A stretch of DNA of 64,000 bases. Origin: Nonomuraea polychroma. GTDB taxonomy: Bacteria > Actinomycetota > Actinomycetes > Streptosporangiales > Streptosporangiaceae. Positions 1-64,000 of this stretch are shown piece after piece. Position 1 is the stretch's first letter. Every line of letters begins with the position of its first letter. The notes beneath the pieces were generated by a model, which saw only the letters and a program-made list of their open reading frames with translations, searched no databases and was not told the origin of the DNA. Made by a program: the position numbers and the translations under genes. The stretch lies in contig NZ_SAUN01000001.1 of the NCBI RefSeq assembly GCF_004011505.1, forward strand, positions 2,976,001 to 3,040,000, read 5' to 3'.

Positions 1-1
1 G

Positions 2-46
2 CTCGGCCAGGAGCCGCTCGCGATCGTCCCGGCCTGCCGGGAGTAG
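2..46 (+). CDS. Possible 3' end of an upstream gene
   Basis: The first bases read without a stop as a short tail ending in ACRE and a TAG at 44-46. The start lies outside the window. The stretch is too short to name. It would end about 110 bases before the next start. Confidence 0.3.
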   Translation, partial: LGQEPLAIVPACRE

Positions 47-159
47 GTCGGCCGGTTCATCGCCTGGCGCCGCGGAACAACTGGAGGTTGAGAGACCGCC
101 GCGCGGGATATGCCGGACGGCAGATGCCGGCGCGGGGCGCTCCGGGCGAGGTTGGTGTC

Positions 160-1611
160 ATGAGAATCTCGACCACAGCGCTGGCCGGCCTCGTCCTCGG
201 GACGGCGCTGGCGGGCACCCTCCAGGCTCCGGTGGCCGCCGCGCCTCCGGCCCTGACGTGGGCCGGGTGCGGCGACGGCATGCAATGCGCCAAGCTGACC
301 GTACCGATCGACTGGAGACACCCGCACGGCCGGAAGACCCGGGTCGACCTCGCGCGGATGCCCGCTCGCGACCCCGCGCGCAAGCTCGGCTCGCTCGTCG
401 TCAACACCGGCGGCGGCGCGACCATCCAACCCGTACGCGCCACGCCCACGGTCGTCTCGGAGCTGACCGCCTGGTTCGACGTGGTCCTGATCGACCCCAG
501 GGGCATGGGCGACAAGGGCAGCTCCGCGGCCGTCGAGTGCGACACACCGCAGCCGAGCATCGCGGGGCTGATCCTGGCGCCGGGCGAAGCCGGATGGCGC
601 GCCCAGGCCAGGGCGAACGCCGCCTACGACGCCTCCTGCCGCAAGGCCATGGGCGCCGCCTACGCGGGCTTGACCTCCTGGCAGGTGGCCCACGACCTGG
701 AGGCGCTGCGAGCCGCCCTTGGCGAACCCGAGCTGCGCTATTTCGGCAACTCGTACGGCACCGTGTACGGCCAGGCGTACCTGGAGCTGTTCCCCGCCAA
801 GGTCGGCCGGATGGTACTCGACGGCGTCCCCGACCACACGCGGCCCTCGCTGGAACGCTGGCTGACGGAATACGCCCGCACCGAGGAACAGCAGCTGGGG
901 CGCTTCCACGACTGGTGCAGGGCGGGCTGCGCGCTGGGCGGCGACGACGCGATCGAGGTGTTCGACAGGCTGCTCACCCGCGTCCCGCTCCCCGCGGGCA
1001 AGGGGACGGTGAGCAAGGAGGAGTTCCTTCTCGCGGTGAAGGAAGGGCTCGCCCCGCCCGTGTGGCCGCGCCTGGCCGCAGCGCTGCGCAAGGCCGCCGA
1101 CGGCGACGCGTCGGACCTGGCGAAGCTGCGGCCGCTCCCGCCGGAGTCTCCCGGGTACCCGGCCGGCGCGATGCTCTGCCATGACTTCATGCCCGGCCTG
1201 CCCGGATACCGGGAGTTCCAGGCCATCGAGTCGCGGCTGCGCGCGGTCGCACCCCGCATCGGCTGGATCCATGGCCGGTACCAGGTTGCCCGCTGCGTGG
1301 GCATGGGCAAGAGCCCCGCCTACCCGCCGCACCCGCTGCGGGCCGAGGGCGTGCCGCCGGTGCTGATCGCGATCGGCGACACGGACGCCAACACGCCGCA
1401 CTCCGGCGCCGAGCACCTGGCTGCGCAGATCCCCGGAGCGCGGGTGGTCAGGCACGGCGACGGGCACGCCGCGTACCTCATGCAGAGCGCGTCCGGGCTC
1501 GGGGCGACCTGCCTGCGCCGATACGTGCACGACTACCTGACCGCCGGCGCCCTGCCCCGGTCCGGGGCGCGCTGCCCCGGTGACCTGATGGCTAGGATTC
1601 CCCGGGGGTGA
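160..1611 (+). CDS. Secreted alpha/beta hydrolase, TAP-like (tripeptidyl aminopeptidase family)
   Basis: Predicted exported serine hydrolase of 483 residues. The ATG at 160 is preferred over an in-frame upstream start at 88 because it begins a clean signal peptide (MRIS, a hydrophobic run, then APVAAA). The alpha/beta hydrolase core carries a GNSYG nucleophile elbow with Ser near residue 198, an acid candidate in GDTDAN near 407 and a His in DGHAAY near 436. The last 100 residues match the TAP-like C-terminal domain of actinobacterial tripeptidyl and proline aminopeptidases. Substrate cannot be told from sequence; a short-peptide aminopeptidase is the usual family role. It ends 7 bases before the sensor kinase, so the three genes may share a transcript. 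Confidence 0.85.
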   Translation: MRISTTALAGLVLGTALAGTLQAPVAAAPPALTWAGCGDGMQCAKLTVPIDWRHPHGRKTRVDLARMPARDPARKLGSLVVNTGGGATIQPVRATPTVVSELTAWFDVVLIDPRGMGDKGSSAAVECDTPQPSIAGLILAPGEAGWRAQARANAAYDASCRKAMGAAYAGLTSWQVAHDLEALRAALGEPELRYFGNSYGTVYGQAYLELFPAKVGRMVLDGVPDHTRPSLERWLTEYARTEEQQLGRFHDWCRAGCALGGDDAIEVFDRLLTRVPLPAGKGTVSKEEFLLAVKEGLAPPVWPRLAAALRKAADGDASDLAKLRPLPPESPGYPAGAMLCHDFMPGLPGYREFQAIESRLRAVAPRIGWIHGRYQVARCVGMGKSPAYPPHPLRAEGVPPVLIAIGDTDANTPHSGAEHLAAQIPGARVVRHGDGHAAYLMQSASGLGATCLRRYVHDYLTAGALPRSGARCPGDLMARIPRG

Positions 1612-1618
1612 ACCGAGT

Positions 1619-2755
1619 GTGATCGGAGCCTGGCGGAAGCTGCCCGCGCTCGCGCAGGACGCCGCGCTGGCCCTGCTCACGACACTGGTGACCGCGGGGT
1701 ATCCGCTGCTGGGCGCTCCCGGCGGGCACACGTTCCTGTGGGTGATGCTGGTCTGCGCGGTGTGCGCGCCGCTGGCCGCACGCCGCCGCCTGCCGCTGAC
1801 GGCCGCGCTGGTCACGGGCGCGGTCGTCGTGCTCGCGCGGCTGCTCCATCAGCCGGAGGTAGGCGCATGGGTGACGGTGGCGGCGTTCGCCTCGGCCGCC
1901 TACCATCGCGACCATGACCGGTGGCTGCCCGCGGTGGCCGCGACCTGCTGGCTGGTCGCGCTCGACCTCGCGTACGGCGGGACCATGGAGGATCCGTCCG
2001 GGCTGGCGAGGTCGGTGGCCGCCGGGCTTGCTCCGGTGGCGCTCGGGCACATCCTGCGGCTGCGCCATGACCAGGCCCGGCAGGCCGAGCTCGTCCGGCG
2101 GTCGCAAGAACGTGCCCGGATCGCCCGCGAGGTGCACGACGTGGTGGGCCACCACCTCAGCGCGATCCGGCTGCAGGCCGTGGGGGCGCGGCGGGGCACG
2201 CCCGAGGACGCCGGCCGGGCACTGGACGTGATCGCCGAGATCTCCGGCACCGCGCTCGGCGAGACCCGGCGGCTGCTCGGCCTGCTCCGCGAAGAGGAAC
2301 ACGCCGACACCGATCTCGGCCCGCTGCTCGCTCGCCTGTCCCGTCAAGGGCTCCGCGTCCGCCTGGACGGCGACCCGCTCCGCGGTGAGATGCCGCCCCG
2401 GATCCAGTACGCGGTGTACCGGATCGTTCAGGAGTCGCTGACGAACGTCATGCGCCACTCGGGGGTCTCGCATGCGGTCGTCCGCATCAGCCGCAGGTCC
2501 GGGGCCGTGGAGGCGACGGTGGAGGACGACGGGCAGGCAGTCCCAGAAGGACCCGGCGGACCGGGCGCACCCGGTGGACCTGGCGCACCCGGTGGACCTG
2601 GCGTGTCCGAGGGCGTCGGGCTGAGGGGCATGCGTGAGCGGGCGGCGCTGCTCGGCGGCACGCTCACGGCCGGGCCGCGAGAGCCCCACGGCTGGCGCGT
2701 GACCGCCCGGTTCCCGCTCGGCGAACTCGGCGAAAAGGAAGGAGCCGACCAGTGA
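1619..2755 (+). CDS. Two-component sensor histidine kinase (NarL/DesK type)
   Basis: Membrane-bound kinase of 378 residues starting at GTG 1619. The first 150 residues hold several hydrophobic segments with no recognisable sensor domain. A HisKA_3 dimerisation box follows, REVHDVVGHHLS with the phospho-accepting His near residue 173. An HATPase_c domain follows with N-box VQESLTNVMRHSG and G-box GVGLRGMRER. The ATP-lid between these boxes carries a Gly-Pro-rich insertion encoded by a short tandem repeat near 2560-2604. It overlaps its partner regulator by four bases (GTGA), so the pair is translationally coupled. The signal sensed is unknown. Confidence 0.93.
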   Translation: MIGAWRKLPALAQDAALALLTTLVTAGYPLLGAPGGHTFLWVMLVCAVCAPLAARRRLPLTAALVTGAVVVLARLLHQPEVGAWVTVAAFASAAYHRDHDRWLPAVAATCWLVALDLAYGGTMEDPSGLARSVAAGLAPVALGHILRLRHDQARQAELVRRSQERARIAREVHDVVGHHLSAIRLQAVGARRGTPEDAGRALDVIAEISGTALGETRRLLGLLREEEHADTDLGPLLARLSRQGLRVRLDGDPLRGEMPPRIQYAVYRIVQESLTNVMRHSGVSHAVVRISRRSGAVEATVEDDGQAVPEGPGGPGAPGGPGAPGGPGVSEGVGLRGMRERAALLGGTLTAGPREPHGWRVTARFPLGELGEKEGADQ

Positions 2756-3411
2756 CCATTCGCGTGATCGTCGCCGACGACCAGGCGCCCACCAGGGAGG
2801 GCCTGCGCCTGCTGCTGTCGTCCGAACCGGACATCGAGATGGTGGCGACGGCGTCGGACGGGCACGAGGTCGTCGCGATGGCCCGGCGGCACCGGCCCGA
2901 CGTCGTTCTCACCGACATCCGCATGCCGCGCATGGACGGGCTGGCCGCGATCAGAGACCTCGTGGCCCTCGACCCCGCCCCGGCCGTGGTGGCGCTGACC
3001 ACGTTCGACCTGGACGAATACCTGTTCGGCGCCCTTCAGGCGGGCGCGGTCGGGTTCCTGCTGAAGGAGAGCGACCCCGGCTTGATCATCGAGGCTGTGC
3101 GGGTCGCCCACGAAGGGCAGGGCCTGGTGGACCCGCAGGTCACCCCCCGCCTGCTGCATCGGTTCGCGGCCACGTCGCCCCGCCCGCCGACCAGCGAGCT
3201 GGCCACGCTGACGCCGCGCGAGGCGGACGTGCTGCGGCACCTGGCCGCCGGCAGCAGCAACGCCGAGATCGCCGGCGAACTGGTCATCTCGCCTGGCACG
3301 GTGAAGATCCACATCGAGCGGATCCTGGCCAAGCTCGGGCTGCGTACCCGCGTGCAGGCGGCCGTCTACGCCCACCGGCACGGCCTCGTCACGTGGACGG
3401 ATCTGCCCTGA
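2752..3411 (+). CDS. Response regulator, NarL/LuxR family
   Basis: Cytoplasmic DNA-binding response regulator of 219 residues. The receiver domain (about 1-120) has the acidic pair at residues 9-10, the phospho-acceptor Asp55 in VVLTDIRMPRMDG, a Thr in ALTTFD and a Lys in LLKES. The C-terminal LuxR helix-turn-helix (about 150-212) contains LTPREADVLRHLAAGSSNAEIA. The GTG start at 2752 overlaps the kinase stop. Targets are not evident; the adjacent secreted hydrolase is one candidate. Confidence 0.95.
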   Translation: MTIRVIVADDQAPTREGLRLLLSSEPDIEMVATASDGHEVVAMARRHRPDVVLTDIRMPRMDGLAAIRDLVALDPAPAVVALTTFDLDEYLFGALQAGAVGFLLKESDPGLIIEAVRVAHEGQGLVDPQVTPRLLHRFAATSPRPPTSELATLTPREADVLRHLAAGSSNAEIAGELVISPGTVKIHIERILAKLGLRTRVQAAVYAHRHGLVTWTDLP

Positions 3412-3614
3412 CCCTGCGGAGGGCGTCCGTTTGATTGTCTGCGGAGCGCCGACCGGTGAGGCCCGCCTCGCCGCGGTTGCTTTGCATGAGCTCGAAGATG
3501 AGACGGTGACCGTTCTCACGTCACGGCGACACGCCGCATCGAAACAGCCACAATCCGCTGTGTGGCGAAGCATCACTGTCGGCGCCGAACGCGGCAAACG
3601 CGAAGATGGGGAGC

Positions 3615-4487
3615 TCAGCGGCGCGCTGGAAGGGACGTGGCGAAGTCGGAGATGAGCTTCCAGACGTGGGCGGGCGCCTCTTCCTGAGTGAAGTGTCCGG
3701 CGTCGGGCACCAGGGCGGTGACCAGGTTGTCGATCCCCGCGTCGCGGAAGCCTCGCGCGTAGGTGGCGATGTCGCCACCTTCGCCCTCGCCGCGCAGATA
3801 GAGCAGTGGCGTGCCGATCGGCCCGTTCTTTGCGAACGCCGTGTTGTCCCGCGCGTCCTGGGCAAAGGCGCGGTAGAAGTCGAACCCGGCGGTGAGGGCG
3901 GTATCGCTGGCATAGGCCGCGGCGTGGGCGGTCCGCAAGTGCGGGGTGATTCTTCCGGCGTCGACCGACAGCGCATCGTAGAAGTAGGAGAAGTACTCCA
4001 CCTGGTGCCCCTGAACCAGGGTCTCCGGCAGCGCCGGAACGGCGTGGAAACCAAAGTGCCAGATGTAGGGATTGGCTAGCATCTCATTCCAGGGGGCGAC
4101 GCCCGGGATCACCGTGTTCATGATGACGACACCGGCGACGTCGTCGTATTGACGCAGGTAGGCGTAGGCGGCCATCCCGCCGACATCATGCCCGACCAGC
4201 GTGACATCGGTGAGGTTCAGGCGCTGCACCAGTTCGTGAACCACCTCCGCCAAGCGACTCTTGGATCCACCGGTGACAGCCCCCGCGGATTCGCCGATGC
4301 CGGGCAGGTCCACGGCGATCAGGCGAGCGTCGTCGCCTGCCACGCCCATCACGGCTTCCCAGGTCCGCCATGATTCCGGCCAACCGTGCAGGAACAGGAA
4401 CGACCTGCCCTGCGCGTCACCCGCCTCAACGACATGCACCGAACGCTCGGCGATCGGCAGATGGCTGTGACGCAGCTCAATAGACAT
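3615..4487 (-). CDS. Alpha/beta hydrolase, epoxide hydrolase/dehalogenase-like
   Basis: Cytoplasmic hydrolase of 290 residues. HGWPESW near residues 34-40 supplies the oxyanion region. The nucleophile elbow is GHDVGG with Asp101, typical of epoxide hydrolases and haloalkane dehalogenases rather than esterases. The catalytic His is likely in DAGHF near residue 270. The ATG at 4487 is the first possible start: an in-frame TGA lies two codons upstream. That ATG sits inside a perfect palindrome, and no Shine-Dalgarno is visible upstream, so the message may be leaderless. It is divergent from the MarR gene, which probably represses it. The epoxide or halide substrate is unknown. Confidence 0.85.
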   Translation of the reverse strand: MSIELRHSHLPIAERSVHVVEAGDAQGRSFLFLHGWPESWRTWEAVMGVAGDDARLIAVDLPGIGESAGAVTGGSKSRLAEVVHELVQRLNLTDVTLVGHDVGGMAAYAYLRQYDDVAGVVIMNTVIPGVAPWNEMLANPYIWHFGFHAVPALPETLVQGHQVEYFSYFYDALSVDAGRITPHLRTAHAAAYASDTALTAGFDFYRAFAQDARDNTAFAKNGPIGTPLLYLRGEGEGGDIATYARGFRDAGIDNLVTALVPDAGHFTQEEAPAHVWKLISDFATSLPARR

Positions 4488-4523
4488 GTTTCATGTCTAT
4501 CAAATGACATGAAACATGTCTAT
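4480..4523. promoter_or_regulatory. Tandem palindromic operator of the MarR-type regulator
   Basis: Site 1 (4480-4500) is a perfect inverted repeat, ATAGACATG and CATGTCTAT around TTT. Site 2 (4503-4523) has the same core, GACATG-AAA-CATGTC, with imperfect outer bases. Their centres are 23 bases apart, about two helical turns, so the proteins would sit on the same face. The sites fill the space between the divergent hydrolase and MarR genes. Site 1 covers the hydrolase start codon. Confidence 0.85.
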
Positions 4524-4539
4524 CTACTAGCCTGAGTCC

Positions 4540-5004
4540 ATGAACGACGAGGACAGTCCAGCCTTTGAGCGCGGGACAGGCTTTCTGCTGGCACGACTCG
4601 GCTCGTTGGCCGCGCGGTCGTGGACCGCGTTCCTGACAAAGCATGACCTCACCCAAGCCCAATACCTGGTCTTGGTAACCGTCAAGGAACAAGGGCCGAT
4701 CGGCCAACGCCGTCTGGCCGAACTCATCGCCATGGACGCCCGCAACATCGTGATGGTCCTCGACTCCCTGTCCCCCCGGGGACTCATCCAGCGCCGAACC
4801 CATGACAGCGACCGCCGTCGCCGCATCATCACTCTCACCGACGCCGGAGCGGCCCTCCTGGACACCATCGCCGCGGCCGCGGCCACCGAGCAGGATCACT
4901 TCCTCCATGCTCTGACCTGTCGTCAGCGTGACCACCTCAACCGCCTGCTGCGCACGCTCTACGATTCACGCATCACTGCGTCGGCCAGCAGCCCCGAGAG
5001 CTGA
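4540..5004 (+). CDS. MarR family transcriptional regulator
   Basis: Winged-helix regulator of 154 residues, the usual MarR length. The N-terminal helix GTGFLLARLGSLAARSW is followed by the winged helix, including GQRRLAELIAMDARNIVMVLDSL and the wing RRTHDSDRRRRIITLTDAG. It is divergent from the epoxide-hydrolase-like gene across a tandem palindrome, so autorepression and repression of that gene are likely. Ligands for this family are often phenolics or related small molecules; here the ligand is unknown. Confidence 0.93.
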   Translation: MNDEDSPAFERGTGFLLARLGSLAARSWTAFLTKHDLTQAQYLVLVTVKEQGPIGQRRLAELIAMDARNIVMVLDSLSPRGLIQRRTHDSDRRRRIITLTDAGAALLDTIAAAAATEQDHFLHALTCRQRDHLNRLLRTLYDSRITASASSPES

Positions 5005-5124
5005 GCCGCGCGACCGCGACCACAGTCGCCTTTGCGGCAGATGCGAAGAGCGCAACTTCAACGACAAGCTCAAGGCGTGCGGATCACTCCACCTCCGCAG
5101 AACACCGGAATGAGCCGGAAGCGT

Positions 5125-5149
5125 CATCGATGCGCTGGGCGCATCGATG
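5125..5149. repeat. Perfect 11-bp hairpin downstream of the MarR gene
   Basis: CATCGATGCGC and its exact reverse complement are separated by TGG. The hairpin lies in the 295-base gap between the MarR stop and the efflux-pump start. There is no T-tract, so it may be a terminator of the GC-hairpin type common in actinomycetes or an operator for the pump. I see nothing else in this gap. Confidence 0.6.
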
Positions 5150-5299
5150 CATGTCGAACTTTCCGTTGATTGGCTTTCGGGCGCGGGAGGATCCTCGGCC
5201 TGACAATCCGTGCTGGTGGTGCGCGACACGTCCGCGGCATGGACTGGCCAAGACGGCACCGGCATGCGCCCGCTGGGGCGGCCGGAGTGAGGAGGCGAG

Positions 5300-6517
5300 A
5301 TGTCGGGCACCGGGCGGGCGGGGCTGCCACCGGCGGCGACGAGGAATGAGCCACTGTCGCGACGTCGTAGCGGGCTGGCGCTCGGCGCACTTGGGCTCGG
5401 CGCTTTCGTCGTGGGCACGTCCGAACTCGTCCTGGTCGGGATCCTTGACCCGATAGCGACTGATACCGGGGTCTCCATCGAGACCGCAGGGACGCTCGTC
5501 ACGGCGTACGCGCTCGGCATCGCCCTCGGCGGGCCTGTTCTCACCGCTCTGACCGGCCGCGTCGACCGCCGTCTCATGCTGTGGTGCACGCTGTTGGTGT
5601 ACGTGGCCGCGAACCTGCTCATCGCTGTCGTGGCGAGCTTTGGCCTGCTTTTCGTCTCGCGGATGGTCGCGGGTTCGGTCCACGGAGCCTTCATCGGGGT
5701 GGCGTCGGTGATCGCGGCGGGACTCGTCGAGCCGGGCCGCGAGGGCCGAGCGATCTCGATCGTGTTCGGCGGCGTTGCCCTGTCCACGGTCGTGGGCGTT
5801 CCCCTGGGCACGCTGATCGGGCAGACGTTCGGCTGGCGGGCGACGTTCGGCGGCGTGGTGGTACTCGCCGCCCTCGCGCTCGTCCTGACCATCGCTCTGG
5901 TGCCGGCCGTCGCGCGCAAGGGCGGCGGCCGCCTGACCGGCGGGGCCCGTCAGGCGATGGCGCCGCCGGTCCTGGCCACCCTGGGCATCGGCTTCCTGAT
6001 CATCGGCGGTCAGTTCAGCGCCCTGACCTACATCGAGCCGTTCCTCAACCAGGTCACCGGGGTCTCCGGCGGCGCGATCAGCGCCTTCCTGCTCGCGTAC
6101 GGCGCCGCCACCGCGGCGGGGACATTCGCCGGCGGTCGCCTCGTCGACCGCAGCGCCACCGCGACGCTCATCGTGACCAATGCCGCCCTGGTCGGCGTGC
6201 TCGGCGGGCTTTACCTGATCGGTCCTAGCCCTGCTTTGGTAGCGGTTGTTCTCGTCGTCTGGGGACTTGTCGGGTTCGGGCTCGTCTCGATCGCCATCCA
6301 GGTTCGCGTCATCAGCCTGGCGGGCCAGGGCAAGGACCTGGCCGCCAGCCTTGGCGCCTCGGCGGCGAACGCCGGGATCGCGACCGGCGCGTTGATCGGC
6401 GGCCAGGTCGTCGCCCATGTCGGGGTGCACTACACCGCACTTGCCGGGGCCGCGGTCTGCCTGCTGGCGTTGCCCGTCGTTTTGGCCACCCGGTCGATGC
6501 GGCCGGCCAGCGCATGA
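5300..6517 (+). CDS. MFS drug efflux transporter (Cmx/AraJ-like, 12 TM)
   Basis: Inner-membrane major facilitator of 405 residues with about twelve hydrophobic segments. The first begins at GLALGALGLGAFVVGTSE, the N-terminal pattern of Cmx/CmlR and AraJ-type exporters. The conserved loop after helix 2 reads LTGRVDRRLML. The ATG at 5300 has GGAGG a few bases upstream. Family members export chloramphenicol, sugars or other small molecules, and no substrate can be assigned here. It stands alone between a hairpin and an OsmC remnant. Confidence 0.88.
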   Translation: MSGTGRAGLPPAATRNEPLSRRRSGLALGALGLGAFVVGTSELVLVGILDPIATDTGVSIETAGTLVTAYALGIALGGPVLTALTGRVDRRLMLWCTLLVYVAANLLIAVVASFGLLFVSRMVAGSVHGAFIGVASVIAAGLVEPGREGRAISIVFGGVALSTVVGVPLGTLIGQTFGWRATFGGVVVLAALALVLTIALVPAVARKGGGRLTGGARQAMAPPVLATLGIGFLIIGGQFSALTYIEPFLNQVTGVSGGAISAFLLAYGAATAAGTFAGGRLVDRSATATLIVTNAALVGVLGGLYLIGPSPALVAVVLVVWGLVGFGLVSIAIQVRVISLAGQGKDLAASLGASAANAGIATGALIGGQVVAHVGVHYTALAGAAVCLLALPVVLATRSMRPASA

Positions 6518-6613
6518 CAACCGGGAGGCCCATTGAGGGAGGGCCACAGCTTCCATGACCCCGCGACCACGTGCTCCTGTTCGCCGGCTTCCCGCCACTG
6601 CCGGCCTATGTGA

Positions 6614-6781
6614 AGATCCATCCGCTACGACGTGCTGATCGACTCGCCGGCCTCCGACGAGGACCTGGCGAACCTGCACGCCGAGGTCGAGCGGGTGTGC
6701 CCGATACTCAACCTCATCCGCAATCCGCAGCCGGTCAGCGGAACGGTGGTCAGGTTCCGCGCGGGAACGCCGCTGGTGTGA
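6614..6781 (+). pseudogene. OsmC-family C-terminal remnant
   Basis: An open frame after a TGA at 6611 reads as the last 55 residues of an OsmC/Ohr-type peroxidase-like protein. The diagnostic part is LHAEVERVCPILNLIRNP, which carries the conserved family Cys, ending in LV and a TGA at 6779. There is no start codon with a ribosome site and no N-terminal two-thirds, so this looks like a decayed gene. The bases between the efflux gene and this remnant hold nothing else I recognise. Confidence 0.6.
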
Positions 6782-6802
6782 TCCGCCCACATGCCGCGAG
6801 TG

Positions 6803-7222
6803 TCACCTTCTGTCGTGTTCGAGGACTCGCGAGGGCGTCAGCAACCCGGACAATGCCCAGCGGCCGGGCCCGAGGATGGCGATGAGGAGGAAGGACCAGC
6901 AGAAGAGCGCGGCCAGCTCCCCGCCGTTCTCGATCGGGAACAGCGCCTGAGGCTGGTGGACGACGAAGTAGGCGTAGGCCATGGTGCCCGAGCAGATGAC
7001 GGCGGCGGCGCGGGCGGCCAGTCCGAGCAGGACGAGCGCGCCGCCGACCAGCTCGATGACCGCGGCCCACCATCCGGGCCATTGCCCGACGCTGGGGACT
7101 TCACCGTGCGGCCCGCCCAGTACGTCGAAGAGCGTCGCCACGCCGTGGCAGGCGAACAGCAGCCCCACCACGATCCGGTACAGGGCCAGGAACAGGCCTT
7201 GATTCTTGGCCAATGACTCCAC
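6803..7222 (-). CDS. DoxX family membrane protein
   Basis: Small integral membrane protein of 139 residues with four hydrophobic segments, the DoxX layout. The first, LALYRIVVGLLFACHGVATLF, carries the family's Gly-His pattern. The start is GTG 7222 with AAAGGA about eight bases upstream. DoxX proteins are linked to redox or thiol metabolism in some bacteria, but no specific role can be claimed. The long upstream gap contains a LacI-type palindrome about 280 bases from this start. Confidence 0.85.
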   Translation of the reverse strand: MESLAKNQGLFLALYRIVVGLLFACHGVATLFDVLGGPHGEVPSVGQWPGWWAAVIELVGGALVLLGLAARAAAVICSGTMAYAYFVVHQPQALFPIENGGELAALFCWSFLLIAILGPGRWALSGLLTPSRVLEHDRR

Positions 7223-7700
7223 AGAAGTGTCCTTTCTGAGGGGGACGTCGTGCCGGGACGCGGTGGAACACCACGTTATGCTGCGATGCGAGCACGGACA
7301 GTGATTGCAACGCGGCGCCGGCTTGTGTCGGGTCGGCTCCCCCCGCCTCCGCGTGAGCCGAGCGCGGGGAGAGTCTCCTTTCGTCGGGTCGTCGCAGCGT
7401 GGCCGCGGGCTACAGCGCCGGGTGGGTGTGACCTGGCAGAAAGTGCAGGCGTGGCGGTGTCATGCTGGATCAAATCTCCAGAAGACGGAATGAGGATTGT
7501 TGGGAGCGCTCCCAACGAGATTCTCGACCCGGGCATCACCTGTCAACGCCGGACAGTCCGGATAGTCACTGCGCAGCACGCCGATATGCGCGTCAGGTGG
7601 CCGGACGCCTCAATCCTGCGCGTGTCGTTGGTTGAAACTTTCATCACCGCATTGGTGTGAGACTCCACAGCGCTATGGGCGGCGCAGTCCTGGGAATGGC
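7223..7700. other. 478-base gene-free gap with LacI-family-like sites
   Basis: No convincing gene on either strand. It holds a perfect 18-bp palindrome at 7499-7516 and, near 7635, a smaller GAAAcTTTC dyad. Dyads of both kinds are known in promoters of actinobacterial polysaccharide-degradation genes. No such gene follows, so this may be an orphaned promoter. Confidence 0.5.
7499..7516. promoter_or_regulatory. CebR/CelR-type operator
   Basis: GTTGGGAGCGCTCCCAAC is a perfect palindrome. Its inner 14 bases (7501-7514) are identical to the published CebR/CelR site TGGGAGCGCTCCCA, which controls cellulose and cellobiose genes in Streptomyces and Thermobifida. There is no cellulase, cellobiose transporter or cebR gene in this window. 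Confidence 0.8.
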
Positions 7701-9098
7701 TCAGATGTCAATGCTGTGCCACTCGAGTTCGCCGCGCTCGGCGAGGAACTGCTCGGCCGGCGGCCAGCCCAACGGCAGCGGCATCGGGAACGTGGTCTGG
7801 ATCCTGGCCAGGTCCCGGTGCGCGCGAGCCAGGCTGGCGAAGTCACGCGGATAGGCACGCGCATCGACCCCGGTGAAAACGCCGATCTTGCGGGCGCGAG
7901 CCAGCACCTCCTGCCACTCCTCGATCGGCACCAGACCGATGGACTCCACTCCATGGGAGAACAGCAGGAGCCTGATCTCGTCGAACGGATCGACGCGGTC
8001 GAGATAGGTCTGGAGCCCCGCGCGTGAGGGCTCGGCGTTGAAGACCATCCAATAGGGCACCGATCCGCTGCGAAGCGTCCACCATGGCTCCAGCAGCAGA
8101 AAACATTCAGTGAGCAGCCGATCGCCCGGCAGTCCGCGACGCTGATACCAGGACCGGTACAGGTCGGCGACCACGGGGCTCAGCGCCTCGGGTTCGGGGA
8201 AGCGCATGCGGACCAGCCGCCACTGGTTCCGCTCGGCCAGTTCGGTCAGGTCGGTGAGCAACTCGGGCTCGAATCCCCATTCCGCCTCTGGGCTGTCCCC
8301 GTCCGTCGGCGGGTAGTCCCAGGTTCGACGGGGGGAGCCGTAGCGGCCGAGATAGTCGGCGACCCGGGGACCGCCCTGCTCGTACTCCTCCTGGCCGGCG
8401 CCGCCCAGCGCGCCGTGCTGGAAGACGTAGCGGTCGGACACCGAGGTGGTGGGCCAGCGCAGCGCGCAGTCGACGACGACCAGTGTCGCGCCGGGAGCGA
8501 GGGACGCTTCCAGGAAGCGTCGATAGGCCTCGGCCAGGCGTCGCCATTTGACGCGAAAGTACGTCATCCCCGCGATCATCAGGCGATCCTGGTTGGCATC
8601 ATGCATGTGATGCAGCACCAGGTCGGGGTTGGCCTTGACGAGTGCCTCCCCCGCGGTCTGGGTACGGCGCAGGTCTTCCCGCGGATCATCCGGATGCGCA
8701 CCGTGGCGACGTACCGGCAGCAGCAGCGTCTGGGGCAGCCAGGGCGCGTTCAGTGCGGCGGCCAGGTGGATGAGGGCGCCGTTGGACGACCCGATGAAGG
8801 CCACCGGGTAGCGGCGCTGCGGGTAGTGCCCGGTCACCCAATGCGCCAGCGCCTCGGAGCGGATGTCGCCGATGCGGTGCGCGGGCACGGCTTCGGCCCA
8901 GCCGCCCAGCGCGTACGCCTTCTCCTGGAGCGTTCGCGGCAACCGGTTGACCGCGCCGAGCACGGTGCCCAGCGCGGGCTCCAGGGCTGCGGGAGCCTGG
9001 CCGATGAGCGGCACGTCGCGGCCGTGCAGGAAGCGGGAGAGCGCGCGCAGCATGCCGGTCGCCGAGTCGAACGAGGCCACTGCCCTGGCGGGCTTCAC
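7701..9098 (-). CDS. Conserved hypothetical protein, possible alpha/beta-hydrolase fold
   Basis: Protein of 465 residues that I cannot assign. The GTG at 9098 is chosen because GGAGGT lies six bases upstream; in-frame codons extend to 9278 without another good ribosome site. Near residue 100, VAFIGSSNGALIHLAAAL resembles a nucleophile elbow (G-S-S-N-G). Later Asp and His residues such as HMHDAN could complete a triad, but the rest is not typical. There is no signal peptide and no transmembrane helix. It is rich in Arg and Trp and contains LLLEPWWTLRSGSVPYWMVF. Neighbours give no clue. Confidence 0.7.
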   Translation of the reverse strand: MKPARAVASFDSATGMLRALSRFLHGRDVPLIGQAPAALEPALGTVLGAVNRLPRTLQEKAYALGGWAEAVPAHRIGDIRSEALAHWVTGHYPQRRYPVAFIGSSNGALIHLAAALNAPWLPQTLLLPVRRHGAHPDDPREDLRRTQTAGEALVKANPDLVLHHMHDANQDRLMIAGMTYFRVKWRRLAEAYRRFLEASLAPGATLVVVDCALRWPTTSVSDRYVFQHGALGGAGQEEYEQGGPRVADYLGRYGSPRRTWDYPPTDGDSPEAEWGFEPELLTDLTELAERNQWRLVRMRFPEPEALSPVVADLYRSWYQRRGLPGDRLLTECFLLLEPWWTLRSGSVPYWMVFNAEPSRAGLQTYLDRVDPFDEIRLLLFSHGVESIGLVPIEEWQEVLARARKIGVFTGVDARAYPRDFASLARAHRDLARIQTTFPMPLPLGWPPAEQFLAERGELEWHSIDI

Positions 9099-9553
9099 GA
9101 GCCGACCTCCGTCAGGAATCGGGCGACCACGCGGGCCCCGCCATGGTCGTGTCCAGGACGGTAGGTGCGCGCGGATCGTATGGGCACCGCTCTGCCTCTC
9201 TCCATCGCGTTCAAGGGTGTGATCGTGCCTACCCGGAGTGCGATCGCACGAACATCCTGCGCGACGGTTACCGTCCAAGCGGCTGGTCGCAGGGCCTATG
9301 GCCGGTCCCGCGCCGGATTCGGATCGTCAGCACGCCCGGCGAGAGCCGCGTGGCCGGCCCGCGGGGCCGCGGCCAGGCCGCCTTCGCCGAGCATGATCAC
9401 TGCCGTGGCCAGCCGAGTAGGTCATCGGTGAGCGCGACCATCGCCGGCGCACGCCCCTGGAGCAGCATCCCGGCTGTGATCAGGTGCTTGCGCCCATGTG
9501 GTCGGAGGCGACGCCGGTCGGTCTCGTCGAGATCCCCGACACCTGGTGACGGC
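9099..9553. other. 455-base gap with a 12-bp palindrome and a possible gene remnant
   Basis: GTGCGATCGCAC at 9238-9249 is a perfect palindrome. On the minus strand, 9397-9549 reads without stops as a plausible C-terminal tail (RKHLITAGMLLQGRAP followed by MVALTDDLLGW). It has no start of its own and runs up into the TetR gene in another frame. I treat it as a possible remnant, not a gene. Confidence 0.3.
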
Positions 9554-10147
9554 TCACCCGCTGCCGGACGCGGGCTGGGCGGCCGCGATGACGCCTTTCA
9601 CGACCTGGTCGACGCGCGCGGCGGCCTGGTCCGGATCCGGCTGACCGGAGTCGAGCCAGGCGATCACGGCCTCGATCGTCAACGTGGGGATCAGCTGGGA
9701 GGCCCACTCCAGCCAGGGGCCCGCGGGAACGCGCTTGGCCAGGTTGCGCCGGGCGATCTCGGCCGAGGCCGTCGTGATGGAGTCGATCAGCTCGCGGAAC
9801 TCCGGCTCCCGCGCCGTGTGATGGAACAACAGCCGGAAGGCGTCCGGATCGGCTGCCGCGGCACGGAGCAGCGACGGGATGGAGGTCTCGTCGAAGTCGT
9901 CCTCGCCCACGGTCTCGACCAGCCGCTGACACGCGCGATCCAGCACGGCGCGGTAGAGGTCGGCCTTGGAGTCGAAGTGCCGATAGAGCAGCGCCCGTGT
10001 CAGGCTCGCCTCCCTGGCGACGTCGTCGAGGCTCGTGGCGGCATAACCGGAGCGGGCGAAGGCGTGCGTGGCCGCATCGAGAATCTGCTCCCGCCGCTCC
10101 GTCCTGCGCAGCCGGCGCACCGGTGCCTGCCCGCTGGTCGTCGTCAT
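9554..10147 (-). CDS. TetR family transcriptional regulator
   Basis: Regulator of 197 residues. The N-terminal helix-turn-helix runs through RREQILDAATHAFARSGYAA and ALLYRHFDSKADLYRAVL. The ATG at 10147 is preferred to an upstream in-frame ATG at 10171 because GAGAGGA lies just before it. It is divergent from the P450 gene with an AT-rich 86-base spacer that probably holds the promoters and operator. The ligand is unknown. Confidence 0.9.
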   Translation of the reverse strand: MTTTSGQAPVRRLRRTERREQILDAATHAFARSGYAATSLDDVAREASLTRALLYRHFDSKADLYRAVLDRACQRLVETVGEDDFDETSIPSLLRAAAADPDAFRLLFHHTAREPEFRELIDSITTASAEIARRNLAKRVPAGPWLEWASQLIPTLTIEAVIAWLDSGQPDPDQAAARVDQVVKGVIAAAQPASGSG

Positions 10148-10233
10148 GGCGTCCTCTCTTGTGGAATCCACAGTCTATAAGTAGCTTTATATACATGGAA
10201 GTCTACAAAGCTGCGTCTACCAAGGAGGGCGGT

Positions 10234-11424
10234 ATGACGACCGCTTTCCAACTGCCGTTCGAAAGGCCGGGACCGTTGGAGCCGGCGCCGCTCCTGCGCC
10301 GGCTGCAGGAGCAAGGGCCGATCCACCCCATTCGCACCGCCGTCGGTGATCCGGCCTGGCTGGTGACCGGATATGACCAGGTGCAGGCATTGCTGGACGA
10401 CAACCGTCTCGGCCGCGCCCACCGCACGCCCGAAACGGCGTCCCGTACGGGGAAGTCGGCTCTCTTCGGCGGGCCGCAGGGCGACTTCGACACCGAACAG
10501 GCCGATCACCGGCGGATGCGCGCGTTGCTGCAGCCGCACTTCTCCGCCGGGCGGATGCGGGCACTGCGCCCCCGGGTGGAGGCCCTGACCAGTGCGCTCC
10601 TGGACGAGCTGGCAGCCCAGGAACCGCCCGCCGACCTGCACGCGGCGCTGGCGGTGCCGCTGCCGATCGCGGTGATCTGCGAGTTGCTCGGGGTCCCGTA
10701 CGACGACCGGGCGCAGTTCCGCACGTGGACGCAGGCCGCGGCCGACGTCACCGATCAGGCACGCTCCGAGCAAGGGCTGGCCGAGCTGTTCGGTTACGGC
10801 CAGCGGCTGGTGGCTCGCAAACGGCGCGAAGGCCGTATCAACGATGGCGAAACGGATGTGATCAGCCGCCTCGCCATGACCGAAGGGGTCAGCGACGACG
10901 AGGCGGCCATGATGGGCATGTTCCTCCTCTTCGCCGGCCATGAGACCACCGTGGTCGCGATCGGCATGGGCGTGCTGTGGCTCCTCGCCCACCCTGACCA
11001 GTGGCAGGCCCTCGTCGCCGATCCGTCCAGGATCGACGTGGCCGTGGAGGAGATTCTGCGGGCCCCGGGGCTGGGCGGAGGGGGCATTCCCCGCTACGCC
11101 CGCACGGGCATGGAGATCGCGGGTGTGCCCGTACAAGAGGGAGATCTGGTGCTTCTGGACACCGGCGCGGCCAACCACGACACCGCGGCCTTCACCGATC
11201 CCTACCGGTTGGACATCGCCCGCCGGGAAACCGGGCATCTCACCTTCGGCCGCGGCGCCCGTTACTGCATCGGCGCCCCGCTGGCCCGGCTGGAGCTGAA
11301 CGTCGTGTTCTCCCAGCTCGTCGCCCGCTTCCCCATGCTGAGGCTGGCCGTAGGCGTGGCGGAGCTCACGTTCAACCCGCAGGTGCTCACCGGTGGGCTG
11401 ACCGCGCTTCCGGTGAGCTGGTGA
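10234..11424 (+). CDS. Cytochrome P450 monooxygenase
   Basis: Soluble bacterial P450 of 396 residues, normal length. The I-helix oxygen-binding motif is AGHETT, the K-helix ExxR is EEILR, and the haem loop FGRGARYCIG has the ligand Cys near residue 345. The ATG at 10234 follows AAGGAGG, an excellent ribosome site. It is divergent from a TetR gene that likely controls it. No ferredoxin or reductase gene is adjacent, so electrons must come from elsewhere. The substrate is unknown. Confidence 0.95.
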   Translation: MTTAFQLPFERPGPLEPAPLLRRLQEQGPIHPIRTAVGDPAWLVTGYDQVQALLDDNRLGRAHRTPETASRTGKSALFGGPQGDFDTEQADHRRMRALLQPHFSAGRMRALRPRVEALTSALLDELAAQEPPADLHAALAVPLPIAVICELLGVPYDDRAQFRTWTQAAADVTDQARSEQGLAELFGYGQRLVARKRREGRINDGETDVISRLAMTEGVSDDEAAMMGMFLLFAGHETTVVAIGMGVLWLLAHPDQWQALVADPSRIDVAVEEILRAPGLGGGGIPRYARTGMEIAGVPVQEGDLVLLDTGAANHDTAAFTDPYRLDIARRETGHLTFGRGARYCIGAPLARLELNVVFSQLVARFPMLRLAVGVAELTFNPQVLTGGLTALPVSW

Positions 11425-11520
11425 GCGCCGTGACGCCGGCGCCGCACCCCTTGGACCCCTCCAGACCGGTTCCGTCCAAGTAAGGGCGAACGATCACCGG
11501 GGCTGGGACCGTGCGAACTC

Positions 11521-11925
11521 GTGGACATCGTAGACGCCCGAGCGCGGCTGGAGCGGCCCCTCGTTCCCGTACGCGCCTATCGCGACGCCGCCAGGCACCT
11601 GGTGCCGCCCACTCTGGTGGTGTTCCTGCCGCTCGCCACCGCGGCGCTCCTGCCGGTGCTGAGCGGCTCGGCCGTGGTGCGCAATGACGAGCTGGAGATC
11701 TCCGGCGCCGTCTGGCAGGCGCTGGATGCGGTGGTGGGCGGGCTACACGGCCCGGCGCTGGTGGTCGTCTCGGGGGTGGCGGTGGGCGGGCTGACGTTGG
11801 CCGGCACGCCGTTCCAGGCGAGCGTGATCACGCGTGAGCGCTGCTCCTGCCCGGCCTCGTGTACGGGCCCCGGCTCGGGAGGAGTGATCTACGCGCCCTG
11901 TACGCGGGCCCCGGAACGGAGATGA
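11521..11925 (+). CDS. Hypothetical membrane protein, possibly frameshifted
   Basis: Reading from GTG 11521 gives two hydrophobic segments, HLVPPTLVVFLPLATAALLPV and HGPALVVVSGVAVGGLTLAG. The last 30 residues, from about base 11835, turn Cys- and Pro-rich and look out of frame. In the next frame a natural-looking sequence begins (LLLPGLVYGPRLG) and continues to 12044. A single-base indel near 11835-11840 would join them into one protein of about 175 residues. I do not recognise the family. Confidence 0.4.
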   Translation: MDIVDARARLERPLVPVRAYRDAARHLVPPTLVVFLPLATAALLPVLSGSAVVRNDELEISGAVWQALDAVVGGLHGPALVVVSGVAVGGLTLAGTPFQASVITRERCSCPASCTGPGSGGVIYAPCTRAPERR

Positions 11926-12044
11926 TCGCGCCGGTCGACGGGTACGAGCCGGCCCGGCTGCTCACGTGCGCCGACCACACCTGTCGCGACACCCGCTTCC
12001 ACTTCGCCGAGATGGCCACGACGCCCCTCAATCTCACTCCCTGA
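11841..12044 (+). pseudogene. Out-of-frame continuation of the preceding hypothetical gene
   Basis: Open frame after a TGA at 11835, with no ribosome site. It reads LLLPGLVYGPRLG, then EMIAPVDGYEPARLLTC and a Cys/His-containing end (DHTCRDTRFHF). Composition is that of coding sequence and it begins where the upstream frame turns unnatural. It could also be an independent short gene from GTG 11859. Confidence 0.35.
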
Positions 12045-12110
12045 CACACTGCCCCCGGTCAGAACCCGCCCGCCGATTCGTGACAACCCGTCGGGGTAGC
12101 GGAGTCCCTC

Positions 12111-14039
12111 GTGAGCAGGAATGTGACGGAGAAGCTGATCGCCGCCCATCTGGCCAGTGGCGAGATGCGGCCGGGTGAGGAGATCGGGCTGCGGATCGAC
12201 CAGGCTCTGATCCAGGACGCCACCGGCACGATGGTGATGCTCGAACTCGAGGCCCTCGCCCTCGACCGGGTACGCACCGAGGTGGCCGTCCAGTACGTCG
12301 ATCACAACCTGCTGCAGACCGACGAGCGCAACATGGCCGATCACGTGTTCCTCCGCTCGGCCTGCCGCCGGTTCGGCATCTGGCACTCGCGCGCGGGCAA
12401 CGGGGTGTCCCATCCCACCCACATGCAGCATTTCGGCGTGCCGGGCAAGACGCTGGCCGGGTCCGACTCGCACACCTGCGCGGCCGGCTCGCTCGGCATG
12501 CTCGCCATCGGCGTCGGCGGCCTGGAGGTGGCCATGGCCATGGCGGGGGAGCCGCTGTTCGTCACGATGCCCGAAGTCTGGGGCGTACGGCTCACCGGTG
12601 CGCTGCCGCCCTGGGTGAGCGCCAAGGACGTGATCCTGGAGATGTTGCGCCGCCACGGCGTACGAGGCGGCGTGCACCGGATCATCGAATACCACGGTCC
12701 CGCGCTCGCCACGCTCACCGCGATGGACCGCCACGTGATCGCCAACATGGGCGCGGAACTGGGCGCCACCACCACGGTCTTCCCCTCCGACGAGCGCGTG
12801 CTGGAGTTCCTGCGGTCGCAGGGACGGGCCGGCGACTTCACCGAACTCCTGCCCGACCCCGGCGCCACGTACGACCTGCACGACGAGATCGACCTGTCCA
12901 CGCTCGAGCCGCTGATCGCCCGTCCCGGCTCGCCAGGAGACGTCATCCCGGTACGGCAGGCCGCGGGCGAGCCGGTCCACCAGGTCGTCGTGGGTTCCTC
13001 GGCCAACCCCGGCCTGCGCGACTTCGCGGTCGTGGCCGAGACCCTGCGCGGCCGCCAGGTGCACCCCCAGGTGTCCCTGGACGTGAACCCCACCTCCCGG
13101 CAGATCCTCACCGACCTCACCAAGATGGGCGCGATCACGGCGCTCATCGAGGTCGGGGCCCGCATCCACCAGACCGGCTGCCTGGGCTGCATCGGCATGG
13201 GCCAGGCCCCCGCCGTCGGCCGCAACAGCCTGCGGACCTTCCCCCGCAACTTCCCCGGCCGCTCGGGCACCCGGGACGACTCGGTCTGGCTCTGCTCACC
13301 CGAGACCGCCGCCGCCGCGGCGCTCACCGGCGCCATCACCGACCCACGCGACCTCGGCCTCGACCATCCGCGGGTGCACCTGCCCGCGACGGCCAGCGCG
13401 GGCACGGCCCTCCTCGAACCGCCCCTGCCCGTCGATCAAGCGCGCGAGGTGGAGCTCAGCAAGGCCCCGAGCATCGGCTCGCTGCCCGAGCTGGACCCGC
13501 TGCCGGACTCCCTCACCCTCCCGGTCGTGCTCAAGGTCGGCGACGACATCTCCACCGACGAGATCATGCCGGCGGGCGCCCGGGCGCTGCCGTACCGCAG
13601 CAACATCGCGGCGCTGGCCGACTTCGCCTTCACCCAGATCGACGAGGACTACCCGCGACGGGCCCGCGACGCGGGCCCGCACGCCATCGTCGCCGGCCGC
13701 AACTACGGCCAGGGCTCCTCCCGCGAGCACGCCGCGATCGTGCCCCGCTACCTGGGGCTCCGCGTCGTCATCGCCAAGTCCTTCGCCCGCATCCACTGGC
13801 AGAACCTGGCCAACTTCGGCGTGTTGCCCCTGGAGTTCACCGACGAATCCGGCTACGACACGATCGGTGGCGAACTGCGTCTGGAAGGCCTGCGCCAGGC
13901 GATCGAAAACGGCACAGAGCTGACCGTGAACGGCATGGCCGTCAGACATCGTCTCTCCCCCCGCCAGCGGGCCATGGTCCTGGCCGGCGGCTGGATCCCG
14001 CTGTTCCGACGGTCTCCCGCCCGTTCACCGTTCTCGTGA
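12111..14039 (+). CDS. Aconitate hydratase, short (about 640-residue) type
   Basis: Cytoplasmic [4Fe-4S] hydro-lyase of 642 residues interconverting citrate and isocitrate. The three cluster ligands are visible: Cys123 in GSDSHTC and Cys357/Cys360 in TGCLGCIG. The C-terminal swivel domain (about 455-630) has VGDDISTDEIMPAG and the substrate-binding loop NYGQGSSREHAA. It is shorter than the roughly 900-residue AcnA usual for actinomycetes, so it is probably a second aconitase. A related hydratase acting on another tricarboxylate cannot be excluded. The GTG at 12111 has a weak GGAG upstream. No TCA genes are adjacent. Confidence 0.88.
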   Translation: MSRNVTEKLIAAHLASGEMRPGEEIGLRIDQALIQDATGTMVMLELEALALDRVRTEVAVQYVDHNLLQTDERNMADHVFLRSACRRFGIWHSRAGNGVSHPTHMQHFGVPGKTLAGSDSHTCAAGSLGMLAIGVGGLEVAMAMAGEPLFVTMPEVWGVRLTGALPPWVSAKDVILEMLRRHGVRGGVHRIIEYHGPALATLTAMDRHVIANMGAELGATTTVFPSDERVLEFLRSQGRAGDFTELLPDPGATYDLHDEIDLSTLEPLIARPGSPGDVIPVRQAAGEPVHQVVVGSSANPGLRDFAVVAETLRGRQVHPQVSLDVNPTSRQILTDLTKMGAITALIEVGARIHQTGCLGCIGMGQAPAVGRNSLRTFPRNFPGRSGTRDDSVWLCSPETAAAAALTGAITDPRDLGLDHPRVHLPATASAGTALLEPPLPVDQAREVELSKAPSIGSLPELDPLPDSLTLPVVLKVGDDISTDEIMPAGARALPYRSNIAALADFAFTQIDEDYPRRARDAGPHAIVAGRNYGQGSSREHAAIVPRYLGLRVVIAKSFARIHWQNLANFGVLPLEFTDESGYDTIGGELRLEGLRQAIENGTELTVNGMAVRHRLSPRQRAMVLAGGWIPLFRRSPARSPFS

Positions 14040-14046
14040 CGGCCGC

Positions 14047-14346
14047 TCAGAGGTGGACGCGGATGGGCAGCGATTTCCACGCCCGCAGGATGTTGTTGTG
14101 GTGGCGTGGGGGCGTCCCGGCCAGTTCGAACCGCGTGACCCGGCGGGCGAGCGCGGCCGGCACCGCTTCGGCTTCCAGCCGGGCGACGTGCCGGCCGACG
14201 CAATGGTGCAGGCCCATGCCGAAGCCGACGTGCCCGTACGGGTCGCGGGACAGGTCGAAGGAGTCCGGGTCGGCCCAGCGGCGCGGGTCGCGGCTGGCGG
14301 CGCCGAGGAACATGAGGCCGTGCACGGTGGTGCCGACGCCGGACAC
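14047..14346 (-). pseudogene. Truncated cytochrome P450 (C-terminal third only)
   Basis: Reads as the last 99 residues of a P450: LMFLGAASRDPRRWADPDSF, then haem loop FGMGLHHCVGRHVARLEAE with the ligand Cys, ending in LPIRVHL. The sequence before about 14346 in this frame does not look like P450, and the NDH-2 gene starts at 14410 on the other strand. The I-helix, K-helix and N-terminus are missing. It is a gene fragment, probably cut when the neighbouring DNA was joined here. Confidence 0.8.
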
Positions 14347-14409
14347 GGGGTGGGCTTGCCGGCGCCATATGGGGCAGGGGAGCAGGGAGCACCTGGAGAG
14401 GAGATCGCC

Positions 14410-15777
14410 GTGTCCGGAACCGCACGCCGCCAGCACGTGGTCATCGTGGGAGCGGGGTTCGCCGGTTTTCATGCCGCCCGCACTCTGGCGCGCCTGGCCA
14501 GAGGCGCCGTCGACATCACCCTGGTCAGTCAGGCCGACTACTTCCTGTACCTGCCGCTTCTTCCCGAGGTGGCCTCGGGGATCCTCGATGCGCGGCGGGT
14601 CACCGTGCCGCTGGCGCAACGTTGTCCCGGTGTCCGGCATGTGCTGGGCGAGGTGCACGAGATCGACCTCGGCCGCCGGACCTTGGCATACCTCGATCCG
14701 GAGAACTCCCGGCACAGCATGACCTACGACCGGCTGGTGGTCACGGTCGGCAGCGTCAACAAACTCCTGCCCATCCCCGGGGTCGCCGAGCACGCGCACG
14801 GCTTCCGCAGTGTGGCCGAGGCCCTCTATCTGCGCGATCACCTGCTGCGCCAGATCGAGCTGGCCGACGCGACCGGCGATGCCCGCGAGCGGGATGCGCG
14901 CTGCACGTTCGTGGTCGTGGGCGCGGGATACACCGGAACCGAGGTGGCCGCCCACGGCCAGTTGTACACCCGCCAAGCCGCCCGGCTCCGGCCTGGCCTG
15001 CGCGACCAGCGCATCCGCTGGCTGCTGGTCGACATGGCGCCGCGTGTCCTGCCCGAACTGGATCCGCGCCTGTCGGACCGCGCGGGGCGGGTATTCGCCC
15101 GGAGAGGTGTGGAGGTCCGTACCGAGACCACCGTGGAGGCGGCCACGCCGGAGGGGGTGCAGCTGTCCGACGGCGAGTTCGTCCCCACCCAGTCGCTGAT
15201 CTGGTGCGTCGGTGTCCGTCCCGACCCGCTCATCGACGGCCTCGGCCTCCCCACCACGAAGGGGCGGCTCAATGTCGACGAATACCTCGGCGTGCCGGGC
15301 CATCCGGAACTGTTCGCGTGCGGTGACGCCGCCGCCGTGCCCGACCTGACCCGGCCGGGGGAGATCACCGCCATGACGGCCCAGCACGCCCAGCGGCAGG
15401 GCAAGCTCGTGGCGCACAACATCGCCGCGTCCTACGGCCACGGCGAGCGCAGGCCGTACCGGCATCATGATCTCGGGTTCGTCGTCGACCTCGGCGGCGC
15501 CAAGGCCGCGGCCAACCCGTTCGGGGTGCCGCTGTCCGGGATGCTGGCCAAGGCCGTGACCCGCGGCTACCACGTGCTCGCCATCCCCGGAGGCCGGACC
15601 CGCATCGTCGCGGAGTGGCTGCTCGATGCCGTGCTGCCGCGCCAGATGGTCCAGCTGGGGCTGGTGCGCGGCTCGGCGGTGCCGCTGACCGCGGACGCGC
15701 AGCGGGGACTGGTCGACCGGGGGATCCGCTCGCCACGGGAGAAGGCGGAAGCCGGTCAGGCGCCGAAGCAGCGCTGA
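14410..15777 (+). CDS. ndh: Type II NADH dehydrogenase (NDH-2)
   Basis: Peripheral membrane FAD enzyme of 455 residues that passes electrons from NADH to quinone without pumping protons. The FAD-binding fold is at the N-terminus (HVVIVGAGFAGFHAARTL), the NAD-binding fold is near residue 170 (CTFVVVGAGYTGTEVAA), and the second FAD contact is LFACGDAAAV near 300. The GTG at 14410 has GGAGAGGAG upstream. Actinomycetes often carry several paralogues. It stands alone, ending 92 bases before the polysaccharide lyase. Confidence 0.9.
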   Translation: MSGTARRQHVVIVGAGFAGFHAARTLARLARGAVDITLVSQADYFLYLPLLPEVASGILDARRVTVPLAQRCPGVRHVLGEVHEIDLGRRTLAYLDPENSRHSMTYDRLVVTVGSVNKLLPIPGVAEHAHGFRSVAEALYLRDHLLRQIELADATGDARERDARCTFVVVGAGYTGTEVAAHGQLYTRQAARLRPGLRDQRIRWLLVDMAPRVLPELDPRLSDRAGRVFARRGVEVRTETTVEAATPEGVQLSDGEFVPTQSLIWCVGVRPDPLIDGLGLPTTKGRLNVDEYLGVPGHPELFACGDAAAVPDLTRPGEITAMTAQHAQRQGKLVAHNIAASYGHGERRPYRHHDLGFVVDLGGAKAAANPFGVPLSGMLAKAVTRGYHVLAIPGGRTRIVAEWLLDAVLPRQMVQLGLVRGSAVPLTADAQRGLVDRGIRSPREKAEAGQAPKQR

Positions 15778-15807
15778 GCGGACGCCAACAAACAGAAGAA
15801 GAGTCTT

Positions 15808-15841
15808 GGCAAGCGCTTTCCCAGCCGTGTAAAACGTTTCG
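15808..15841. promoter_or_regulatory. Two LacI-family-type operators before the lyase
   Basis: Site A, 15808-15821, is GG-c-AAGCGCTT-t-CC, palindromic except for one base pair. Site B, 15830-15841, reads CGAAACGTTTTA on the minus strand, one base from the 12-mer at 52378-52389 and close to the site at 44888. Both lie 30-60 bases upstream of the lyase start, where a repressor would block transcription. Confidence 0.65.
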
Positions 15842-15869
15842 ATACGATCACTTGGCTAGGAGCACGCCC

Positions 15870-18800
15870 GTGAGGCTCATCTTGACCGCCGCCATGACGG
15901 CCTTAACCGTCATGGCGCAGCCGCTGTCGGCCACGCCGGCCGCAGCGGCGCCGCTCGACCCGGCGAACGGCCTGAGGTTCGACTTCGGCTCGACCACCAG
16001 CCCCCTCGCCGACGGTTACACCCGCGTCGCGCACACCACCCTCTACAGCGCCGCGACCGGCTTCGGCCTCGACCGCGCCGTCGGCTACCGGGACCGGGGC
16101 ACCGCCGACCCGCTGACCCGCGACTTCACCGTCTCAGGCCAGTACGGCTTCGCCGTGGACGTGCCCGACGGCGAGTACGAGGTCTCGGTCGTCTCCGGTG
16201 ATGCCATCGCGCCCAACGTCACCACGCTCTCCGTCGAGGGGGCCGGCCGTGGCGCGATCACCGCGGCCACCGGTGCGTACGGCACCTACACCGGCACGGC
16301 AGCGGTCACCGACGGCCGGCTCGACCTGGCCTTCGGCCGGGACGGCCGGGTCAACGCGGTCCGGATCGGCCCGGCCACCGCGCCCACCGGGCTCCGGGTG
16401 GCGGGCATCACGGCGAGCGCCACGCCCGCGGTCACACTGGCCTGGAACGCGGCGGCGGGAGCGGCGAGTTACGAGGTCTACCGCGCCGAGACCGCCGCCG
16501 GGCCGTGGCGCCGGCTCGGCTCCAGCGCGGGCGCCGCGACCACCTACACCGACACCACCGCCGAACTGGGCCTGACCTACACCTACGCGGTCAGCGTGCC
16601 GGGCGGGACGCTGGGCGCGCCGCTGGTGGTCGAGGTCAAGGACCCGTCGGCGGCCGCGCCTGCCGCGCCCCAAGGGCTCGCCATGGTCGCGGCGACCACC
16701 GAGAAGGTGATCCTCCGCTGGAAGGACGCCGAGGGGGCGCTGCTCTACCACGTCTACCGGGACGGCGCCCGCGTGGGCGTGACCCGCGAGCCCGGCTACG
16801 AGGACGAGCGGCCGCCCGCCGACCGGCACGCCTACCGGGTGGTCGCCGCCGGGGCGGGCGGATTGTCGGCCTCCTCCGCCACGCTCACCTCGCCGATCAC
16901 CCGCTTCCCGCTGCGCCGCATGGAGCGGCTGGATCGCGGGCTGGTGGCGGTGCCCACGAGCGAGGGCACCCTGGTGAGCTGGCGGCTGCTGGGCACCGAC
17001 CCGGCTCAGGTGAGATTCCGCCTCTATCGCGACGGCGAGCTGATCGCCGAGACGGACAAGACCAACCACGTGGACGCGGGTAAGGGCGCCTACACCGTCG
17101 CGGCGATCGTCGACGGGCGGGAGGGGCCGAAGTCGGCCGCCGCCCGGCCGTGGGCGCAGCCGTACCTGGACATCCCCCTGGACAAGCCGGACGGCGGGGT
17201 CACACCGAGCGGCGGGACGTACGACTACCGGGCCAACGACGCCTCGGCCGCCGATCTGGACGGCGACGGCGCCCTGGAAATCGTGGTGAAGTGGGATCCG
17301 TCCAACTCCAAGGACAACTCCCAGGGCGGCTACACCGGGGCAGCGATCTTCGACGCGTACGAGCTCGACGGCACCCGCCTGTGGCGGATCGACCTCGGCC
17401 GCAACGTCCGGGCGGGCGCGCACTACAGCCCCTTCCTGGTGGCCGACTTCGACGGGGACGGCCGCGCCGAGTTCGTGGTGCGCACCGGCGACGGCACGGT
17501 GGACGCGGCGGGCACGGTCATCGGCGACGCGAACGCCGACCACCGGACCTCCAGCGGGCGCATCGTGTCCGGGCCTGAGTACCTCACCGTCTTCGACGGC
17601 CTGACCGGCAAGGCGCTGCACACCGAGGACTTCCAGCCCGCCCGCGGCAACATCGCCGACTGGGGCGACAGCAGCGCCAACCGCTCCGACCGCTTCCTGG
17701 CGGCGGTGGCCTACCTGGACGGCGAGCTGCCCAGCATCGTCATGACCCGCGGCTACTACGCCAAGTCCATGCTGGCCGCCTATGACTGGCGGGACGGCAA
17801 GCTGACCAAGCGATGGATCTTCGACAGCACCGACAACGCCGGCTACGGCGGCCAGGGCAACCACAACCTGTCCGTCGCCGACGTGGACGGCGACGGACGC
17901 GACGAGATCGCCTACGGGGCGATGACCCTGGACGACGACGGCACCGGCCTGTACACCACCCGCCTCGAGCACGGCGACGCCATGCACCTGGGCGACCTGG
18001 ACCCCGCCCACCCCGGTCTGGAGATCGTCGGCGTGCACGAGCACACCAACATGCCGTACGGCCTGGAGATGCACGACGCCGACACCGGCGAGATCCTGTG
18101 GGGCGTGCGGACCGGGCAGGACACCGGCCGCGGCCTGACCGGCGACATCGACCCGGCCCACCCTGGCGAGGAGGTGTGGGCCTCCAACGGCGCCGGCCTG
18201 CACACCGCCACCGGCCGGACGCTCTCGTCCAAGACCCCGGCGATCAGCAACACCATCTGGTGGGACGGCGACCTCTCACGCGAGATCCTCGACCACACCT
18301 ACTCGGCCGACCTGGCCGCGGGCGTGCCCACCATCGGCAAGTGGGACCCGGCGGCCCTGACCACGGTCAACCTGCTCACCGCGACCGGCACCTACTCCAA
18401 CAACACCACCAAGGGCAACCCCTCGCTCCAGGCCGACCTGCTGGGCGACTGGCGGGAGGAGCTGCTGGTGCGGACCGAGGACTCCACGGCCCTGCGGATG
18501 TACGCCACGCCGTACCCGACGGAACACCGCCTTCCCGCGCTCATGCACGACCCGGTCTACCGGGTCGGCATCGCCTGGCAGAACGTCGGCTACAACCAGC
18601 CGCCGCACACCGGCTACTTCCTCGGCACGGGGATGGCCGCTCCGCCGGCTGCGTACCTCACCACCGGAGCGCCGGTCGCCGCCCGGCTCACGCTGCACGG
18701 CGACCGGCTCGCCGTCCACGTGGGCGGTGACGTGCTGCCCGGCACGATCCGCGCCGTCGCGGACGGCAAGCTGGTGGACCTGGCGGCCCGGCCCCTGACG

Positions 18801-18935
18801 ACCGGAGAACTGGCCGTCGACGGCCAGGCGATCCCCGAGGCCCTCGCCGGCTACTCCGGCACGGTGTCGGTGACGATCACCGGCCACCTGGTCGACGGGC
18901 GCACGTTCTCCGGGACGGTCAAGGTACGCCTGTAA
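15870..18935 (+). CDS. Secreted rhamnogalacturonan lyase, PL11 type
   Basis: Exported pectin-degrading enzyme of 1021 residues that cleaves the rhamnose-galacturonate backbone of rhamnogalacturonan I by beta-elimination. It has a signal peptide (VRLILTAAMTALTVMAQ, cleavage near AAAA), then an N-terminal beta-rich domain and fibronectin-like repeats (about 140-400). The PL11 beta-propeller (about 430-930) carries repeated Asp-rich metal loops such as ADLDGDG, ADFDGDG and ADVDGDG. The family's N-terminal part is usually shorter. The GTG at 15870 follows AGGAG. LacI-type operators upstream suggest sugar-dependent induction. No rhamnose or galacturonate catabolic genes are next to it. Confidence 0.92.
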   Translation: MRLILTAAMTALTVMAQPLSATPAAAAPLDPANGLRFDFGSTTSPLADGYTRVAHTTLYSAATGFGLDRAVGYRDRGTADPLTRDFTVSGQYGFAVDVPDGEYEVSVVSGDAIAPNVTTLSVEGAGRGAITAATGAYGTYTGTAAVTDGRLDLAFGRDGRVNAVRIGPATAPTGLRVAGITASATPAVTLAWNAAAGAASYEVYRAETAAGPWRRLGSSAGAATTYTDTTAELGLTYTYAVSVPGGTLGAPLVVEVKDPSAAAPAAPQGLAMVAATTEKVILRWKDAEGALLYHVYRDGARVGVTREPGYEDERPPADRHAYRVVAAGAGGLSASSATLTSPITRFPLRRMERLDRGLVAVPTSEGTLVSWRLLGTDPAQVRFRLYRDGELIAETDKTNHVDAGKGAYTVAAIVDGREGPKSAAARPWAQPYLDIPLDKPDGGVTPSGGTYDYRANDASAADLDGDGALEIVVKWDPSNSKDNSQGGYTGAAIFDAYELDGTRLWRIDLGRNVRAGAHYSPFLVADFDGDGRAEFVVRTGDGTVDAAGTVIGDANADHRTSSGRIVSGPEYLTVFDGLTGKALHTEDFQPARGNIADWGDSSANRSDRFLAAVAYLDGELPSIVMTRGYYAKSMLAAYDWRDGKLTKRWIFDSTDNAGYGGQGNHNLSVADVDGDGRDEIAYGAMTLDDDGTGLYTTRLEHGDAMHLGDLDPAHPGLEIVGVHEHTNMPYGLEMHDADTGEILWGVRTGQDTGRGLTGDIDPAHPGEEVWASNGAGLHTATGRTLSSKTPAISNTIWWDGDLSREILDHTYSADLAAGVPTIGKWDPAALTTVNLLTATGTYSNNTTKGNPSLQADLLGDWREELLVRTEDSTALRMYATPYPTEHRLPALMHDPVYRVGIAWQNVGYNQPPHTGYFLGTGMAAPPAAYLTTGAPVAARLTLHGDRLAVHVGGDVLPGTIRAVADGKLVDLAARPLTTGELAVDGQAIPEALAGYSGTVSVTITGHLVDGRTFSGTVKVRL

Positions 18936-18945
18936 GACGTATGCG

Positions 18946-18974
18946 GCAGGTGACGGGCGCCGCCCGTCACCTGC
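18946..18974. terminator. Bidirectional hairpin terminator
   Basis: A 13-bp perfect stem, GCAGGTGACGGGC with its complement, closes a 3-base loop. It lies between the converging lyase gene and the siderophore operon, and has no T-tract, as is common in actinomycetes. Confidence 0.8.
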
Positions 18975-19011
18975 TGACGTTCAGCTTGAGGCGGGGGTCA
19001 TGGCGGCGAAG

Positions 19012-20367
19012 CTACATCCGTTCGAAGCCGCGTACCCGCTCCCAGTCCGTCACCGCCGTCTCGAAAGCCGCCAGCTCGGCCCGCGCCGCCTGGGCGTAGT
19101 GGCCGAGCACCGCGTCGCCGAAGGCCTTGGCCGCGATCTCGCTGGTCTCCCAGCGGTGCAGCGCCTCGGCCAGGGTCGTGGGCAGGCGCGGCACCGCGGG
19201 GTCGGCCAGCGCGTTGGCGGCGTGCGGCGCCGGCAGCGGCAGGCGGTTCTCGATGCCGTGCAGGCCCGCGGCCAGCACGGCGGCCACGGCCAGGTAGGGG
19301 TTGGCGTCCCCGCCGGGAACGCGGTGCTCGATGCGCAGCGACGCGCCCGCGCCGACCACGCGGATCGGGCAGGTGCGGTTGTCCCTGCCCCAGGTGATGC
19401 CGGTGGGCGCGAACGCGCCCGGCTGCAGCCGTTTGTACGAGTTGACGTTCGGGGCCATGAGCAGCGCGAGATCGGGCAGGCAGGCGAGTTGCCCGGCCAC
19501 GAAGTGGCGCATCAGCTCCGACATGCCGTCGTCGTCATCACCGGCGAAGGCGAGAGAGCCGTCTATGCCACGCAGCGACAGGTGGATGTGGCAGGAGTTG
19601 CCCTCCCCTTCGTCGAACTTGGGCATGAAGGTGAGCGCGACGCCCTCCTGGGCGGCGATCTCCTTGGCGCCGTTCTTGAAGAACACGTGCTTGTCGCAGG
19701 TCGCCATGGCCTCGTCGTAGCGGAAGACGATCTCGTACTGGCCGGCATGGCACTCGGCCCGGGCGGTCTCCATGGTGAGCCCCGCGCGGACCATCTCCCG
19801 GCGGACGCGGCGCACGACCGGCTCGATGCCGGCGAGCCCCTGCAGGGAGTAGTCGACGTTGTAGCGGGTGCCGGTGCGCAAGCCGTGGTAGCGGCGTTCC
19901 CAGGCGTCCTCGTAGCTGTCGCGGAAGATCAGGAACTCCAGCTCGGTTCCGGCGTACGCGGCCAGCCCGCGCTCGGCCAGCCGGTCGAGCTGCGTGCGCA
20001 GCACCCGCCGCGGGGCCACCTCGACGGGCTCACCGGAGCTCGCGCCCGGCCATAGGGCGTCGGCGATGACGAGCGCGGTGCCGGGATCCCAGGGGAGCGG
20101 CCGCACCGTCGCGGGGTCGGGGCGCAGGACGAAGTCGCCGAAGCCGGTGTTCCACGCGTCGATGGCGTAGCCGGGGCCGGTGTCCATCTCGACGTCGGTG
20201 GCGAGCAGGTACACGCAGGCGCCGAACCCCTGCCGGGCCGCCTCGTCCAGGAAGTACGGCACGGACAGGCGGCTTCCCTGCAGGCGGCCCTGCAGGTCCG
20301 GAACGCTGACGATCACCTCCTCGATCCGCCCCGCCTCGGCCTCGGCACGCAGCCATTCGTAGGTCAT
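19012..20367 (-). CDS. Glutamine-synthetase-like gamma-glutamyl ligase in a siderophore operon
   Basis: Protein of 451 residues with the full glutamine synthetase fold: ELEFLIF and GQYEIVF metal ligands, HIHLSL, the NSYKRL loop and RIEHRVPGGDANPYL. It resembles the GlnA3/GlnA4/PuuA branch, which ligates glutamate to amines or polyamines, more than housekeeping GlnA. Its ATG overlaps the stop of the second IucA/IucC gene (ATGA at 20364-20367), so it belongs to the iron-regulated operon. A ligase acting on the operon's diamine, or on its N-hydroxylated form, is a reasonable inference. Ordinary nitrogen metabolism is less likely in this position. Confidence 0.88.
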   Translation of the reverse strand: MTYEWLRAEAEAGRIEEVIVSVPDLQGRLQGSRLSVPYFLDEAARQGFGACVYLLATDVEMDTGPGYAIDAWNTGFGDFVLRPDPATVRPLPWDPGTALVIADALWPGASSGEPVEVAPRRVLRTQLDRLAERGLAAYAGTELEFLIFRDSYEDAWERRYHGLRTGTRYNVDYSLQGLAGIEPVVRRVRREMVRAGLTMETARAECHAGQYEIVFRYDEAMATCDKHVFFKNGAKEIAAQEGVALTFMPKFDEGEGNSCHIHLSLRGIDGSLAFAGDDDDGMSELMRHFVAGQLACLPDLALLMAPNVNSYKRLQPGAFAPTGITWGRDNRTCPIRVVGAGASLRIEHRVPGGDANPYLAVAAVLAAGLHGIENRLPLPAPHAANALADPAVPRLPTTLAEALHRWETSEIAAKAFGDAVLGHYAQAARAELAAFETAVTDWERVRGFERM

Positions 20368-22133
20368 CTCTGCTCCTGAAGGATGGGGGCGAGCGGGTTC
20401 GGGACGGTGCCGTGGACGACGTCGAAGCCTTCGTCGCGTTCGGCGCGGTCGTGGAAACCGCCGCCGAGCAGCTGCTCCCGGTTGAGCGCCACCCGGTCGA
20501 ACTCCGGCGCGAACAGGCCGAACGCCTCGAACCTGTCCGCAAGCTCGGGGAAGCGGGCGTGGTACCGCTCGATCTCGGCGCGGACGAGCGCCCAGAACTC
20601 CGGCTCCGGCACGCCGAGATGCCGCTCGGCCAGCGGGGCGAAGAACCGGAAGTGCCCCGCGAACACCGCACTGAGCAGCGAGTGCGCCAGCTCGCCCGCC
20701 GGCCAGCGCAGCAGCACCGCGTCGGCGCGCGGGGACAGGCCCGCGTACTCGGGGCGGTGCCCGGGCAGCAGGTTGACGTCCTCGGCGAAGTCCTTGACCG
20801 CGACGCCCACGGGGATGTCGGCGGCGTCGTAGAGGATCACGGTGTTCTCGCCGTGCGGGCAGTACGCCACCCCGTACCGGTAGAGGTAGTGCAGCAGACC
20901 GGGCAGCAGGGCGGCGAAGAATCTGGACAGCCAGGCCCGGGCGTCGAGCCCCGACCGCGCGACGAGCTCGGCCGCCAGCGCCCGCCCGTCCGAGCCGATC
21001 TTCAGCAGGGCCGCCATGGTCCTCGCCCGCTCGCCGTCGCGCAGCAGCGCCGCGACGGGCTCGCGCCACACCGCGCCGAGCAGCTCGTGGTAGCGGTAGG
21101 GGGCGTCGCGCACCGCCTCGTACAGCGGGTGGCGGACGGCGACGGAGGCCACCTCGCCGAGCGGGTGGAAGCGCAGCTCGTCCCGCAGGTACGCGTCCCC
21201 GTCACGGAGCGCGTGCAGCCAGGCCGTCACGTCGGGCGCGGCCCGGGTCGGCTCGGTGGACAGCCCCCGCCACACCAGCGTGTTGCGGATGGCGAGCGGC
21301 ACCTTGACGTTCCGGCGAGCGGGATCGTCCAGGTTGGCCAGGGTGCGGATGGACTGCAGCGGCCGGTAGCGGTCGGGGCCCTCGCCGAGGAGGACGATGC
21401 GGCCGTCGGCGAGGTAGGGGGCGAAGAGAGTCTCGACGGCCTCGTCCCAGTGGAAGGGGTGAACGGGCAGCCAGACGTACACCGCCGGGTCGGGCACCAG
21501 GTCCGCGAAGCGTTTGCGGGTCTCCTCGTCCAGCTCTTCCGCCAGGAGCGTCTCGGCGTCCAGCCCGGGCACGCCGGAGTATTCGGCCAGCGAGGTGTGC
21601 ACGGCCGCCCACAACAGCCGGACGGCGCCGGCCGACTCGGGGGCGTAAGCCGCGGCGTCGGAGGCGGCGAAGCCGAGCCTGCCCTTGTTGAGCAGCATGC
21701 AGGGATGCCCGTCCTGGTACGCCTCCAGCTCCAGGTGGTCCAGATCGGCGAGCTCGGCGGCGGTGCGGGCGCGGGCGAGCAGCTCCGCCTCCGCCCGCCG
21801 GGTCGAGGTGAGTTCGCGCAGCACCTCGGCGGTGGTGGGGCCGTCCCAGCCGAGGACCGTCCGCGCGTCGAGCAGCAGCCGCTCGGGCCCGTTCTCCCCG
21901 TCGTCGGGGTGACGGCGCACCGTGCCGTCCACAAGCCGCCAGTTCCCGAACGTGCCGCGGGTCGCGCGGAACGTCCAGCGCACGCCGTCACCCAGCTCCA
22001 GCCGGTAGGCGTCGGGGCCGGACGCCGGGTCGGGCTCCGGGCGCAGCAGCTCCTCGTAGGCGAACTCCTCGACGGCCTTGGTGAGCAGGCGGCGGCCGGC
22101 CTGCTGCCAGGTGTCGCGGGTGGGGCGGTTCAT
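20364..22133 (-). CDS. IucA/IucC-family NIS siderophore synthetase (second copy)
   Basis: ATP-dependent ligase of 589 residues that adenylates a carboxylate (usually citrate or a derivative) and joins it to an amine. Family landmarks include VHPFHWDEAVE, the NVKVPLAIRNTLVWRG strand, CPHGENTVILY in the catalytic region, and the C-terminal FerIIIC-like end. It diverges clearly from the first synthetase in the operon, so the two probably act in successive steps. Starts and stops overlap by four bases on both sides. The specific carboxylate or amine cannot be read from sequence. Confidence 0.92.
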   Translation of the reverse strand: MNRPTRDTWQQAGRRLLTKAVEEFAYEELLRPEPDPASGPDAYRLELGDGVRWTFRATRGTFGNWRLVDGTVRRHPDDGENGPERLLLDARTVLGWDGPTTAEVLRELTSTRRAEAELLARARTAAELADLDHLELEAYQDGHPCMLLNKGRLGFAASDAAAYAPESAGAVRLLWAAVHTSLAEYSGVPGLDAETLLAEELDEETRKRFADLVPDPAVYVWLPVHPFHWDEAVETLFAPYLADGRIVLLGEGPDRYRPLQSIRTLANLDDPARRNVKVPLAIRNTLVWRGLSTEPTRAAPDVTAWLHALRDGDAYLRDELRFHPLGEVASVAVRHPLYEAVRDAPYRYHELLGAVWREPVAALLRDGERARTMAALLKIGSDGRALAAELVARSGLDARAWLSRFFAALLPGLLHYLYRYGVAYCPHGENTVILYDAADIPVGVAVKDFAEDVNLLPGHRPEYAGLSPRADAVLLRWPAGELAHSLLSAVFAGHFRFFAPLAERHLGVPEPEFWALVRAEIERYHARFPELADRFEAFGLFAPEFDRVALNREQLLGGGFHDRAERDEGFDVVHGTVPNPLAPILQEQR

Positions 22134-23332
22134 CGGATCTCCTCGGAGTACGTGAGAGCGGGTGCCGGCCGGGGGAGCGGGGCGCGGCGCAGGGACAGGC
22201 CGGTGGCGAGCAGGTGGACGGCCGCCGCGACGGCGATGGGCAGCGCGAGGTCGTACGAGACCGCGGCCGCGGCGGCCACCGGCGCGGCGAGCAGGCCCGT
22301 CGACCGGGCGGTCTCCACGGCGGTGAACGCCGGCCCGGCCGTGCCGGTGGCGCGGAACACCCACAACTCCACGGCGACCTGCCCGACGCCGAGGCCGACG
22401 CCGAACAACAACCGTCCCCCGGCCAGCGCCGGCCATGACGGCGACAGCGCCTGCCAGGCGAGCCCGGCGGCGGCCACGGCCAGGGCCAGCGGCAGCAGCC
22501 GGTCGCCGAGCAGGTCGTGGCAGCGGCGCACGACGGGCAGCACGGCCAGCGCGGCCACGCTGGGCAGGAAGAACAGCACCGCCGACCCGGTGGAGCCGCT
22601 GCCCAGGTCGTCGGCGAACTCGGTGAAGAAGGGCCGCGCCACGTTGACCGAGAAGTCGAACGCCACGCCGATCAGCGCCGCCTGCACCAGCACCAGCCCC
22701 GTGAGCCGCCACCGCGCGCCCGCCGTACCGGCCTCGCCGGCCTCGGCGTCCGCCGCACCGGCCGGGGCACGTTTGCCCAGCACCCGGTAGGTGAGCACGG
22801 CGAGCAGCACGTCCAGAACCGCGAAGGCGGAGATGCCGATCCGCGGCTCGGGCAACGCGAGCACCCCGGCCCCCACCATCGTCGCCACCACGGTCGACAG
22901 GTGGAACACCACCACGATCGAGCAGATCCCGGCCAGCCGGGCCCGCTCCCCGCCCGCCGGGTCGGCGTCGTGCTCGGCGATGAACGCGGGGTAGGCCAGC
23001 AGCAGCGCGCTGTTGGTGGTCACGACGGCCGCCGACAACACGGTGTACGCGGCGTAACTGGGCGCGAGCCCCAGGAGCAGATCCAGCACGGCCGAGCCGC
23101 ACAACCCGGCCAGGACCAGCCGGTGCAGCGGCCACCGCCGGGCCGCCAGCCCCCACAGCGGCAGGGCGGCAAGACCGACGATGCGGCAGATCCACAGGTA
23201 GAGCCCGGTGGCGCCGGGCTCGTCGATGCCGTACAGCCGGTCGAACAGTTGCGGCAGGAAGGGGGTGAGCGAGGTCTCGGCGACGAGGTGCAGCCCGATC
23301 ACCGAGATGAGCACGACCTTGGCGCGGTTCAC
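22130..23332 (-). CDS. MFS transporter, probable siderophore exporter
   Basis: Membrane protein of 400 residues with about twelve hydrophobic segments. It starts at GTG 23332 (VNRAKVVLISVIGLHLVAE), overlapping the hydroxylase stop by four bases. MFS proteins embedded in NIS operons (for example SbnD) export the finished siderophore, and this position supports the same role. A DAEAGEAGTAG-type cytoplasmic linker separates the two halves. Import is not excluded, but actinobacterial siderophore uptake is normally by ABC systems, none of which is present here. Confidence 0.85.
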   Translation of the reverse strand: MNRAKVVLISVIGLHLVAETSLTPFLPQLFDRLYGIDEPGATGLYLWICRIVGLAALPLWGLAARRWPLHRLVLAGLCGSAVLDLLLGLAPSYAAYTVLSAAVVTTNSALLLAYPAFIAEHDADPAGGERARLAGICSIVVVFHLSTVVATMVGAGVLALPEPRIGISAFAVLDVLLAVLTYRVLGKRAPAGAADAEAGEAGTAGARWRLTGLVLVQAALIGVAFDFSVNVARPFFTEFADDLGSGSTGSAVLFFLPSVAALAVLPVVRRCHDLLGDRLLPLALAVAAAGLAWQALSPSWPALAGGRLLFGVGLGVGQVAVELWVFRATGTAGPAFTAVETARSTGLLAAPVAAAAAVSYDLALPIAVAAAVHLLATGLSLRRAPLPRPAPALTYSEEIR

Positions 23333-24696
23333 CGCAGCGAGCCCACCGAGCGTGGCGCCGCGGGCTCCGGCAGGCCGGAGGCCTCGGGAGCGCTCGGCGA
23401 GCCGAAGGTCGTCCAGGCCACCCGCTCGGGGACGGGCAGCACCGTGCGCCCGGCGACCGCGTTGAGTATGGTCGCGGCCCGCCACGCGCCGAGCGTGAGA
23501 TCGGGGGCGCCGACGCCGTGGGTGTGCATCTCCGCGTTCTGGACGTAGAGCTCCCCGGACACCCGCGGGTCCAGCGCGACCCGGTAGCCGCCGTCGACCT
23601 GGTAGCGGCCCTTGCCGTCCCAGTCGACCAGGTCGGACAGCGGCTCCAGGAACGCGGGGCGGGCGGCCGCGTACCCGGTCGCCGCGACCACGGCCGAGGT
23701 GCGGATCTCGAAGACCGCGTCCTGCGGGCTGTGACGGCAGGTCAGCGTGTAGCCGCCGGCGTCGCCAGTGGTGGTGACGGCGGCCGCCACGACCTCCACT
23801 CCGGGGTGCAACGCGGCGGGCGGCTCGGCGCCGCCGATGGTCCGCTCGTACAGCTCGTCGTGGATGTCGGCCAGCGTCTCCGAGCTCACCCCCTTGTACA
23901 GCTGCCACTGCTCGCGGACGAGCCGCTCCCGCTCGGCCTCGGGGAGACCGCGGAAGTACCGGATGTAGTCGGGGGTGAAGTGCTCAAGGCCGATCTTGGA
24001 GTACTCCATGGGCGCGAACGCCGGGGTGCGGGCCAGCCAGCGGACGAACGGCCCGCCGGAGCGCAGCAGATCCAGCACCACCTCCGCCCCCGACTGGCCG
24101 GCGCCGATCACCGTGACGTCGGGCGCGGCGGCGAGCCGGTCGCGGTGGGCGCGGTAGCCGGCGCTGTGCAGCACCCGGCCGGCGTGCGCCTCCGCCAGCA
24201 GCGGGCGCAGCGGCTCAGGGACGACCGGCTCGGTGCCGACGCCCAGCACGACCTTCCTGGCCAGCACACGGGTGACCGCCCCGGCCGCGGACCGGTACGT
24301 CACCGCGAACGCCGCGGCCTCCTCGTCCCACTCCAGCGCGGTCACCTGGGCGTCGAACCGGCAGGAGGGCAGCCGCTCGGCGACCCAGCGGCAGTAGTGG
24401 TCGTACTCGCGGCGCGGGATGTGGAAGCGCTCGGAGAAGAAGAAGGGGAACATCCGGTCGTGGCGGCGCAGGTAGTTCAGGTACGACCAGGGGCTGGTCG
24501 GATCCGCCATGGTCACCAGGTCGGCGAGGAACGGCACCTGCAGGACGGTCCCCTCCATCAGCAGGCCGGGGTGCCAGGAGAAGGCCCGCTTGCCGTCCAG
24601 GAAGAGCGCGCGCACTTCCGGCACGCCGTCGCAGAGCGCGGCCAGGGACAGGTTGAACGGGCCGATGCCCACTCCCACCAGGTCGTACGTGGTCAC
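23329..24696 (-). CDS. Flavin-dependent N-hydroxylating monooxygenase (lysine/ornithine/diamine type)
   Basis: FAD and NADPH enzyme of 455 residues that hydroxylates a primary amine to make the hydroxylamine of a hydroxamate. The FAD motif is GVGIGPFNLSLAAL at the N-terminus, the NADPH motif is VTVIGAGQSGAEVV near residue 190, and the substrate-side ATGY motif is near 350. Of two adjacent GTG codons, 24696 is preferred: it has better spacing to GGAGGT and gives a GTGA overlap with the upstream stop. With DABA aminotransferase and decarboxylase in the operon, 1,3-diaminopropane or its citryl adduct is the likely substrate. Confidence 0.9.
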   Translation of the reverse strand: MTTYDLVGVGIGPFNLSLAALCDGVPEVRALFLDGKRAFSWHPGLLMEGTVLQVPFLADLVTMADPTSPWSYLNYLRRHDRMFPFFFSERFHIPRREYDHYCRWVAERLPSCRFDAQVTALEWDEEAAAFAVTYRSAAGAVTRVLARKVVLGVGTEPVVPEPLRPLLAEAHAGRVLHSAGYRAHRDRLAAAPDVTVIGAGQSGAEVVLDLLRSGGPFVRWLARTPAFAPMEYSKIGLEHFTPDYIRYFRGLPEAERERLVREQWQLYKGVSSETLADIHDELYERTIGGAEPPAALHPGVEVVAAAVTTTGDAGGYTLTCRHSPQDAVFEIRTSAVVAATGYAAARPAFLEPLSDLVDWDGKGRYQVDGGYRVALDPRVSGELYVQNAEMHTHGVGAPDLTLGAWRAATILNAVAGRTVLPVPERVAWTTFGSPSAPEASGLPEPAAPRSVGSLR

Positions 24697-26546
24697 CACT
24701 GCACCTCCGTGAGAGGGTTGGGAAGGTCGATGTAAACGGACTGCGTGTGCACGTCGCCGACGAGTTCGTCGCGGCCGTCCACGCAGGTCAGGAAGTTGCC
24801 CTTGCAACGCAGCGCCGGCGCGTCGAGCAGCAGGTCGAGCAGGCCCTTCGCGCCCGGCTCCACCGCCCGCAGCCGCTCCAGCGCGGCACGCAGCACGCGC
24901 AGCAGGCCGCCCTCGTCGGCGAGCCCGAGCGCCCCGAACGCGCCCACCAGTCCGAGCAGGTTGTTGATCCCCAGGTAGTAGGCGACCCGCTCGTCCACGA
25001 AATCGTCCTCGAAGACCATCTCCACGCCGTCGGCCAGGCCGGGCAGCAGCCGCTCCAACGCGCCCGCCATGGAGGCGGCCACGTAGTAGCCCTGGCTGTC
25101 CCGGTACCAGCCCGCGCGGGGCAGTCCGTCGCCGTCCAGCGCCACCAGGGTGTTCTGGTGGTGCGGCTCCAGCGCGATGCCGTATCGCGCGTGCAGCCTG
25201 ATCAGCGGCACGACCAGCACGTCGAGATAGCGGGCCAGCCAGCGGGCCGACGCCTCGGCGAGGGAGAGGCCGTGCGCCCGGGCGAGGCGTGCCGTGGCGG
25301 CGGACAGCAGCGCGCGGTGCCGGGGCGGCGTGCCGTCACCCGGCCCCGTGCGCTCGGCCAGCAGCCCCGCCACGCACTGCCCGTCACCCGGGCCGCCGCG
25401 GAAGGGGTTGTCGCGGATGGCGGTCTCCAGCCCGGTCTCCGGCCCGTCGGCGCCCGCTGACACCCACGCGAAGTCGCGCAGGATCCCGAACTCCGGATGC
25501 TCGGCGCGCAGCCAGTCGCCCGGGCCGGCGGCCAGCAAGCGGGCGGCCCGGACGCCGAGCCGCATTTCGCTGCGCAGATTGTTCCTGCGCGAGTTGGTGA
25601 TCCGCATGCCGAGGGAGAGTTTGAGCATCGCGCCGGCGTCCGGCCGGTGCACGGTGCGTACCGACGAGGTCGGATGCCACGCCGGCCCCGCCGCCCCGAG
25701 CGGGCGCAGCAGTCCCGCTTCGACCAGCGACGCCACCTCGGGACGGCGCAGCACCTCACGCGCCTGCCACGGATGGGCGGGGATGGGCACCATGCCCTCG
25801 GGAAGCCGCAGCCCAGCGGCGAGGCCGCGCAGCAGCTCGGCCGGGCTCCGCCCGTCGGCGCTGTCACCGACGACGATGGCGGGATCGGCGGCGAACCAGT
25901 GCAGCTGGAACGAGCCCCGCAGCTCCGGAGAATAGGCGTCGAGCTCCCCGTCGGACGCCTCCTGCCTGCTCTTGGGCGCGGGATGGAACGGATGCCCCAG
26001 TAACAGTGCCTGCTCGGCCTCGAGGAACGGCGTCGCCTCCGCCCCGCCCTCGCCTCGCCGCCGCGCGAGAAACGTCCCGGTACGGCGGCCCGAGTCCAGC
26101 ACCCGGGCCACGGCATCGGACCCGAGGTGATGCGGCAACCGCCGCCGCACGACCGCCTCACGGATGGCGACGGCGGCCACGAGCGCGGCATCGGCGGGGA
26201 CCGGATCGGTGGCGCCGCGCGCGCCGCCCTCGGGGACGACGTGCGGTTCGCCGAAGCGGTGCCAGCCGGTGGCCGACCGGTATCGCACCGGGACACTCAG
26301 CCGGACGCCGCTGGCGGGAAAGTCGAGCAGCAGCTCCTCACCCGCGACCGGGACCGGGGTCGCGGTCTCGCGCACATAGGCTCGGAGCAGCGTCTCCATC
26401 GCCGCGGCCTCCCCCGCACGGAAGGGGTCGGGATGGTCAAGAGGATCCGCCCCGAGGGGCGTGGGCTCACCGGACGGGAGCACGTCGTGCAGGTCCGCGC
26501 CGAGGGGCGTGGGCTCACCGGACAGGTCCGGCCCGGGCCCGGTCAC
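24693..26546 (-). CDS. IucA/IucC-family NIS siderophore synthetase (first copy)
   Basis: ATP-dependent siderophore ligase of 617 residues. Typical motifs are IPAHPWQAREVL near the middle, KLSLGMRITNSRRNN, and EPHHQNTLVALDGDG in the C-terminal half. The GTG at 26546 overlaps the decarboxylase stop and has GGAGGAG upstream. The N-terminal 35 residues contain an internal duplication, SGEPTPLGAD twice, encoded by two near-identical 29-base units 48 bases apart. That segment looks like an unstructured lead and is not part of the usual fold. Together with the second synthetase it would join two amine arms to citrate or a similar acid. Confidence 0.92.
   Translation of the reverse strand: MTGPGPDLSGEPTPLGADLHDVLPSGEPTPLGADPLDHPDPFRAGEAAAMETLLRAYVRETATPVPVAGEELLLDFPASGVRLSVPVRYRSATGWHRFGEPHVVPEGGARGATDPVPADAALVAAVAIREAVVRRRLPHHLGSDAVARVLDSGRRTGTFLARRRGEGGAEATPFLEAEQALLLGHPFHPAPKSRQEASDGELDAYSPELRGSFQLHWFAADPAIVVGDSADGRSPAELLRGLAAGLRLPEGMVPIPAHPWQAREVLRRPEVASLVEAGLLRPLGAAGPAWHPTSSVRTVHRPDAGAMLKLSLGMRITNSRRNNLRSEMRLGVRAARLLAAGPGDWLRAEHPEFGILRDFAWVSAGADGPETGLETAIRDNPFRGGPGDGQCVAGLLAERTGPGDGTPPRHRALLSAATARLARAHGLSLAEASARWLARYLDVLVVPLIRLHARYGIALEPHHQNTLVALDGDGLPRAGWYRDSQGYYVAASMAGALERLLPGLADGVEMVFEDDFVDERVAYYLGINNLLGLVGAFGALGLADEGGLLRVLRAALERLRAVEPGAKGLLDLLLDAPALRCKGNFLTCVDGRDELVGDVHTQSVYIDLPNPLTEVQW
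26446..26522. repeat. Direct repeat inside the first NIS synthetase gene
   Basis: Two 29-base units, 26446-26474 and 26494-26522, differ at one or two bases and share GAGGGGCGTGGGCTCACCGG. The 48-base period keeps the frame and encodes SGEPTPLGAD twice. Confidence 0.8.
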
Positions 26547-28081
26547 AGCGTCTCCTCCTCGGCCTCGCCCGCCGCGGCGACCAGGTGGACGAGCCGCTCC
26601 ACCTCGGTGGCCGTCACATGCGGGTTGAGCAGCGTGAGCTTGAGCCGGACGCGGCCCGGCCCCTCTCCCGGGAGCTCGGTACGGCCGACGACGGCACGCC
26701 CCTCGCGGAGCAGGCGCCGCCGCAGCCCGGCGTTCACCCGGTCGGCCAGGGCGGGATCGGCGGGCAGGTACCGGAAGAGGAAGGCCGTCAGCACCGGGTC
26801 CGCGTGCAGCTCCAGCCGGGGATGGGTGCGTACGGCCGCGGCCCCGGCGTGGGCCAGGTCGTGGCAGGTGTCGACGAGACGGCCCAGGCCGTCCCTGCCC
26901 AGGGTGGCGAGCGTGACGGCGATCTTGAAGGCGTCGGGGCGGCGCGTGGTGCGCAGGGAGAGCCCCAGCAGGCTGGAGTAGCCGGCGTCCTCGTCGTCGG
27001 CCGGGTTGAGGTAGGCGGCGCGCCGGGCCAGGGACGCGTACGTCTCGGCCCGCCGCACCAGGAAGACGCCCGCGGCGACGGGTTGCCAGCCCAGCTTGTG
27101 CCAGTCCAGCGACACCGAGTCGGCCCTCTCCAGGCCGGCCAGCAGCGGGGCCAGCCGGTCGGAGAGCAGCGCGCCGCCACCGTACGCGGCGTCCACGTGC
27201 ATCCAGGCGCCGTGCTCGGCGGCCAGGTCAGCGCAGGCGTTCAGGGGGTCGATCGCCCCGGTGTCGGTGGTGCCGGCGGTGGCGACCACGGCCATGGGCA
27301 GCTCGCCCCGCCGGACGCACTCCCGCAGCGCGGCCGCCAGCTCGTCCTGGTTCATCCGCAGGTCGCGGTCCACGGGGATGGTGACGACCGCGTCCTCGCC
27401 CAGGCCCAGCAGGGCGGCGGCGCGCCGTACCGAGAAGTGGGCGGCGGCGGAGGCGAAGATCCGTGCCCGCGGCGCGCCCGCCGGCAGGCCGCTGCGCTCG
27501 ATCCTGCACCCGCTAGCGCGCCCGAGCACCCGGTCCCTGGCCAGCATCAGGCCCATGAGGTTGGACTCGGTGCCGCCGGAGGTGAGCACCCCCGCGGCCG
27601 TGGACGGGTATCCCACCAGCTCGGCCAGCTCACCCAGCACCAGGGTCTCCAGGGCGGTGGTCGCAGGCGCCTGGTCCCAGGAGTCCTGCGACGGGTTGAG
27701 CGCGGAGACCGCCAGGTCGGCGGCCACGGCCACGGCGAGCGGCGGGCAGTGCAGGTGCGCGGCGCAGGCCGGGTCTGCCGGGTCGGCGCTGCCGGCGGCC
27801 ACGAGCGTGGTCAGCCGCCGCAGGGCGTCGTCGTCACCGCCCGGTCCGGCGAATGCATGGGCGAGCTCGTCACCGGGCCGGCCGAAGGCCCGGTCACCGC
27901 CCGGCTCGGTGAGCGCCCGGGCGACCCGCGCGAAGAGCTCCTGGGGCGTGCCGGCGGGGATCGGCCCGCCGCGCCGTGCCGCGCCTTCGGCCAGGGCCTC
28001 CAGCACGGTACGCACCATCGGCCCCAGGGCGGCGGCCCCGGAGACGCCGCCGGACAGCGCGGGCGCGACCACAGCGGTCAT
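26543..28081 (-). CDS. ddc: L-2,4-diaminobutyrate decarboxylase
   Basis: PLP enzyme of 512 residues (group II decarboxylase) expected to turn 2,4-diaminobutyrate into 1,3-diaminopropane. Visible landmarks are TSGGTESNLMG, ATAGTTDTGAIDP, HVDAAYGGG and the PLP lysine in SLDWHKLGWQP. It overlaps the aminotransferase stop by ATGA, and the pair Dat-Ddc is the classical route to diaminopropane in schizokinen, rhizobactin 1021 and acinetoferrin pathways. Other amino-acid decarboxylases share the fold, so the assignment rests partly on the neighbour. Confidence 0.9.
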   Translation of the reverse strand: MTAVVAPALSGGVSGAAALGPMVRTVLEALAEGAARRGGPIPAGTPQELFARVARALTEPGGDRAFGRPGDELAHAFAGPGGDDDALRRLTTLVAAGSADPADPACAAHLHCPPLAVAVAADLAVSALNPSQDSWDQAPATTALETLVLGELAELVGYPSTAAGVLTSGGTESNLMGLMLARDRVLGRASGCRIERSGLPAGAPRARIFASAAAHFSVRRAAALLGLGEDAVVTIPVDRDLRMNQDELAAALRECVRRGELPMAVVATAGTTDTGAIDPLNACADLAAEHGAWMHVDAAYGGGALLSDRLAPLLAGLERADSVSLDWHKLGWQPVAAGVFLVRRAETYASLARRAAYLNPADDEDAGYSSLLGLSLRTTRRPDAFKIAVTLATLGRDGLGRLVDTCHDLAHAGAAAVRTHPRLELHADPVLTAFLFRYLPADPALADRVNAGLRRRLLREGRAVVGRTELPGEGPGRVRLKLTLLNPHVTATEVERLVHLVAAAGEAEEETL

Positions 28082-29463
28082 GCCCGCCGCCCCGTGAGCC
28101 GCGGAGCGGTGACCTCGGCGATCGCGTCGGCCAGCCGGTCCAGGACGGCCTCCGCCTGCTCGTCCGTGATGACCAGCGGCGGCAGCAGGCGGACGGTGGA
28201 GTCGTGGCGGCCGCCCAGCTCCACGATGAGGCCGCGGTCCAGGCATGCGGCGCGGACCCCGGCCGCCGTCCGCGGGGCCGGCGGACGGGCGCCACAGGAG
28301 TCGGGTTCGCCTTCGGGATCGACGAGCTCGACGCCGATCATCAGACCGCGCCCGCGGACGTCGCCGATCGCCGGCAACTCGCCGCGCAGCCCGTCCAGCC
28401 GGGCCGTCATCCGGGCCCCGACCGTCGCGGCCCGCTCGGCCAGCCCTTCGCGGGCGACGTGCCGCAGGGTCGCGGTCCCGGCCGCCATGGCCAGGGTGTT
28501 GCCGCGGAACGTGCCGGTGTGCGCGCCGGGCCGCCAGCCGTCGTAGTCCTCGTGATAGACCACCACGGCCAGGGGCAGGCTCCCGCCGATGGCCTTGGAC
28601 ATCACCATGGCGTCGGGAATGACCCCGCTGTGCTCCACCGCCCAGAACGCGCCGGTGCGACCCACCCCGGTCTGCACCTCGTCCACGATCAGCGGGATGC
28701 CGCGCTCGGCGGTGATCCGGCGCATCTGGCGCAGCCAGGAGTCCGGGGCGGGCACGGCGCCGCCCTCGCCCTGCACCGCCTCAAGGATCATCGCGGCCGG
28801 CGGCACCACGCCGCCGGAGGGGTCGTCGAGCAGCCGCTCGGTGTAGGCCGCCGACAACTCCGCGCCCCACTCGCCGCCGACGCCGAACGGGCAGCGGTAG
28901 GAGTACGGGTACGGCAGGCGGGTCACGTCCGCGGCGATCCCGGCCACCGGCTCCTTGACCGCGACGTTTCCGGTGACGGCCAAGGCACCCGTGGTCATGC
29001 CGTGGTAGGCGCCGGTGAAGGCGAGCAGCCCGCGCCGGCCGGTGGCGGTCTGCATGAGCTTGAGCGCCGCCTCCACGGCGTCGGTTCCGGCGGGCCCGCA
29101 GAAGTGCACGCGGGCCCGGTCGGCGAAGGCGGGGGGAAGGGTGGCGAACAGCGCCTCGGTGAACGCGTCCTTCTCCGGCGTGGCCAGGTCGAGCACGTGC
29201 AGCGGGGCTCCGCTGTCCACGGTGCGCCTGATGGCCTCGATCACCACCGGGTGGTTGTGGCCGAGCGCGAGGGTGCCCGCGCCGGACAGGCAGTCGAGGT
29301 AGTGGCGGCCGTCGGCGCCCTCGATCGTCATGCCGTGCGCGCGTACCGGGACGACCGGGAACGAACGGGCATAGGTCCGCGCCGAGGACTCCCGGTCGCG
29401 TTGCCGCCGCAGCACGGCGTCGATGCGGAGTGCGGGGTCGAGGTCGGTCGGATGCAGAGTCAT
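28078..29463 (-). CDS. dat: Diaminobutyrate-2-oxoglutarate aminotransferase
   Basis: Class III PLP aminotransferase of 461 residues making L-2,4-diaminobutyrate from aspartate semialdehyde and glutamate. Motifs are DCLSGAGTLALGHNHP near residue 58, HFCGPAGTDAVEAALK, VDEVQTGVGRTG and the PLP lysine in MSKAIGG. It lies 55 bases after the type III decarboxylase gene and is the first of the six four-base overlaps in the operon. EctB of ectoine synthesis is homologous, but the neighbours make siderophore precursor supply the clear choice. Confidence 0.92.
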   Translation of the reverse strand: MTLHPTDLDPALRIDAVLRRQRDRESSARTYARSFPVVPVRAHGMTIEGADGRHYLDCLSGAGTLALGHNHPVVIEAIRRTVDSGAPLHVLDLATPEKDAFTEALFATLPPAFADRARVHFCGPAGTDAVEAALKLMQTATGRRGLLAFTGAYHGMTTGALAVTGNVAVKEPVAGIAADVTRLPYPYSYRCPFGVGGEWGAELSAAYTERLLDDPSGGVVPPAAMILEAVQGEGGAVPAPDSWLRQMRRITAERGIPLIVDEVQTGVGRTGAFWAVEHSGVIPDAMVMSKAIGGSLPLAVVVYHEDYDGWRPGAHTGTFRGNTLAMAAGTATLRHVAREGLAERAATVGARMTARLDGLRGELPAIGDVRGRGLMIGVELVDPEGEPDSCGARPPAPRTAAGVRAACLDRGLIVELGGRHDSTVRLLPPLVITDEQAEAVLDRLADAIAEVTAPRLTGRRA

Positions 29464-29518
29464 TCAGGCTCCGGATGGCAGAGGTGGACGACGGTACGGC
29501 CCGGCGGGCCGATGGGGC

Positions 29519-30748
29519 TCAGAGCAGGTGGCGCTCGGCCACGGGGTGACCGAGGAAGGCGTGCATGGCGAATTCCCAGCCGTAGGAACCCGCGTTGGGA
29601 AAGACGACCAGGTCGCCGGCGCGCACGCGGTCGACGCGGACGTCGCGCAGCAGGGTGTCCTCCGGCGTGCACAGCTCGCCGACGACCGTGACCTCGGCGT
29701 CCTCGGCGGCGGGCCGGGGGCAGCCCTCGGGCCAGCGCTCGATCGGCAGCACCGCGATGTTGTGCACGATGTCCCACGACGTGGGGAGCTGGAAGTGGTT
29801 GATGCCGCCGCGCAGGACGACGAACCGTTTGCCGTACGAGGTCTTGACGTCGGTCACCTCGGCGGCGTACCAGCCGCAGTCGGCGACCAGGAACCGGCCG
29901 GGCTCCAGCAGCACCCGCACGCCCGGCGGCGGCTCGGCCTGTCCGGCGAGCTCGCCGAAGCGGGCGACGTCGAAGGGTTTCTCGTCCTCGAACGCGACGC
30001 CGATGCCGCCGCCGATGTCCACATGACGCAGCTCGACGCCGTTGTCCCAGGCGGTGCGTACGCTCCAGTCCAGGCACCAGCGCAGGTACGCGGCGTGGGA
30101 TTCGGCGTCCAGGTTGCCCGAGGCGGCGTGGACGTGGAAGCCGACCAGGTCCAGGCCGGGCAGCCGGGCGGCGGCCCGCAGCACCTCGGGCACGTCCGGC
30201 TCGGCCACGCCGAACTGGGACGGCACGCCTCCCATGTGCAGGGACCCCGTGACGGGGATGGCGGCCGGGTTCACCCGCAGCGCCACCCGGGCCGTGGTGC
30301 CCTCGCCGACCGCGATCCGGCTGATGCGGTGGAGTTCGAGCAGGCTCTCGGCGTTGATCGCCTCCACTCCGGCCCTGACCAGCGCCGTCAGGAGCGGGAC
30401 CGACTTGGCGGGTCCCGCGGCCACGACGCGTGCCGTGCCGGTGAGTCCCCGGGCCAGGTCCAGCTCGGACCTGGACGCGACCTCGAACCCGTCCACGTGG
30501 GGCGCCAGGGCCGCGACGACGCCGGGGAAGGAGTTGGCCTTGACCGCGTAGTAGACGGCCGCCCACCCGGGGAGCGCCGTGCGTAACTCGCGGGCCCGCT
30601 CGGCGGCCACCGCGCCGTCGTACAGGTAGGCGGAGACCGGGGTGGCGGCCTGCGCCAGGTCGAGGAGCCGATCGCGGACGGTGCGGGGGAGCAGGTCCAC
30701 CGGGTAGGCGGAGCGTGGCGCGGCAGACGGCGGCAGCTGGATGGACAT
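29519..30748 (-). CDS. Type III PLP decarboxylase (SbnH/ornithine-diaminopimelate decarboxylase family)
   Basis: PLP enzyme of 409 residues with an alanine-racemase-like barrel. The PLP lysine is in YYAVKANSF near residue 70, the phosphate-binding loop is HVDIGGGIG, then EPGRFLVADCGW, and the active-site Cys is in GELCTPEDTL. In staphyloferrin B the homologue SbnH decarboxylates a citryl-diamino-acid intermediate. Here it is the promoter-proximal gene of the operon, right behind the iron box, so a similar tailoring step is likely. Lysine or ornithine decarboxylation to another diamine is an alternative. AGGAAAG precedes the ATG. Confidence 0.88.
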   Translation of the reverse strand: MSIQLPPSAAPRSAYPVDLLPRTVRDRLLDLAQAATPVSAYLYDGAVAAERARELRTALPGWAAVYYAVKANSFPGVVAALAPHVDGFEVASRSELDLARGLTGTARVVAAGPAKSVPLLTALVRAGVEAINAESLLELHRISRIAVGEGTTARVALRVNPAAIPVTGSLHMGGVPSQFGVAEPDVPEVLRAAARLPGLDLVGFHVHAASGNLDAESHAAYLRWCLDWSVRTAWDNGVELRHVDIGGGIGVAFEDEKPFDVARFGELAGQAEPPPGVRVLLEPGRFLVADCGWYAAEVTDVKTSYGKRFVVLRGGINHFQLPTSWDIVHNIAVLPIERWPEGCPRPAAEDAEVTVVGELCTPEDTLLRDVRVDRVRAGDLVVFPNAGSYGWEFAMHAFLGHPVAERHLL

Positions 30749-30804
30749 GGCTTCTTTCCTGTGAGGGAACAGATGAGAAGGGGCATGCCCCCAGAGAGTT
30801 CTAT

Positions 30805-30823
30805 TTAGGTAAGGCTAACCTAA
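30805..30823. promoter_or_regulatory. IdeR/DmdR iron box
   Basis: TTAGGTAAGGCTAACCTAA matches the actinobacterial IdeR/DmdR1 consensus TTAGGTTAGGCTAACCTAA at 18 of 19 positions and sits in an AT-rich patch 57 bases upstream of the first siderophore gene. Fe(II)-loaded repressor bound here would shut the operon off when iron is plentiful. Confidence 0.95.
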
Positions 30824-30879
30824 AATTAATCTCCGTCATACGCAAGACGTCATCGTGTGATCCAGAGCACGACATGACT

Positions 30880-30910
30880 GTGGGCCGCGACCGTATCGGT
30901 CGCGGCCCAC
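30880..30910. terminator. Hairpin terminator after the DsbA-like gene
   Basis: A 14-bp perfect stem, GTGGGCCGCGACCG with its complement, closes a TAT loop. It lies 14 bases downstream of the DsbA-like stop on the minus strand and insulates it from the iron-regulated promoter region. Confidence 0.85.
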
Positions 30911-30924
30911 TCCCTGCAGTCGAT

Positions 30925-31581
30925 TCAGCGTGCCGCGACGGCCTCCGAGCGGACGGTGCGCAGGGCAGACAGGAAGGTGTCGGCGGCCTGCGCGCCCGAC
31001 ACGCCGTAGGCGCGGTTGAGCACGAAGAACGGCACGCCGGTGATGCCGAGGCCGCGTGCCTCACTGATGTCGGCCTCCACGGCGTCGGCGTAGGCGTCGC
31101 TGCCGAGGACCTTCCGGGTCTCGTCCTCGGGAATGCCGAGCTCGGCGGCGAGGCGGACCAGGGTGTCGGGGTCGTCGACGATTTCGCCTTCGACCAGGTG
31201 GGCGCTGAGCAGCCGCTCGTGCATCTGCGCGCCCAGACCGTGCTGGGCCGCCAGATGGCTCACCCGGTGGGCGTCGATCGTGTTGACCGAGATGGCCTTG
31301 TCGAGTGCGTACGTGAGGCCTTCGGCGGCGGCGAGGTCGGTGACCTGCTGGGTCATCTGCCGTACCTGGGCCGGTGCGGCGCCGTACTTCCTGGCCAGGT
31401 GGTCGAAGGACGGTTCGCGGTGTCCCTTGGGGTGGGAGGGGTCGAGCTGGAAACTGTGCCAGTGCAGCTCCACCTCGTCGGCGTGCTCGAAGCGGGCGAG
31501 GGCCGACTCCAGGCGCCGCTTGCCGATGTAGCACCACGGGCAGACGACGTCGGACCAGATGTCGATGCGCACCGTGCTCAC
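30925..31581 (-). CDS. DsbA family thiol oxidoreductase (FrnE-like)
   Basis: Cytoplasmic thioredoxin-fold protein of 218 residues with a CPWC active site at about residues 14-17 (SDVVCPWCYIGKRRLE), the all-helical insertion typical of the FrnE/2-hydroxychromene isomerase group, and cis-Pro region GITGVPFFV. No signal peptide, so it acts inside the cell, like mycobacterial FrnE-type mycoredoxin-dependent proteins. GTG 31581 overlaps the stop of the preceding 44-residue Cys-tailed peptide (GTGA). No independent ribosome site is visible, so translation is probably coupled to the peptide. Confidence 0.9.
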   Translation of the reverse strand: MSTVRIDIWSDVVCPWCYIGKRRLESALARFEHADEVELHWHSFQLDPSHPKGHREPSFDHLARKYGAAPAQVRQMTQQVTDLAAAEGLTYALDKAISVNTIDAHRVSHLAAQHGLGAQMHERLLSAHLVEGEIVDDPDTLVRLAAELGIPEDETRKVLGSDAYADAVEADISEARGLGITGVPFFVLNRAYGVSGAQAADTFLSALRTVRSEAVAAR

Positions 31582-31712
31582 AGGACGCACACCCCGTCCG
31601 TGCACACGGGCGCGGCGTCCGAGCCCAGCGTGACCAAGGGGGAAGGGTTGACCGGTTCCGTATCGGGGCGCTCGTCGGGAGCGGGCTCCACGGAGTCGGG
31701 AAGAGCAGGCAT
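31578..31712 (-). CDS. 44-residue peptide with C-terminal CTDGVC motif
   Basis: Small protein starting at ATG 31712 with GGAG five bases upstream. The body is acidic and Pro-rich (SVEPAPDERPDTEPVNPS) and it ends VTLGSDAAPVCTDGVCVL, giving two Cys separated by four residues almost at the C-terminus. Its stop overlaps the start of the DsbA-like gene, so the two are made together. I do not recognise the family. The peptide could be a redox substrate, a metal carrier or a modified peptide precursor; the sequence does not decide. Confidence 0.7.
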   Translation of the reverse strand: MPALPDSVEPAPDERPDTEPVNPSPLVTLGSDAAPVCTDGVCVL

Positions 31713-31826
31713 GATCACTCCAATCACGTGTTCCTCCGCATAACCCGGAGCGGCCGCATTCCCATCCCAGGTCGGCCGCGCGGGGCCGGCCGGCACCGCC
31801 GGCTACCGCTGATCGAGCTGAGGCGG

Positions 31827-32243
31827 TCAGCCTTCGCAGCGCCGTTTGATGCTCTCCGCCTCCGTGCGTACGTACCTGGTGGTGCGCCCCTTGGTGAGCA
31901 GGCCGATCAGCGGCGCCGCCGGCCCGGACTGGTCGATCGTGAGCCGGAGCGACGCGCCTGCCGTCCGCGGCGTGAGCGTGTGCCCGGCGACCGTGGTCAG
32001 GCCCGCGCCGGCCGACCGCCAGCCGAACGAGCTGCCCTCGTCGAACTCGGTCACTCGCCAGAGCAGCGCGGGCAACCCCGGCTGCTTGATCCGGATCCGG
32101 CCGCCGAGCGCCGGCGGGCCGTCGCCGAGACGCTCGACGCTGGTCACCGTGGGCATGAACGCGGGCCAGCGGGCGATGTCCGTCATGACGCGCCAGATCC
32201 GCTCCAGGGGTGCGTCGATGTCGATCGTGGTCTCGAAGTGCAT
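31827..32243 (-). CDS. SRPBCC (START-like) family protein
   Basis: Small cytoplasmic protein of 138 residues with the polyketide-cyclase/dehydrase fold: MHFETTIDIDAPLERIWRVM at the start, then the TDIARWPAFMP helix and the TPRTAGASLRLTIDQSG strands. Such proteins bind hydrophobic ligands in a helix-grip cavity, and few have known functions. It lies 114 bases upstream of the small Cys peptide on the same strand and may share its transcript. Confidence 0.85.
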   Translation of the reverse strand: MHFETTIDIDAPLERIWRVMTDIARWPAFMPTVTSVERLGDGPPALGGRIRIKQPGLPALLWRVTEFDEGSSFGWRSAGAGLTTVAGHTLTPRTAGASLRLTIDQSGPAAPLIGLLTKGRTTRYVRTEAESIKRRCEG

Positions 32244-32299
32244 GAGGGCAGTATGGGCAGGTCGGCTTGTGAACCGGTTGGACCCGTCCAGGACATCTT

Positions 32300-32323
32300 G
32301 TTTGGCGGTCTGTCCCTGGGAAA
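32300..32323 (+). promoter_or_regulatory. Possible SigB/SigF-type promoter before the STAS gene
   Basis: GTTT, 14 bases, then GGGAAA resembles the actinobacterial stress sigma consensus (GTTT and GGGTAA-like elements). It is about 170 bases upstream of an anti-sigma antagonist, the kind of gene such promoters often serve. The match is partial. Confidence 0.3.
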
Positions 32324-32372
32324 GAGGAACAAGGCCTTCCTATCCCCGACAACCCGGTGGGCGAGACGACTC

Positions 32373-32495
32373 ATGAGCGTGCAGTCAGAGCCGCGCTGCC
32401 CCGTCAGCGCCGGCCTGGCCTTCATCCGCGACCTGGTACGCGTCGGCGGCCGGCACCTGGGGCGTGCAGGCCGGGAAAGGCAGCCGGCCCGCTGA
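32373..32495 (+). CDS. Possible 40-residue protein coupled to the STAS gene
   Basis: An ATG at 32373 opens a short frame (MSVQSEPRCPVSAG, later a basic end RHLGRAGRERQPAR) whose TGA abuts the STAS start (TGA then ATG). There is no clear ribosome site. It may be a real small gene or only leader sequence. Confidence 0.25.
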   Translation: MSVQSEPRCPVSAGLAFIRDLVRVGGRHLGRAGRERQPAR

Positions 32496-32852
32496 ATGGC
32501 CCCGTTAGCCGTGACTCATCAGCATCTTCCCGACATGAGCGTGATCGCCATCGCCGGTGAGGTCGACAAGACCAACAGCGCCCAGCTCGCGGACTACGTC
32601 GACCGTGTCCGCCGCCCCGGCGACCATGTGATCTTCGACCTGTCCGAGCTGTCGTTCCTGGACAGCTCCGGCCTGCACGTCCTGCTGGCGTGCGCCCGCA
32701 CCTGCACCGGCGACGGCTCCAACGCGCACCTGTGCGCCGCACGGGGCGCGCCCGCTCGCCTGCTGCACATCACCGGAGTGGACGGCCGCCTGCCCACGTA
32801 CGTCACGGTGGAGCACGCCATCGCAGCCGTCCTGGCCACCCGTACCAGCTGA
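32496..32852 (+). CDS. STAS domain anti-anti-sigma factor
   Basis: Cytoplasmic protein of 118 residues with the SpoIIAA-like fold. The phosphorylatable Ser is in LSFLDSSGLHVLL near residue 55, and the VIAIAGEVDKTNS strand precedes it. When unphosphorylated it would bind an anti-sigma kinase and free a stress sigma factor. No cognate kinase or sigma factor is adjacent. An internal ATG (MSVIAIAG) is a weaker start. Confidence 0.88.
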   Translation: MAPLAVTHQHLPDMSVIAIAGEVDKTNSAQLADYVDRVRRPGDHVIFDLSELSFLDSSGLHVLLACARTCTGDGSNAHLCAARGAPARLLHITGVDGRLPTYVTVEHAIAAVLATRTS

Positions 32853-32888
32853 ATTCGGGACTAGGCTCGAAGGTGAAGGGACACGGCC

Positions 32889-33899
32889 ATGGACATCAAC
32901 ATCGTGCTCGTAGTCATCGGCTTCTTGCTCTTCCTGCTCGCGGTCTCCGGAGTGAGGGTGGTCAACCAAGTCGAGCGCGGCATCGTGTTCCGCTTCGGCA
33001 GGGCACAGCCGCATATCCGGCAGCCGGGCCTGAGATTCCTCATCCCCGGCGTGGAACACATGAAGAAGGTCAACGTCCAGATCGTCACGATGCCCATTCC
33101 GACGCAGGAGGGCATCACGAGGGACAACGTCTCCGTACGGGTCGACGCGGTGGCCTACTTCAGGGTCCAAGACCCCATGCGAGCCGCCATCGAGGTGCAG
33201 AACTACCTGTTCGCCGTCGAGCAGGTGGCGCAGACCTCGTTGCGGTCCATCATCGGCAAGAGCGAATTGGACGATCTGCTGACTAACCGGGAGGAACTGA
33301 ACAAGGGCCTCGCGCTGATGATCGACAGCCCCGCGCTCGGCTGGGGCATTCACATCGATCGGGTGGAGATCAAGGACGTCCAGCTGCCCGAGGCCATGAA
33401 ACGCTCCATCGCCCGGCAGGCCGAAGCCGAACGGGAGCGACGGTCCAGGGTGATCGTCGCGGACGGCGAGCTGCGGGCCGCGCACAAGCTGGCCGACGCC
33501 TCGGGCATCATGTCGCAGACGCCCGGCGCGCTGCAGCTGCGGCTGCTGCAGACCGTGGTGGAGGTGGCCGCGGAGAAGAACTCCACCTTGATCATGCCGC
33601 TGCCGGTCGAGTTGCTGCGGTTCTTCGACCGGGCGGCGCAGGCCGGCACGCGGGAGCAGACCGCGGAGCCCGCCACGGCCGGCGCCGAACGGATCCAGCC
33701 CGACGGCGAGCAGCAGGTCCAGCCGCAGGGCGAGCAGCCTGCCCTCACGGAGCACCGTCTCGCCGAGGAGGAGCAGCCCGCCGTCACAGGGCTCGGCGCG
33801 GCCCAGGACGAGGCGGCGAGGCCCGCCCCGCTGACCGACGTAGGAGTGCCGGATCCCCGGAAGCCTCACCGCTCCGGCTCGGCGAAGCGCGCCGAGTAG
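32889..33899 (+). CDS. SPFH/band 7 protein (slipin-type)
   Basis: Membrane-anchored protein of 336 residues. One transmembrane helix (residues 4-24) is followed by the band 7 domain (about 25-190: RVVNQVERGIVFRFGR, then PGLRFLIPGVE) and a short coiled coil (ARQAEAERERRSRVI). The C-terminal 100 residues are low-complexity, Gln/Glu/Pro-rich and probably disordered. Slipins form ring-like membrane scaffolds. The usual NfeD partner protease gene is absent. It follows the STAS gene by 36 bases. Confidence 0.9.
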   Translation: MDINIVLVVIGFLLFLLAVSGVRVVNQVERGIVFRFGRAQPHIRQPGLRFLIPGVEHMKKVNVQIVTMPIPTQEGITRDNVSVRVDAVAYFRVQDPMRAAIEVQNYLFAVEQVAQTSLRSIIGKSELDDLLTNREELNKGLALMIDSPALGWGIHIDRVEIKDVQLPEAMKRSIARQAEAERERRSRVIVADGELRAAHKLADASGIMSQTPGALQLRLLQTVVEVAAEKNSTLIMPLPVELLRFFDRAAQAGTREQTAEPATAGAERIQPDGEQQVQPQGEQPALTEHRLAEEEQPAVTGLGAAQDEAARPAPLTDVGVPDPRKPHRSGSAKRAE

Positions 33900-34047
33900 A
33901 CCACGCGCCAGTGTCCGGCGGGATGGCCGTGGGGCCACCACGCCGACGGATATATACGTTTTTTTGACGCCCTGACCTGGTGAAACGGCCTTCCGCCCTG
34001 GATAGGGTGCGATGCGTCCTGCGCCATTTTGATGAAGGGTGACCGTT

Positions 34048-35958
34048 ATGGTGCTGGCAAAACAGCCAGCTGCCACGGAGGGAACGCTGCGTTCCTGGCT
34101 GCTCCAGGGATTGCAGACCGACCGTAAGCAGATCGAGCACGGTCCCCACGTCAAGCACCCATGGTGGCGGGTGATGTGCCTGACCGGTGTGGACTATTTC
34201 TCCACGCTGGGCTACCAGCCGGGGATCGCCGCGCTGGCCGCCGGGCTGCTCTCGCCGCTGGCCACGTTATTCCTGGTGGCGTTGACGCTGCTGGGCGCAC
34301 TCCCGGTCTACCGCCGGGTCGCGGCCGAGAGCCCGTACGGGCAGGGCTCGATCGCGATGCTGGAGAAGCTGGCCCCGCAGTGGTGGGGCAAGTTGTTCGT
34401 GCTGGCCCTGCTCGGGTTCGCGGCCACCGACTTCGTGATCACCATGACGTTGTCGGCGGCGGACGCGACCGCGCACATCCTGGAGAACCCGTTCGTGCCG
34501 GACTTCCTGGCCGGGCAGCGGGTGCTGGTGACGCTGGTGCTCCTGGCGGCGCTCGGCGGGGTGTTCCTGATGGGCTTCACCGAGGCCATCGGCATCGCCG
34601 TGCTGCTGGTGTTCGCCTACCTGGGGCTGAACGCGGTCGTGGTGGCGACCGCGATCGTCCACGTGCTGCAATCCCCGCAGGTCGTGGTGGACTGGCAGCG
34701 GGCGCTGAGCCTGGACTTCAGCAGCCCGCTGGCCATGATCGGGCTGTCGTTGCTGGTGATGCCGAAGCTGGCGCTGGGCATGTCCGGGTTCGAGACCGGA
34801 GTGGCGGTGATGCCGGTGGTCAAGGGCGACATCGCGGAGCGGATCAAGGGCACCCGGCGGCTGCTCACCACCGCGGCGCTGATCATGAGCGTTTTCCTGA
34901 TCTTCTCCAGCTTCGTCACCACCGTGCTCATTCCGCACCAGGAGTTCGAGGAGGGCGGCAAGGCCAACGGGCGGGCGCTGGCCTACCTGGCGCACAGCTA
35001 CCTGGGCGACTGGTTCGGCACCGTCTACGACGTCTCCACGATCGCGATCCTGTGGTTCGCCGGCGCGTCGGCGATGGCCGGGCTGATCAACCTGGTGCCG
35101 CGGTACCTGCCGCGCTACGGCATGGCGCCGGAGTGGACCGGCGCGGTGCGGCCGCTGGTGCTGGTGTTCTCGGCGATCGCGTTCGCCATCACGATCATGT
35201 TCGACGCCGACGTGGACGCCCAGGCCGGCGCGTACGCCACCGGCGTGCTGGTGCTCATGCTCTCGGCCGCGGTGGCCGTCACGCTGTCGGCCCGCAGGAA
35301 ACGCCAGCACAAGGCGGCCGCCGCCTACATGATGATCTCCGCGGTGCTGGCGTACACGCTGGTGGACAACGTGATCGAGCGGCCGGACGGCGTGAAGATC
35401 GCCTCGTTCTTCATCGCGGCCGTCATCGTCACCTCGCTGATCTCCCGCGCCACCCGTTCGACCGAGCTGCGGGTGACCGAGGTGCACCTGGACGCGCTGG
35501 CCGAGGAGTTCGTCAACGACGCGTGCGGCGAGGTGCACGTCATCGCCAACGAGCCGCACGTGCGCGACCAGGTGGAATACACCGACAAGCTGCGCGAGAC
35601 CTGGCTCAACCACCGGCTGCGCAGCTCCGAGCCGGTGTTGTTCGTGGAGGTGTCGGTGCCGGACGCCTCGGAGTTCGAGACCGAGCTGCACGTCAAGGGT
35701 GAGGAACGCTACGGCCACAAGATCCTCACCATCGAGAGCTCGGCCGTGCCCAACACGCTCGCCGCGCTCCTGCTCTACCTGCGTGACCGCACCGGCTCGG
35801 TGCCGCACATCTACTTCCATTGGACCGAGGGCAATCCGGTCGTGGCCATGCTGCGGTACCTGGTCTTCGGAGGCGGCGACGTACCGCCGCTGACCCGGGA
35901 GGTGCTCCGCCAGGCCGAGCCCGATCTGGAACGCCGCCCGCACGTCCACGTCGGCTGA
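34048..35958 (+). CDS. APC family permease with C-terminal cytosolic domain
   Basis: Membrane transporter of 636 residues. About twelve hydrophobic segments fill residues 40-470, then a soluble domain of about 160 residues ends the protein ([15 protein letters not shown], later [12 protein letters not shown]). The layout resembles APC permeases of the KimA kind, but the ion or amino acid carried cannot be told. ATG 34048 is preferred to GTG 34039 because AAGGG at 34035-34039 then has normal spacing. The 150-base leader has an AT-rich run with seven T near 33959; I found no recognisable riboswitch in it. Confidence 0.85.
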
Positions 35959-36042
35959 GGAGTCATTAATGGTGCAAGTGTCCCGTTAGTGCGCTACTTT
36001 CTTAATGGGAGCATTGAGCCGTTAAGAGGAGTGGATCTCATC

Positions 36043-37104
<1,062 letters not shown>

Positions 37105-37149
37105 CGTTCGTGTAGGGGGTGAGAAGACGACCAGGAAAGAGGTACGACC

Positions 37150-37749
37150 ATGGGCAAGGTCATCGTCATCGAGCACCTGACTGTGGACGGCGTGATGCAG
37201 GCGCCCGGGCACCCCGACGAGGACCCGCGCGACGGCTTCACACACGGTGGCTGGGCGGCCAGGGCCCAGGACCCGGCCATGCAGGAGGCGATGGGCGCGC
37301 GCATGTCGAGCGCGTGGTCACTGCTGGCGGGCCGCACGACGTACGAGCGTTTCGCCGACTACTGGCCCCGGCAGGCGCCGAACCCGTTCACCGAGGCGCT
37401 CGACCGGGTCCGCAAGTACGTCGCGTCCACGACGCTGGCCGAGCCCCTGCCCTGGCAGAACTCCACGCTCCTCAAGGGCGACGCCGCCGACGCCGTGGCG
37501 GTGCTCAAAGAGGAGGTGGCGGAGAACCTGGTGGTGTTCGGCAGCGGGGTGCTGGTCAGGTCGCTGCTGGCGGCCGGCCTGGTCGACGAGCTCCTACTGC
37601 TGATCCACCCGCTGACGCTGGGTTCCGGGCGCCGGCTCTTCCCGGACTCCGGGACGGGCCTGGCCGCGTACGAGCTGGTGGACTCCGCGACGACGCGCAT
37701 CGGCGTGCTCATCGCCGCCTACCGGCCGGCGGAGGGTCACATGAGGTAG
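37150..37749 (+). CDS. Dihydrofolate-reductase-fold protein (RibD C-terminal-like)
   Basis: Soluble protein of 199 residues in the DHFR/RibD_C superfamily: MGKVIVIEHLTVDGVMQAPG at the N-terminus, the nucleotide-binding LLAGRTTYERF, and VVFGSGVLVRSLLAAGLVDE then the LTLGSGRRLFP end. These stand-alone proteins are common in actinomycetes and most have no known substrate. It follows the aldo/keto reductase by 45 bases and its last bases overlap the converging transporter gene by 13. Confidence 0.88.
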   Translation: MGKVIVIEHLTVDGVMQAPGHPDEDPRDGFTHGGWAARAQDPAMQEAMGARMSSAWSLLAGRTTYERFADYWPRQAPNPFTEALDRVRKYVASTTLAEPLPWQNSTLLKGDAADAVAVLKEEVAENLVVFGSGVLVRSLLAAGLVDELLLLIHPLTLGSGRRLFPDSGTGLAAYELVDSATTRIGVLIAAYRPAEGHMR

Positions 37750-39020
37750 CGGAACCACAGGTAGGGCGCGACCAGGGTGACGGTGACCGCCGTGACGATC
37801 AGGCCGTACTTGGTGAACTGCCAGAAGCTGATCGGGGTGCCGTTGCGGGCGGCGATGCCGAGCACCACGACGTTGGCCGCGGCGCCGACCGCGGTGGCGT
37901 TGCCGCCCAGGTCGGCGCCGAAGGCCAGCGCCCACCACAACACGTCGTGGCCGCCGTTCGCCTCGACGAGCCCTTCGACGATGGGGCTCATCGTGGCGAC
38001 GTACGGGATGTTGTCCACGATGGCCGACAACACGGCGGAGGCGCCGAGCAGCCCCATCGTGGCCAGCTCCAGCCGCCCGGCGGTCGCCGCGACCGCGGCC
38101 TCGGACAGCGCCCCTATGACGCCGGTCTCGACCAGGGCGCCGACCATGACGAACAGCCCGGCGAAGAACACCAGCGTCGGCCACTCCACCTCGGCGATGG
38201 CCCGCTCGGTGCGTACCTTCGTCACCGCCACCAGCAGGCCCGCCCCGAGCAGCGCCACCACCGACGGCTCGTAGTGCAGCACCGGGTGCAGCACGAACGC
38301 CGCCATCACCAGCGCCAGCACGGCGAGCGACTGCCACAGCAGGCGCCGGTCGGCGAGGGCCTCCTTCTCGTCCAGCGCCATGATCTCATCAGCCCGCTCG
38401 GGATCGTAGCGGAAGTGGCGGCCGAACATCAGCCAGCACAAGCCGACGAACACCGCCATCAGCACGACGACCAGCGGCGCCATGTGGATGAGGAAGTCGT
38501 TGAAGGTCAGCCCGGCGCGGCTGGCGATGATGATGTTCGGCGGGTCGCCGACCAGGGTGGCCGCGCCGCCGATGTTGGACGCCATCGCCTCGGCGATCAG
38601 GAACGGCACCGGGTTGATGGCCAGCCGCTCGCACACCAGGAACGTCACCGGCGCGATCAGCAGCACGGTCGTCACGTTGTCCAGCAGCGCCGACGCCCCG
38701 GCGGTGATGAGCACCAGCAGCACCATCAGCCGGAAAGGCCGCCCTCTGGCGCGCTTGGCGGCCCAGATCGCCAGGTACTCGAAGACGCCGGTCTCCTTGA
38801 GCACCCCGACGATGACCATCATGCCGAGCAGCAGGAAGATGACGTTCCAGTCGACGCCGGAATGCTCGGAGAAGAACGCCGCCTCCGCGCCGGTGGCGTG
38901 GATCAGCAGCATGATCCCCGCACCGCCCAGGGCGGCCGCGACCCGGTGGATCTTCTCGGTGGCGATCAGCGTGTACGCGGCCAGGAACACCGCCACGCTC
39001 ACCCAGGACAGGGCGCTCAC
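37737..39020 (-). CDS. ArsB/NhaD-superfamily ion transporter (SLC13-like)
   Basis: Membrane protein of 427 residues with about eleven hydrophobic segments and the family repeats NIGGAATLVGDPPNIIIASR and AFGADLGGNATAVGAAANVV. This places it with NhaD Na+/H+ antiporters, ArsB and SLC13 carriers. The GTG at 39020 has no ribosome site of its own; it overlaps the stop of a 14-codon upstream ORF, so translation is probably coupled. The shared leader element with the divergent NhaP-type gene supports an alkali-cation/proton antiporter rather than an arsenite pump; no ars genes are near. Confidence 0.85.
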   Translation of the reverse strand: MSALSWVSVAVFLAAYTLIATEKIHRVAAALGGAGIMLLIHATGAEAAFFSEHSGVDWNVIFLLLGMMVIVGVLKETGVFEYLAIWAAKRARGRPFRLMVLLVLITAGASALLDNVTTVLLIAPVTFLVCERLAINPVPFLIAEAMASNIGGAATLVGDPPNIIIASRAGLTFNDFLIHMAPLVVVLMAVFVGLCWLMFGRHFRYDPERADEIMALDEKEALADRRLLWQSLAVLALVMAAFVLHPVLHYEPSVVALLGAGLLVAVTKVRTERAIAEVEWPTLVFFAGLFVMVGALVETGVIGALSEAAVAATAGRLELATMGLLGASAVLSAIVDNIPYVATMSPIVEGLVEANGGHDVLWWALAFGADLGGNATAVGAAANVVVLGIAARNGTPISFWQFTKYGLIVTAVTVTLVAPYLWFRYLM

Positions 39021-39061
39021 AGCGTGATCATCATCGGGAAGCCGTCGATCAGGATGTGCAC
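39017..39061 (-). CDS. 14-residue upstream leader peptide
   Basis: GTG 39061 opens MHILIDGFPMMITL, ending in a TGA that overlaps the transporter's GTG by four bases. AAAGGA lies seven bases upstream, a proper ribosome site, while the transporter start has none. The peptide is mostly hydrophobic and lacks runs of one amino acid that would suggest attenuation. Its role is probably to carry ribosomes onto the transporter frame under control of the leader RNA. Confidence 0.65.
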   Translation of the reverse strand: MHILIDGFPMMITL

Positions 39062-39124
39062 AAAAATGTCCTTTCCGGTCAAACGGGACAAAGAATCGCC
39101 GACCAGACTTCCCGGCACACCTGT
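39059..39124 (-). ncRNA. Candidate cis-regulatory leader RNA of the ArsB/NhaD-type gene
   Basis: The predicted 5' leader begins just after an extended -10 (TGATACGTT) and contains GCCGGGAAGTCTGGTCGGC (39116-39098 on this strand). Its TCTGGTC can pair with GACCGGA directly before the AAAGGA ribosome site, and its CGGGA can pair with a downstream TCCCG. The same 19-mer is in the divergent antiporter leader. This looks like a switchable translational control element. Confidence 0.6.
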
Positions 39125-39189
39125 CACCAACGTATCAAGGTCCGTCAATGAAGCGTCAATACGCCGGCGGCGCGGCTGCTGTTAGGGTG

Positions 39190-39251
39190 GGCGCGGTGCG
39201 CCGGGAAGTCTGGTCGGCAAGGTCCGCGCGATTTCCCGACTGGAGGCGTAC
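39190..39251 (+). ncRNA. Candidate cis-regulatory leader RNA of the NhaP-type gene
   Basis: Behind an extended -10 (TGTTAGGGT, from 39179) the leader carries the same GCCGGGAAGTCTGGTCGGC (39200-39218), preceded like the other by GGTGyG. TCTGGTC can pair, with two G-U pairs, to GACTGGA, which overlaps the GGAGG ribosome site; CGGGAA can pair with TTCCCG just upstream of it. The position of the pairing is kept while the pairing bases differ between the two leaders (GACCGGA versus GACTGGA). Confidence 0.6.
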
Positions 39252-40469
39252 ATGGGCACGTTACTGACGGCGTTCGCCGGCGTGCTGCTGCTGGCCGTGC
39301 TGCTGTCGAGCCTGGCCCACCGCACCATCCTGTCCACGGCCGCGCTGTTCCTGGTGGCCGGCTTCGTGCTGGGCGACGGCGTGCTGGGCGTGGTGTCGCT
39401 GCGGCCTGGCGACGCGCTGGTGTCGACGCTGGCCGAGCTGGCGCTGTTCACCGTGCTGTTCACCGACGGCATGCGGGTGGGCTGGGCCGAGCTGCGCAGC
39501 GCCTGGCGGCTGCCGGGGAGGGCGCTGGGCTGGGGGCTGCCGCTCACCCTGGGCATCACCGCCGTCGGCGCGCACTACCTGCTCGGCCTGGGCTGGATCG
39601 AGTCGCTGCTGATCGGCGCGATCCTGGCGCCCACCGACCCGGTCTTCGCCGCCGCCCTGGTCGGCAACGAGAAGGTGCCGCCCCGGCTGCGGCAGCTGCT
39701 CAACGTCGAGTCGGGCGTCAACGACGGGCTCGCGCTGCCGTTCGTGATCCTCTTCCTGGCCATCGCCTCCGGGTCGGACGACCTGCACCTCGGCGACCTG
39801 GGGCTGGAGCTCGGCCTCGGCATCCTCATCGGGGTCGCCATCCCGTGGGCGGCGATCAAGCTGGAGCAGACCCGCTGGTTCTCCGCCTCCACCCCGTACG
39901 AGCCGCTCAACGCCCTGGCCATCGGCCTGCTCGTGCTCGCGGTCGGCAAGGCCACGCACGGCAACCTGTTCCTGGCCGCGTTCTCGGCGGGGATCACCGT
40001 GGCCACCTTCGGACCGCGGCAGCGCGAGTCGTTCGAGCACTTCGGCGAGCTCATCGCCGAGGTGTTCAAGCTGGCCGCGCTGCTGGTGTTCGGCGCGCTC
40101 ATCACCCCGGCGTTGCTCGGCTCGGTCGGCTGGCAGGGCTGGCTGTTCGCGGTGCTCGCCCTGGTGCTGGCCCGCCCGATCGCCATCTGGCTGTCCTTCC
40201 TGCGCTCGGGGCTGTCCGTGCGCGAGCAGGCGGCGGTGGCGTGGTTCGGGCCCAAGGGCTTCGCCTCGGTGGTGTACGGGCTGCTGGTGCTCGCTTCCGG
40301 GATCGCGACGGCAGAGCAGGTGTTCCAGATCGTCGCGGTGACCATCGTGCTGTCGATCCTGCTGCACTCCTCCACCGACATCGTGGTGGCCCGCGGCTTC
40401 GACGACGAACGCGAGATCCCCGTCTGGTACGGCGTCGCCCGGCGGCTGCGGGAGCGCGGAAAGCCGTGA
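39252..40469 (+). CDS. Cation/proton antiporter, NhaP/CPA1 type
   Basis: Membrane antiporter of 405 residues with about twelve hydrophobic segments. Signature motifs of CPA1 exchangers are LIGAILAPTDPVFAAAL near residue 120 and NVESGVNDGLALPFVIL near 155, the latter with the Asn-Asp ion-binding pair. It lacks the long C-terminal tail of some relatives. It would exchange Na+ or K+ for protons at the plasma membrane. The ATG has GGAGG eight bases upstream, inside the putative RNA switch. Confidence 0.92.
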   Translation: MGTLLTAFAGVLLLAVLLSSLAHRTILSTAALFLVAGFVLGDGVLGVVSLRPGDALVSTLAELALFTVLFTDGMRVGWAELRSAWRLPGRALGWGLPLTLGITAVGAHYLLGLGWIESLLIGAILAPTDPVFAAALVGNEKVPPRLRQLLNVESGVNDGLALPFVILFLAIASGSDDLHLGDLGLELGLGILIGVAIPWAAIKLEQTRWFSASTPYEPLNALAIGLLVLAVGKATHGNLFLAAFSAGITVATFGPRQRESFEHFGELIAEVFKLAALLVFGALITPALLGSVGWQGWLFAVLALVLARPIAIWLSFLRSGLSVREQAAVAWFGPKGFASVVYGLLVLASGIATAEQVFQIVAVTIVLSILLHSSTDIVVARGFDDEREIPVWYGVARRLRERGKP

Positions 40470-40481
40470 CATCATGACGCG

Positions 40482-41045
40482 ATGAGATTCGGGGTTCGCC
40501 AGTTCGAGCTGGCCCTGATGCATCGGATGCGTGACCTGGACGCCGCGCGGGTCGAGGACGCGCTCCAGCGCATGGGCGCCACCCGGGCCGAGCTGCGTGC
40601 CGCGCACACGCAATGGACGGCGATGGGCCACTCGGCCAGGGCGCCGAAAGGCCGGGCGCTGTTCCGGATGGCGCTCGGACCGCCGGCGGACGAGGGTGTG
40701 CACCAGGCCGGCAGCCTGACGTGCGACGTCGCCCGCTGGCGGTTGCCCTCCTGGCCTGACCTGCGGTTCGAGGTGCTGCTCGGCCCGGGAGGCGAGGTGT
40801 GGAACCAGTGGTTCGTACGCCCGGGCCACGCCAAGGCGTTGTCGTTCGCCGACCTGGTCCCCTGGAGTTGCGTCGTCGCCGACGTCGGCGACGCGTTCCC
40901 CGGCGCGTCCCACCTCGAGGGCTCGGCCCCGCACCACTGGACGGTCGGCTTCACCCACGAGGGCACGCGCTACCACGCCCGCTTCGTCTACGGCCTCTAC
41001 CAGCGCCTCGACCGCGGGGACGACGAGTCCCCGGCCCGCAGTTGA
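40482..41045 (+). CDS. Hypothetical protein
   Basis: Soluble protein of 187 residues starting 12 bases after the antiporter, so probably cotranscribed. There is no signal peptide or transmembrane helix. The N-terminal third is helical (FELALMHRMRDLDAARVEDALQ) and the rest is rich in Trp, His and Phe (VWNQWFVRPGH, HHWTVGFTHEG), suggesting a beta-rich fold. I do not recognise the family. Confidence 0.75.
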   Translation: MRFGVRQFELALMHRMRDLDAARVEDALQRMGATRAELRAAHTQWTAMGHSARAPKGRALFRMALGPPADEGVHQAGSLTCDVARWRLPSWPDLRFEVLLGPGGEVWNQWFVRPGHAKALSFADLVPWSCVVADVGDAFPGASHLEGSAPHHWTVGFTHEGTRYHARFVYGLYQRLDRGDDESPARS

Positions 41046-41214
41046 CGAGGGTGCCGGTGACGGCGAACGCACGGCTTGATTCCTGATCCCGTGAAAACGC
41101 TGCTCCACGCCGCCCACGCGCCACTCAGCACAAATCTGCCGTGACGGCATCGCGTGTGGGGTGTGAGCAGCGTCGGGAGGCGAGCCGCCGGTGGATGGAC
41201 CATCGGCTACAAGG

Positions 41215-42450
41215 TCAGCGCAGCTTTCGGAAGGTCTCCCGGACGTCGTTGGTGAAGGCTTGGGGGTTCTCGTAGTGGACGAAGTGGCCGCCCTTCATGT
41301 GGGCGTTGACGTTGATCACGTTGAAGGAGCTGCGCGTGGGGCCGTTCTCGAAGGCGGCGATACGCTCTTCGACGGTGTTGACGCCGGGCGGGTAGGCGTC
41401 GCCGAGGAGGAAGGTGAAGCCGGCCGGCGGCTCGACGACGGGCCGGCGGTTGTGGGAGGGCACCCACGGGTAGCGCACCGCGTTGCGGTACATGCGGATG
41501 GAGGAGCCGATGGCCTGGTTCACCCAGAAGGCGGTGGCCTCGGTGAGGATGAAGTCGCGGGGGAAGTTCTCGTCGAAGTCACCCCTCTTGTCGCTCCACT
41601 TCTTCCACCTCCGCAGGAGCCAGGCGAGCATGCCGATGGGGGAGTCGTTCAGGCCGTGGGTGAGGGTCGATGCGTCGAGCATGTGGACCGCGACGTGGGA
41701 GACGTAGGTGCTGATGAGGTTCTCCAGGCCCGCCCGCAGCTCCGGTGTGGCGTCCTCGGGAATCTTGGCGCCGTCGGTCAGGTCCCAGAACCGCTCGTTC
41801 GCGAACTGGCCCGGAGGCATATCGTGACCGTAGTGCAGGCCGATGATGCTGTCGGCGTACTTGTGGCCGAGCGCGCTGGTGACGAGGGCGCCGTAGTCGG
41901 AGCCGGCCGCGGCGTACTTCTCGTAGCCCAGCACTTCGGTCATGAGCTTGTGAATGATGTCGGCGATCTTCCAGTAGTTCAGGTCGCCCCTGCCGACGGG
42001 GGTGGACCAGGCGAATCCCGGCAGGTCGGGGATGATGACGTCGAAGGAGTCGGCCGGGTCGCCGCCGTGGGCGGCGGGGTCGGTCAGCGGGCCGATGAGC
42101 GGGAGGCTGAACCCGCTGGACCACGGCCAGCCGGAATGAATGGCGAGCGGGACCGGGTTCGGGCCCTTACCGCGCACGTAGTAGAAGTGCACGGGCGTGC
42201 CGTCGATCTCGACCCTGTACTGGTCGTAGGTGTTCAGCCGCTTCTCCTGCGCACGCCAGTCGAAGCCGTCCGCCCAGTACTCCACGAGCGGCTTGAGATA
42301 GGCGGTGCTGATCCCGTAGTACTCCTCCTCGTTGTCCAGGTCGTCGAAGAAGCGGGTCTTCTTCAGACGGTCCTTGAGGTCGTCCAGGGCCTCCTGGGGG
42401 ACATCGATCTTGTACGGTTCCAGCGCGCTGGGCTTGTTGTTGTTGCTCAC
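41215..42450 (-). CDS. Epoxide hydrolase (EHN-domain family)
   Basis: Hydrolase of 411 residues. The N-terminal epoxide hydrolase domain (EPYKIDVPQEALDDLKDRLK, residues 10-110) precedes an alpha/beta hydrolase core with IHSGWPWSSGF as oxyanion region and the Asp nucleophile in AAGSDYGA near residue 190. The His is probably in KGGHFVHYE near the end. It is expected to open epoxides to diols, as in juvenile-hormone-type and bacterial limonene or styrene oxide relatives. GTG 42450 lacks a good ribosome site. It follows the NTF2-like gene by 137 bases on the same strand. Confidence 0.88.
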   Translation of the reverse strand: MSNNNKPSALEPYKIDVPQEALDDLKDRLKKTRFFDDLDNEEEYYGISTAYLKPLVEYWADGFDWRAQEKRLNTYDQYRVEIDGTPVHFYYVRGKGPNPVPLAIHSGWPWSSGFSLPLIGPLTDPAAHGGDPADSFDVIIPDLPGFAWSTPVGRGDLNYWKIADIIHKLMTEVLGYEKYAAAGSDYGALVTSALGHKYADSIIGLHYGHDMPPGQFANERFWDLTDGAKIPEDATPELRAGLENLISTYVSHVAVHMLDASTLTHGLNDSPIGMLAWLLRRWKKWSDKRGDFDENFPRDFILTEATAFWVNQAIGSSIRMYRNAVRYPWVPSHNRRPVVEPPAGFTFLLGDAYPPGVNTVEERIAAFENGPTRSSFNVINVNAHMKGGHFVHYENPQAFTNDVRETFRKLR

Positions 42451-42587
42451 GGCAAGGCTGCTTTCGCGTAGTGGTGAAAGAGAAGTTGCTGCCCGGCAGG
42501 CGGGTGCCGCCGCGTGCCGGTGTTCTGATCCCGCCGTGGTCGGGTGTGACCGGCGGCCGGGGGAGGTGCGAGGGGCCGCAGGTAGCG

Positions 42588-43046
42588 TCAGTTGGTGAAG
42601 TCCAGGCGGACCCGGGTCTGCTTGAGCTCGGCGATGTACCAGGAACCGTTCGTCTTGACGAATCGCGCGTGGTAGTGGCCGAAGCCGTGCATGCCCCTGA
42701 AAGGGATGTCCTCGGACACGGCGGCGTCCTCGGGCCGGGTGATGATGTCCTCCATCGCCCATACGCCATGGGCGGCGGTCGCCGAGTCGACGTCGATCTC
42801 GTCGGAGAACAGGTGGTGGACCAGGGTGACACCGGGGCCGCCGCCGGCGCCGACCGTGGCGGCGATCCCTTCCCGGCCCTCCATGTGCAACCAAACCGAT
42901 CCGTCCGGCTTGTGCGGGGTGAACGTGCCGTCCGGCGTGAACAGATTCGCCAGGTCCTGCCACCGCTGATGATCCGCGTAACGGACGTAGCGAGCCATCA
43001 GACGACGAAGATCCTCGGTAATGCTCAGACGCTCAATGGCATCCAT
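42588..43046 (-). CDS. NTF2-like (SnoaL) protein
   Basis: Protein of 152 residues in the cone-shaped NTF2/SnoaL fold: LRRLMARYVRYADHQRWQDL helix, then LFTPDGTF, the VHHLFSDEIDVDS strand and HYHARFVKTNGSWYI. Relatives are small hydratases, isomerases or limonene-epoxide-hydrolase-like enzymes, and many have no assigned reaction. Next to an epoxide hydrolase, a role in the same oxidised-substrate pathway is possible. Confidence 0.85.
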   Translation of the reverse strand: MDAIERLSITEDLRRLMARYVRYADHQRWQDLANLFTPDGTFTPHKPDGSVWLHMEGREGIAATVGAGGGPGVTLVHHLFSDEIDVDSATAAHGVWAMEDIITRPEDAAVSEDIPFRGMHGFGHYHARFVKTNGSWYIAELKQTRVRLDFTN

Positions 43047-43768
43047 AATCGATCATCCCTCTACCGGTGATGTGGACGGACATCCCGCCGGTGCTGCGCT
43101 TCGGCCGGCCGGGCCCTCAAGCGGGCTACTTTGTGTCTCACAGGCGACATACGCGCTCCCGCCACACGGCAACGGGCCTTCGCAGATCTCCTGCATCGCC
43201 AGTCCGTCTCCAAAGTTCAACACGCGCCCCGGTGAGGACTGGCGATCAACCTGCTCGTGATGTGGGCATCACAGAAGGTTTGCGAACTTCCGTTCTGGAC
43301 TTCACGGTCCATTCATCATGCGGCACCGAAAATGGACTCGCAAGTCCAAAAAGCTGTGCACCGGTAACTCAAGCCGACATCGGCCACCCTCGCCGGACCG
43401 GGCACGGGAAGGACCAGGGTGAGTCACTGGTCGAGTACCTGGTGTGGCACCCGGTGATGATGATGCCAGGCCTACTGCCGCCGGATTCCGTGGCTCGTCC
43501 TACTCGAGCAGGGGCAGGGCCGCGCAAGGCCTCCGGCAGACTCCAGTGCCGTCATCCGACCCCGCGAACAGCGTCAACACCGCATCCCCTGCGGCCCCAC
43601 ACACCCAGCCAGCCGGCGGTACGCACGCCGCGAACGGGCGGCGGCCATCGGCCGGCCACCCGAACACGACCTGCGCCGAGCCATCCGGACGGCCGAAGGC
43701 CGCGAAGCTGAACCGACGGCCTGCGTGTTCGACTCCCAGACCGCCAAAGACCTCCGTCAACCGCACGA
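43047..43768. other. 722-base gap with a promoter region and a transposase relic
   Basis: No intact gene. The first 300 bases are less GC-rich and probably hold the NTF2-like gene's promoter; GAAG-n8-CTTC near 43269 is a small dyad. The end of the gap carries a transposase-like remnant (separate entry). Several open frames here have skewed composition and no ribosome sites. Confidence 0.5.
43623..43766 (+). mobile_element. IS5-family transposase relic
   Basis: In one frame the sequence reads RAIRTAEGREAEPTACVFDSQTAKD, split here by naming: RAIRTAEGREAEP followed by TACVFDSQTAK. DSQ-T/S-V/A-K after a GRdpEPsA stretch is the first-Asp motif of IS5-group DDE transposases. The rest of the catalytic domain and the inverted repeats are not found. 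The frame then runs into unrelated sequence under the LacI gene. Confidence 0.45.
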
Positions 43769-44806
43769 TCAGTGGGCCGCTTCGGCCGCCTTGTGCGAAG
43801 GCCGCAGCTGGGCGGTGGAGGAGCGCTCCACCAGCTCAGGCTGGAAGATGACGTGGCGGTGCTGGTGCCCGGACGGGTGGTCGGCCTCTTCGAGCACCAT
43901 CATCGCGGCCGTGTGGCCGAGCTGCTCGCGCGGCTGCCGGATCGACGACAGCGGCACCGCGGCCGCCGCGGCGAAGCCGATGTCGTCGTAGCCGAGGATC
44001 GCCACGTCGTCGGGAACCCGCAGCCCGCGTTGGGTGAGCTCCTGCAGCACGCCCAGCGCGACCAGGTCGTTGCCGCAGAAGACCGCGGTGGGCCGCGCGG
44101 CCCTGGGCAGGGCGGCGATCTCCTGGGCCGCCGTGCGCCCGGTGGCGACGTTGAGGTCGGGCAAGGGGATCACGGTCAGCCGATCGGCCGGGGTGAGCAC
44201 GCTCGCCAGCCCGTCGCGGCGATCCTCCACCTGCCGGACGGTGAACGGCCCCCCGGCGAAGGCGATGTGGCGGTGCCCCCGCTCGCGCAGGTGCCACCCG
44301 GCCAGGCGGCCGCCGAGCATGTCGTCCACCGCGACCGCGCACCCGTGGTTGACGCGGGAGGAGTTGTCGAACAACACCACCGGGATGCCGCGGGAGAGCA
44401 GCCGGTCCAGCCGTTCCCGCTGGCCGCGGTCGTTCACCGGGGTGATGAGCACGCCCAGGGGACGCTGCTCCTCCAGCATCTCCAGCAGCCTGGCCTCACG
44501 GTCGGCGTCCTTGCTGCTGTTGAACACCATCACGGTGAGGCCGACGCGTTGCGCGGCGGACTCCACGCCGCTGAGCACGTCGATGAAGAAGGGGTTGGCC
44601 AGGTCGAGCGCCACCACGGCGATGGTGCGGCTGCGCCCCGCCCGCAGCTGGCGGGCGGAGGCGTTGCGTACGTAGCCGAGCTGCGCGATCGCGGCCTGCA
44701 CACGCTGGCGGGTCTCAGGCGCCACCATGTCGGGCCGGTTGAGCACGTTGCTCACGGTGCCGACGGAGACGCCGGCGAGCCGGGCGACCTCTTTGATGCT
44801 CGACAT
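43769..44806 (-). CDS. LacI family transcriptional regulator
   Basis: Repressor of 345 residues. The N-terminal LacI headpiece reads IKEVARLAGVSVGTVSNVLN, followed by the hinge and a periplasmic-binding-protein-like sensor domain (TIAVVALDLANPFFIDVL, later VFCGNDLVALGVLQEL). ATG 44806 is chosen with GAGG just upstream; the open frame extends further. A TGAAACG-n-TTTTA site lies before the gene, so it probably autoregulates. Similar sites at 52378 and 15830 suggest wider targets. The effector is presumably a sugar or sugar acid. Confidence 0.93.
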   Translation of the reverse strand: MSSIKEVARLAGVSVGTVSNVLNRPDMVAPETRQRVQAAIAQLGYVRNASARQLRAGRSRTIAVVALDLANPFFIDVLSGVESAAQRVGLTVMVFNSSKDADREARLLEMLEEQRPLGVLITPVNDRGQRERLDRLLSRGIPVVLFDNSSRVNHGCAVAVDDMLGGRLAGWHLRERGHRHIAFAGGPFTVRQVEDRRDGLASVLTPADRLTVIPLPDLNVATGRTAAQEIAALPRAARPTAVFCGNDLVALGVLQELTQRGLRVPDDVAILGYDDIGFAAAAAVPLSSIRQPREQLGHTAAMMVLEEADHPSGHQHRHVIFQPELVERSSTAQLRPSHKAAEAAH

Positions 44807-44887
44807 CGTTCCTCGTCTGGTGCGCGGAGCACGAGAGACGTGCACCCGGGACCAGCATGATCATAGCGCATGGGATCCCCCATGCTG

Positions 44888-44900
44888 TGAAACGATTTTA
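44888..44900. promoter_or_regulatory. LacI-type operator near the lacI-type regulator
   Basis: TGAAACGATTTTA lies between the LacI gene start and the SLC13 permease stop. It shares its half-sites with TGAAACGTTTTA at 52378-52389, with one extra central base. Confidence 0.6.
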
Positions 44901-44922
44901 CGCGATATGAGCAGCAGCAGCG

Positions 44923-46536
<1,614 letters not shown>

Positions 46537-46562
46537 CTGCGTACTCCGTTCTCCCCCGTACG

Positions 46563-49328
46563 TTATGACTGGTCGATCACCTGGTGGAGGAGTTCGATCG
46601 GGTGGCGCGCAGCGCGGCCCGCGCCGTGGGCGATCTGCTGGCGGCACGACAGCCCCGTGGCCGCGAGCAGTGTGTCGGGTGAGGACGCGGCGATCGCCGG
46701 GAAGAGCCGGAGGCCGCCGATCCTCATGGACAGGTCGTAGTGCTCGCTCTCGAAGCCGAACGAGCCGGCCATGCCACAGCAGCCGGCGTCGATCTCTTCC
46801 ACCTCCGCTCCGGGGATTCTGGACAGCAGTGCTCGTGTGGCGTCGGTGCCGACGACGGCTTTCTCGTGGCAGTGGCCGTGCAGGAGGATCTTCCGCCCGC
46901 GCAGCCCGTCGCCGAGCACCAGCGAGCCGTCGTCGATCGCCTCGACGAGCAGGTCGGGGACGAGCCTGGCGCGGGCCGCGACCGCCGCCACCCGCGGGTC
47001 GCCGGGCAGCAGCGCGCGGTACTCGTCCTTCAGCGTCAGCAGGCAGGACGGCTCCAGGCCGACGATGGGCGCGTCCGAGCCGGACAGCCCGTCGACCATC
47101 GCCTCGGCCATCGACCTGGCCCGGTCGAGCAGGCCCTTGGAGATGCTGGAGCGGCCGCAGCAGCCGTCGGCCGCCAGGCGTACCCGATAGCCGGCGCGCT
47201 CCAGCAGCGCGACGGCGGCCTGCCCGATGCCGGGCTCGGTGTAGGTGGTGAAGGAGTCCGCGAGCAGGATCACCTCCTTCGTCCCGGAAGGGGACGGCCG
47301 GCGCGCGTGCCAGCGGACAAGGGTGTCGCGCCGGAAGCGGGGGAGCGGTCGCCGCCGGCTCAGCCCGAGCGGGCCGCGCAGGGGACGTGCCAGCCAGTTC
47401 GACAGCGGGGCGGTGGCCGAGCCCAGGCGGTTGAGCGTCCTGATCGCCCCGAACAGCCGGGCCCGCAGGGGCACACCGTGCTGCTGCTGGTGCTGGTGCA
47501 GGAACTCGCTCTTCAGCGCCGCCATGTCCACGCCCAGCGGGCATTCCGACTGGCAGGCCTTGCACTCCAGGCACAGGTCGAGGATCCCGTGCAGCCGGTC
47601 GTCTCCCATCGCCTGCCGGGGATCGTCCGACGACAGGGCCTTGACCAGGGCGTTGGCCCGGCCGCGGGTGGAGTGCTCCTCCTCGCGGGTGGCCATGTAC
47701 GACGGGCACATCACGCCCGTGTCGTCCTTGCGGCACACACCGACGTTCATGCACCGGTCGGCGGCGGCGTGCATGCCGCCGGCGAACGACAACGTGGTGG
47801 GCAGCGGGCGTGGCTCCGGCATGGCCGGGTCGCGCAGGTGGTCGGTCATCGGCGGCGCGTCCACGATCTTGCCGGGGTTCAGCAGTCCACGCGGGTCGAA
47901 GACCTGCTTGATCCGCCGCATGGCCTCGTAGATCTCGTCGCCGAACAACCGCCGGTTGAACTCCGAGCGGGCCAGCCCGTCGCCGTGCTCGCTGGAGTTC
48001 ACGCCGCCGTGCCGGGCGGCGAGCTCGGCGATCTCCTCGGCGACCGCGCGCATCCTGCCGATCTCGCCGGGCGCGCGCAGGTCCACGAACGGGCGGATGT
48101 GCAGGCAGCCGACCGAGCAGTGGCCGTAGAACCCGGCCTGCAGGCCGTGGCCGTCGAGGATGCGGGCGAACTCCTCGACGTAGGGCAGCAGCCGCTCCGG
48201 CGGGACGGCCGTGTCCTCGACGAACGCCAGCGGCCTGCGGCTGCCCACGCTGGAGGCCATCAGCAGGCCGAGCCCCGCCTTGCGCACCTTGAGCACGGCC
48301 GCCTGATCGCGTTCGGCCGTGGCCCTGAGCGTGTGATAGCCGTGGCCGTTCGCCTTCCACGTCGCGGCCAGCTTGTCCACCCGGTCGGCCACCTCGGCCG
48401 GGGTGTCGCCGAAGAACTCGACGAACAGCAGCGCCTCCGGGTCTCCCTCGAGGATGCCGCCGAGCCCCGCGTAGTCCACGCGCTGCCTGGACAGGTCGAG
48501 GATGGCCTTGTCGATGAGCTCGACGGAGGCGGCGTCGAAGGCCAGGGCGTCGGCGGTGGCGGCGATCGCGGCCGGCGTGGAGGTGAAGTGGCCGACGGCG
48601 ATGGCCTTGGCCCGCGGCCGGTCCACCAGCGCCACCGTGGCCTCGGTGACCACGGCCAGCGTGCCCTCCGACCCGACGATCAGCTTGGTGAGATCCCCGT
48701 CCACGGCCAGGTCCAGCCGGTAGCCGCCCGAGTGCCGCCAGAAACGCGGGAACCCGGTCAGATCCAGCCCCTGCACGACCTCGGCCACCGCCGCCTTGAG
48801 CCGGGCGTCGGCCGCCAGGTCGGGCATGGTGGCGTCGGCGAGCACCACGCTCACCGACGCGACGTGGTCGATCGTGGAGCCGTACCGGACGGAGTGGCTG
48901 CCGGCCGAGTTGTTGCCGATCATTCCGCCGATCGTGGCCCGGTTGCTGGTCGAGGTGTCCGGCCCGAACATCAGCCCGTGCCTGCGGGCCGCACGGTTGA
49001 GCTGGTCCTGCACGACCCCCGGTTGCACCCGGGCGGTCCTGCCGTCGATCTGCAGGATCTTGTTCATGTGCCGGGAGAAGTCGACGATCACCGCCGCGCC
49101 CACCGTCTGCCCGGCCAGGCTGGTGCCCGCACCGCGCGGCAGCACCGGCACCTCCAGCTCGCCGCACGCCGCCACCAGCGCCTGCACGTCGCCGGCGTCC
49201 TTGGGAAAGGCGACGGCGAGCGGCTCGATGGCGTACATGCTGGCGTCGGAGGAGTAGAGGTGCCGGGTGTAGGGATCGTCCCTGACGTCGCCGCCGATCA
49301 GCGGCGACAACTTCCGGGCCAGGCTCAT
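46563..49328 (-). CDS. FAD-linked oxidase/Fe-S oxidoreductase fusion (glycolate or D-2-hydroxyacid dehydrogenase type)
   Basis: Membrane-associated dehydrogenase of 921 residues that fuses GlcD-like and GlcF-like parts. Residues 1-470 form the FAD-binding domain (VLPRGAGTSLAGQTVG, later PDTSTSNRATIGGMIGNNSA). The Fe-S part has a partial 4Fe-4S cluster, CLECKACQSECP near 590, plus an earlier CMNVGVCRK. CCG-type domains follow (DGCCGRSSISKGL, DAGCCGMAGSFG). It overlaps the aminotransferase stop by ATGA. With an aminotransferase for glyoxylate upstream and a carboxylate permease downstream, glycolate is the most coherent substrate; D-lactate is the main alternative. Confidence 0.92.
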   Translation of the reverse strand: MSLARKLSPLIGGDVRDDPYTRHLYSSDASMYAIEPLAVAFPKDAGDVQALVAACGELEVPVLPRGAGTSLAGQTVGAAVIVDFSRHMNKILQIDGRTARVQPGVVQDQLNRAARRHGLMFGPDTSTSNRATIGGMIGNNSAGSHSVRYGSTIDHVASVSVVLADATMPDLAADARLKAAVAEVVQGLDLTGFPRFWRHSGGYRLDLAVDGDLTKLIVGSEGTLAVVTEATVALVDRPRAKAIAVGHFTSTPAAIAATADALAFDAASVELIDKAILDLSRQRVDYAGLGGILEGDPEALLFVEFFGDTPAEVADRVDKLAATWKANGHGYHTLRATAERDQAAVLKVRKAGLGLLMASSVGSRRPLAFVEDTAVPPERLLPYVEEFARILDGHGLQAGFYGHCSVGCLHIRPFVDLRAPGEIGRMRAVAEEIAELAARHGGVNSSEHGDGLARSEFNRRLFGDEIYEAMRRIKQVFDPRGLLNPGKIVDAPPMTDHLRDPAMPEPRPLPTTLSFAGGMHAAADRCMNVGVCRKDDTGVMCPSYMATREEEHSTRGRANALVKALSSDDPRQAMGDDRLHGILDLCLECKACQSECPLGVDMAALKSEFLHQHQQQHGVPLRARLFGAIRTLNRLGSATAPLSNWLARPLRGPLGLSRRRPLPRFRRDTLVRWHARRPSPSGTKEVILLADSFTTYTEPGIGQAAVALLERAGYRVRLAADGCCGRSSISKGLLDRARSMAEAMVDGLSGSDAPIVGLEPSCLLTLKDEYRALLPGDPRVAAVAARARLVPDLLVEAIDDGSLVLGDGLRGRKILLHGHCHEKAVVGTDATRALLSRIPGAEVEEIDAGCCGMAGSFGFESEHYDLSMRIGGLRLFPAIAASSPDTLLAATGLSCRQQIAHGAGRAARHPIELLHQVIDQS

Positions 49329-50464
49329 CCGGTCTCCTCCAGGTACGCCAGCGCCGCCCGCACCCCGCCCTCCTTGATCGGCACGCCGGCCGCCAGCAGC
49401 CCCATCTCGACCCCGCCGAGCGTGCCCGCCAGCATCAGGTCGTTGAAGTGCCCGAGGTGGCCGATCCGGAACACGCGTCCCGCGAGCCGGCCGAGCCCGG
49501 TGCCGAGCGACATGTCGTACCGCTCCAGGATGAGGCTCCTGGCCGCGTCGGCGTCGTGCCCGTCGGGCATCAGCAGGGCCGTGAGGCTGCTGGAGTGCTC
49601 CCGCTCGTCGGCGCAGAGCACCTCGAGCCCCCACGCCCGCACCGCCCGGCGCGTCGCCTCGGCGTGCCGTTCGTGCCGGGCGAACACCTGCGGCAGGCCC
49701 TCCTCCTCCAGCATGATCAGCGCCTCGCGCAGCCCGTACAGCAGGTTGGTGGGCGGCGTGTACGGGAAGAAGCCCTGCCGGTTGGCGGCGATGATGGGAT
49801 CCCAGTCCCAGTACGAGCGCGGCAGCCGCCCCCGGTGTGCCAGCGCCTTCGGGCCGACGGCGTTGAACCCGATCCCGGGCGGGAGCATGAGGCCCTTCTG
49901 CGAGCAGCCGACGGTCACGTCCACGCCCCACTCGTCGTGCCGGTACTCCATCGACGCCAGCGACGAGATCGTGTCCACCAGCAGCAAGGCCGGATGCCCG
50001 GTCGCGTCCATGGCGTCGCGGATCTCGGGGATGCGGCTGCGCACCCCGGTCGAGGTCTCGTTGTGCACCACCATGACGGCGGCGTGGTCGGCGCTCAGAA
50101 GATCGGTGATCGCGGCGGGGTCGGCGCCGTGCCGCCAGTCGCCCGGCACCAGGTCGACGACCAGCCCCAGGCGGGCGGCCATCTCGCACCACAATGTCGA
50201 GAAGTGCCCGGTCTCGAACGCCAGCACCCGCTCGCCCGGCGACAGCGTGTTGACCAGCGCCGCCTCCCACGCCCCGGTGCCCGAGGACGGGTAGACGACG
50301 ACGTCGTGGCGGGTGCCGAAGACGGGCTTGAGCCGGTCGAGCAGCTCGCGCGCCAGCTCGGCGAAGGCGGGTCCGCGATGGTCGATGGTGGGCCGGGCGA
50401 TGGCACGCAACACCCGGTCGGGGACGTTGGTCGGTCCTGGGATCTGCAGGAAGTGGCGGCCCAC
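49325..50464 (-). CDS. Class V aminotransferase (serine/alanine-glyoxylate type)
   Basis: PLP enzyme of about 379 residues. LQIPGPTNVPDRVL at the start, YPSSGTGAWEAAL, the Asp in LLLVDTISSLASM and the PLP lysine in VGCSQKGLMLPPG are typical of alanine- and serine-glyoxylate aminotransferases. GTG 50464 is preferred because GAGGAG lies about ten bases upstream; a longer frame from 50500 would place the operator inside the gene. It would turn glyoxylate from the next enzyme into glycine. It is first in the three-gene operon and divergent from the IclR gene. Confidence 0.9.
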   Translation of the reverse strand: MGRHFLQIPGPTNVPDRVLRAIARPTIDHRGPAFAELARELLDRLKPVFGTRHDVVVYPSSGTGAWEAALVNTLSPGERVLAFETGHFSTLWCEMAARLGLVVDLVPGDWRHGADPAAITDLLSADHAAVMVVHNETSTGVRSRIPEIRDAMDATGHPALLLVDTISSLASMEYRHDEWGVDVTVGCSQKGLMLPPGIGFNAVGPKALAHRGRLPRSYWDWDPIIAANRQGFFPYTPPTNLLYGLREALIMLEEEGLPQVFARHERHAEATRRAVRAWGLEVLCADEREHSSSLTALLMPDGHDADAARSLILERYDMSLGTGLGRLAGRVFRIGHLGHFNDLMLAGTLGGVEMGLLAAGVPIKEGGVRAALAYLEETG

Positions 50465-50480
50465 GTCGGTAGCGCTCCTC

Positions 50481-50520
50481 TGTGCCGTGTCGCGGCACAC
50501 CGTGCCGTGTTGCGGTTCAT
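50481..50520. promoter_or_regulatory. Tandem IclR-type operator
   Basis: TGTGCCGtgtcgCGGCACA at 50481-50499 is a perfect 7-bp inverted repeat with a 5-base spacer. A second, degenerate copy follows at 50501-50519 (GTGCCG, tgttg, CGGTTCA), centres about 20 bases apart. It lies between the divergent aminotransferase and IclR genes. Confidence 0.7.
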
Positions 50521-50555
50521 TAACATTAGATTTCAGCCCGCAGAGGAGTCAATGG

Positions 50556-51269
50556 ATGCAGAACGTGATCAACGCCCTCCGGGTGCTCGAAGAGGTCGCC
50601 GTACGCCAGCCGGCCGGCGTCGGCGAGCTGGCTCGCGGGCTGGGCCTGCCCAAGAGCACCGTGCAGCGCTCGCTGCGGACGCTGCACGAGGCCGGGTGGA
50701 TCAGGCCCGCCGGGGGCGCCGTCACGCGCTGGCAGGTGACCAGCAAGGCGCTGCAGGTGGGGCGGCGGGCCGAGCTGGGGTTGCGGGACGTGGCGCTGCC
50801 CGTCATGGAGGAGCTGCGCCAGCGCACCGGCGAGACCATCCACCTCATGGTCCCCGAGGGGGACGCGGTCGTTCTCATCGAGCGGCTGGAGACCGACAAG
50901 CCGCTGCGCATCGTGCTGCCGCTCGGCATCAGGCTGCCGCTGCACGCCTCGGCCAACGGCAAGGCCGTGCTCGCGCACCTGGACCGGCCGATCGACGAGC
51001 TGCCCGCGTACACCGGCACCACGATCACCGACCCGGAGCTGCTGCGCGCCGAGCTGGCCGAGGTGCGCGCCCGCGGCTACGCCGACAACCGCGGCGAGTG
51101 GCGCTCCGACATCGCCGCGGTCGCCGCCGCCGTCCTCGGCCCGGACGGGCCGGTCGCCAGCCTCAGCATCTCGACCCCGGCCAGCCGCATGCCGGACGAT
51201 CTCAGACCGGAGTACGGCAAGCTCGTCACACAGGCGGCGCGGACACTGACGGAGTCGCTGCCCTCATGA
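50556..51269 (+). CDS. IclR family transcriptional regulator
   Basis: Regulator of 237 residues. The N-terminal winged helix is VGELARGLGLPKSTVQRSLRTL. The ligand-binding GAF-like IclR domain includes LPLHASANGKAVLAHL and the TTITDPELLRAEL helix. GAGGAG about eight bases upstream supports ATG 50556. Being divergent from the aminotransferase/oxidase/permease operon with a tandem operator between, it is the likely direct regulator of that operon. Glyoxylate is a known IclR ligand in Escherichia coli, which fits the proposed pathway. Confidence 0.93.
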   Translation: MQNVINALRVLEEVAVRQPAGVGELARGLGLPKSTVQRSLRTLHEAGWIRPAGGAVTRWQVTSKALQVGRRAELGLRDVALPVMEELRQRTGETIHLMVPEGDAVVLIERLETDKPLRIVLPLGIRLPLHASANGKAVLAHLDRPIDELPAYTGTTITDPELLRAELAEVRARGYADNRGEWRSDIAAVAAAVLGPDGPVASLSISTPASRMPDDLRPEYGKLVTQAARTLTESLPS

Positions 51270-51378
51270 CCAGCATCGCGACCTGGTCTTCTCCCCGACG
51301 ACCTGGAACGGCGCACGGGCCGCCGCCGGGTCCTGGAGGGGCTCGACTCCCCGGCGGCCCGTGACCAGGTGATGGCGA

Positions 51379-52353
51379 TTACGCGCTGATCCCGGCCTCC
51401 TTGGCGGCCTGCTCGATGGCGGTGAGCTCGTCGTCGGTGAAGTCGAGGCGGTCCACGCAGGCGACGTTGGCCTCGAGTTGCTCGGGGCTGGAGGCGCCGA
51501 CCAGGACGGAGGTGATGCGGGGGTCGCGCAGGGCCCAGGCCAGAGCGAGCTGGGCGACGCTCTGGCCGCGGGCGGTGGCGATCGCCGACAGCGCGCGGAC
51601 GAACGCCAGCACCTGCGGGGTGACCCGGTCGGGGGTGAGGAATCGTCCTTCGGCGGCGCGGGAGTCGGCCGGGATGCCGTCCAGGTAGCGGTCGGTCAGC
51701 AGGCCCTGGGCCAGCGGCGAGTAGACCACGCAGCCGACGCCCTCCTGCTCCAGGACATCGAGCAGGGCATCCTCGATGCCGCGGTTGAGCAGCGAGTAGG
51801 AGGGCTGGTGCACCAGCAGCGGCGTGCCGAGGCCGCGCAGCAGGCGGGCGATCGCGGCGGTGCGCTCGGGGGAGAAGTTGGAGACGCCGACGTACAAGGT
51901 GCGGCCGGTGCGGACCATGTGGTCCAGCGTGGCCGCCGTCTCCTCCAGCGGCGTCTCCTCGTCATCTCGGTGCAGGTAGAAGATGTCGACGAAGTCGAGG
52001 CCGAGCCGGGCCCGCGACCGGTCGAGGGTGGCCAGCAGGTGCTTGCGCGAGCCGCCGTACCCGTAGGGGCCGTCCCACATGGGGTTGAAGCCCTTGGTGG
52101 TCACCACCACCTCGTCCCGCAACGACTTCGGGAAGATCCGCCCGAACGCGGACTCGGCGGCGCCGAACGGCGGGCCGTAGCGGTCGGCGATGTCGAAGTG
52201 GGTGATGCCCAGGTCGAGCGCCTTGTGCAGGATCGCGCGCTGGGTCTCGACCGGCTTGCCCTCACCGAAGTTGTGCCACAGGCCGAGCGACACGGCGGGC
52301 AGGAGCAGTCCGCTGCGGCCGCACCTGCGGTACGGCTGACGGTCGTAGTCCAA
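51379..52353 (-). CDS. gpr: Aldo/keto reductase, Gpr/YghZ-like
   Basis: NADPH-dependent reductase of 324 residues close to Escherichia coli YghZ (L-glyceraldehyde-3-phosphate reductase) over its length: YRRCGRSGLLLPAVSLGLWHNFG, DIADRYGPPFGAAE with the catalytic Asp and Tyr, GPYGYGGSRKHLLATLD, and VHQPSYSLLNR. Start is TTG 52353 with GGGGAAGG upstream. Proposed roles are methylglyoxal or L-glyceraldehyde phosphate detoxification and, in some actinomycetes, sugar pathways. A LacI-type operator 25 bases upstream suggests sugar-linked control. Confidence 0.9.
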   Translation of the reverse strand: MDYDRQPYRRCGRSGLLLPAVSLGLWHNFGEGKPVETQRAILHKALDLGITHFDIADRYGPPFGAAESAFGRIFPKSLRDEVVVTTKGFNPMWDGPYGYGGSRKHLLATLDRSRARLGLDFVDIFYLHRDDEETPLEETAATLDHMVRTGRTLYVGVSNFSPERTAAIARLLRGLGTPLLVHQPSYSLLNRGIEDALLDVLEQEGVGCVVYSPLAQGLLTDRYLDGIPADSRAAEGRFLTPDRVTPQVLAFVRALSAIATARGQSVAQLALAWALRDPRITSVLVGASSPEQLEANVACVDRLDFTDDELTAIEQAAKEAGISA

Positions 52354-52377
52354 GGATGACCTTCCCCGAAGACGTAA

Positions 52378-52389
52378 TGAAACGTTTTA
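52378..52389. promoter_or_regulatory. LacI-type operator between gpr and the dioxygenase gene
   Basis: TGAAACGTTTTA, built on the 8-bp palindrome AAACGTTT, lies 25 bases upstream of the reductase start. It nearly matches sites before the rhamnogalacturonan lyase and the LacI gene. Confidence 0.6.
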
Positions 52390-52519
52390 GGAGGGCCACG
52401 TTACCGAGCCGAGAGCACCTTCTCCACCCGGGTGTGCGCACGCCGGTTTTGCGCTGCGCTGATGCTGAAGCGTCGCGCCGCGGGGCAAGAAACGTCACAC
52501 AGGCGGACGGGAGTGCGGA

Positions 52520-53263
52520 ATGAACGACGCATCGATGGTGCGGTCCTACCGGGACAACGGCTACGTGCTGGTCAAAGGGCTGTTGAGCCGGGAGGAGGCG
52601 CGGGCCTACCGCGAGGAGTGTCATGCGGTGCTGGCGCGCCTGCGGCGCACCGACCCCACCTGGGGCAGCGCCCGCGAGCTGGCCGGCCGCCCCACCGAGT
52701 TGCGCCACTGCCACGACGCGCAGTTCTACTCGGCGGCGTTCGCGCGGCTCATGGTCGATCCGCGCTTCACCGACGTGGCGGCGGCGCTGATGGGCTCGGA
52801 GAACGTGCAGCTCCACCACACCAAGATCTTCGTCAAGCCGGCGGAGAAGGGCTCGCCGTTCCCCATGCACCAGGACGCCGCGCATTTCCCGCACACCAGG
52901 CACACGGTCGGCGCGGCCATCTTCCACTTCGACGACGCCCCGGAGGAGAAGGGGTGCGTGCGCGTGGTGCCGGGCAGCCACCGGGACGGGCTGCTGCCGC
53001 ACATCGAGGAGGGCGGCTGGCATCTGCCGTTGTCGGAGTGGCCGCTGGAGGCCGCCGTCCCCGTCGAGGCCGAGGCGGGGGACGTGTTGTTCTTCACCTA
53101 CCTCACCGTGCACGGTTCCGGGGTCAACCGGGCCGCCGAGGCCCGTACGACGCTGCTCATCCAGTTCCGCGACCCCGAGGATGTCCCGGCCGGCGACGTG
53201 CACCGCTCGCGCGGTCAGGGGATGATGTTGCGCGGGGTCGATCCGACGATGCGCGGAGGGTGA
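52520..53263 (+). CDS. Phytanoyl-CoA dioxygenase family protein
   Basis: Fe(II)/2-oxoglutarate-dependent oxygenase of 247 residues. The facial triad is visible: HQD in PFPMHQDAAHFPH near residue 115 and the distal His in LTVHGSGVNRAAE near 200, followed by the 2-oxoglutarate-binding Arg in RTTLLIQFR. The double-stranded beta-helix is complete. Family members hydroxylate lipids, quaternary amines, ectoine or secondary metabolites; the neighbours do not single one out. Confidence 0.9.
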   Translation: MNDASMVRSYRDNGYVLVKGLLSREEARAYREECHAVLARLRRTDPTWGSARELAGRPTELRHCHDAQFYSAAFARLMVDPRFTDVAAALMGSENVQLHHTKIFVKPAEKGSPFPMHQDAAHFPHTRHTVGAAIFHFDDAPEEKGCVRVVPGSHRDGLLPHIEEGGWHLPLSEWPLEAAVPVEAEAGDVLFFTYLTVHGSGVNRAAEARTTLLIQFRDPEDVPAGDVHRSRGQGMMLRGVDPTMRGG

Positions 53264-53270
53264 AGGTCCC

Positions 53271-54224
53271 ATGCGGAAGCGGTGGGTGTGGGCGGCCGTC
53301 GCCGCGGTCGTGGCCGTGGCTGTCGTGGTCGTCGCCGTCGTGGTGCTGCGCGGCCGTGCAGCCACGTCCGAGCAGGCGGGCGGCGCGCAGGTGGTGGCGC
53401 GGGAGCAGGCCGGCGAGCGCGCGCAGGATCTCACCGTGCGATCACCGGCGCTCGGCACGACCACCCCGGTACGCGTGCTGCTGCCGCAGGGCTGGACGCC
53501 GGGCTCCGGCCCGTGGCCGGTGCTCTACCTGCTGCACGGCTGCTGCAGCCCCAACCATCTCGTGTGGGTCGACGAGGGCGGCGCGCAGCGGCTCACGAGC
53601 GGCTTACGGGCGATCGTGGTCGTTCCGGACGGCGGCCAGGTCGGGTTCTACTCCGACTGGCTGCGCGGCCCGAAATGGGAGACCTACCACATCAAGGAGC
53701 TCATCCCGCTGATCGAGGCCGAGTTCGGCGCGGGACCGCAACGCGCGATCGCCGGGTTGTCGATGGGCGGGCTCGGCGCCATGGCGTATGCGGCCAGGAA
53801 TCCCGGCATGTTCCGCGCGGCGGCGTCGTTCTCCGGTGTCCTGGACACGACCGGCGACCGCAGCGAGACGCGCGCCCTCGTGCGCCGCAGCGGCGAGGAC
53901 CCCGACGCCCTGTGGGGCGACCCGGAGACGAGGAAGGACCTGTGGGAGGCCCACAATCCCACCGCGCTCGCGGCACGGCTCAAGGACGTCCAGCTCTATG
54001 TGTCCTGCGGCGACGGCCGGCCCGGCCCGCTGGATCCGCCCGGCGCGTCGGCCGACTACGAGGGCGCGCTGCTGGGACAGGCGCAGACCTTCACCGAGCG
54101 GGCCAAGCAGGCCGGCGCCCGCGTCACCACCGACTTCTACGGGGCGGGCACCCACACCTTCCCCTACTGGGAACGCGCACTGGAACGCTCGCTCCCGATG
54201 TTGCGCGCGGCCATCGGCGCCTGA
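53271..54224 (+). CDS. Secreted or membrane-anchored esterase (PHB depolymerase/antigen 85-like)
   Basis: Serine esterase of 317 residues. A long N-terminal hydrophobic segment (WVWAAVAAVVAVAVVVVAVV) serves as signal anchor. The nucleophile elbow is AGLSMGGLGAMAY with Ser near residue 165, LYLLHGCCSPNHL is the oxyanion region, and the final His is probably in GAGTHTFPYW near 300. It resembles esterase D and mycolyltransferase-like hydrolases. It follows the dioxygenase by 7 bases, so they are likely cotranscribed. Confidence 0.87.
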   Translation: MRKRWVWAAVAAVVAVAVVVVAVVVLRGRAATSEQAGGAQVVAREQAGERAQDLTVRSPALGTTTPVRVLLPQGWTPGSGPWPVLYLLHGCCSPNHLVWVDEGGAQRLTSGLRAIVVVPDGGQVGFYSDWLRGPKWETYHIKELIPLIEAEFGAGPQRAIAGLSMGGLGAMAYAARNPGMFRAAASFSGVLDTTGDRSETRALVRRSGEDPDALWGDPETRKDLWEAHNPTALAARLKDVQLYVSCGDGRPGPLDPPGASADYEGALLGQAQTFTERAKQAGARVTTDFYGAGTHTFPYWERALERSLPMLRAAIGA

Positions 54225-54312
54225 ATCGCCCGCCCTGACCGGGTGGTCGTGCTCAAGGCGGTCCGCCATCTCGCGCCCGCCGGCCGAGCCGGTGGCCCGC
54301 TGACCCACCTAA

Positions 54313-54329
54313 TTGCGAGCTTCTTGCAA
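54313..54329. promoter_or_regulatory. Nur (nickel uptake regulator) box
   Basis: TTGCGA, five bases, TTGCAA matches the Streptomyces Nur box TTGCAA-N5-TTGCAA with one mismatch. It lies 31 bases upstream of the binding-protein gene, next to an AT-rich -10-like GATATATTC. Nickel-loaded Nur would repress the operon here. Confidence 0.85.
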
Positions 54330-54359
54330 TAACGATATATTCGCTTTAAGGTCGCCTGC

Positions 54360-55904
54360 ATGAGGCGACGATTCGCACTGGTCGGGGTGTTCGTCCTGGC
54401 ATTGGCGGGGTGTTCGGCACCTTCGCAGCCCACGGCCGCGCCGGCGCGCGACACGGTCGTGCTGGGGCTGAGCTCGGAGCCCGACACGCTCAACCCGGTG
54501 CTCGGGTACGCGCCGGACGGCGGATCGCTGATCTACGACGGGCTGGTCCGGCGCACCCCCGACCTGCGGCTGCAGCCCGCGCTGGCCGAGACTCTGCCCG
54601 AGGTGGACGGCAAGGAGGTGCGGTTCACGCTCAGGCGGGGTGTCACCTTCCACGACGGCAGGCAGCTGACCAGCGCCGACGTCGCCTACACGTACGAGCA
54701 GGTGCTCGACCCCGCCAACAACTCGCCGATCAGGGGCGACTACGCCGCCATCGACCAGGTGGACGCGCCCGACGCGCGCACCGTCGTCTTCCGGCTCAAG
54801 CACCCGTACGCGCCCATCCTGCAGCGTGCCACGCTCGGGATCGTGCCCGCCGGATCGGACCTGTCCGGTGGCACGCCCGTGGGAACCGGCCCGTACGCGT
54901 ACGTGTCCTGGACCAAGGGCGACAAGATCACTCTCAAGGCCCATGAGCGTTACTGGGGCGAGGCGCCCGCGATCAAGAACCTGGTGCTCGCGTACACCTC
55001 CGACGACAACGCGCGGGCCACCAGAATGGCGGCCGGCGAGTTCACCGCCACCGAACTGCCGCCCAAGGCGGTCGCCCGCTTCAGGAACCAGCCGGGCATG
55101 ACCGTGCACGAGGCGCCCACCGCCGACTACCGGGGCGTCATGTTCCCCCTGGACCAACCCGTCACCGGCGACCCGGCCATCCGTAAGGCCCTGAACCTCG
55201 CCGTGGACCGCGCCGCGATGGTGTCGGCCATCCTCGCCGGAACCGGCAGCCCCGCCTTCGGGCCGATCGCGCCCGGGACCCCGTGGCACAACCCGGCCGT
55301 GACCGGCTCGGCCACGCCGGAGCGGGCCAAGGCCGTCTCGATCCTGGAGGAGGCCGGCTGGAAGGCGGGCAGCGAGGGCATCCGGTCCAAGGACGGCACG
55401 GCTGCCAGGTTCACGCTCATGTACCCGGCCGGCGACTCGCTGCGCAAGGAGCTCGCCCTGGCCGTGGTCTCGGACGCCAAGCAGGTCGGCATCGACGTGC
55501 GGCTGGCCGGGCTCGACTGGGACGCCATCGACCAGCGCCTGTCCAAGGACGCGCTGATCATGGGCTGGGGGACGCCGTTCGACCCCGACTACACCAACTA
55601 CGAGCTGTTCCACTCCTCCTACGCCGGCCAGGGCTACTTCAACCCGGGGCACTACAAGAACCCCGAAGTGGACCGGCTGCTGGAGGAGGGGCGGCGCACG
55701 GCCGACGCGGACGCCCGCAAGAAGGCCTACGACGCGGTGCAGCGGCACCTCAGCGACGACGCCGTCTGGCTGTACCTGGTCTACCTGGAGCACACGTACG
55801 TGGTGCGTGGCGCGTGGACCGGCGTCACCGCCGGCGTCGAGCCGCACGAGCACGCCACCGGCGGGCTGCTCGGCACCGTCGCGACCTGGAAGCGCGCATC
55901 GTGA
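54360..55904 (+). CDS. nikA: ABC transporter substrate-binding lipoprotein, nickel/peptide type
   Basis: Extracytoplasmic binding protein of 514 residues in the SBP_bac_5 family. The lipoprotein signal has its lipobox at LALAGC, Cys18. The core shows EPDTLNPVLGY, VRFTLRRGVTFHDG, and FDPDYTNYELFHS typical of dipeptide/nickel binders. The five-gene layout and the Nur box point to nickel. Direct ligand residues cannot be told; NikA-type proteins usually bind a Ni chelate. Its stop overlaps the next gene by GTGA. Confidence 0.88.
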   Translation: MRRRFALVGVFVLALAGCSAPSQPTAAPARDTVVLGLSSEPDTLNPVLGYAPDGGSLIYDGLVRRTPDLRLQPALAETLPEVDGKEVRFTLRRGVTFHDGRQLTSADVAYTYEQVLDPANNSPIRGDYAAIDQVDAPDARTVVFRLKHPYAPILQRATLGIVPAGSDLSGGTPVGTGPYAYVSWTKGDKITLKAHERYWGEAPAIKNLVLAYTSDDNARATRMAAGEFTATELPPKAVARFRNQPGMTVHEAPTADYRGVMFPLDQPVTGDPAIRKALNLAVDRAAMVSAILAGTGSPAFGPIAPGTPWHNPAVTGSATPERAKAVSILEEAGWKAGSEGIRSKDGTAARFTLMYPAGDSLRKELALAVVSDAKQVGIDVRLAGLDWDAIDQRLSKDALIMGWGTPFDPDYTNYELFHSSYAGQGYFNPGHYKNPEVDRLLEEGRRTADADARKKAYDAVQRHLSDDAVWLYLVYLEHTYVVRGAWTGVTAGVEPHEHATGGLLGTVATWKRAS

Positions 55905-56878
55905 CCTGGGTGCGGATCGTGGCGTGGCGGCTGGCGTTCGCCGTGCCGCTGCTGCTGGCGGTGACGTTCGGGATGTTCGCGCTGGCCAAGGCGTCCCCGT
56001 TCGACCCCGTACGGCAGTACCTGGGGGAGCGGGCCATGGTGACCAGCCCCGAGATCATGGCCGAGATCAGGGCGAACTGGGGCCTCGACCGGCCGCTCCT
56101 CGAGCAGTACACCGCCTGGCTCGGCAACCTGCTCGCCGGCGACCTCGGTGAGTCCCGGTCCCTGCGGCTGCCGGTCGCCCAGGTGATCGGTGAGCGGCTC
56201 GGCTGGACGTTGCTGGTCGTCGGCTGCGCGCTCGTCGTGATGCTGGCCGCCGGGCTCGCCGTGGGCACGCTGGCCGCCTGGCGGCGCGACTCCTGGCTGG
56301 ACCGGCTGATCACTGGAACGGCGTTCACCAACGAGGCGGCGCCGGTCTTCTGGATCGGGCTGCTGGCCGTCTGGGTGTTCTCCGTGACGCTCGGCTGGCT
56401 GCCCGCCGGCGGGCTCACCGACGCCGCCTCCGCCACGGTGACCCTGCCCGACCTGCTGCGGCACCTGGTGCTGCCGGTCGCGGTGCTGGCGTTCTCGCAG
56501 TCGTCGTGGCTGCTGCTGTTCGTACGGGAGTCGGTCATCGGCGTCCTGCGCGAGGACTACATCACCGGGGCGCGGGCCCGAGGACTGCGCGGACGCACCG
56601 TGCTGGTGCGGCACGCGCTGCGGTCGGCACTGCTGCCGTTCATCACGATCATGGGGGCCCGGGTGCCCGAGCTGGTGACGGGGGCGATCCTGGTGGAGGC
56701 TGTGTTCTCCTGGCCCGGGGTGGCCGGGACCACGATCAAGGCGGCGCTGGCCGTGGACTTCCCGCTGCTGGCGGCGCTCACCCTGCTGGCCACACTCGCG
56801 GTCGTGGCCGGGAACCTGCTGGCCGACCTCGCCTACACGGTGGCCGACCCGCGTGTCCGCGTGCTCGGGGTGAGCTGA
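55901..56878 (+). CDS. nikB: ABC transporter permease, NikB/DppB type
   Basis: Inner-membrane permease of 325 residues with six hydrophobic segments. The long periplasmic loop after helix 1 reads LGLDRPLLEQY-like (NWGLDRPLLEQYTAWLGN), and the coupling loop is EDYITGARARGLRGRTVLVRH. GTG 55901 overlaps the nikA stop. It pairs with the following permease to form the channel. Confidence 0.92.
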   Translation: MTWVRIVAWRLAFAVPLLLAVTFGMFALAKASPFDPVRQYLGERAMVTSPEIMAEIRANWGLDRPLLEQYTAWLGNLLAGDLGESRSLRLPVAQVIGERLGWTLLVVGCALVVMLAAGLAVGTLAAWRRDSWLDRLITGTAFTNEAAPVFWIGLLAVWVFSVTLGWLPAGGLTDAASATVTLPDLLRHLVLPVAVLAFSQSSWLLLFVRESVIGVLREDYITGARARGLRGRTVLVRHALRSALLPFITIMGARVPELVTGAILVEAVFSWPGVAGTTIKAALAVDFPLLAALTLLATLAVVAGNLLADLAYTVADPRVRVLGVS

Positions 56879-56897
56879 TCGTGGAGGAAGAGACCAT

Positions 56898-57779
56898 ATG
56901 ACGATCACACAGTCGTGGCGGCGGGCGCGGCCGGGCCGGTCTGCCCGGCAGGCGAGGGGGCCCGCCCGCCGCCACCGCCTCGCGATCGGCACGCTGGCCG
57001 TGCTGGTCCTCGCCGTGCTGCTGGTGCCGCTGATCGTCCGGCTCGACCAGCAGCTCGTGGACCTGCGCGCGGCCGGCCTGCCGCCGTCCGTCGCGCACCC
57101 GTTCGGCACCGACGAGGTGGGCCGGGACGTGCTGATCCGCTCCATCTACGGGCTGCGGGTCTCGCTCGTGGTCGGGCTGGTCGCGGCGATCGCCGGCGCA
57201 ACGATCGGCGCGCTCGCCGGGCTCGTCGCGGGCGCGGTGGGCGGCCTGGCCGACCGGGTGCTGATGCGGGTCGTGGACGGCTTCAACTCCCTGCCGCACC
57301 TGCTGTTCGGCGTCTTCATCGTGGCCCTGTTCGCCCCCAGCCCGACCGCCGTGATCGTGTCGGTCGCCGTCACCCACTGGACGACCGCCGCCAGGATCGT
57401 CAGGTCCGAGGTGTTGTCCCTGCGCGGCCGGCCGTTCGTGGACGCTGCCATCTCCGGCGGGTCCGGGAGGCTGCGCATCGTGGCCCGGCACTTCCTGCCG
57501 AACCTGGCGCCGCAGCTGCTGCTGGCCACCGTGCTGATGATCCCGCACGCGATCTGGCACGAGACCGCGCTGAGCTTCCTCGGCCTGGGGCTGCCTGCCC
57601 ACCTGGCCTCGCTCGGCAACATGATCAACGACGGGCAGCGGTCGCTGCTCGCGGGGGACTGGTGGTCCAGCCTCTTCCCCGGGCTGCTGATCCTCGTGCC
57701 CACGCTGGCGGTGTCCGCGCTGGCCCAGTACGTACGCGACCGCGCGAACCCGCGCTGGAGATCGGAGCTGGTGCTGTGA
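56898..57779 (+). CDS. nikC: ABC transporter permease, NikC/DppC type
   Basis: Inner-membrane permease of 293 residues. HPFGTDEVGRDVLIRSIYG is the DppC-family N-terminal signature, and the coupling loop lies around LRGRPFVDAAISGGSGRLRI. About six transmembrane segments. It begins 19 bases after nikB and overlaps the next gene by four bases. Confidence 0.92.
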   Translation: MTITQSWRRARPGRSARQARGPARRHRLAIGTLAVLVLAVLLVPLIVRLDQQLVDLRAAGLPPSVAHPFGTDEVGRDVLIRSIYGLRVSLVVGLVAAIAGATIGALAGLVAGAVGGLADRVLMRVVDGFNSLPHLLFGVFIVALFAPSPTAVIVSVAVTHWTTAARIVRSEVLSLRGRPFVDAAISGGSGRLRIVARHFLPNLAPQLLLATVLMIPHAIWHETALSFLGLGLPAHLASLGNMINDGQRSLLAGDWWSSLFPGLLILVPTLAVSALAQYVRDRANPRWRSELVL

Positions 57780-58693
57780 AACTGCGCGTGGACGGGCTGT
57801 CGGTACGGTTCCGCCTGCCCGGCGCGGTCGTGCACGCGGTCACCGACGCCCGCTTCGAGCTGCGCCCGGGGCGCTGCCTGGCGCTGGTCGGCGAGTCCGG
57901 CTGCGGTAAGTCCGTCATGGCCCACGCCCTGCTCGGCCTCCTGCCGGCCAACGCCACGGTCACCGGCCACGCCTGGCTCGACCTGCCGTCCAGCGCGGCA
58001 GGAAACGATGTGATCGACCTGGTGGCGGAGCCGGAGAAGGTCCTCGCCCAGCGGGTGCGCGGCCGCCTGATCGGTCTCATCCCGCAGAGCCCGGCGGCAC
58101 ACCTCACCCCCGTCCGCACCGCCCGAGCCCAGCTCGCCGAGACGCTGCGCGAGCTGGGCCGCGCCGACACGCCGGACGCGCTCGCCGGACGGGCCGGCCT
58201 TCGCCCGCGCGACCTGGACCGCTACCCCCATCAGCTGTCCGGCGGCATGGCCCAGCGCGTGGCCAACGCCCTCGCCCTGGCCGGCGACCCGCCGCTGATC
58301 CTCGCCGACGAGCCGACCACCGGACTCGACCGGCCGCTCGTCGACGCCACGATGGCCGAGCTGCGCCGCCTGTGCGACGAGGGCCGCGCGGTCCTCGTCA
58401 TCACGCACGACCTGCGCGCCGCCGAGCGGGTGGCCGACGACATCGCCGTCATGTACGCCAGCCGCATCGTCGAGCTGGCCGAGGCGGCGCCGTTCTTCTC
58501 CCGGCCCCGGCACCCGTACGCGAAGGGGCTGCTCGACGCCCTGCCCACGCGCCGTTTCGTCCCGATCCCCGGCCGGCCGCCCGAGCTCACCCGCCTGCCG
58601 GCCGGCTGTGCCTTCCAGCCCCGGTGCCCGCTCGCCACCCCCGAGTGCGACGACCAGCCCATCATGAACGGAGTGGCCTGCCACCATGCTTGA
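57776..58693 (+). CDS. nikD: ABC transporter ATPase, NikD/DppD type
   Basis: ATPase of 305 residues. Walker A GESGCGKS near residue 42, signature LSGGMAQR near 155, Walker B PPLILADEPTTGLD and switch His in VITHD. The C-terminal oligopeptide-transporter extension with its Cys cluster (CAFQPRCPLATPEC) is complete. GTG 57776 overlaps the nikC stop and the end overlaps nikE by eight bases. Confidence 0.93.
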   Translation: MKLRVDGLSVRFRLPGAVVHAVTDARFELRPGRCLALVGESGCGKSVMAHALLGLLPANATVTGHAWLDLPSSAAGNDVIDLVAEPEKVLAQRVRGRLIGLIPQSPAAHLTPVRTARAQLAETLRELGRADTPDALAGRAGLRPRDLDRYPHQLSGGMAQRVANALALAGDPPLILADEPTTGLDRPLVDATMAELRRLCDEGRAVLVITHDLRAAERVADDIAVMYASRIVELAEAAPFFSRPRHPYAKGLLDALPTRRFVPIPGRPPELTRLPAGCAFQPRCPLATPECDDQPIMNGVACHHA

Positions 58694-59318
58694 GGCCACC
58701 GGCATCACCGTCTCCTTCGGCCACCACCGGGTGCTCGACGGGGTGTCGCTGTCCGTGCTCCCCGGCGAGGTCCTCGGTCTCGCCGGCCCCAGCGGCTGCG
58801 GCAAGTCCACGCTGGCCCGCGTGCTCGCCCTGCTGCTGCGCCCGTCCGCGGGCACGGTCGCCATCGACGGCCGGCCGGTACGCGGCTGGCGGCACCGGGC
58901 CCCGGAACGTACCTCGATCGGCCTGATCTTCCAGCAGCCCCGCCTCGCCGTCGACCCCCGCTTCACCCTCCTGGAGGTGATCACGGAGCCGCTCCGGGCC
59001 GCGCGGCGCCCCCTGGATCGGGCGTACGAGCTGGCTGAGGAGCTGGGCCTGACCCCCGATCTGCACGGACGCCGACCCCACGAGGTGTCCGACGGGCAAC
59101 TGCAACGGGCCTGCGTCGCCCGGGCACTGGCGCTCGAACCGCGCTACCTGATCTGCGACGAGATGACCACGATGCTCGACGCCTCGACCCAGGCCCACCT
59201 CGTCGGCAGGATCGAGACCTACCGGAAGCGCACCGGCGCCGGGGTGCTCGCCATCAGTCACGACGCCGAGCTCCTTGACCGCTGGTCGGCGGGCAACGTA
59301 CGTGACTGGGCTCAGTGA
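58686..59318 (+). CDS. nikE: ABC transporter ATPase, NikE type, short
   Basis: ATPase of 210 residues, second of the pair. Walker A is GPSGCGKST near residue 38 and the switch His is in AISHD. The signature reads EVSDGQLQR instead of LSGGQ, with Asp in place of the first Gly, and Walker B is RYLICDEMTTMLD, like some NikE proteins. It lacks the C-terminal oligopeptide extension present in NikD. It converges with the next gene, overlapping it by seven bases. Confidence 0.9.
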   Translation: MLEATGITVSFGHHRVLDGVSLSVLPGEVLGLAGPSGCGKSTLARVLALLLRPSAGTVAIDGRPVRGWRHRAPERTSIGLIFQQPRLAVDPRFTLLEVITEPLRAARRPLDRAYELAEELGLTPDLHGRRPHEVSDGQLQRACVARALALEPRYLICDEMTTMLDASTQAHLVGRIETYRKRTGAGVLAISHDAELLDRWSAGNVRDWAQ

Positions 59319-60079
59319 TCGTCGGGCACCGTCACGGGCGCGCTGAACGGAAGCACGAAGAGCGGTCCCGTCACCACCGCGCGCTCGCTGCCTGGACCGT
59401 AGGGAAGATCGGCGATCTGCCGGCACGTGCCACGGTCCTCGATCCCGTACGTGGCGCCCTGACCGCCCGGTCCGGAGTTGAAGCGGCCGACGAGCGAGAT
59501 ACGATCGCGCACCCGCCCCTGCTCGTCGATGAACAGGCCATGAATCGGCGCCGTGGCGGAGAAGCCGTCCGCGGTCAGCACTTCCTGCACCAGATCGGAG
59601 ATCAGGAAACGCAGCGTCCGGCCCTCGGCGTCGGTCACGGTCCCTTCGAGCTCGCCGACGAACGGGGTGAAGATGCCCGGCGCGCCGGCGGCGAACCCGT
59701 CGGTGTACGGCAGCGGCCGCTTGGCGAACTGCGAGACCCGATAGGTGCGCTTGAAGGTCCCCGTCCTGATCGTGTATGTGCCGTTCCTGCACTCGAAGGG
59801 CCGTAGCGTGCGCCCGGTGAGATCGATCGTCTGCCGCTCGATCGGGTTGCCGGTCGCGGGATCGCCGAACCTCTCCTCGTCGATGCCCACGTGGAGCCCG
59901 CCCGGCGACAACCTCAGAACGAAGCCGGGGCCGATCGCCTTGACGTGGAACCGGCTCTCTTTGATCGTCAGGCCGGGCGCTCCCGGCTGCGCGTGAGCGG
60001 CGGTCGCCGGCAAGAGGCCGACGGCCACCGCCACGAGCGTGGTGAAGATGATGCGCATGACCGGAACACCAGAACTCAC
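59312..60079 (-). CDS. Secreted hypothetical protein
   Basis: Exported protein of about 255 residues with signal peptide RIIFTTLVAVAVGLL and cleavage near AHA. GTG 60079 has GGGAGG close upstream; ATG 60058 gives a more usual signal peptide but has no ribosome site. The mature part looks beta-rich (HVKAIGPGFVLRLSPGGLHV, then PFVGELEGTVTDAEGR), with two Cys that could form one disulphide. I do not recognise the family. Confidence 0.75.
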   Translation of the reverse strand: MSSGVPVMRIIFTTLVAVAVGLLPATAAHAQPGAPGLTIKESRFHVKAIGPGFVLRLSPGGLHVGIDEERFGDPATGNPIERQTIDLTGRTLRPFECRNGTYTIRTGTFKRTYRVSQFAKRPLPYTDGFAAGAPGIFTPFVGELEGTVTDAEGRTLRFLISDLVQEVLTADGFSATAPIHGLFIDEQGRVRDRISLVGRFNSGPGGQGATYGIEDRGTCRQIADLPYGPGSERAVVTGPLFVLPFSAPVTVPDDH

Positions 60080-60166
60080 GGGTCCTCCCTCGCAGCCGCG
60101 ACGACCACGTCATGGTAGGCGCACACAACGCGAGAGTCGATCACTTTGTCCGGTGGCGGCCAGAGG

Positions 60167-61597
60167 TCAGTGGCCGTGCCCGTGGCCGTGGCCGACGAAC
60201 GCGCCCGCAGGCTTGCCCGGCGGGACCAGCACGAGCGACACGATCGCCGCCACCCCGGCCGTGACCGCGCAGAGCGTGAGCCCTGCGACGAACCCGCCGA
60301 TGTCCGCCGCCGAACCGGGCGCCAGGCTTGACGCGGCGACCGTGGAGACGACCGCCACGCCGATGGATCCGCCCAGCTCGTGGAAGGTGCTGATGACTCC
60401 GGATGCGACGCCGTTCTCGCCCGGAGGCACATTCGCCATGGTCGTCGTGGTGGCCGTCACGAATGCCGGCCCGATCCCCAGAGCCGCCAGCGCGAATCCG
60501 GGCAGCAGCGTGGCGTACGCGTTGGCGTCGGGCGAGATACGCGTCATCAGCACCGCCCCCACCGCCGTCACCACGAACGAGGCCACCGCCACCGGCCGTC
60601 CGCCGAGCCTGCCGATGAGGTGCCCGCCGAGCTGCGCGCCCAGCGTGATCGCGATCGCCACGGGCAGGAAGAGCAGCCCGGTCTCCAGCGCGCTGAACCC
60701 CATCGCGTGCTGCAGGTACAGCGAGCTGAGGAAGAACAGCCCGAGCATCAGTCCCGTGGCCACCAGCATGACGAAGGTGCCCGAGATCACCGGCCGCCTG
60801 GCGAGCGTCGCGGCGCGCATGAGCGGCGATCGTACCGACCGCTCGACCACCACGAACAGCACGTAGAGCAGCGCCGCCCCGGCCAGCGGCAGCAGCGTGC
60901 CCGCCGATCCCCATCCGGCGTCGCCGGCGGTCACCAGCCCGTAGATGAGCAGAGCCGTCGCCGTGGTGACGACCAGAGCCCCGGGCACGTCGACCCGCTC
61001 CCGCCGTCCGGGCGTCGCCGGTACGACGGCGGGCACGGCGGCCATGACCAGGAGCCCGATCGGCACGTTGACGAAGAACACCCAGGCCCAGCCCGGGCCC
61101 GCGGTCAGGACGCCGCCGAGCAGCACGCCGACCGCCGCGCCGCTGCCGCCGATGGCGGCCCAGACGCCGAGCGCCCGCCCGCGCCGCTCGCTGTGGAAGG
61201 TGGTGGTGATGACGGCCAGCGCCGCGGGGGAGAGCAGCGCCGCGCCGACCCCCTGCAGCCCCCGGCCCGCGATCAGCACGGCGCCGCTCCCGGCCAGCCC
61301 GCACATGAGTGACGCCGCCGTGAACAGGGCGAGCCCGGCCAGCAGCGTCCGGCGGGCGCCGAACGCGTCGGCCAGCCGCCCGCCGAGCACCATCAGGCCG
61401 CCGAAGCACAGCGTGTACGTGGTCACCACCCAGGTCAGCGACTCGCGGCCGAGGGTGAGGTCCGCCCCGATCGCCGGCAGCGCCACCTGCACCACCGTGA
61501 TGTCGACGATCAGCATGAACTGCGCGAGGCAGAGCAGCACCAGCACGGACCACCCGCCCGCCCGCGCCTTGACGGGAGACGTGTCGACGCTCATCAT
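60167..61597 (-). CDS. MFS multidrug efflux pump, DHA2 (14-TM) type
   Basis: Membrane exporter of 476 residues with about fourteen hydrophobic segments. The motif A loop is GGRLADAFGARRTLLAG, motif C (antiporter) lies in AAIGGSGAAVGVLLGGVLT, and the N-terminus is FMLIVDITVVQVALPAIG. AAGGAG upstream supports ATG 61597 or 61594. The C-terminus ends in alternating Gly-His (GHGHGHGH), which could bind metal. A long dyad operator lies just upstream. Substrate unknown. Confidence 0.92.
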   Translation of the reverse strand: MMSVDTSPVKARAGGWSVLVLLCLAQFMLIVDITVVQVALPAIGADLTLGRESLTWVVTTYTLCFGGLMVLGGRLADAFGARRTLLAGLALFTAASLMCGLAGSGAVLIAGRGLQGVGAALLSPAALAVITTTFHSERRGRALGVWAAIGGSGAAVGVLLGGVLTAGPGWAWVFFVNVPIGLLVMAAVPAVVPATPGRRERVDVPGALVVTTATALLIYGLVTAGDAGWGSAGTLLPLAGAALLYVLFVVVERSVRSPLMRAATLARRPVISGTFVMLVATGLMLGLFFLSSLYLQHAMGFSALETGLLFLPVAIAITLGAQLGGHLIGRLGGRPVAVASFVVTAVGAVLMTRISPDANAYATLLPGFALAALGIGPAFVTATTTTMANVPPGENGVASGVISTFHELGGSIGVAVVSTVAASSLAPGSAADIGGFVAGLTLCAVTAGVAAIVSLVLVPPGKPAGAFVGHGHGHGH

Positions 61598-61612
61598 CCA
61601 GAACAACTCCTT

Positions 61613-61636
61613 AACTCGAACACTGATGTTCAAGTT
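61613..61636. promoter_or_regulatory. Long dyad operator before the efflux pump
   Basis: Half-sites AACTcGAACA and TGTTCaAGTT around a 4-base centre (CTGA) pair at 9 of 10 positions. It lies 16 bases upstream of the pump's start codon. The TetR gene at 62160-62774 is the nearest candidate regulator. Confidence 0.75.
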
Positions 61637-61708
61637 AGCACGGCAAACCATACATGGGTAGGGTGTTCGGACGACGCGCGTTCGCGTCCCGGGTCTATCC
61701 TTCGGTTC

Positions 61709-62143
61709 ATGCCAGCACGTCTGTCGCCCCGCCTCGCCGCGATCGTGAACGCGCTTCCCCTCCAGCCGCACTCCCGCGTCCTCGAGATCGGGTGCGGGCC
61801 CGGGGCGGCCGCGCGAGCGGTCGCGGCACGCCTCACCACCGGCCACATCCTGGCCATCGACAGATCCGCCGGCGCCATCGCCCAGGCGGAAGCCACCGCG
61901 GTGGCGGAAATCGCGTCCGGTCGCATGAGCGTCCGCCAGGTCGCGGGCGAAGAGTTCGTGCTGCAGCCGCACGAAGAGCCGTACGACCTCGTGTTCGCCG
62001 TTCGCGTCGGCGCCCTCGACGGCCGGCATCCCGAGGCCGGTCAGCGGATGCTTCAGCGCATCGCCATGGCGACCACGGCAGACGCCCGGCTGTTCATCGA
62101 CGGCGGCGATCCGCTTCGTGAACTCCCCATCCCGCGATCGTGA
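61709..62143 (+). CDS. Class I SAM-dependent methyltransferase, short
   Basis: Cytoplasmic protein of 144 residues. SAM-binding motif I is VLEIGCGPGAAARA near residues 24-37, with the acidic end of strand 2 in ILAIDRSAGAI. The C-terminal half of a typical methyltransferase is largely absent, so this is a minimal or truncated version. Divergent from the efflux pump. Substrate unknown. Confidence 0.82.
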   Translation: MPARLSPRLAAIVNALPLQPHSRVLEIGCGPGAAARAVAARLTTGHILAIDRSAGAIAQAEATAVAEIASGRMSVRQVAGEEFVLQPHEEPYDLVFAVRVGALDGRHPEAGQRMLQRIAMATTADARLFIDGGDPLRELPIPRS

Positions 62144-62159
62144 GCGAACGCGGGACCCT

Positions 62160-62774
62160 TTACGGGGTCTCTGATGTCCGTTCGCCGGACGTGAGCAGCG
62201 ACAACATCGTCGTGACCAGCACGCGTTCCACGTCCTCGGGCGCCAGCCGTCCCGCCTCCCGCTCCTGGGCGGCGCTGTGAATGATCGAGAAGAAGGTCGT
62301 CACCAGCCACGACAGCGGCAGGTCGGTGCGGAAGTCCCCGTCCCGCTGCCCGCGCGCGATCAACCGCTCCACCCGCCGCAGCGGGCGGTCGTGATGCTCT
62401 CTGATCCGCTCGGTCGCCATGACCCGGTCCGCGGCCACGAACAACCGGCGATGGCGATCGAGGACCTCCCAGGACGACCGCAGCAGCTTCGCCATGGCCC
62501 CGGGCGCCGGAGCCGTGTCGATCGACGGGTCCTCCAGCACGGCGTCCGCCACGCCGACCGTGTGATCGAGCACGGCGTCCACCAGCGCGTCCCGCGAGGG
62601 GAAGTGCCCATAGAGCGTGACCCTGCCCACCCCGGCGGCCTTGGCGATCTCGGCCACGCTGGCGGCCGGGTCGGCGCTGAGCAGGCGGGTCCCGGCCTCG
62701 AGGATCGCGGCGATGTTACGCTCGGCGTCGGCCCGCCGGGCGGGTACGGGCTGTCGTGCCGCGGTCTTCCCCAT
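62160..62774 (-). CDS. TetR family transcriptional regulator
   Basis: Regulator of 204 residues: N-terminal helix-turn-helix with ASVAEIAKAAGVGRVTLYGHF, then a variable helical ligand domain. ATG 62774 (MGKTAARQ) is the likely start. It converges on the methyltransferase with a 16-base gap and may regulate the efflux pump through the dyad at 61613-61636. Confidence 0.92.
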   Translation of the reverse strand: MGKTAARQPVPARRADAERNIAAILEAGTRLLSADPAASVAEIAKAAGVGRVTLYGHFPSRDALVDAVLDHTVGVADAVLEDPSIDTAPAPGAMAKLLRSSWEVLDRHRRLFVAADRVMATERIREHHDRPLRRVERLIARGQRDGDFRTDLPLSWLVTTFFSIIHSAAQEREAGRLAPEDVERVLVTTMLSLLTSGERTSETP

Positions 62775-62923
62775 ACGGCCAACCCTACGATGATCGGCCA
62801 GGAAGGCGCGGCGACACGCTTGCACCGGACGCCGGGTCAGCGCCTGGTGTCGGCGATGTGAACGCACGACGCTGGAAGATCGGCTACCTCAGGCGCGCCT
62901 TCGCCGTCGGCTGCCCCCAGTGA

Positions 62924-63367
62924 TCAGAGCTCCAGCGCGTGGTCCAGCAGCGACTGCAGCGTGACCGCTCCTATGAGCCGCCCGTCGCCGTCGACCACGG
63001 CGGTCAGCGGGCTGCGAGTGCGGGCCATGAGCGCCGCCAGCTCCAGCACGGTCGCCTTCGGGTCGGCCACCGGCAACTCCCGGGGCTGCTCGGGCAGGCA
63101 CTCGCGGACGGTCTTGCCGCCGAGCTTGCGCAGGAACAGGTCGGCATGGGCCTCGTCCACCACCCGCGCCAGCGCGGGGTCGTCCCGGCAGTACGCCGGG
63201 ACCGCCAGCCGCAGCACCTGCGTGCCGGGCAGGATGCTGAGCGGCCGCCCGTCGTCGACGATGATGAGACCGGGCAGGTCCTGCTCGGCCAGCAACTTGG
63301 CGGCTTCGAGGGCCGGGGTGTCCATGGTGACCGTCGGGAACTCGACGGCGAGATCGCGTGCGCGCAT
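62924..63367 (-). CDS. CBS domain pair protein
   Basis: Cytoplasmic protein of 147 residues made of two CBS repeats: residues 1-55 (PALEAAKLLAEQDLPGLIIV) and about 85-147 (LELAALMARTRSPLTAVVD). Such stand-alone Bateman modules bind adenosyl nucleotides or c-di-AMP-like ligands and modulate partner proteins. The start ATG has GGAGGAGG upstream. It lies 40 bases after the TrkA-type gene on the same strand, so a role in potassium channel or transporter control is plausible. Confidence 0.88.
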   Translation of the reverse strand: MRARDLAVEFPTVTMDTPALEAAKLLAEQDLPGLIIVDDGRPLSILPGTQVLRLAVPAYCRDDPALARVVDEAHADLFLRKLGGKTVRECLPEQPRELPVADPKATVLELAALMARTRSPLTAVVDGDGRLIGAVTLQSLLDHALEL

Positions 63368-63407
63368 CAATGGCCTCCTCCCAAAGCCTAGCCAAGTCCG
63401 CGGTCGC

Positions 63408-64000
63408 TCAGGGGAGCTCCGCGAAGCGCTCGACCTGCTCGGTACGCCCGGAGACCAGGATGACGTCGCCGTAGGACAACTCGGTCTCGGCGTCGGCGTA
63501 CGTGAACTCCTCACCCGGCGCCTTGACCGCGACGATCGTGACGCCGTACTTGCGGCGCAGATTCGATTCCCCGAGCGGCACGCCGACGTAGTCTTTGGGC
63601 GGTTTGGTCTTGGCCAGCGCGAAGTTCTCGTCCACCTGCATGTAGTCGAGCATGCGCCCACTGACCAGGTGCGCCACCCGCTCGCCCATGTCGTGCTCGG
63701 GGAAGACGACGTGGTGGGCACCGATGCGGCTCAGGATGCGGCCGTGCTGGATGCTGATCGCCTTGGCCCAGATGTCGTTGATCTCCAGCTCGGCCAGCAA
63801 CGACGTGGCCAGGATGCTGGCCTCGATGTCGCCGCCGATGGCCACCACGGCCCGGTAGAAATCCGGCACGCCCAGCTGCCGCAGCGCCTCCATGTCGGTG
63901 GCGTCCGCGGTCGCGATCTGGGTGATCTGCCCCGCCAGCGCCTGGGTGATCTTGGGCCGGTTGTCGATCGCGAGGACCTCGGTGCCGCGCCGGGTCAGCT
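63408..64000 (-). CDS. TrkA-type potassium transport regulator (RCK), partial
   Basis: The last 197 residues of a cytosolic RCK protein; the N-terminus with the NAD-binding Gly motif lies beyond the window. Visible parts are EVLAIDNRPKITQA of the TrkA_N Rossmann fold, AVVAIGGDIEASILATSLLA, and the TrkA_C domain from about 63640 downward (YVGVPLGESNLRRKYGVTIV). It would gate a Ktr/Trk potassium channel in response to nucleotides. Confidence 0.9.
   Translation of the reverse strand, partial: LTRRGTEVLAIDNRPKITQALAGQITQIATADATDMEALRQLGVPDFYRAVVAIGGDIEASILATSLLAELEINDIWAKAISIQHGRILSRIGAHHVVFPEHDMGERVAHLVSGRMLDYMQVDENFALAKTKPPKDYVGVPLGESNLRRKYGVTIVAVKAPGEEFTYADAETELSYGDVILVSGRTEQVERFAELP

What the first reader, a model, noticed from the sequence alone, without database searches (positions are those of the whole stretch)
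39059..39251. Identical 19-nt element in both leaders of two divergent ion transporter genes
GCCGGGAAGTCTGGTCGGC occurs once on each strand (39098-39116 minus, 39200-39218 plus), forming a perfect 19-bp inverted repeat. Each copy sits just after an extended -10 and before a ribosome site, in equivalent positions, also sharing a preceding GGTGyG. In each leader TCTGGTC can pair with GACCGGA or GACTGGA at the ribosome site, and CGGGA with a downstream TCCCG. The two pairings would cross, so they are mutually exclusive or a pseudoknot. An RNA switch sensing an alkali cation or pH fits. Known RNAs of this niche are nhaA-I/nhaA-II (Li+) and DUF1646 (Na+); I cannot confirm the consensus from memory.
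Basis: partly seen in the sequence, partly recalled or inferred. Interest (0 to 1): 0.82.

Follow-up and report, generated by a model that had tools for sequence, protein, structure and literature searches.

The report
New actinobacterial ion-gene RNA switch candidate
A 25-letter RNA element at the probable start of messages for sodium and potassium transport genes recurs almost unchanged across many Actinomycetota and some Chloroflexota, and its anatomy points to an unrecognised RNA switch that turns these genes on, perhaps in response to sodium.

Summary
The 19-mer has two copies in the window and a third exact copy 1.5 kb beyond it, before a TrkH gene. Its core occurs in 224 of 394 sampled class genomes. 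The full element is about 25 nt, GGWGNGCCGGGAAGNCUGGUCGGCR. It follows a TANNNT box by 7 nt in 118 of 229 leaders, so it is probably the 5' end of the mRNA.

It acts as RNA: the GCC/GGC stem keeps pairing through two-sided changes (8 cells, 0 of 500 shuffles), and positions 5/25 exchange U.G for C.A. Of 159 downstream genes, 117 fall in ion-transport clusters, 92 of them NhaA.

In Chloroflexota-type genomes 11 of 17 leaders pair the element into an intrinsic terminator (1.5 expected). Folding of the element would therefore switch genes on.

No Rfam family matches; the listed hits of nine literature searches show no description. Best reading: a new riboswitch class, ligand probably Na+ (K+, Li+ or pH possible). 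Ligand binding is untested. The platform in Actinomycetota, including this window, is only weakly supported.

The parts
39096..39121 (-). Conserved 25-nt element (plus one flanking base) of the leader of the CitMHS/NhaD-like transporter gene; nt 1 = 39121
   Evidence: Covariance model R1: 45.3 bits, E 6.7e-08
39195..39220 (+). Conserved 25-nt element (plus one flanking base) of the leader of the CPA1 antiporter gene; nt 1 = 39195
   Evidence: Covariance model R1: 45.4 bits, E 6.4e-08
39129..39134 (-). -10-like TACGTT, 7 nt before nt 1
   Evidence: Sequence; TANNNT ends 7 nt before nt 1 in 118 of 229 leaders
39183..39188 (+). -10-like TAGGGT, 6 nt before nt 1
   Evidence: Sequence; gap of 6 nt in 14 of 229 leaders
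39074..39080 (-). GACCGGA, possible anti-element strand for UCUGGUC (nt 15-21), next to and sharing one A with the SD-like AAAGGA (39074-39069)
   Evidence: Sequence; GACC paired with GGUC (nt 18-21) in the predicted MFE and centroid; GACYRGA in 13 of 143 leaders, 2.6 expected
39238..39244 (+). GACTGGA, possible anti-element strand for UCUGGUC, overlaps SD GGAGG (39242-39246)
   Evidence: Sequence. The predicted MFE does not use it: it pairs nt 2-8 with GGCGUAC just before the ATG and nt 9-16 with GAUUUCCC
39017..39061 (-). Short upstream ORF GTG...TGA (14 codons, VHILIDGFPMMITL) whose stop overlaps the GTG of the transporter gene
   Evidence: Sequence; not tested for expression
37737..39020 (-). 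CitMHS/ArsB/NhaD-like transporter gene under the - element
   Evidence: PF03600 E 2.5e-95; below the curated cut-off of the NhaD and ArsB models
39252..40469 (+). CPA1-type monovalent cation/proton antiporter gene under the + element
   Evidence: PF00999 E 9.8e-43

Best explanation
The element is the aptamer of a cis-acting RNA switch of about 25 nt that starts at the 5' end of the mRNA. Nt 6-8 pair with 22-24 under a U.G or C.A wobble (5/25), and the near-invariant 13-nt loop GGGAAGNCUGGUC with the 5' GGWG would form the binding site. When the element folds (ligand bound), its strands cannot pair with downstream partners. In Chloroflexota-type leaders that partner completes an intrinsic terminator, so folding means read-through. 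In Actinomycetota, and in this window, a partner often lies at or beside the Shine-Dalgarno sequence, so folding would free the ribosome site. Shown by sequence: conservation, stem covariation, 5/25 covariation, spacing to the -10-like box, gene association, terminator-like helices that exclude the stem. Inferred: transcription start, ON direction, translational control here. Guessed from the genes: ligand Na+ (about 0.5), otherwise K+, Li+ or pH.
For: Exact core in 224 of 394 class genomes, control in 2. With stem positions 7, 8, 22, 23 left free, 112 places in 296 phylum genomes: 104 canonical, 6 with changed but fully Watson-Crick stems, 2 others that appear to lie in coding frames. P1 on 37 distinct sequences (variants included on purpose): 111 of 111 cells paired and 8 cells changed on both sides, each 0 of 500 shuffles; pairs with a double change 2, 10 of 500; pair types not above shuffles (353 of 500); slid versions lower. 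Nt 5 and 25: U.G 102, C.A 59, A.A 21, U-A 13, C-G only 2 of 229; mutual information 0.48 bit against at most 0.153 for the other pairs tested. TANNNT ends 7 nt before nt 1 in 118 of 229. 117 of 159 downstream genes fall in ion-transport clusters; 92 of 92 in the main cluster match PF06965 and 16 of 17 in the second PF00999; further targets, chosen by eye for testing: Proton_antipo_M 4 of 4, P-type cation ATPase, H_PPase, TrkH, Na_Ca_ex, TrkA_N. Terminator-like helix using an element strand in 11 of 17 Chloroflexota-type leaders, 1.5 expected from letter shuffles; genes of 10 of the 17 were tested and all 10 are antiporters or CitMHS.
Against: No ligand, binding or expression data. In Actinomycetota the pairing of the SD region with the element is only slightly better than shuffled (mean z -0.35 against -0.14 for scrambled elements; 59 of 143 leaders have none of the four partner motifs). 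A thermodynamic model predicts the SD to be less, not more, accessible with the element folded (0.39 against 0.48, 118 leaders), which speaks against a simple ON by SD release. Terminator leaders L301-L306 are closely alike, so the 11 are not independent; 6 of 17 have none. The alternative folds are much more stable than the stem alone (L302 -25.9 against -7.7 kcal/mol), so the element would need tertiary contacts or a binder. Part of the targets (PEP-synthase/Rph-like, alpha/beta hydrolases, LCM methyltransferase, STAS, SpoIIE, Usp) have no evident tie to cations, nor has the gene after terminator leader L292, PP2C-like by sequence. The own genome's single NhaA gene lacks the element.
Confidence: 0.72

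Rival explanations
1. The same RNA switch, but the ligand is not Na+: it senses K+, Li+ or proton concentration (alkaline pH), or a signal such as a nucleotide. (Nested in the best explanation, not exclusive with it.)
For: Targets include K+ uptake (TrkH, TrkA_N) and antiporters that resemble K+/H+ models as well as Na+ exporters. The C.A variant of pair 5/25 would need a protonated A (own knowledge). Four GG runs could allow a two-layer G-quadruplex (own idea, not tested).
Against: U.G is used more than C.A at 5/25 (102 against 59), so protonation cannot be the general sensor. NhaA, Mrp-like, P-type ATPase and H_PPase targets fit Na+ best, though these protein families are not all Na+-specific.
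Confidence: 0.35
2. The element is a hairpin bound by a protein or pairs with a trans-acting small RNA, instead of binding a small ligand.
For: A 3-bp stem with a 13-nt near-invariant loop is as compatible with a protein site as with an aptamer; it is short for a riboswitch aptamer (own knowledge).
Against: Leaders of another phylum keep it unchanged with the same gene classes; the downstream platforms differ between phyla, as is usual for riboswitches (own knowledge). No protein or small-RNA candidate was sought.
Confidence: 0.2
3. A DNA operator bound by a regulator as an inverted repeat.
For: The two window copies form a perfect 19-bp inverted repeat.
Against: The related N. gerenzanensis locus has only one copy; the element lies after the -10-like box and points towards the gene; two-sided stem changes and the terminator complementarity make sense in RNA.
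Confidence: 0.03
4. A constitutive 5'-end hairpin for mRNA stability or start-site efficiency, not a switch.
For: It starts at the inferred +1 and the platform in Actinomycetota is statistically weak.
Against: Near-invariant loop, 5/25 covariation, gene specificity and terminators that exclude it are unexpected for a mere stabiliser.
Confidence: 0.07

Closest known systems
Na+-I riboswitch (DUF1646 motif, Rfam RF03071 'Sodium')
   Same: Leaders of Na+ and other cation transport genes; a terminator stem that forms only at the expense of aptamer stem P2 (PMC9337991, passages seen).
   Different: That motif has two stems, P1 and P2; its model has 55 positions. Here one 3-bp stem and a 13-nt loop in 25 nt. 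No covariance match. A passage seen names Firmicutes, Proteobacteria, Acidobacteria and Verrucomicrobia as holders.
Li+-I and Li+-II riboswitches (nhaA-I, nhaA-II motifs)
   Same: Leaders of nhaA genes, activation on cation binding (PMC9646797, start of abstract and passages seen).
   Different: No Rfam match in the window. 'Actinobacteri' does not occur in that paper's main text. The consensus drawings were not seen.
ydaO (c-di-AMP) riboswitch
   Same: Controls K+ transport genes (recalled).
   Different: No Rfam match; ydaO is far larger (recalled).
nqrA-II motif and dauA motif (50-genome survey)
   Same: Orphan candidates; nqrA-II was suggested for Na+ or another cation-related ligand, dauA is from Streptomyces (PMC11109978, two passages seen).
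   Different: dauA is a three-stem junction that includes the SD; neither passage describes the element found here. The consensus drawings were not seen.

Membership tests
Na+-I riboswitch (RF03071) | Covariance-model match | tested here: not met
   No match at E <= 10 for 38950-39350; none in the own genome
Na+-I riboswitch (RF03071) | Two extended stems P1 and P2 with conserved nucleotides at the base of P1 and in the P2 loop | tested here: not met
   Only one 3-bp stem covaries within a 25-nt conserved unit
Na+-I riboswitch (RF03071) | Selective Na+ binding | not testable with these tools
   No biochemical assay
Li+-I / Li+-II riboswitch (nhaA-I, nhaA-II) | Covariance-model match | tested here: not met
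   cmscan of all Rfam families: none in the window at gathering score, none at E <= 10 around the element but three chance hits to other families; six other loci gave one tRNA only
Riboswitch (general kind) | Located in the 5' leader, transcribed | tested here: inconclusive
   -10-like box 7 nt upstream in 118 of 229 leaders; no mapped transcription start
Riboswitch (general kind) | Conserved fold with compensatory changes | tested here: met
   7-23 and 8-22 each with two-sided changes; 8 such cells, 0 of 500 shuffles
Riboswitch (general kind) | Expression platform exclusive with the aptamer | tested here: met
   Terminator-like helix in 11 of 17 Chloroflexota-type leaders, 1.5 expected; only weak support in Actinomycetota
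Riboswitch (general kind) | Direct ligand binding without protein | not testable with these tools
   Needs in-line probing or similar
DNA operator (inverted repeat) | Palindrome needed as a unit | tested here: not met
   Single copies in other loci

The most novel reading that the evidence does not exclude
A previously undescribed riboswitch class for a monovalent cation (most likely Na+), with an aptamer of only about 25 nt that begins at the first transcribed nucleotide, present in over half of the sampled class genomes, with members in Streptomyces, Amycolatopsis, Arthrobacter and mycobacteria, and in some Chloroflexota. It commands a Na+/K+ regulon through termination in one phylum and through translation in the other, and uses a wobble pair (U.G or C.A) at its base.
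Probability: 0.55. Interest if true: 0.92.

Novelty: new variant of a known kind. Interest (0 to 1): 0.86.

Why it matters
How actinobacteria sense Na+ or alkaline pH to control NhaA, Mrp and Trk systems has no general answer known to me. One common RNA element in front of members of all these families makes the question directly testable in laboratory Streptomyces. If it binds Na+, K+ or H+ on its own, it would be among the smallest natural aptamers and a strong model for monovalent-ion recognition by RNA. It would also be a regulon marker that points to uncharacterised genes with a probable role in ion homeostasis (DUF2254, CBS-CitMHS operons, permease-like proteins without a Pfam match).

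Tried and rejected
Known-family readings were rejected: no Rfam match at gathering score in the window, only three chance hits at E <= 10 around the element, and one tRNA in six other loci. RF03071 was searched in the own genome.

A competing hairpin CCGG/CUGG (nt 7-10 with 16-19) pairs in 98% of cells but has no two-sided change, against 8 cells for P1. With pair 5/25 counted as an ordinary pair the whole structure did not exceed shuffles in paired cells (127 of 500), since C.A and A.A are not standard pairs. Long-range pairing was tested by k-mers: among 5-mers the complements of GGUCG (53 against 26.2 expected) and GUCGG (39 against 21.2) stood out; some 6-mer and 7-mer complements of CGGGAA, CGGGAAG and UCUGGU were also raised on small counts; the complement of GCCGG was depleted (6 against 15.4).

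Variant search by up to 3 mismatches over 100 phylum genomes gave many exact hits, many with 3 mismatches (as in the controls) and only a few with 1-2. Phage contigs: 2 hits, neither with the GGNGNG start. The plasmid collection gave 43 records at E <= 1, chiefly actinobacterial. Fold z-scores were unremarkable: window leaders -1.19 and -0.11; a stretch of the third leader that begins only at nt 15 gave +1.85. The terminator scan of the other, mainly actinobacterial, loci gave 9 of 155 against 3.65 expected, which I did not pursue.

Non-pairing or unclear stem variants: G407 and G565 appear to lie in coding frames; L208 (U7, U22, G23) has no TANNNT box; L280 (G7-C23) pairs but has no clear gene; three non-canonical Chloroflexota-type hits (L296, L308, L311) do not pair and lack a leader-like setting. 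For the 5/25 count 234 hits were taken and 5 dropped (L111, L198, L208, L215, L217). A2 holds 37 of 94 distinct 26-mers, chosen by hand to include all stem variants, so its double changes are enriched by choice; the figure without choice is 6 of 112 places.

My count of ion-transport genes leaves out 5 permease-like genes without a Pfam hit (L116 tested) and 7 CBS genes, although a CitMHS-like frame follows directly in 5 of these 7.

Full report
WHAT IS THERE. The 19-mer GCCGGGAAGTCTGGTCGGC lies at 39098-39116 (-) and 39200-39218 (+) between two divergent transporter genes. The - gene (37737-39020) matches CitMHS, PF03600; the + gene (39252-40469) matches Na_H_Exchanger, PF00999. The genome (11.5 Mb, one contig) holds exactly one more copy, 1.5 kb beyond the window, in the leader of a gene whose product matches TrkH, PF02386. 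No copy has one or two mismatches; 12 have three, and the reversed control gives 9 at up to three.

HOW COMMON. The 15-nt core is found exactly in 224 of 394 genomes drawn from the class; the reversed control hits 2 genomes, 3 places. The Rhizobium, Elusimicrobia and Eremiobacterota rows lack the GGNGNG start and the Mesorhizobium row (L111) has it without a TANNNT box at the usual place; I take all four as chance.

THE UNIT. Aligned on the core, 163 hits show that the flank GGTGNG, which the pattern did not fix, is conserved too: G at -8 and -7 in 160 each, G at -5 in 161, G at -3 in 160. I number the first G as nt 1: GG(U/A)GN GCC GGGAAGNCUGGUC GGC R. Upstream, TANNNT ends 7 nt before nt 1 in 118 of 229 leaders, 8 nt in 26 and 6 nt in 14; each other distance has 7 or fewer. 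The base before nt 1 is C 89, A 64, T 56, G 20. G1 is the likely transcription start (inference). The start codon follows at a median of 62 nt after nt 1 (quartiles 57-78; 125 leaders with a confident gene call).

IT IS RNA. I freed stem positions 7, 8, 22 and 23 in the pattern and searched 296 phylum genomes: 112 places in 81 genomes, one control hit. 104 have CC/GG. Of the other 8, six are fully Watson-Crick (UC/GA four times, CU/AG once, GC/GC once). The remaining two (G407, G565) appear to lie in coding frames (my reading of the frames). A search of 394 class genomes for non-C at position 7 gave 21 places, of which five look like leaders with a TANNNT box and start codon; all five have A at 23 (L199, L201, L203, L210, L212). 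A further U7 hit without the box, L208, does not pair; the rest did not look like leaders. Together eight leaders with a gene carry two-sided changes: six before nhaA by their N-terminal sequence (L199, L201, L212, L281, L282, L288), one before DUF2254 (L203), one before a Proton_antipo_M gene (L210). On 37 distinct sequences chosen to include the stem variants, the stem 6-8/22-24 pairs in 111 of 111 cells with 8 cells changed on both sides; 0 of 500 shuffles reach either value or the covariation score, 10 of 500 reach the number of pairs with a double change (2), and pair types are not above shuffles (353 of 500); sliding the partner lowers it. G6-C24 never varies. The rival hairpin 7-10/16-19 shows no double change. 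Just below the stem, nt 5 and 25 vary together: U.G 102, C.A 59, A.A 21, U-A 13, U-C 10, A-G 8, U-U 5, A-C 4, C-C 4, C-G 2, C-U 1 (229 leaders; mutual information 0.48 bit, next highest 0.153 for the neighbours 25/26). U.G and C.A are isosteric wobble pairs (established knowledge), and C-G is rare. These statistics are not corrected for the tree.

WHAT IT CONTROLS. 159 downstream genes were called from 163 hits. BLAST clusters give NhaA 92, CPA1 17, CitMHS/NhaD-like 3, TrkH 2 and single CitMHS_2, Na_Ca_ex and TrkA_N genes, together 117; CBS proteins 7 (a CitMHS-like frame follows directly in 5); permease-like proteins without Pfam hit 5 (one tested); and 30 others: ABC ATPases 3, PEP-synthase/Rph-like 3, alpha/beta hydrolases 3, DUF2254 2, and 19 single genes, some of them chance hits in coding DNA. 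Pfam confirms PF06965 in 92 of 92 and PF00999 in 16 of 17. Later loci, chosen by eye for testing, add Mrp-type Proton_antipo_M (4 of 4), P-type cation ATPase, H_PPase, two NfeD proteins and a further TrkH, and also CBS, STAS, hydrolase and DUF2254 genes. Some genomes carry islands of elements: G354 has four within about 5 kb, G057 two groups of three. The set reads as sodium extrusion plus potassium uptake; I infer Na+ as the likeliest signal, with K+, Li+ and pH as alternatives. Targets without a tie to ions remain unexplained.

HOW IT WORKS. In 201 genomes from the phylum of G666 (the genome of a Ktedonobacteraceae MAG contig, L149), 13 have a hit, 12 with the canonical stem; of 18 places 15 are canonical and 3 do not pair. 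Adding two leaders from other Chloroflexi-labelled MAGs (L290, L291), 17 leaders were scanned: in 11 an element strand pairs over 9-11 bp (G-U allowed) with sequence downstream that runs into a U-rich tract, against 1.5 expected from letter-shuffled downstream DNA. Ten use nt 1-11 or part of it (for example GGAGUGCCGGG with CCCGGCACUCC, then UCUUUUCUUU); L300 uses nt 10-20. Where nt 5 is U the partner has A, where it is C the partner has G (L293, L310). By anatomy these are intrinsic terminators and they exclude the stem 6-8/22-24, so folding of the element would prevent termination: ON with ligand. Of the 17, the genes of 10 were tested and all match PF00999, PF06965 or CitMHS; L298 and L303-L306 were not tested but resemble tested ones; the genes after L290 and L292 look like a permease and a PP2C-like protein. 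L301-L306 are closely alike, so the events are fewer than 11. The same design is published for a Na+-I riboswitch, where the terminator forms at the expense of P2 (PMC9337991, passage).

In Actinomycetota the picture is weaker. CGACC, the complement of GGUCG (nt 18-22), occurs 66 times in 53 of 125 leaders, 34 of the 66 beginning 16-21 nt before the start codon, many of them within 4 nt of the SD. YCGACC occurs in 45 of 143 leaders (12.5 expected) and GACYRGA in 13 (2.6 expected), but 59 have none of four partner motifs and the overall duplex energy is only slightly better than shuffled. A folding model even predicts less SD access with the element folded (0.39 against 0.48; 118 leaders). In the window the + leader's predicted fold pairs nt 2-8 with GGCGUAC just before the ATG and nt 9-16 with GAUUUCCC; the - leader pairs GGUC with GACC beside the SD and nt 4-7 with GCAC of the GUGCAC start region. 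Both exclude the element's own stem and would hide the start region. Fold z-scores are unremarkable (-1.19 and -0.11). I therefore hold translational ON-switching in the window as likely but not shown.

NOVELTY. Nine searches of the held papers showed no description of the element in the hits listed; some listings were cut (for example 12 of 194 papers, 15 of 135). The sequence strings occur in 3 papers, all on mammalian subjects by title. Of PMC9646797, PMC9337991, PMC8632094, PMC2864571 and PMC11109978 I saw found passages only. Supplements and preprints were not searched, and most subscription papers are not held, so prior description cannot be excluded. Rfam 15 has no match.

VERDICT. A conserved RNA element with strong signs of being a new cation-related riboswitch class; ligand and mechanism in this window remain to be tested.

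Noticed in passing
39017-39061 (-): A 14-codon ORF with its own SD-like AAAGGA precedes the CitMHS/NhaD-like gene and overlaps its GTG start; in relatives (L078, L273) this slot holds a CBS-domain gene of 147 aa overlapping the transporter gene.
   Followed up: partly
32889-35958 (+): A Band_7/SPFH protein (PF01145) next to a 639-aa membrane-like protein with no Pfam hit and no PDB relative by sequence; NfeD proteins, usual partners of SPFH proteins (recalled), stand under the element in L194 and L195.
   Followed up: partly
L312 (own genome, C1:6686503-6687711): The only NhaA gene of the window's genome lacks the element, although NhaA is its commonest target elsewhere.
   Followed up: partly
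L285, L287: U17 of the loop is G in two leaders (before an ABC-ATPase-like and an Mrp-like gene by sequence), found among the one-mismatch hits.
   Followed up: no
L213, L215, L216, L217: A shared stretch containing CGGGAAGTCTGGTCGAC followed by GGTACAGT-type repeats in four genomes of one genus of the same family; L215 and L217 precede TetR-like genes by sequence; probably an unrelated site.
   Followed up: no
45500-45700: Low-complexity stretch coding for EPEP and GVGV repeats inside the long - strand frame 44923-49167.
   Followed up: no
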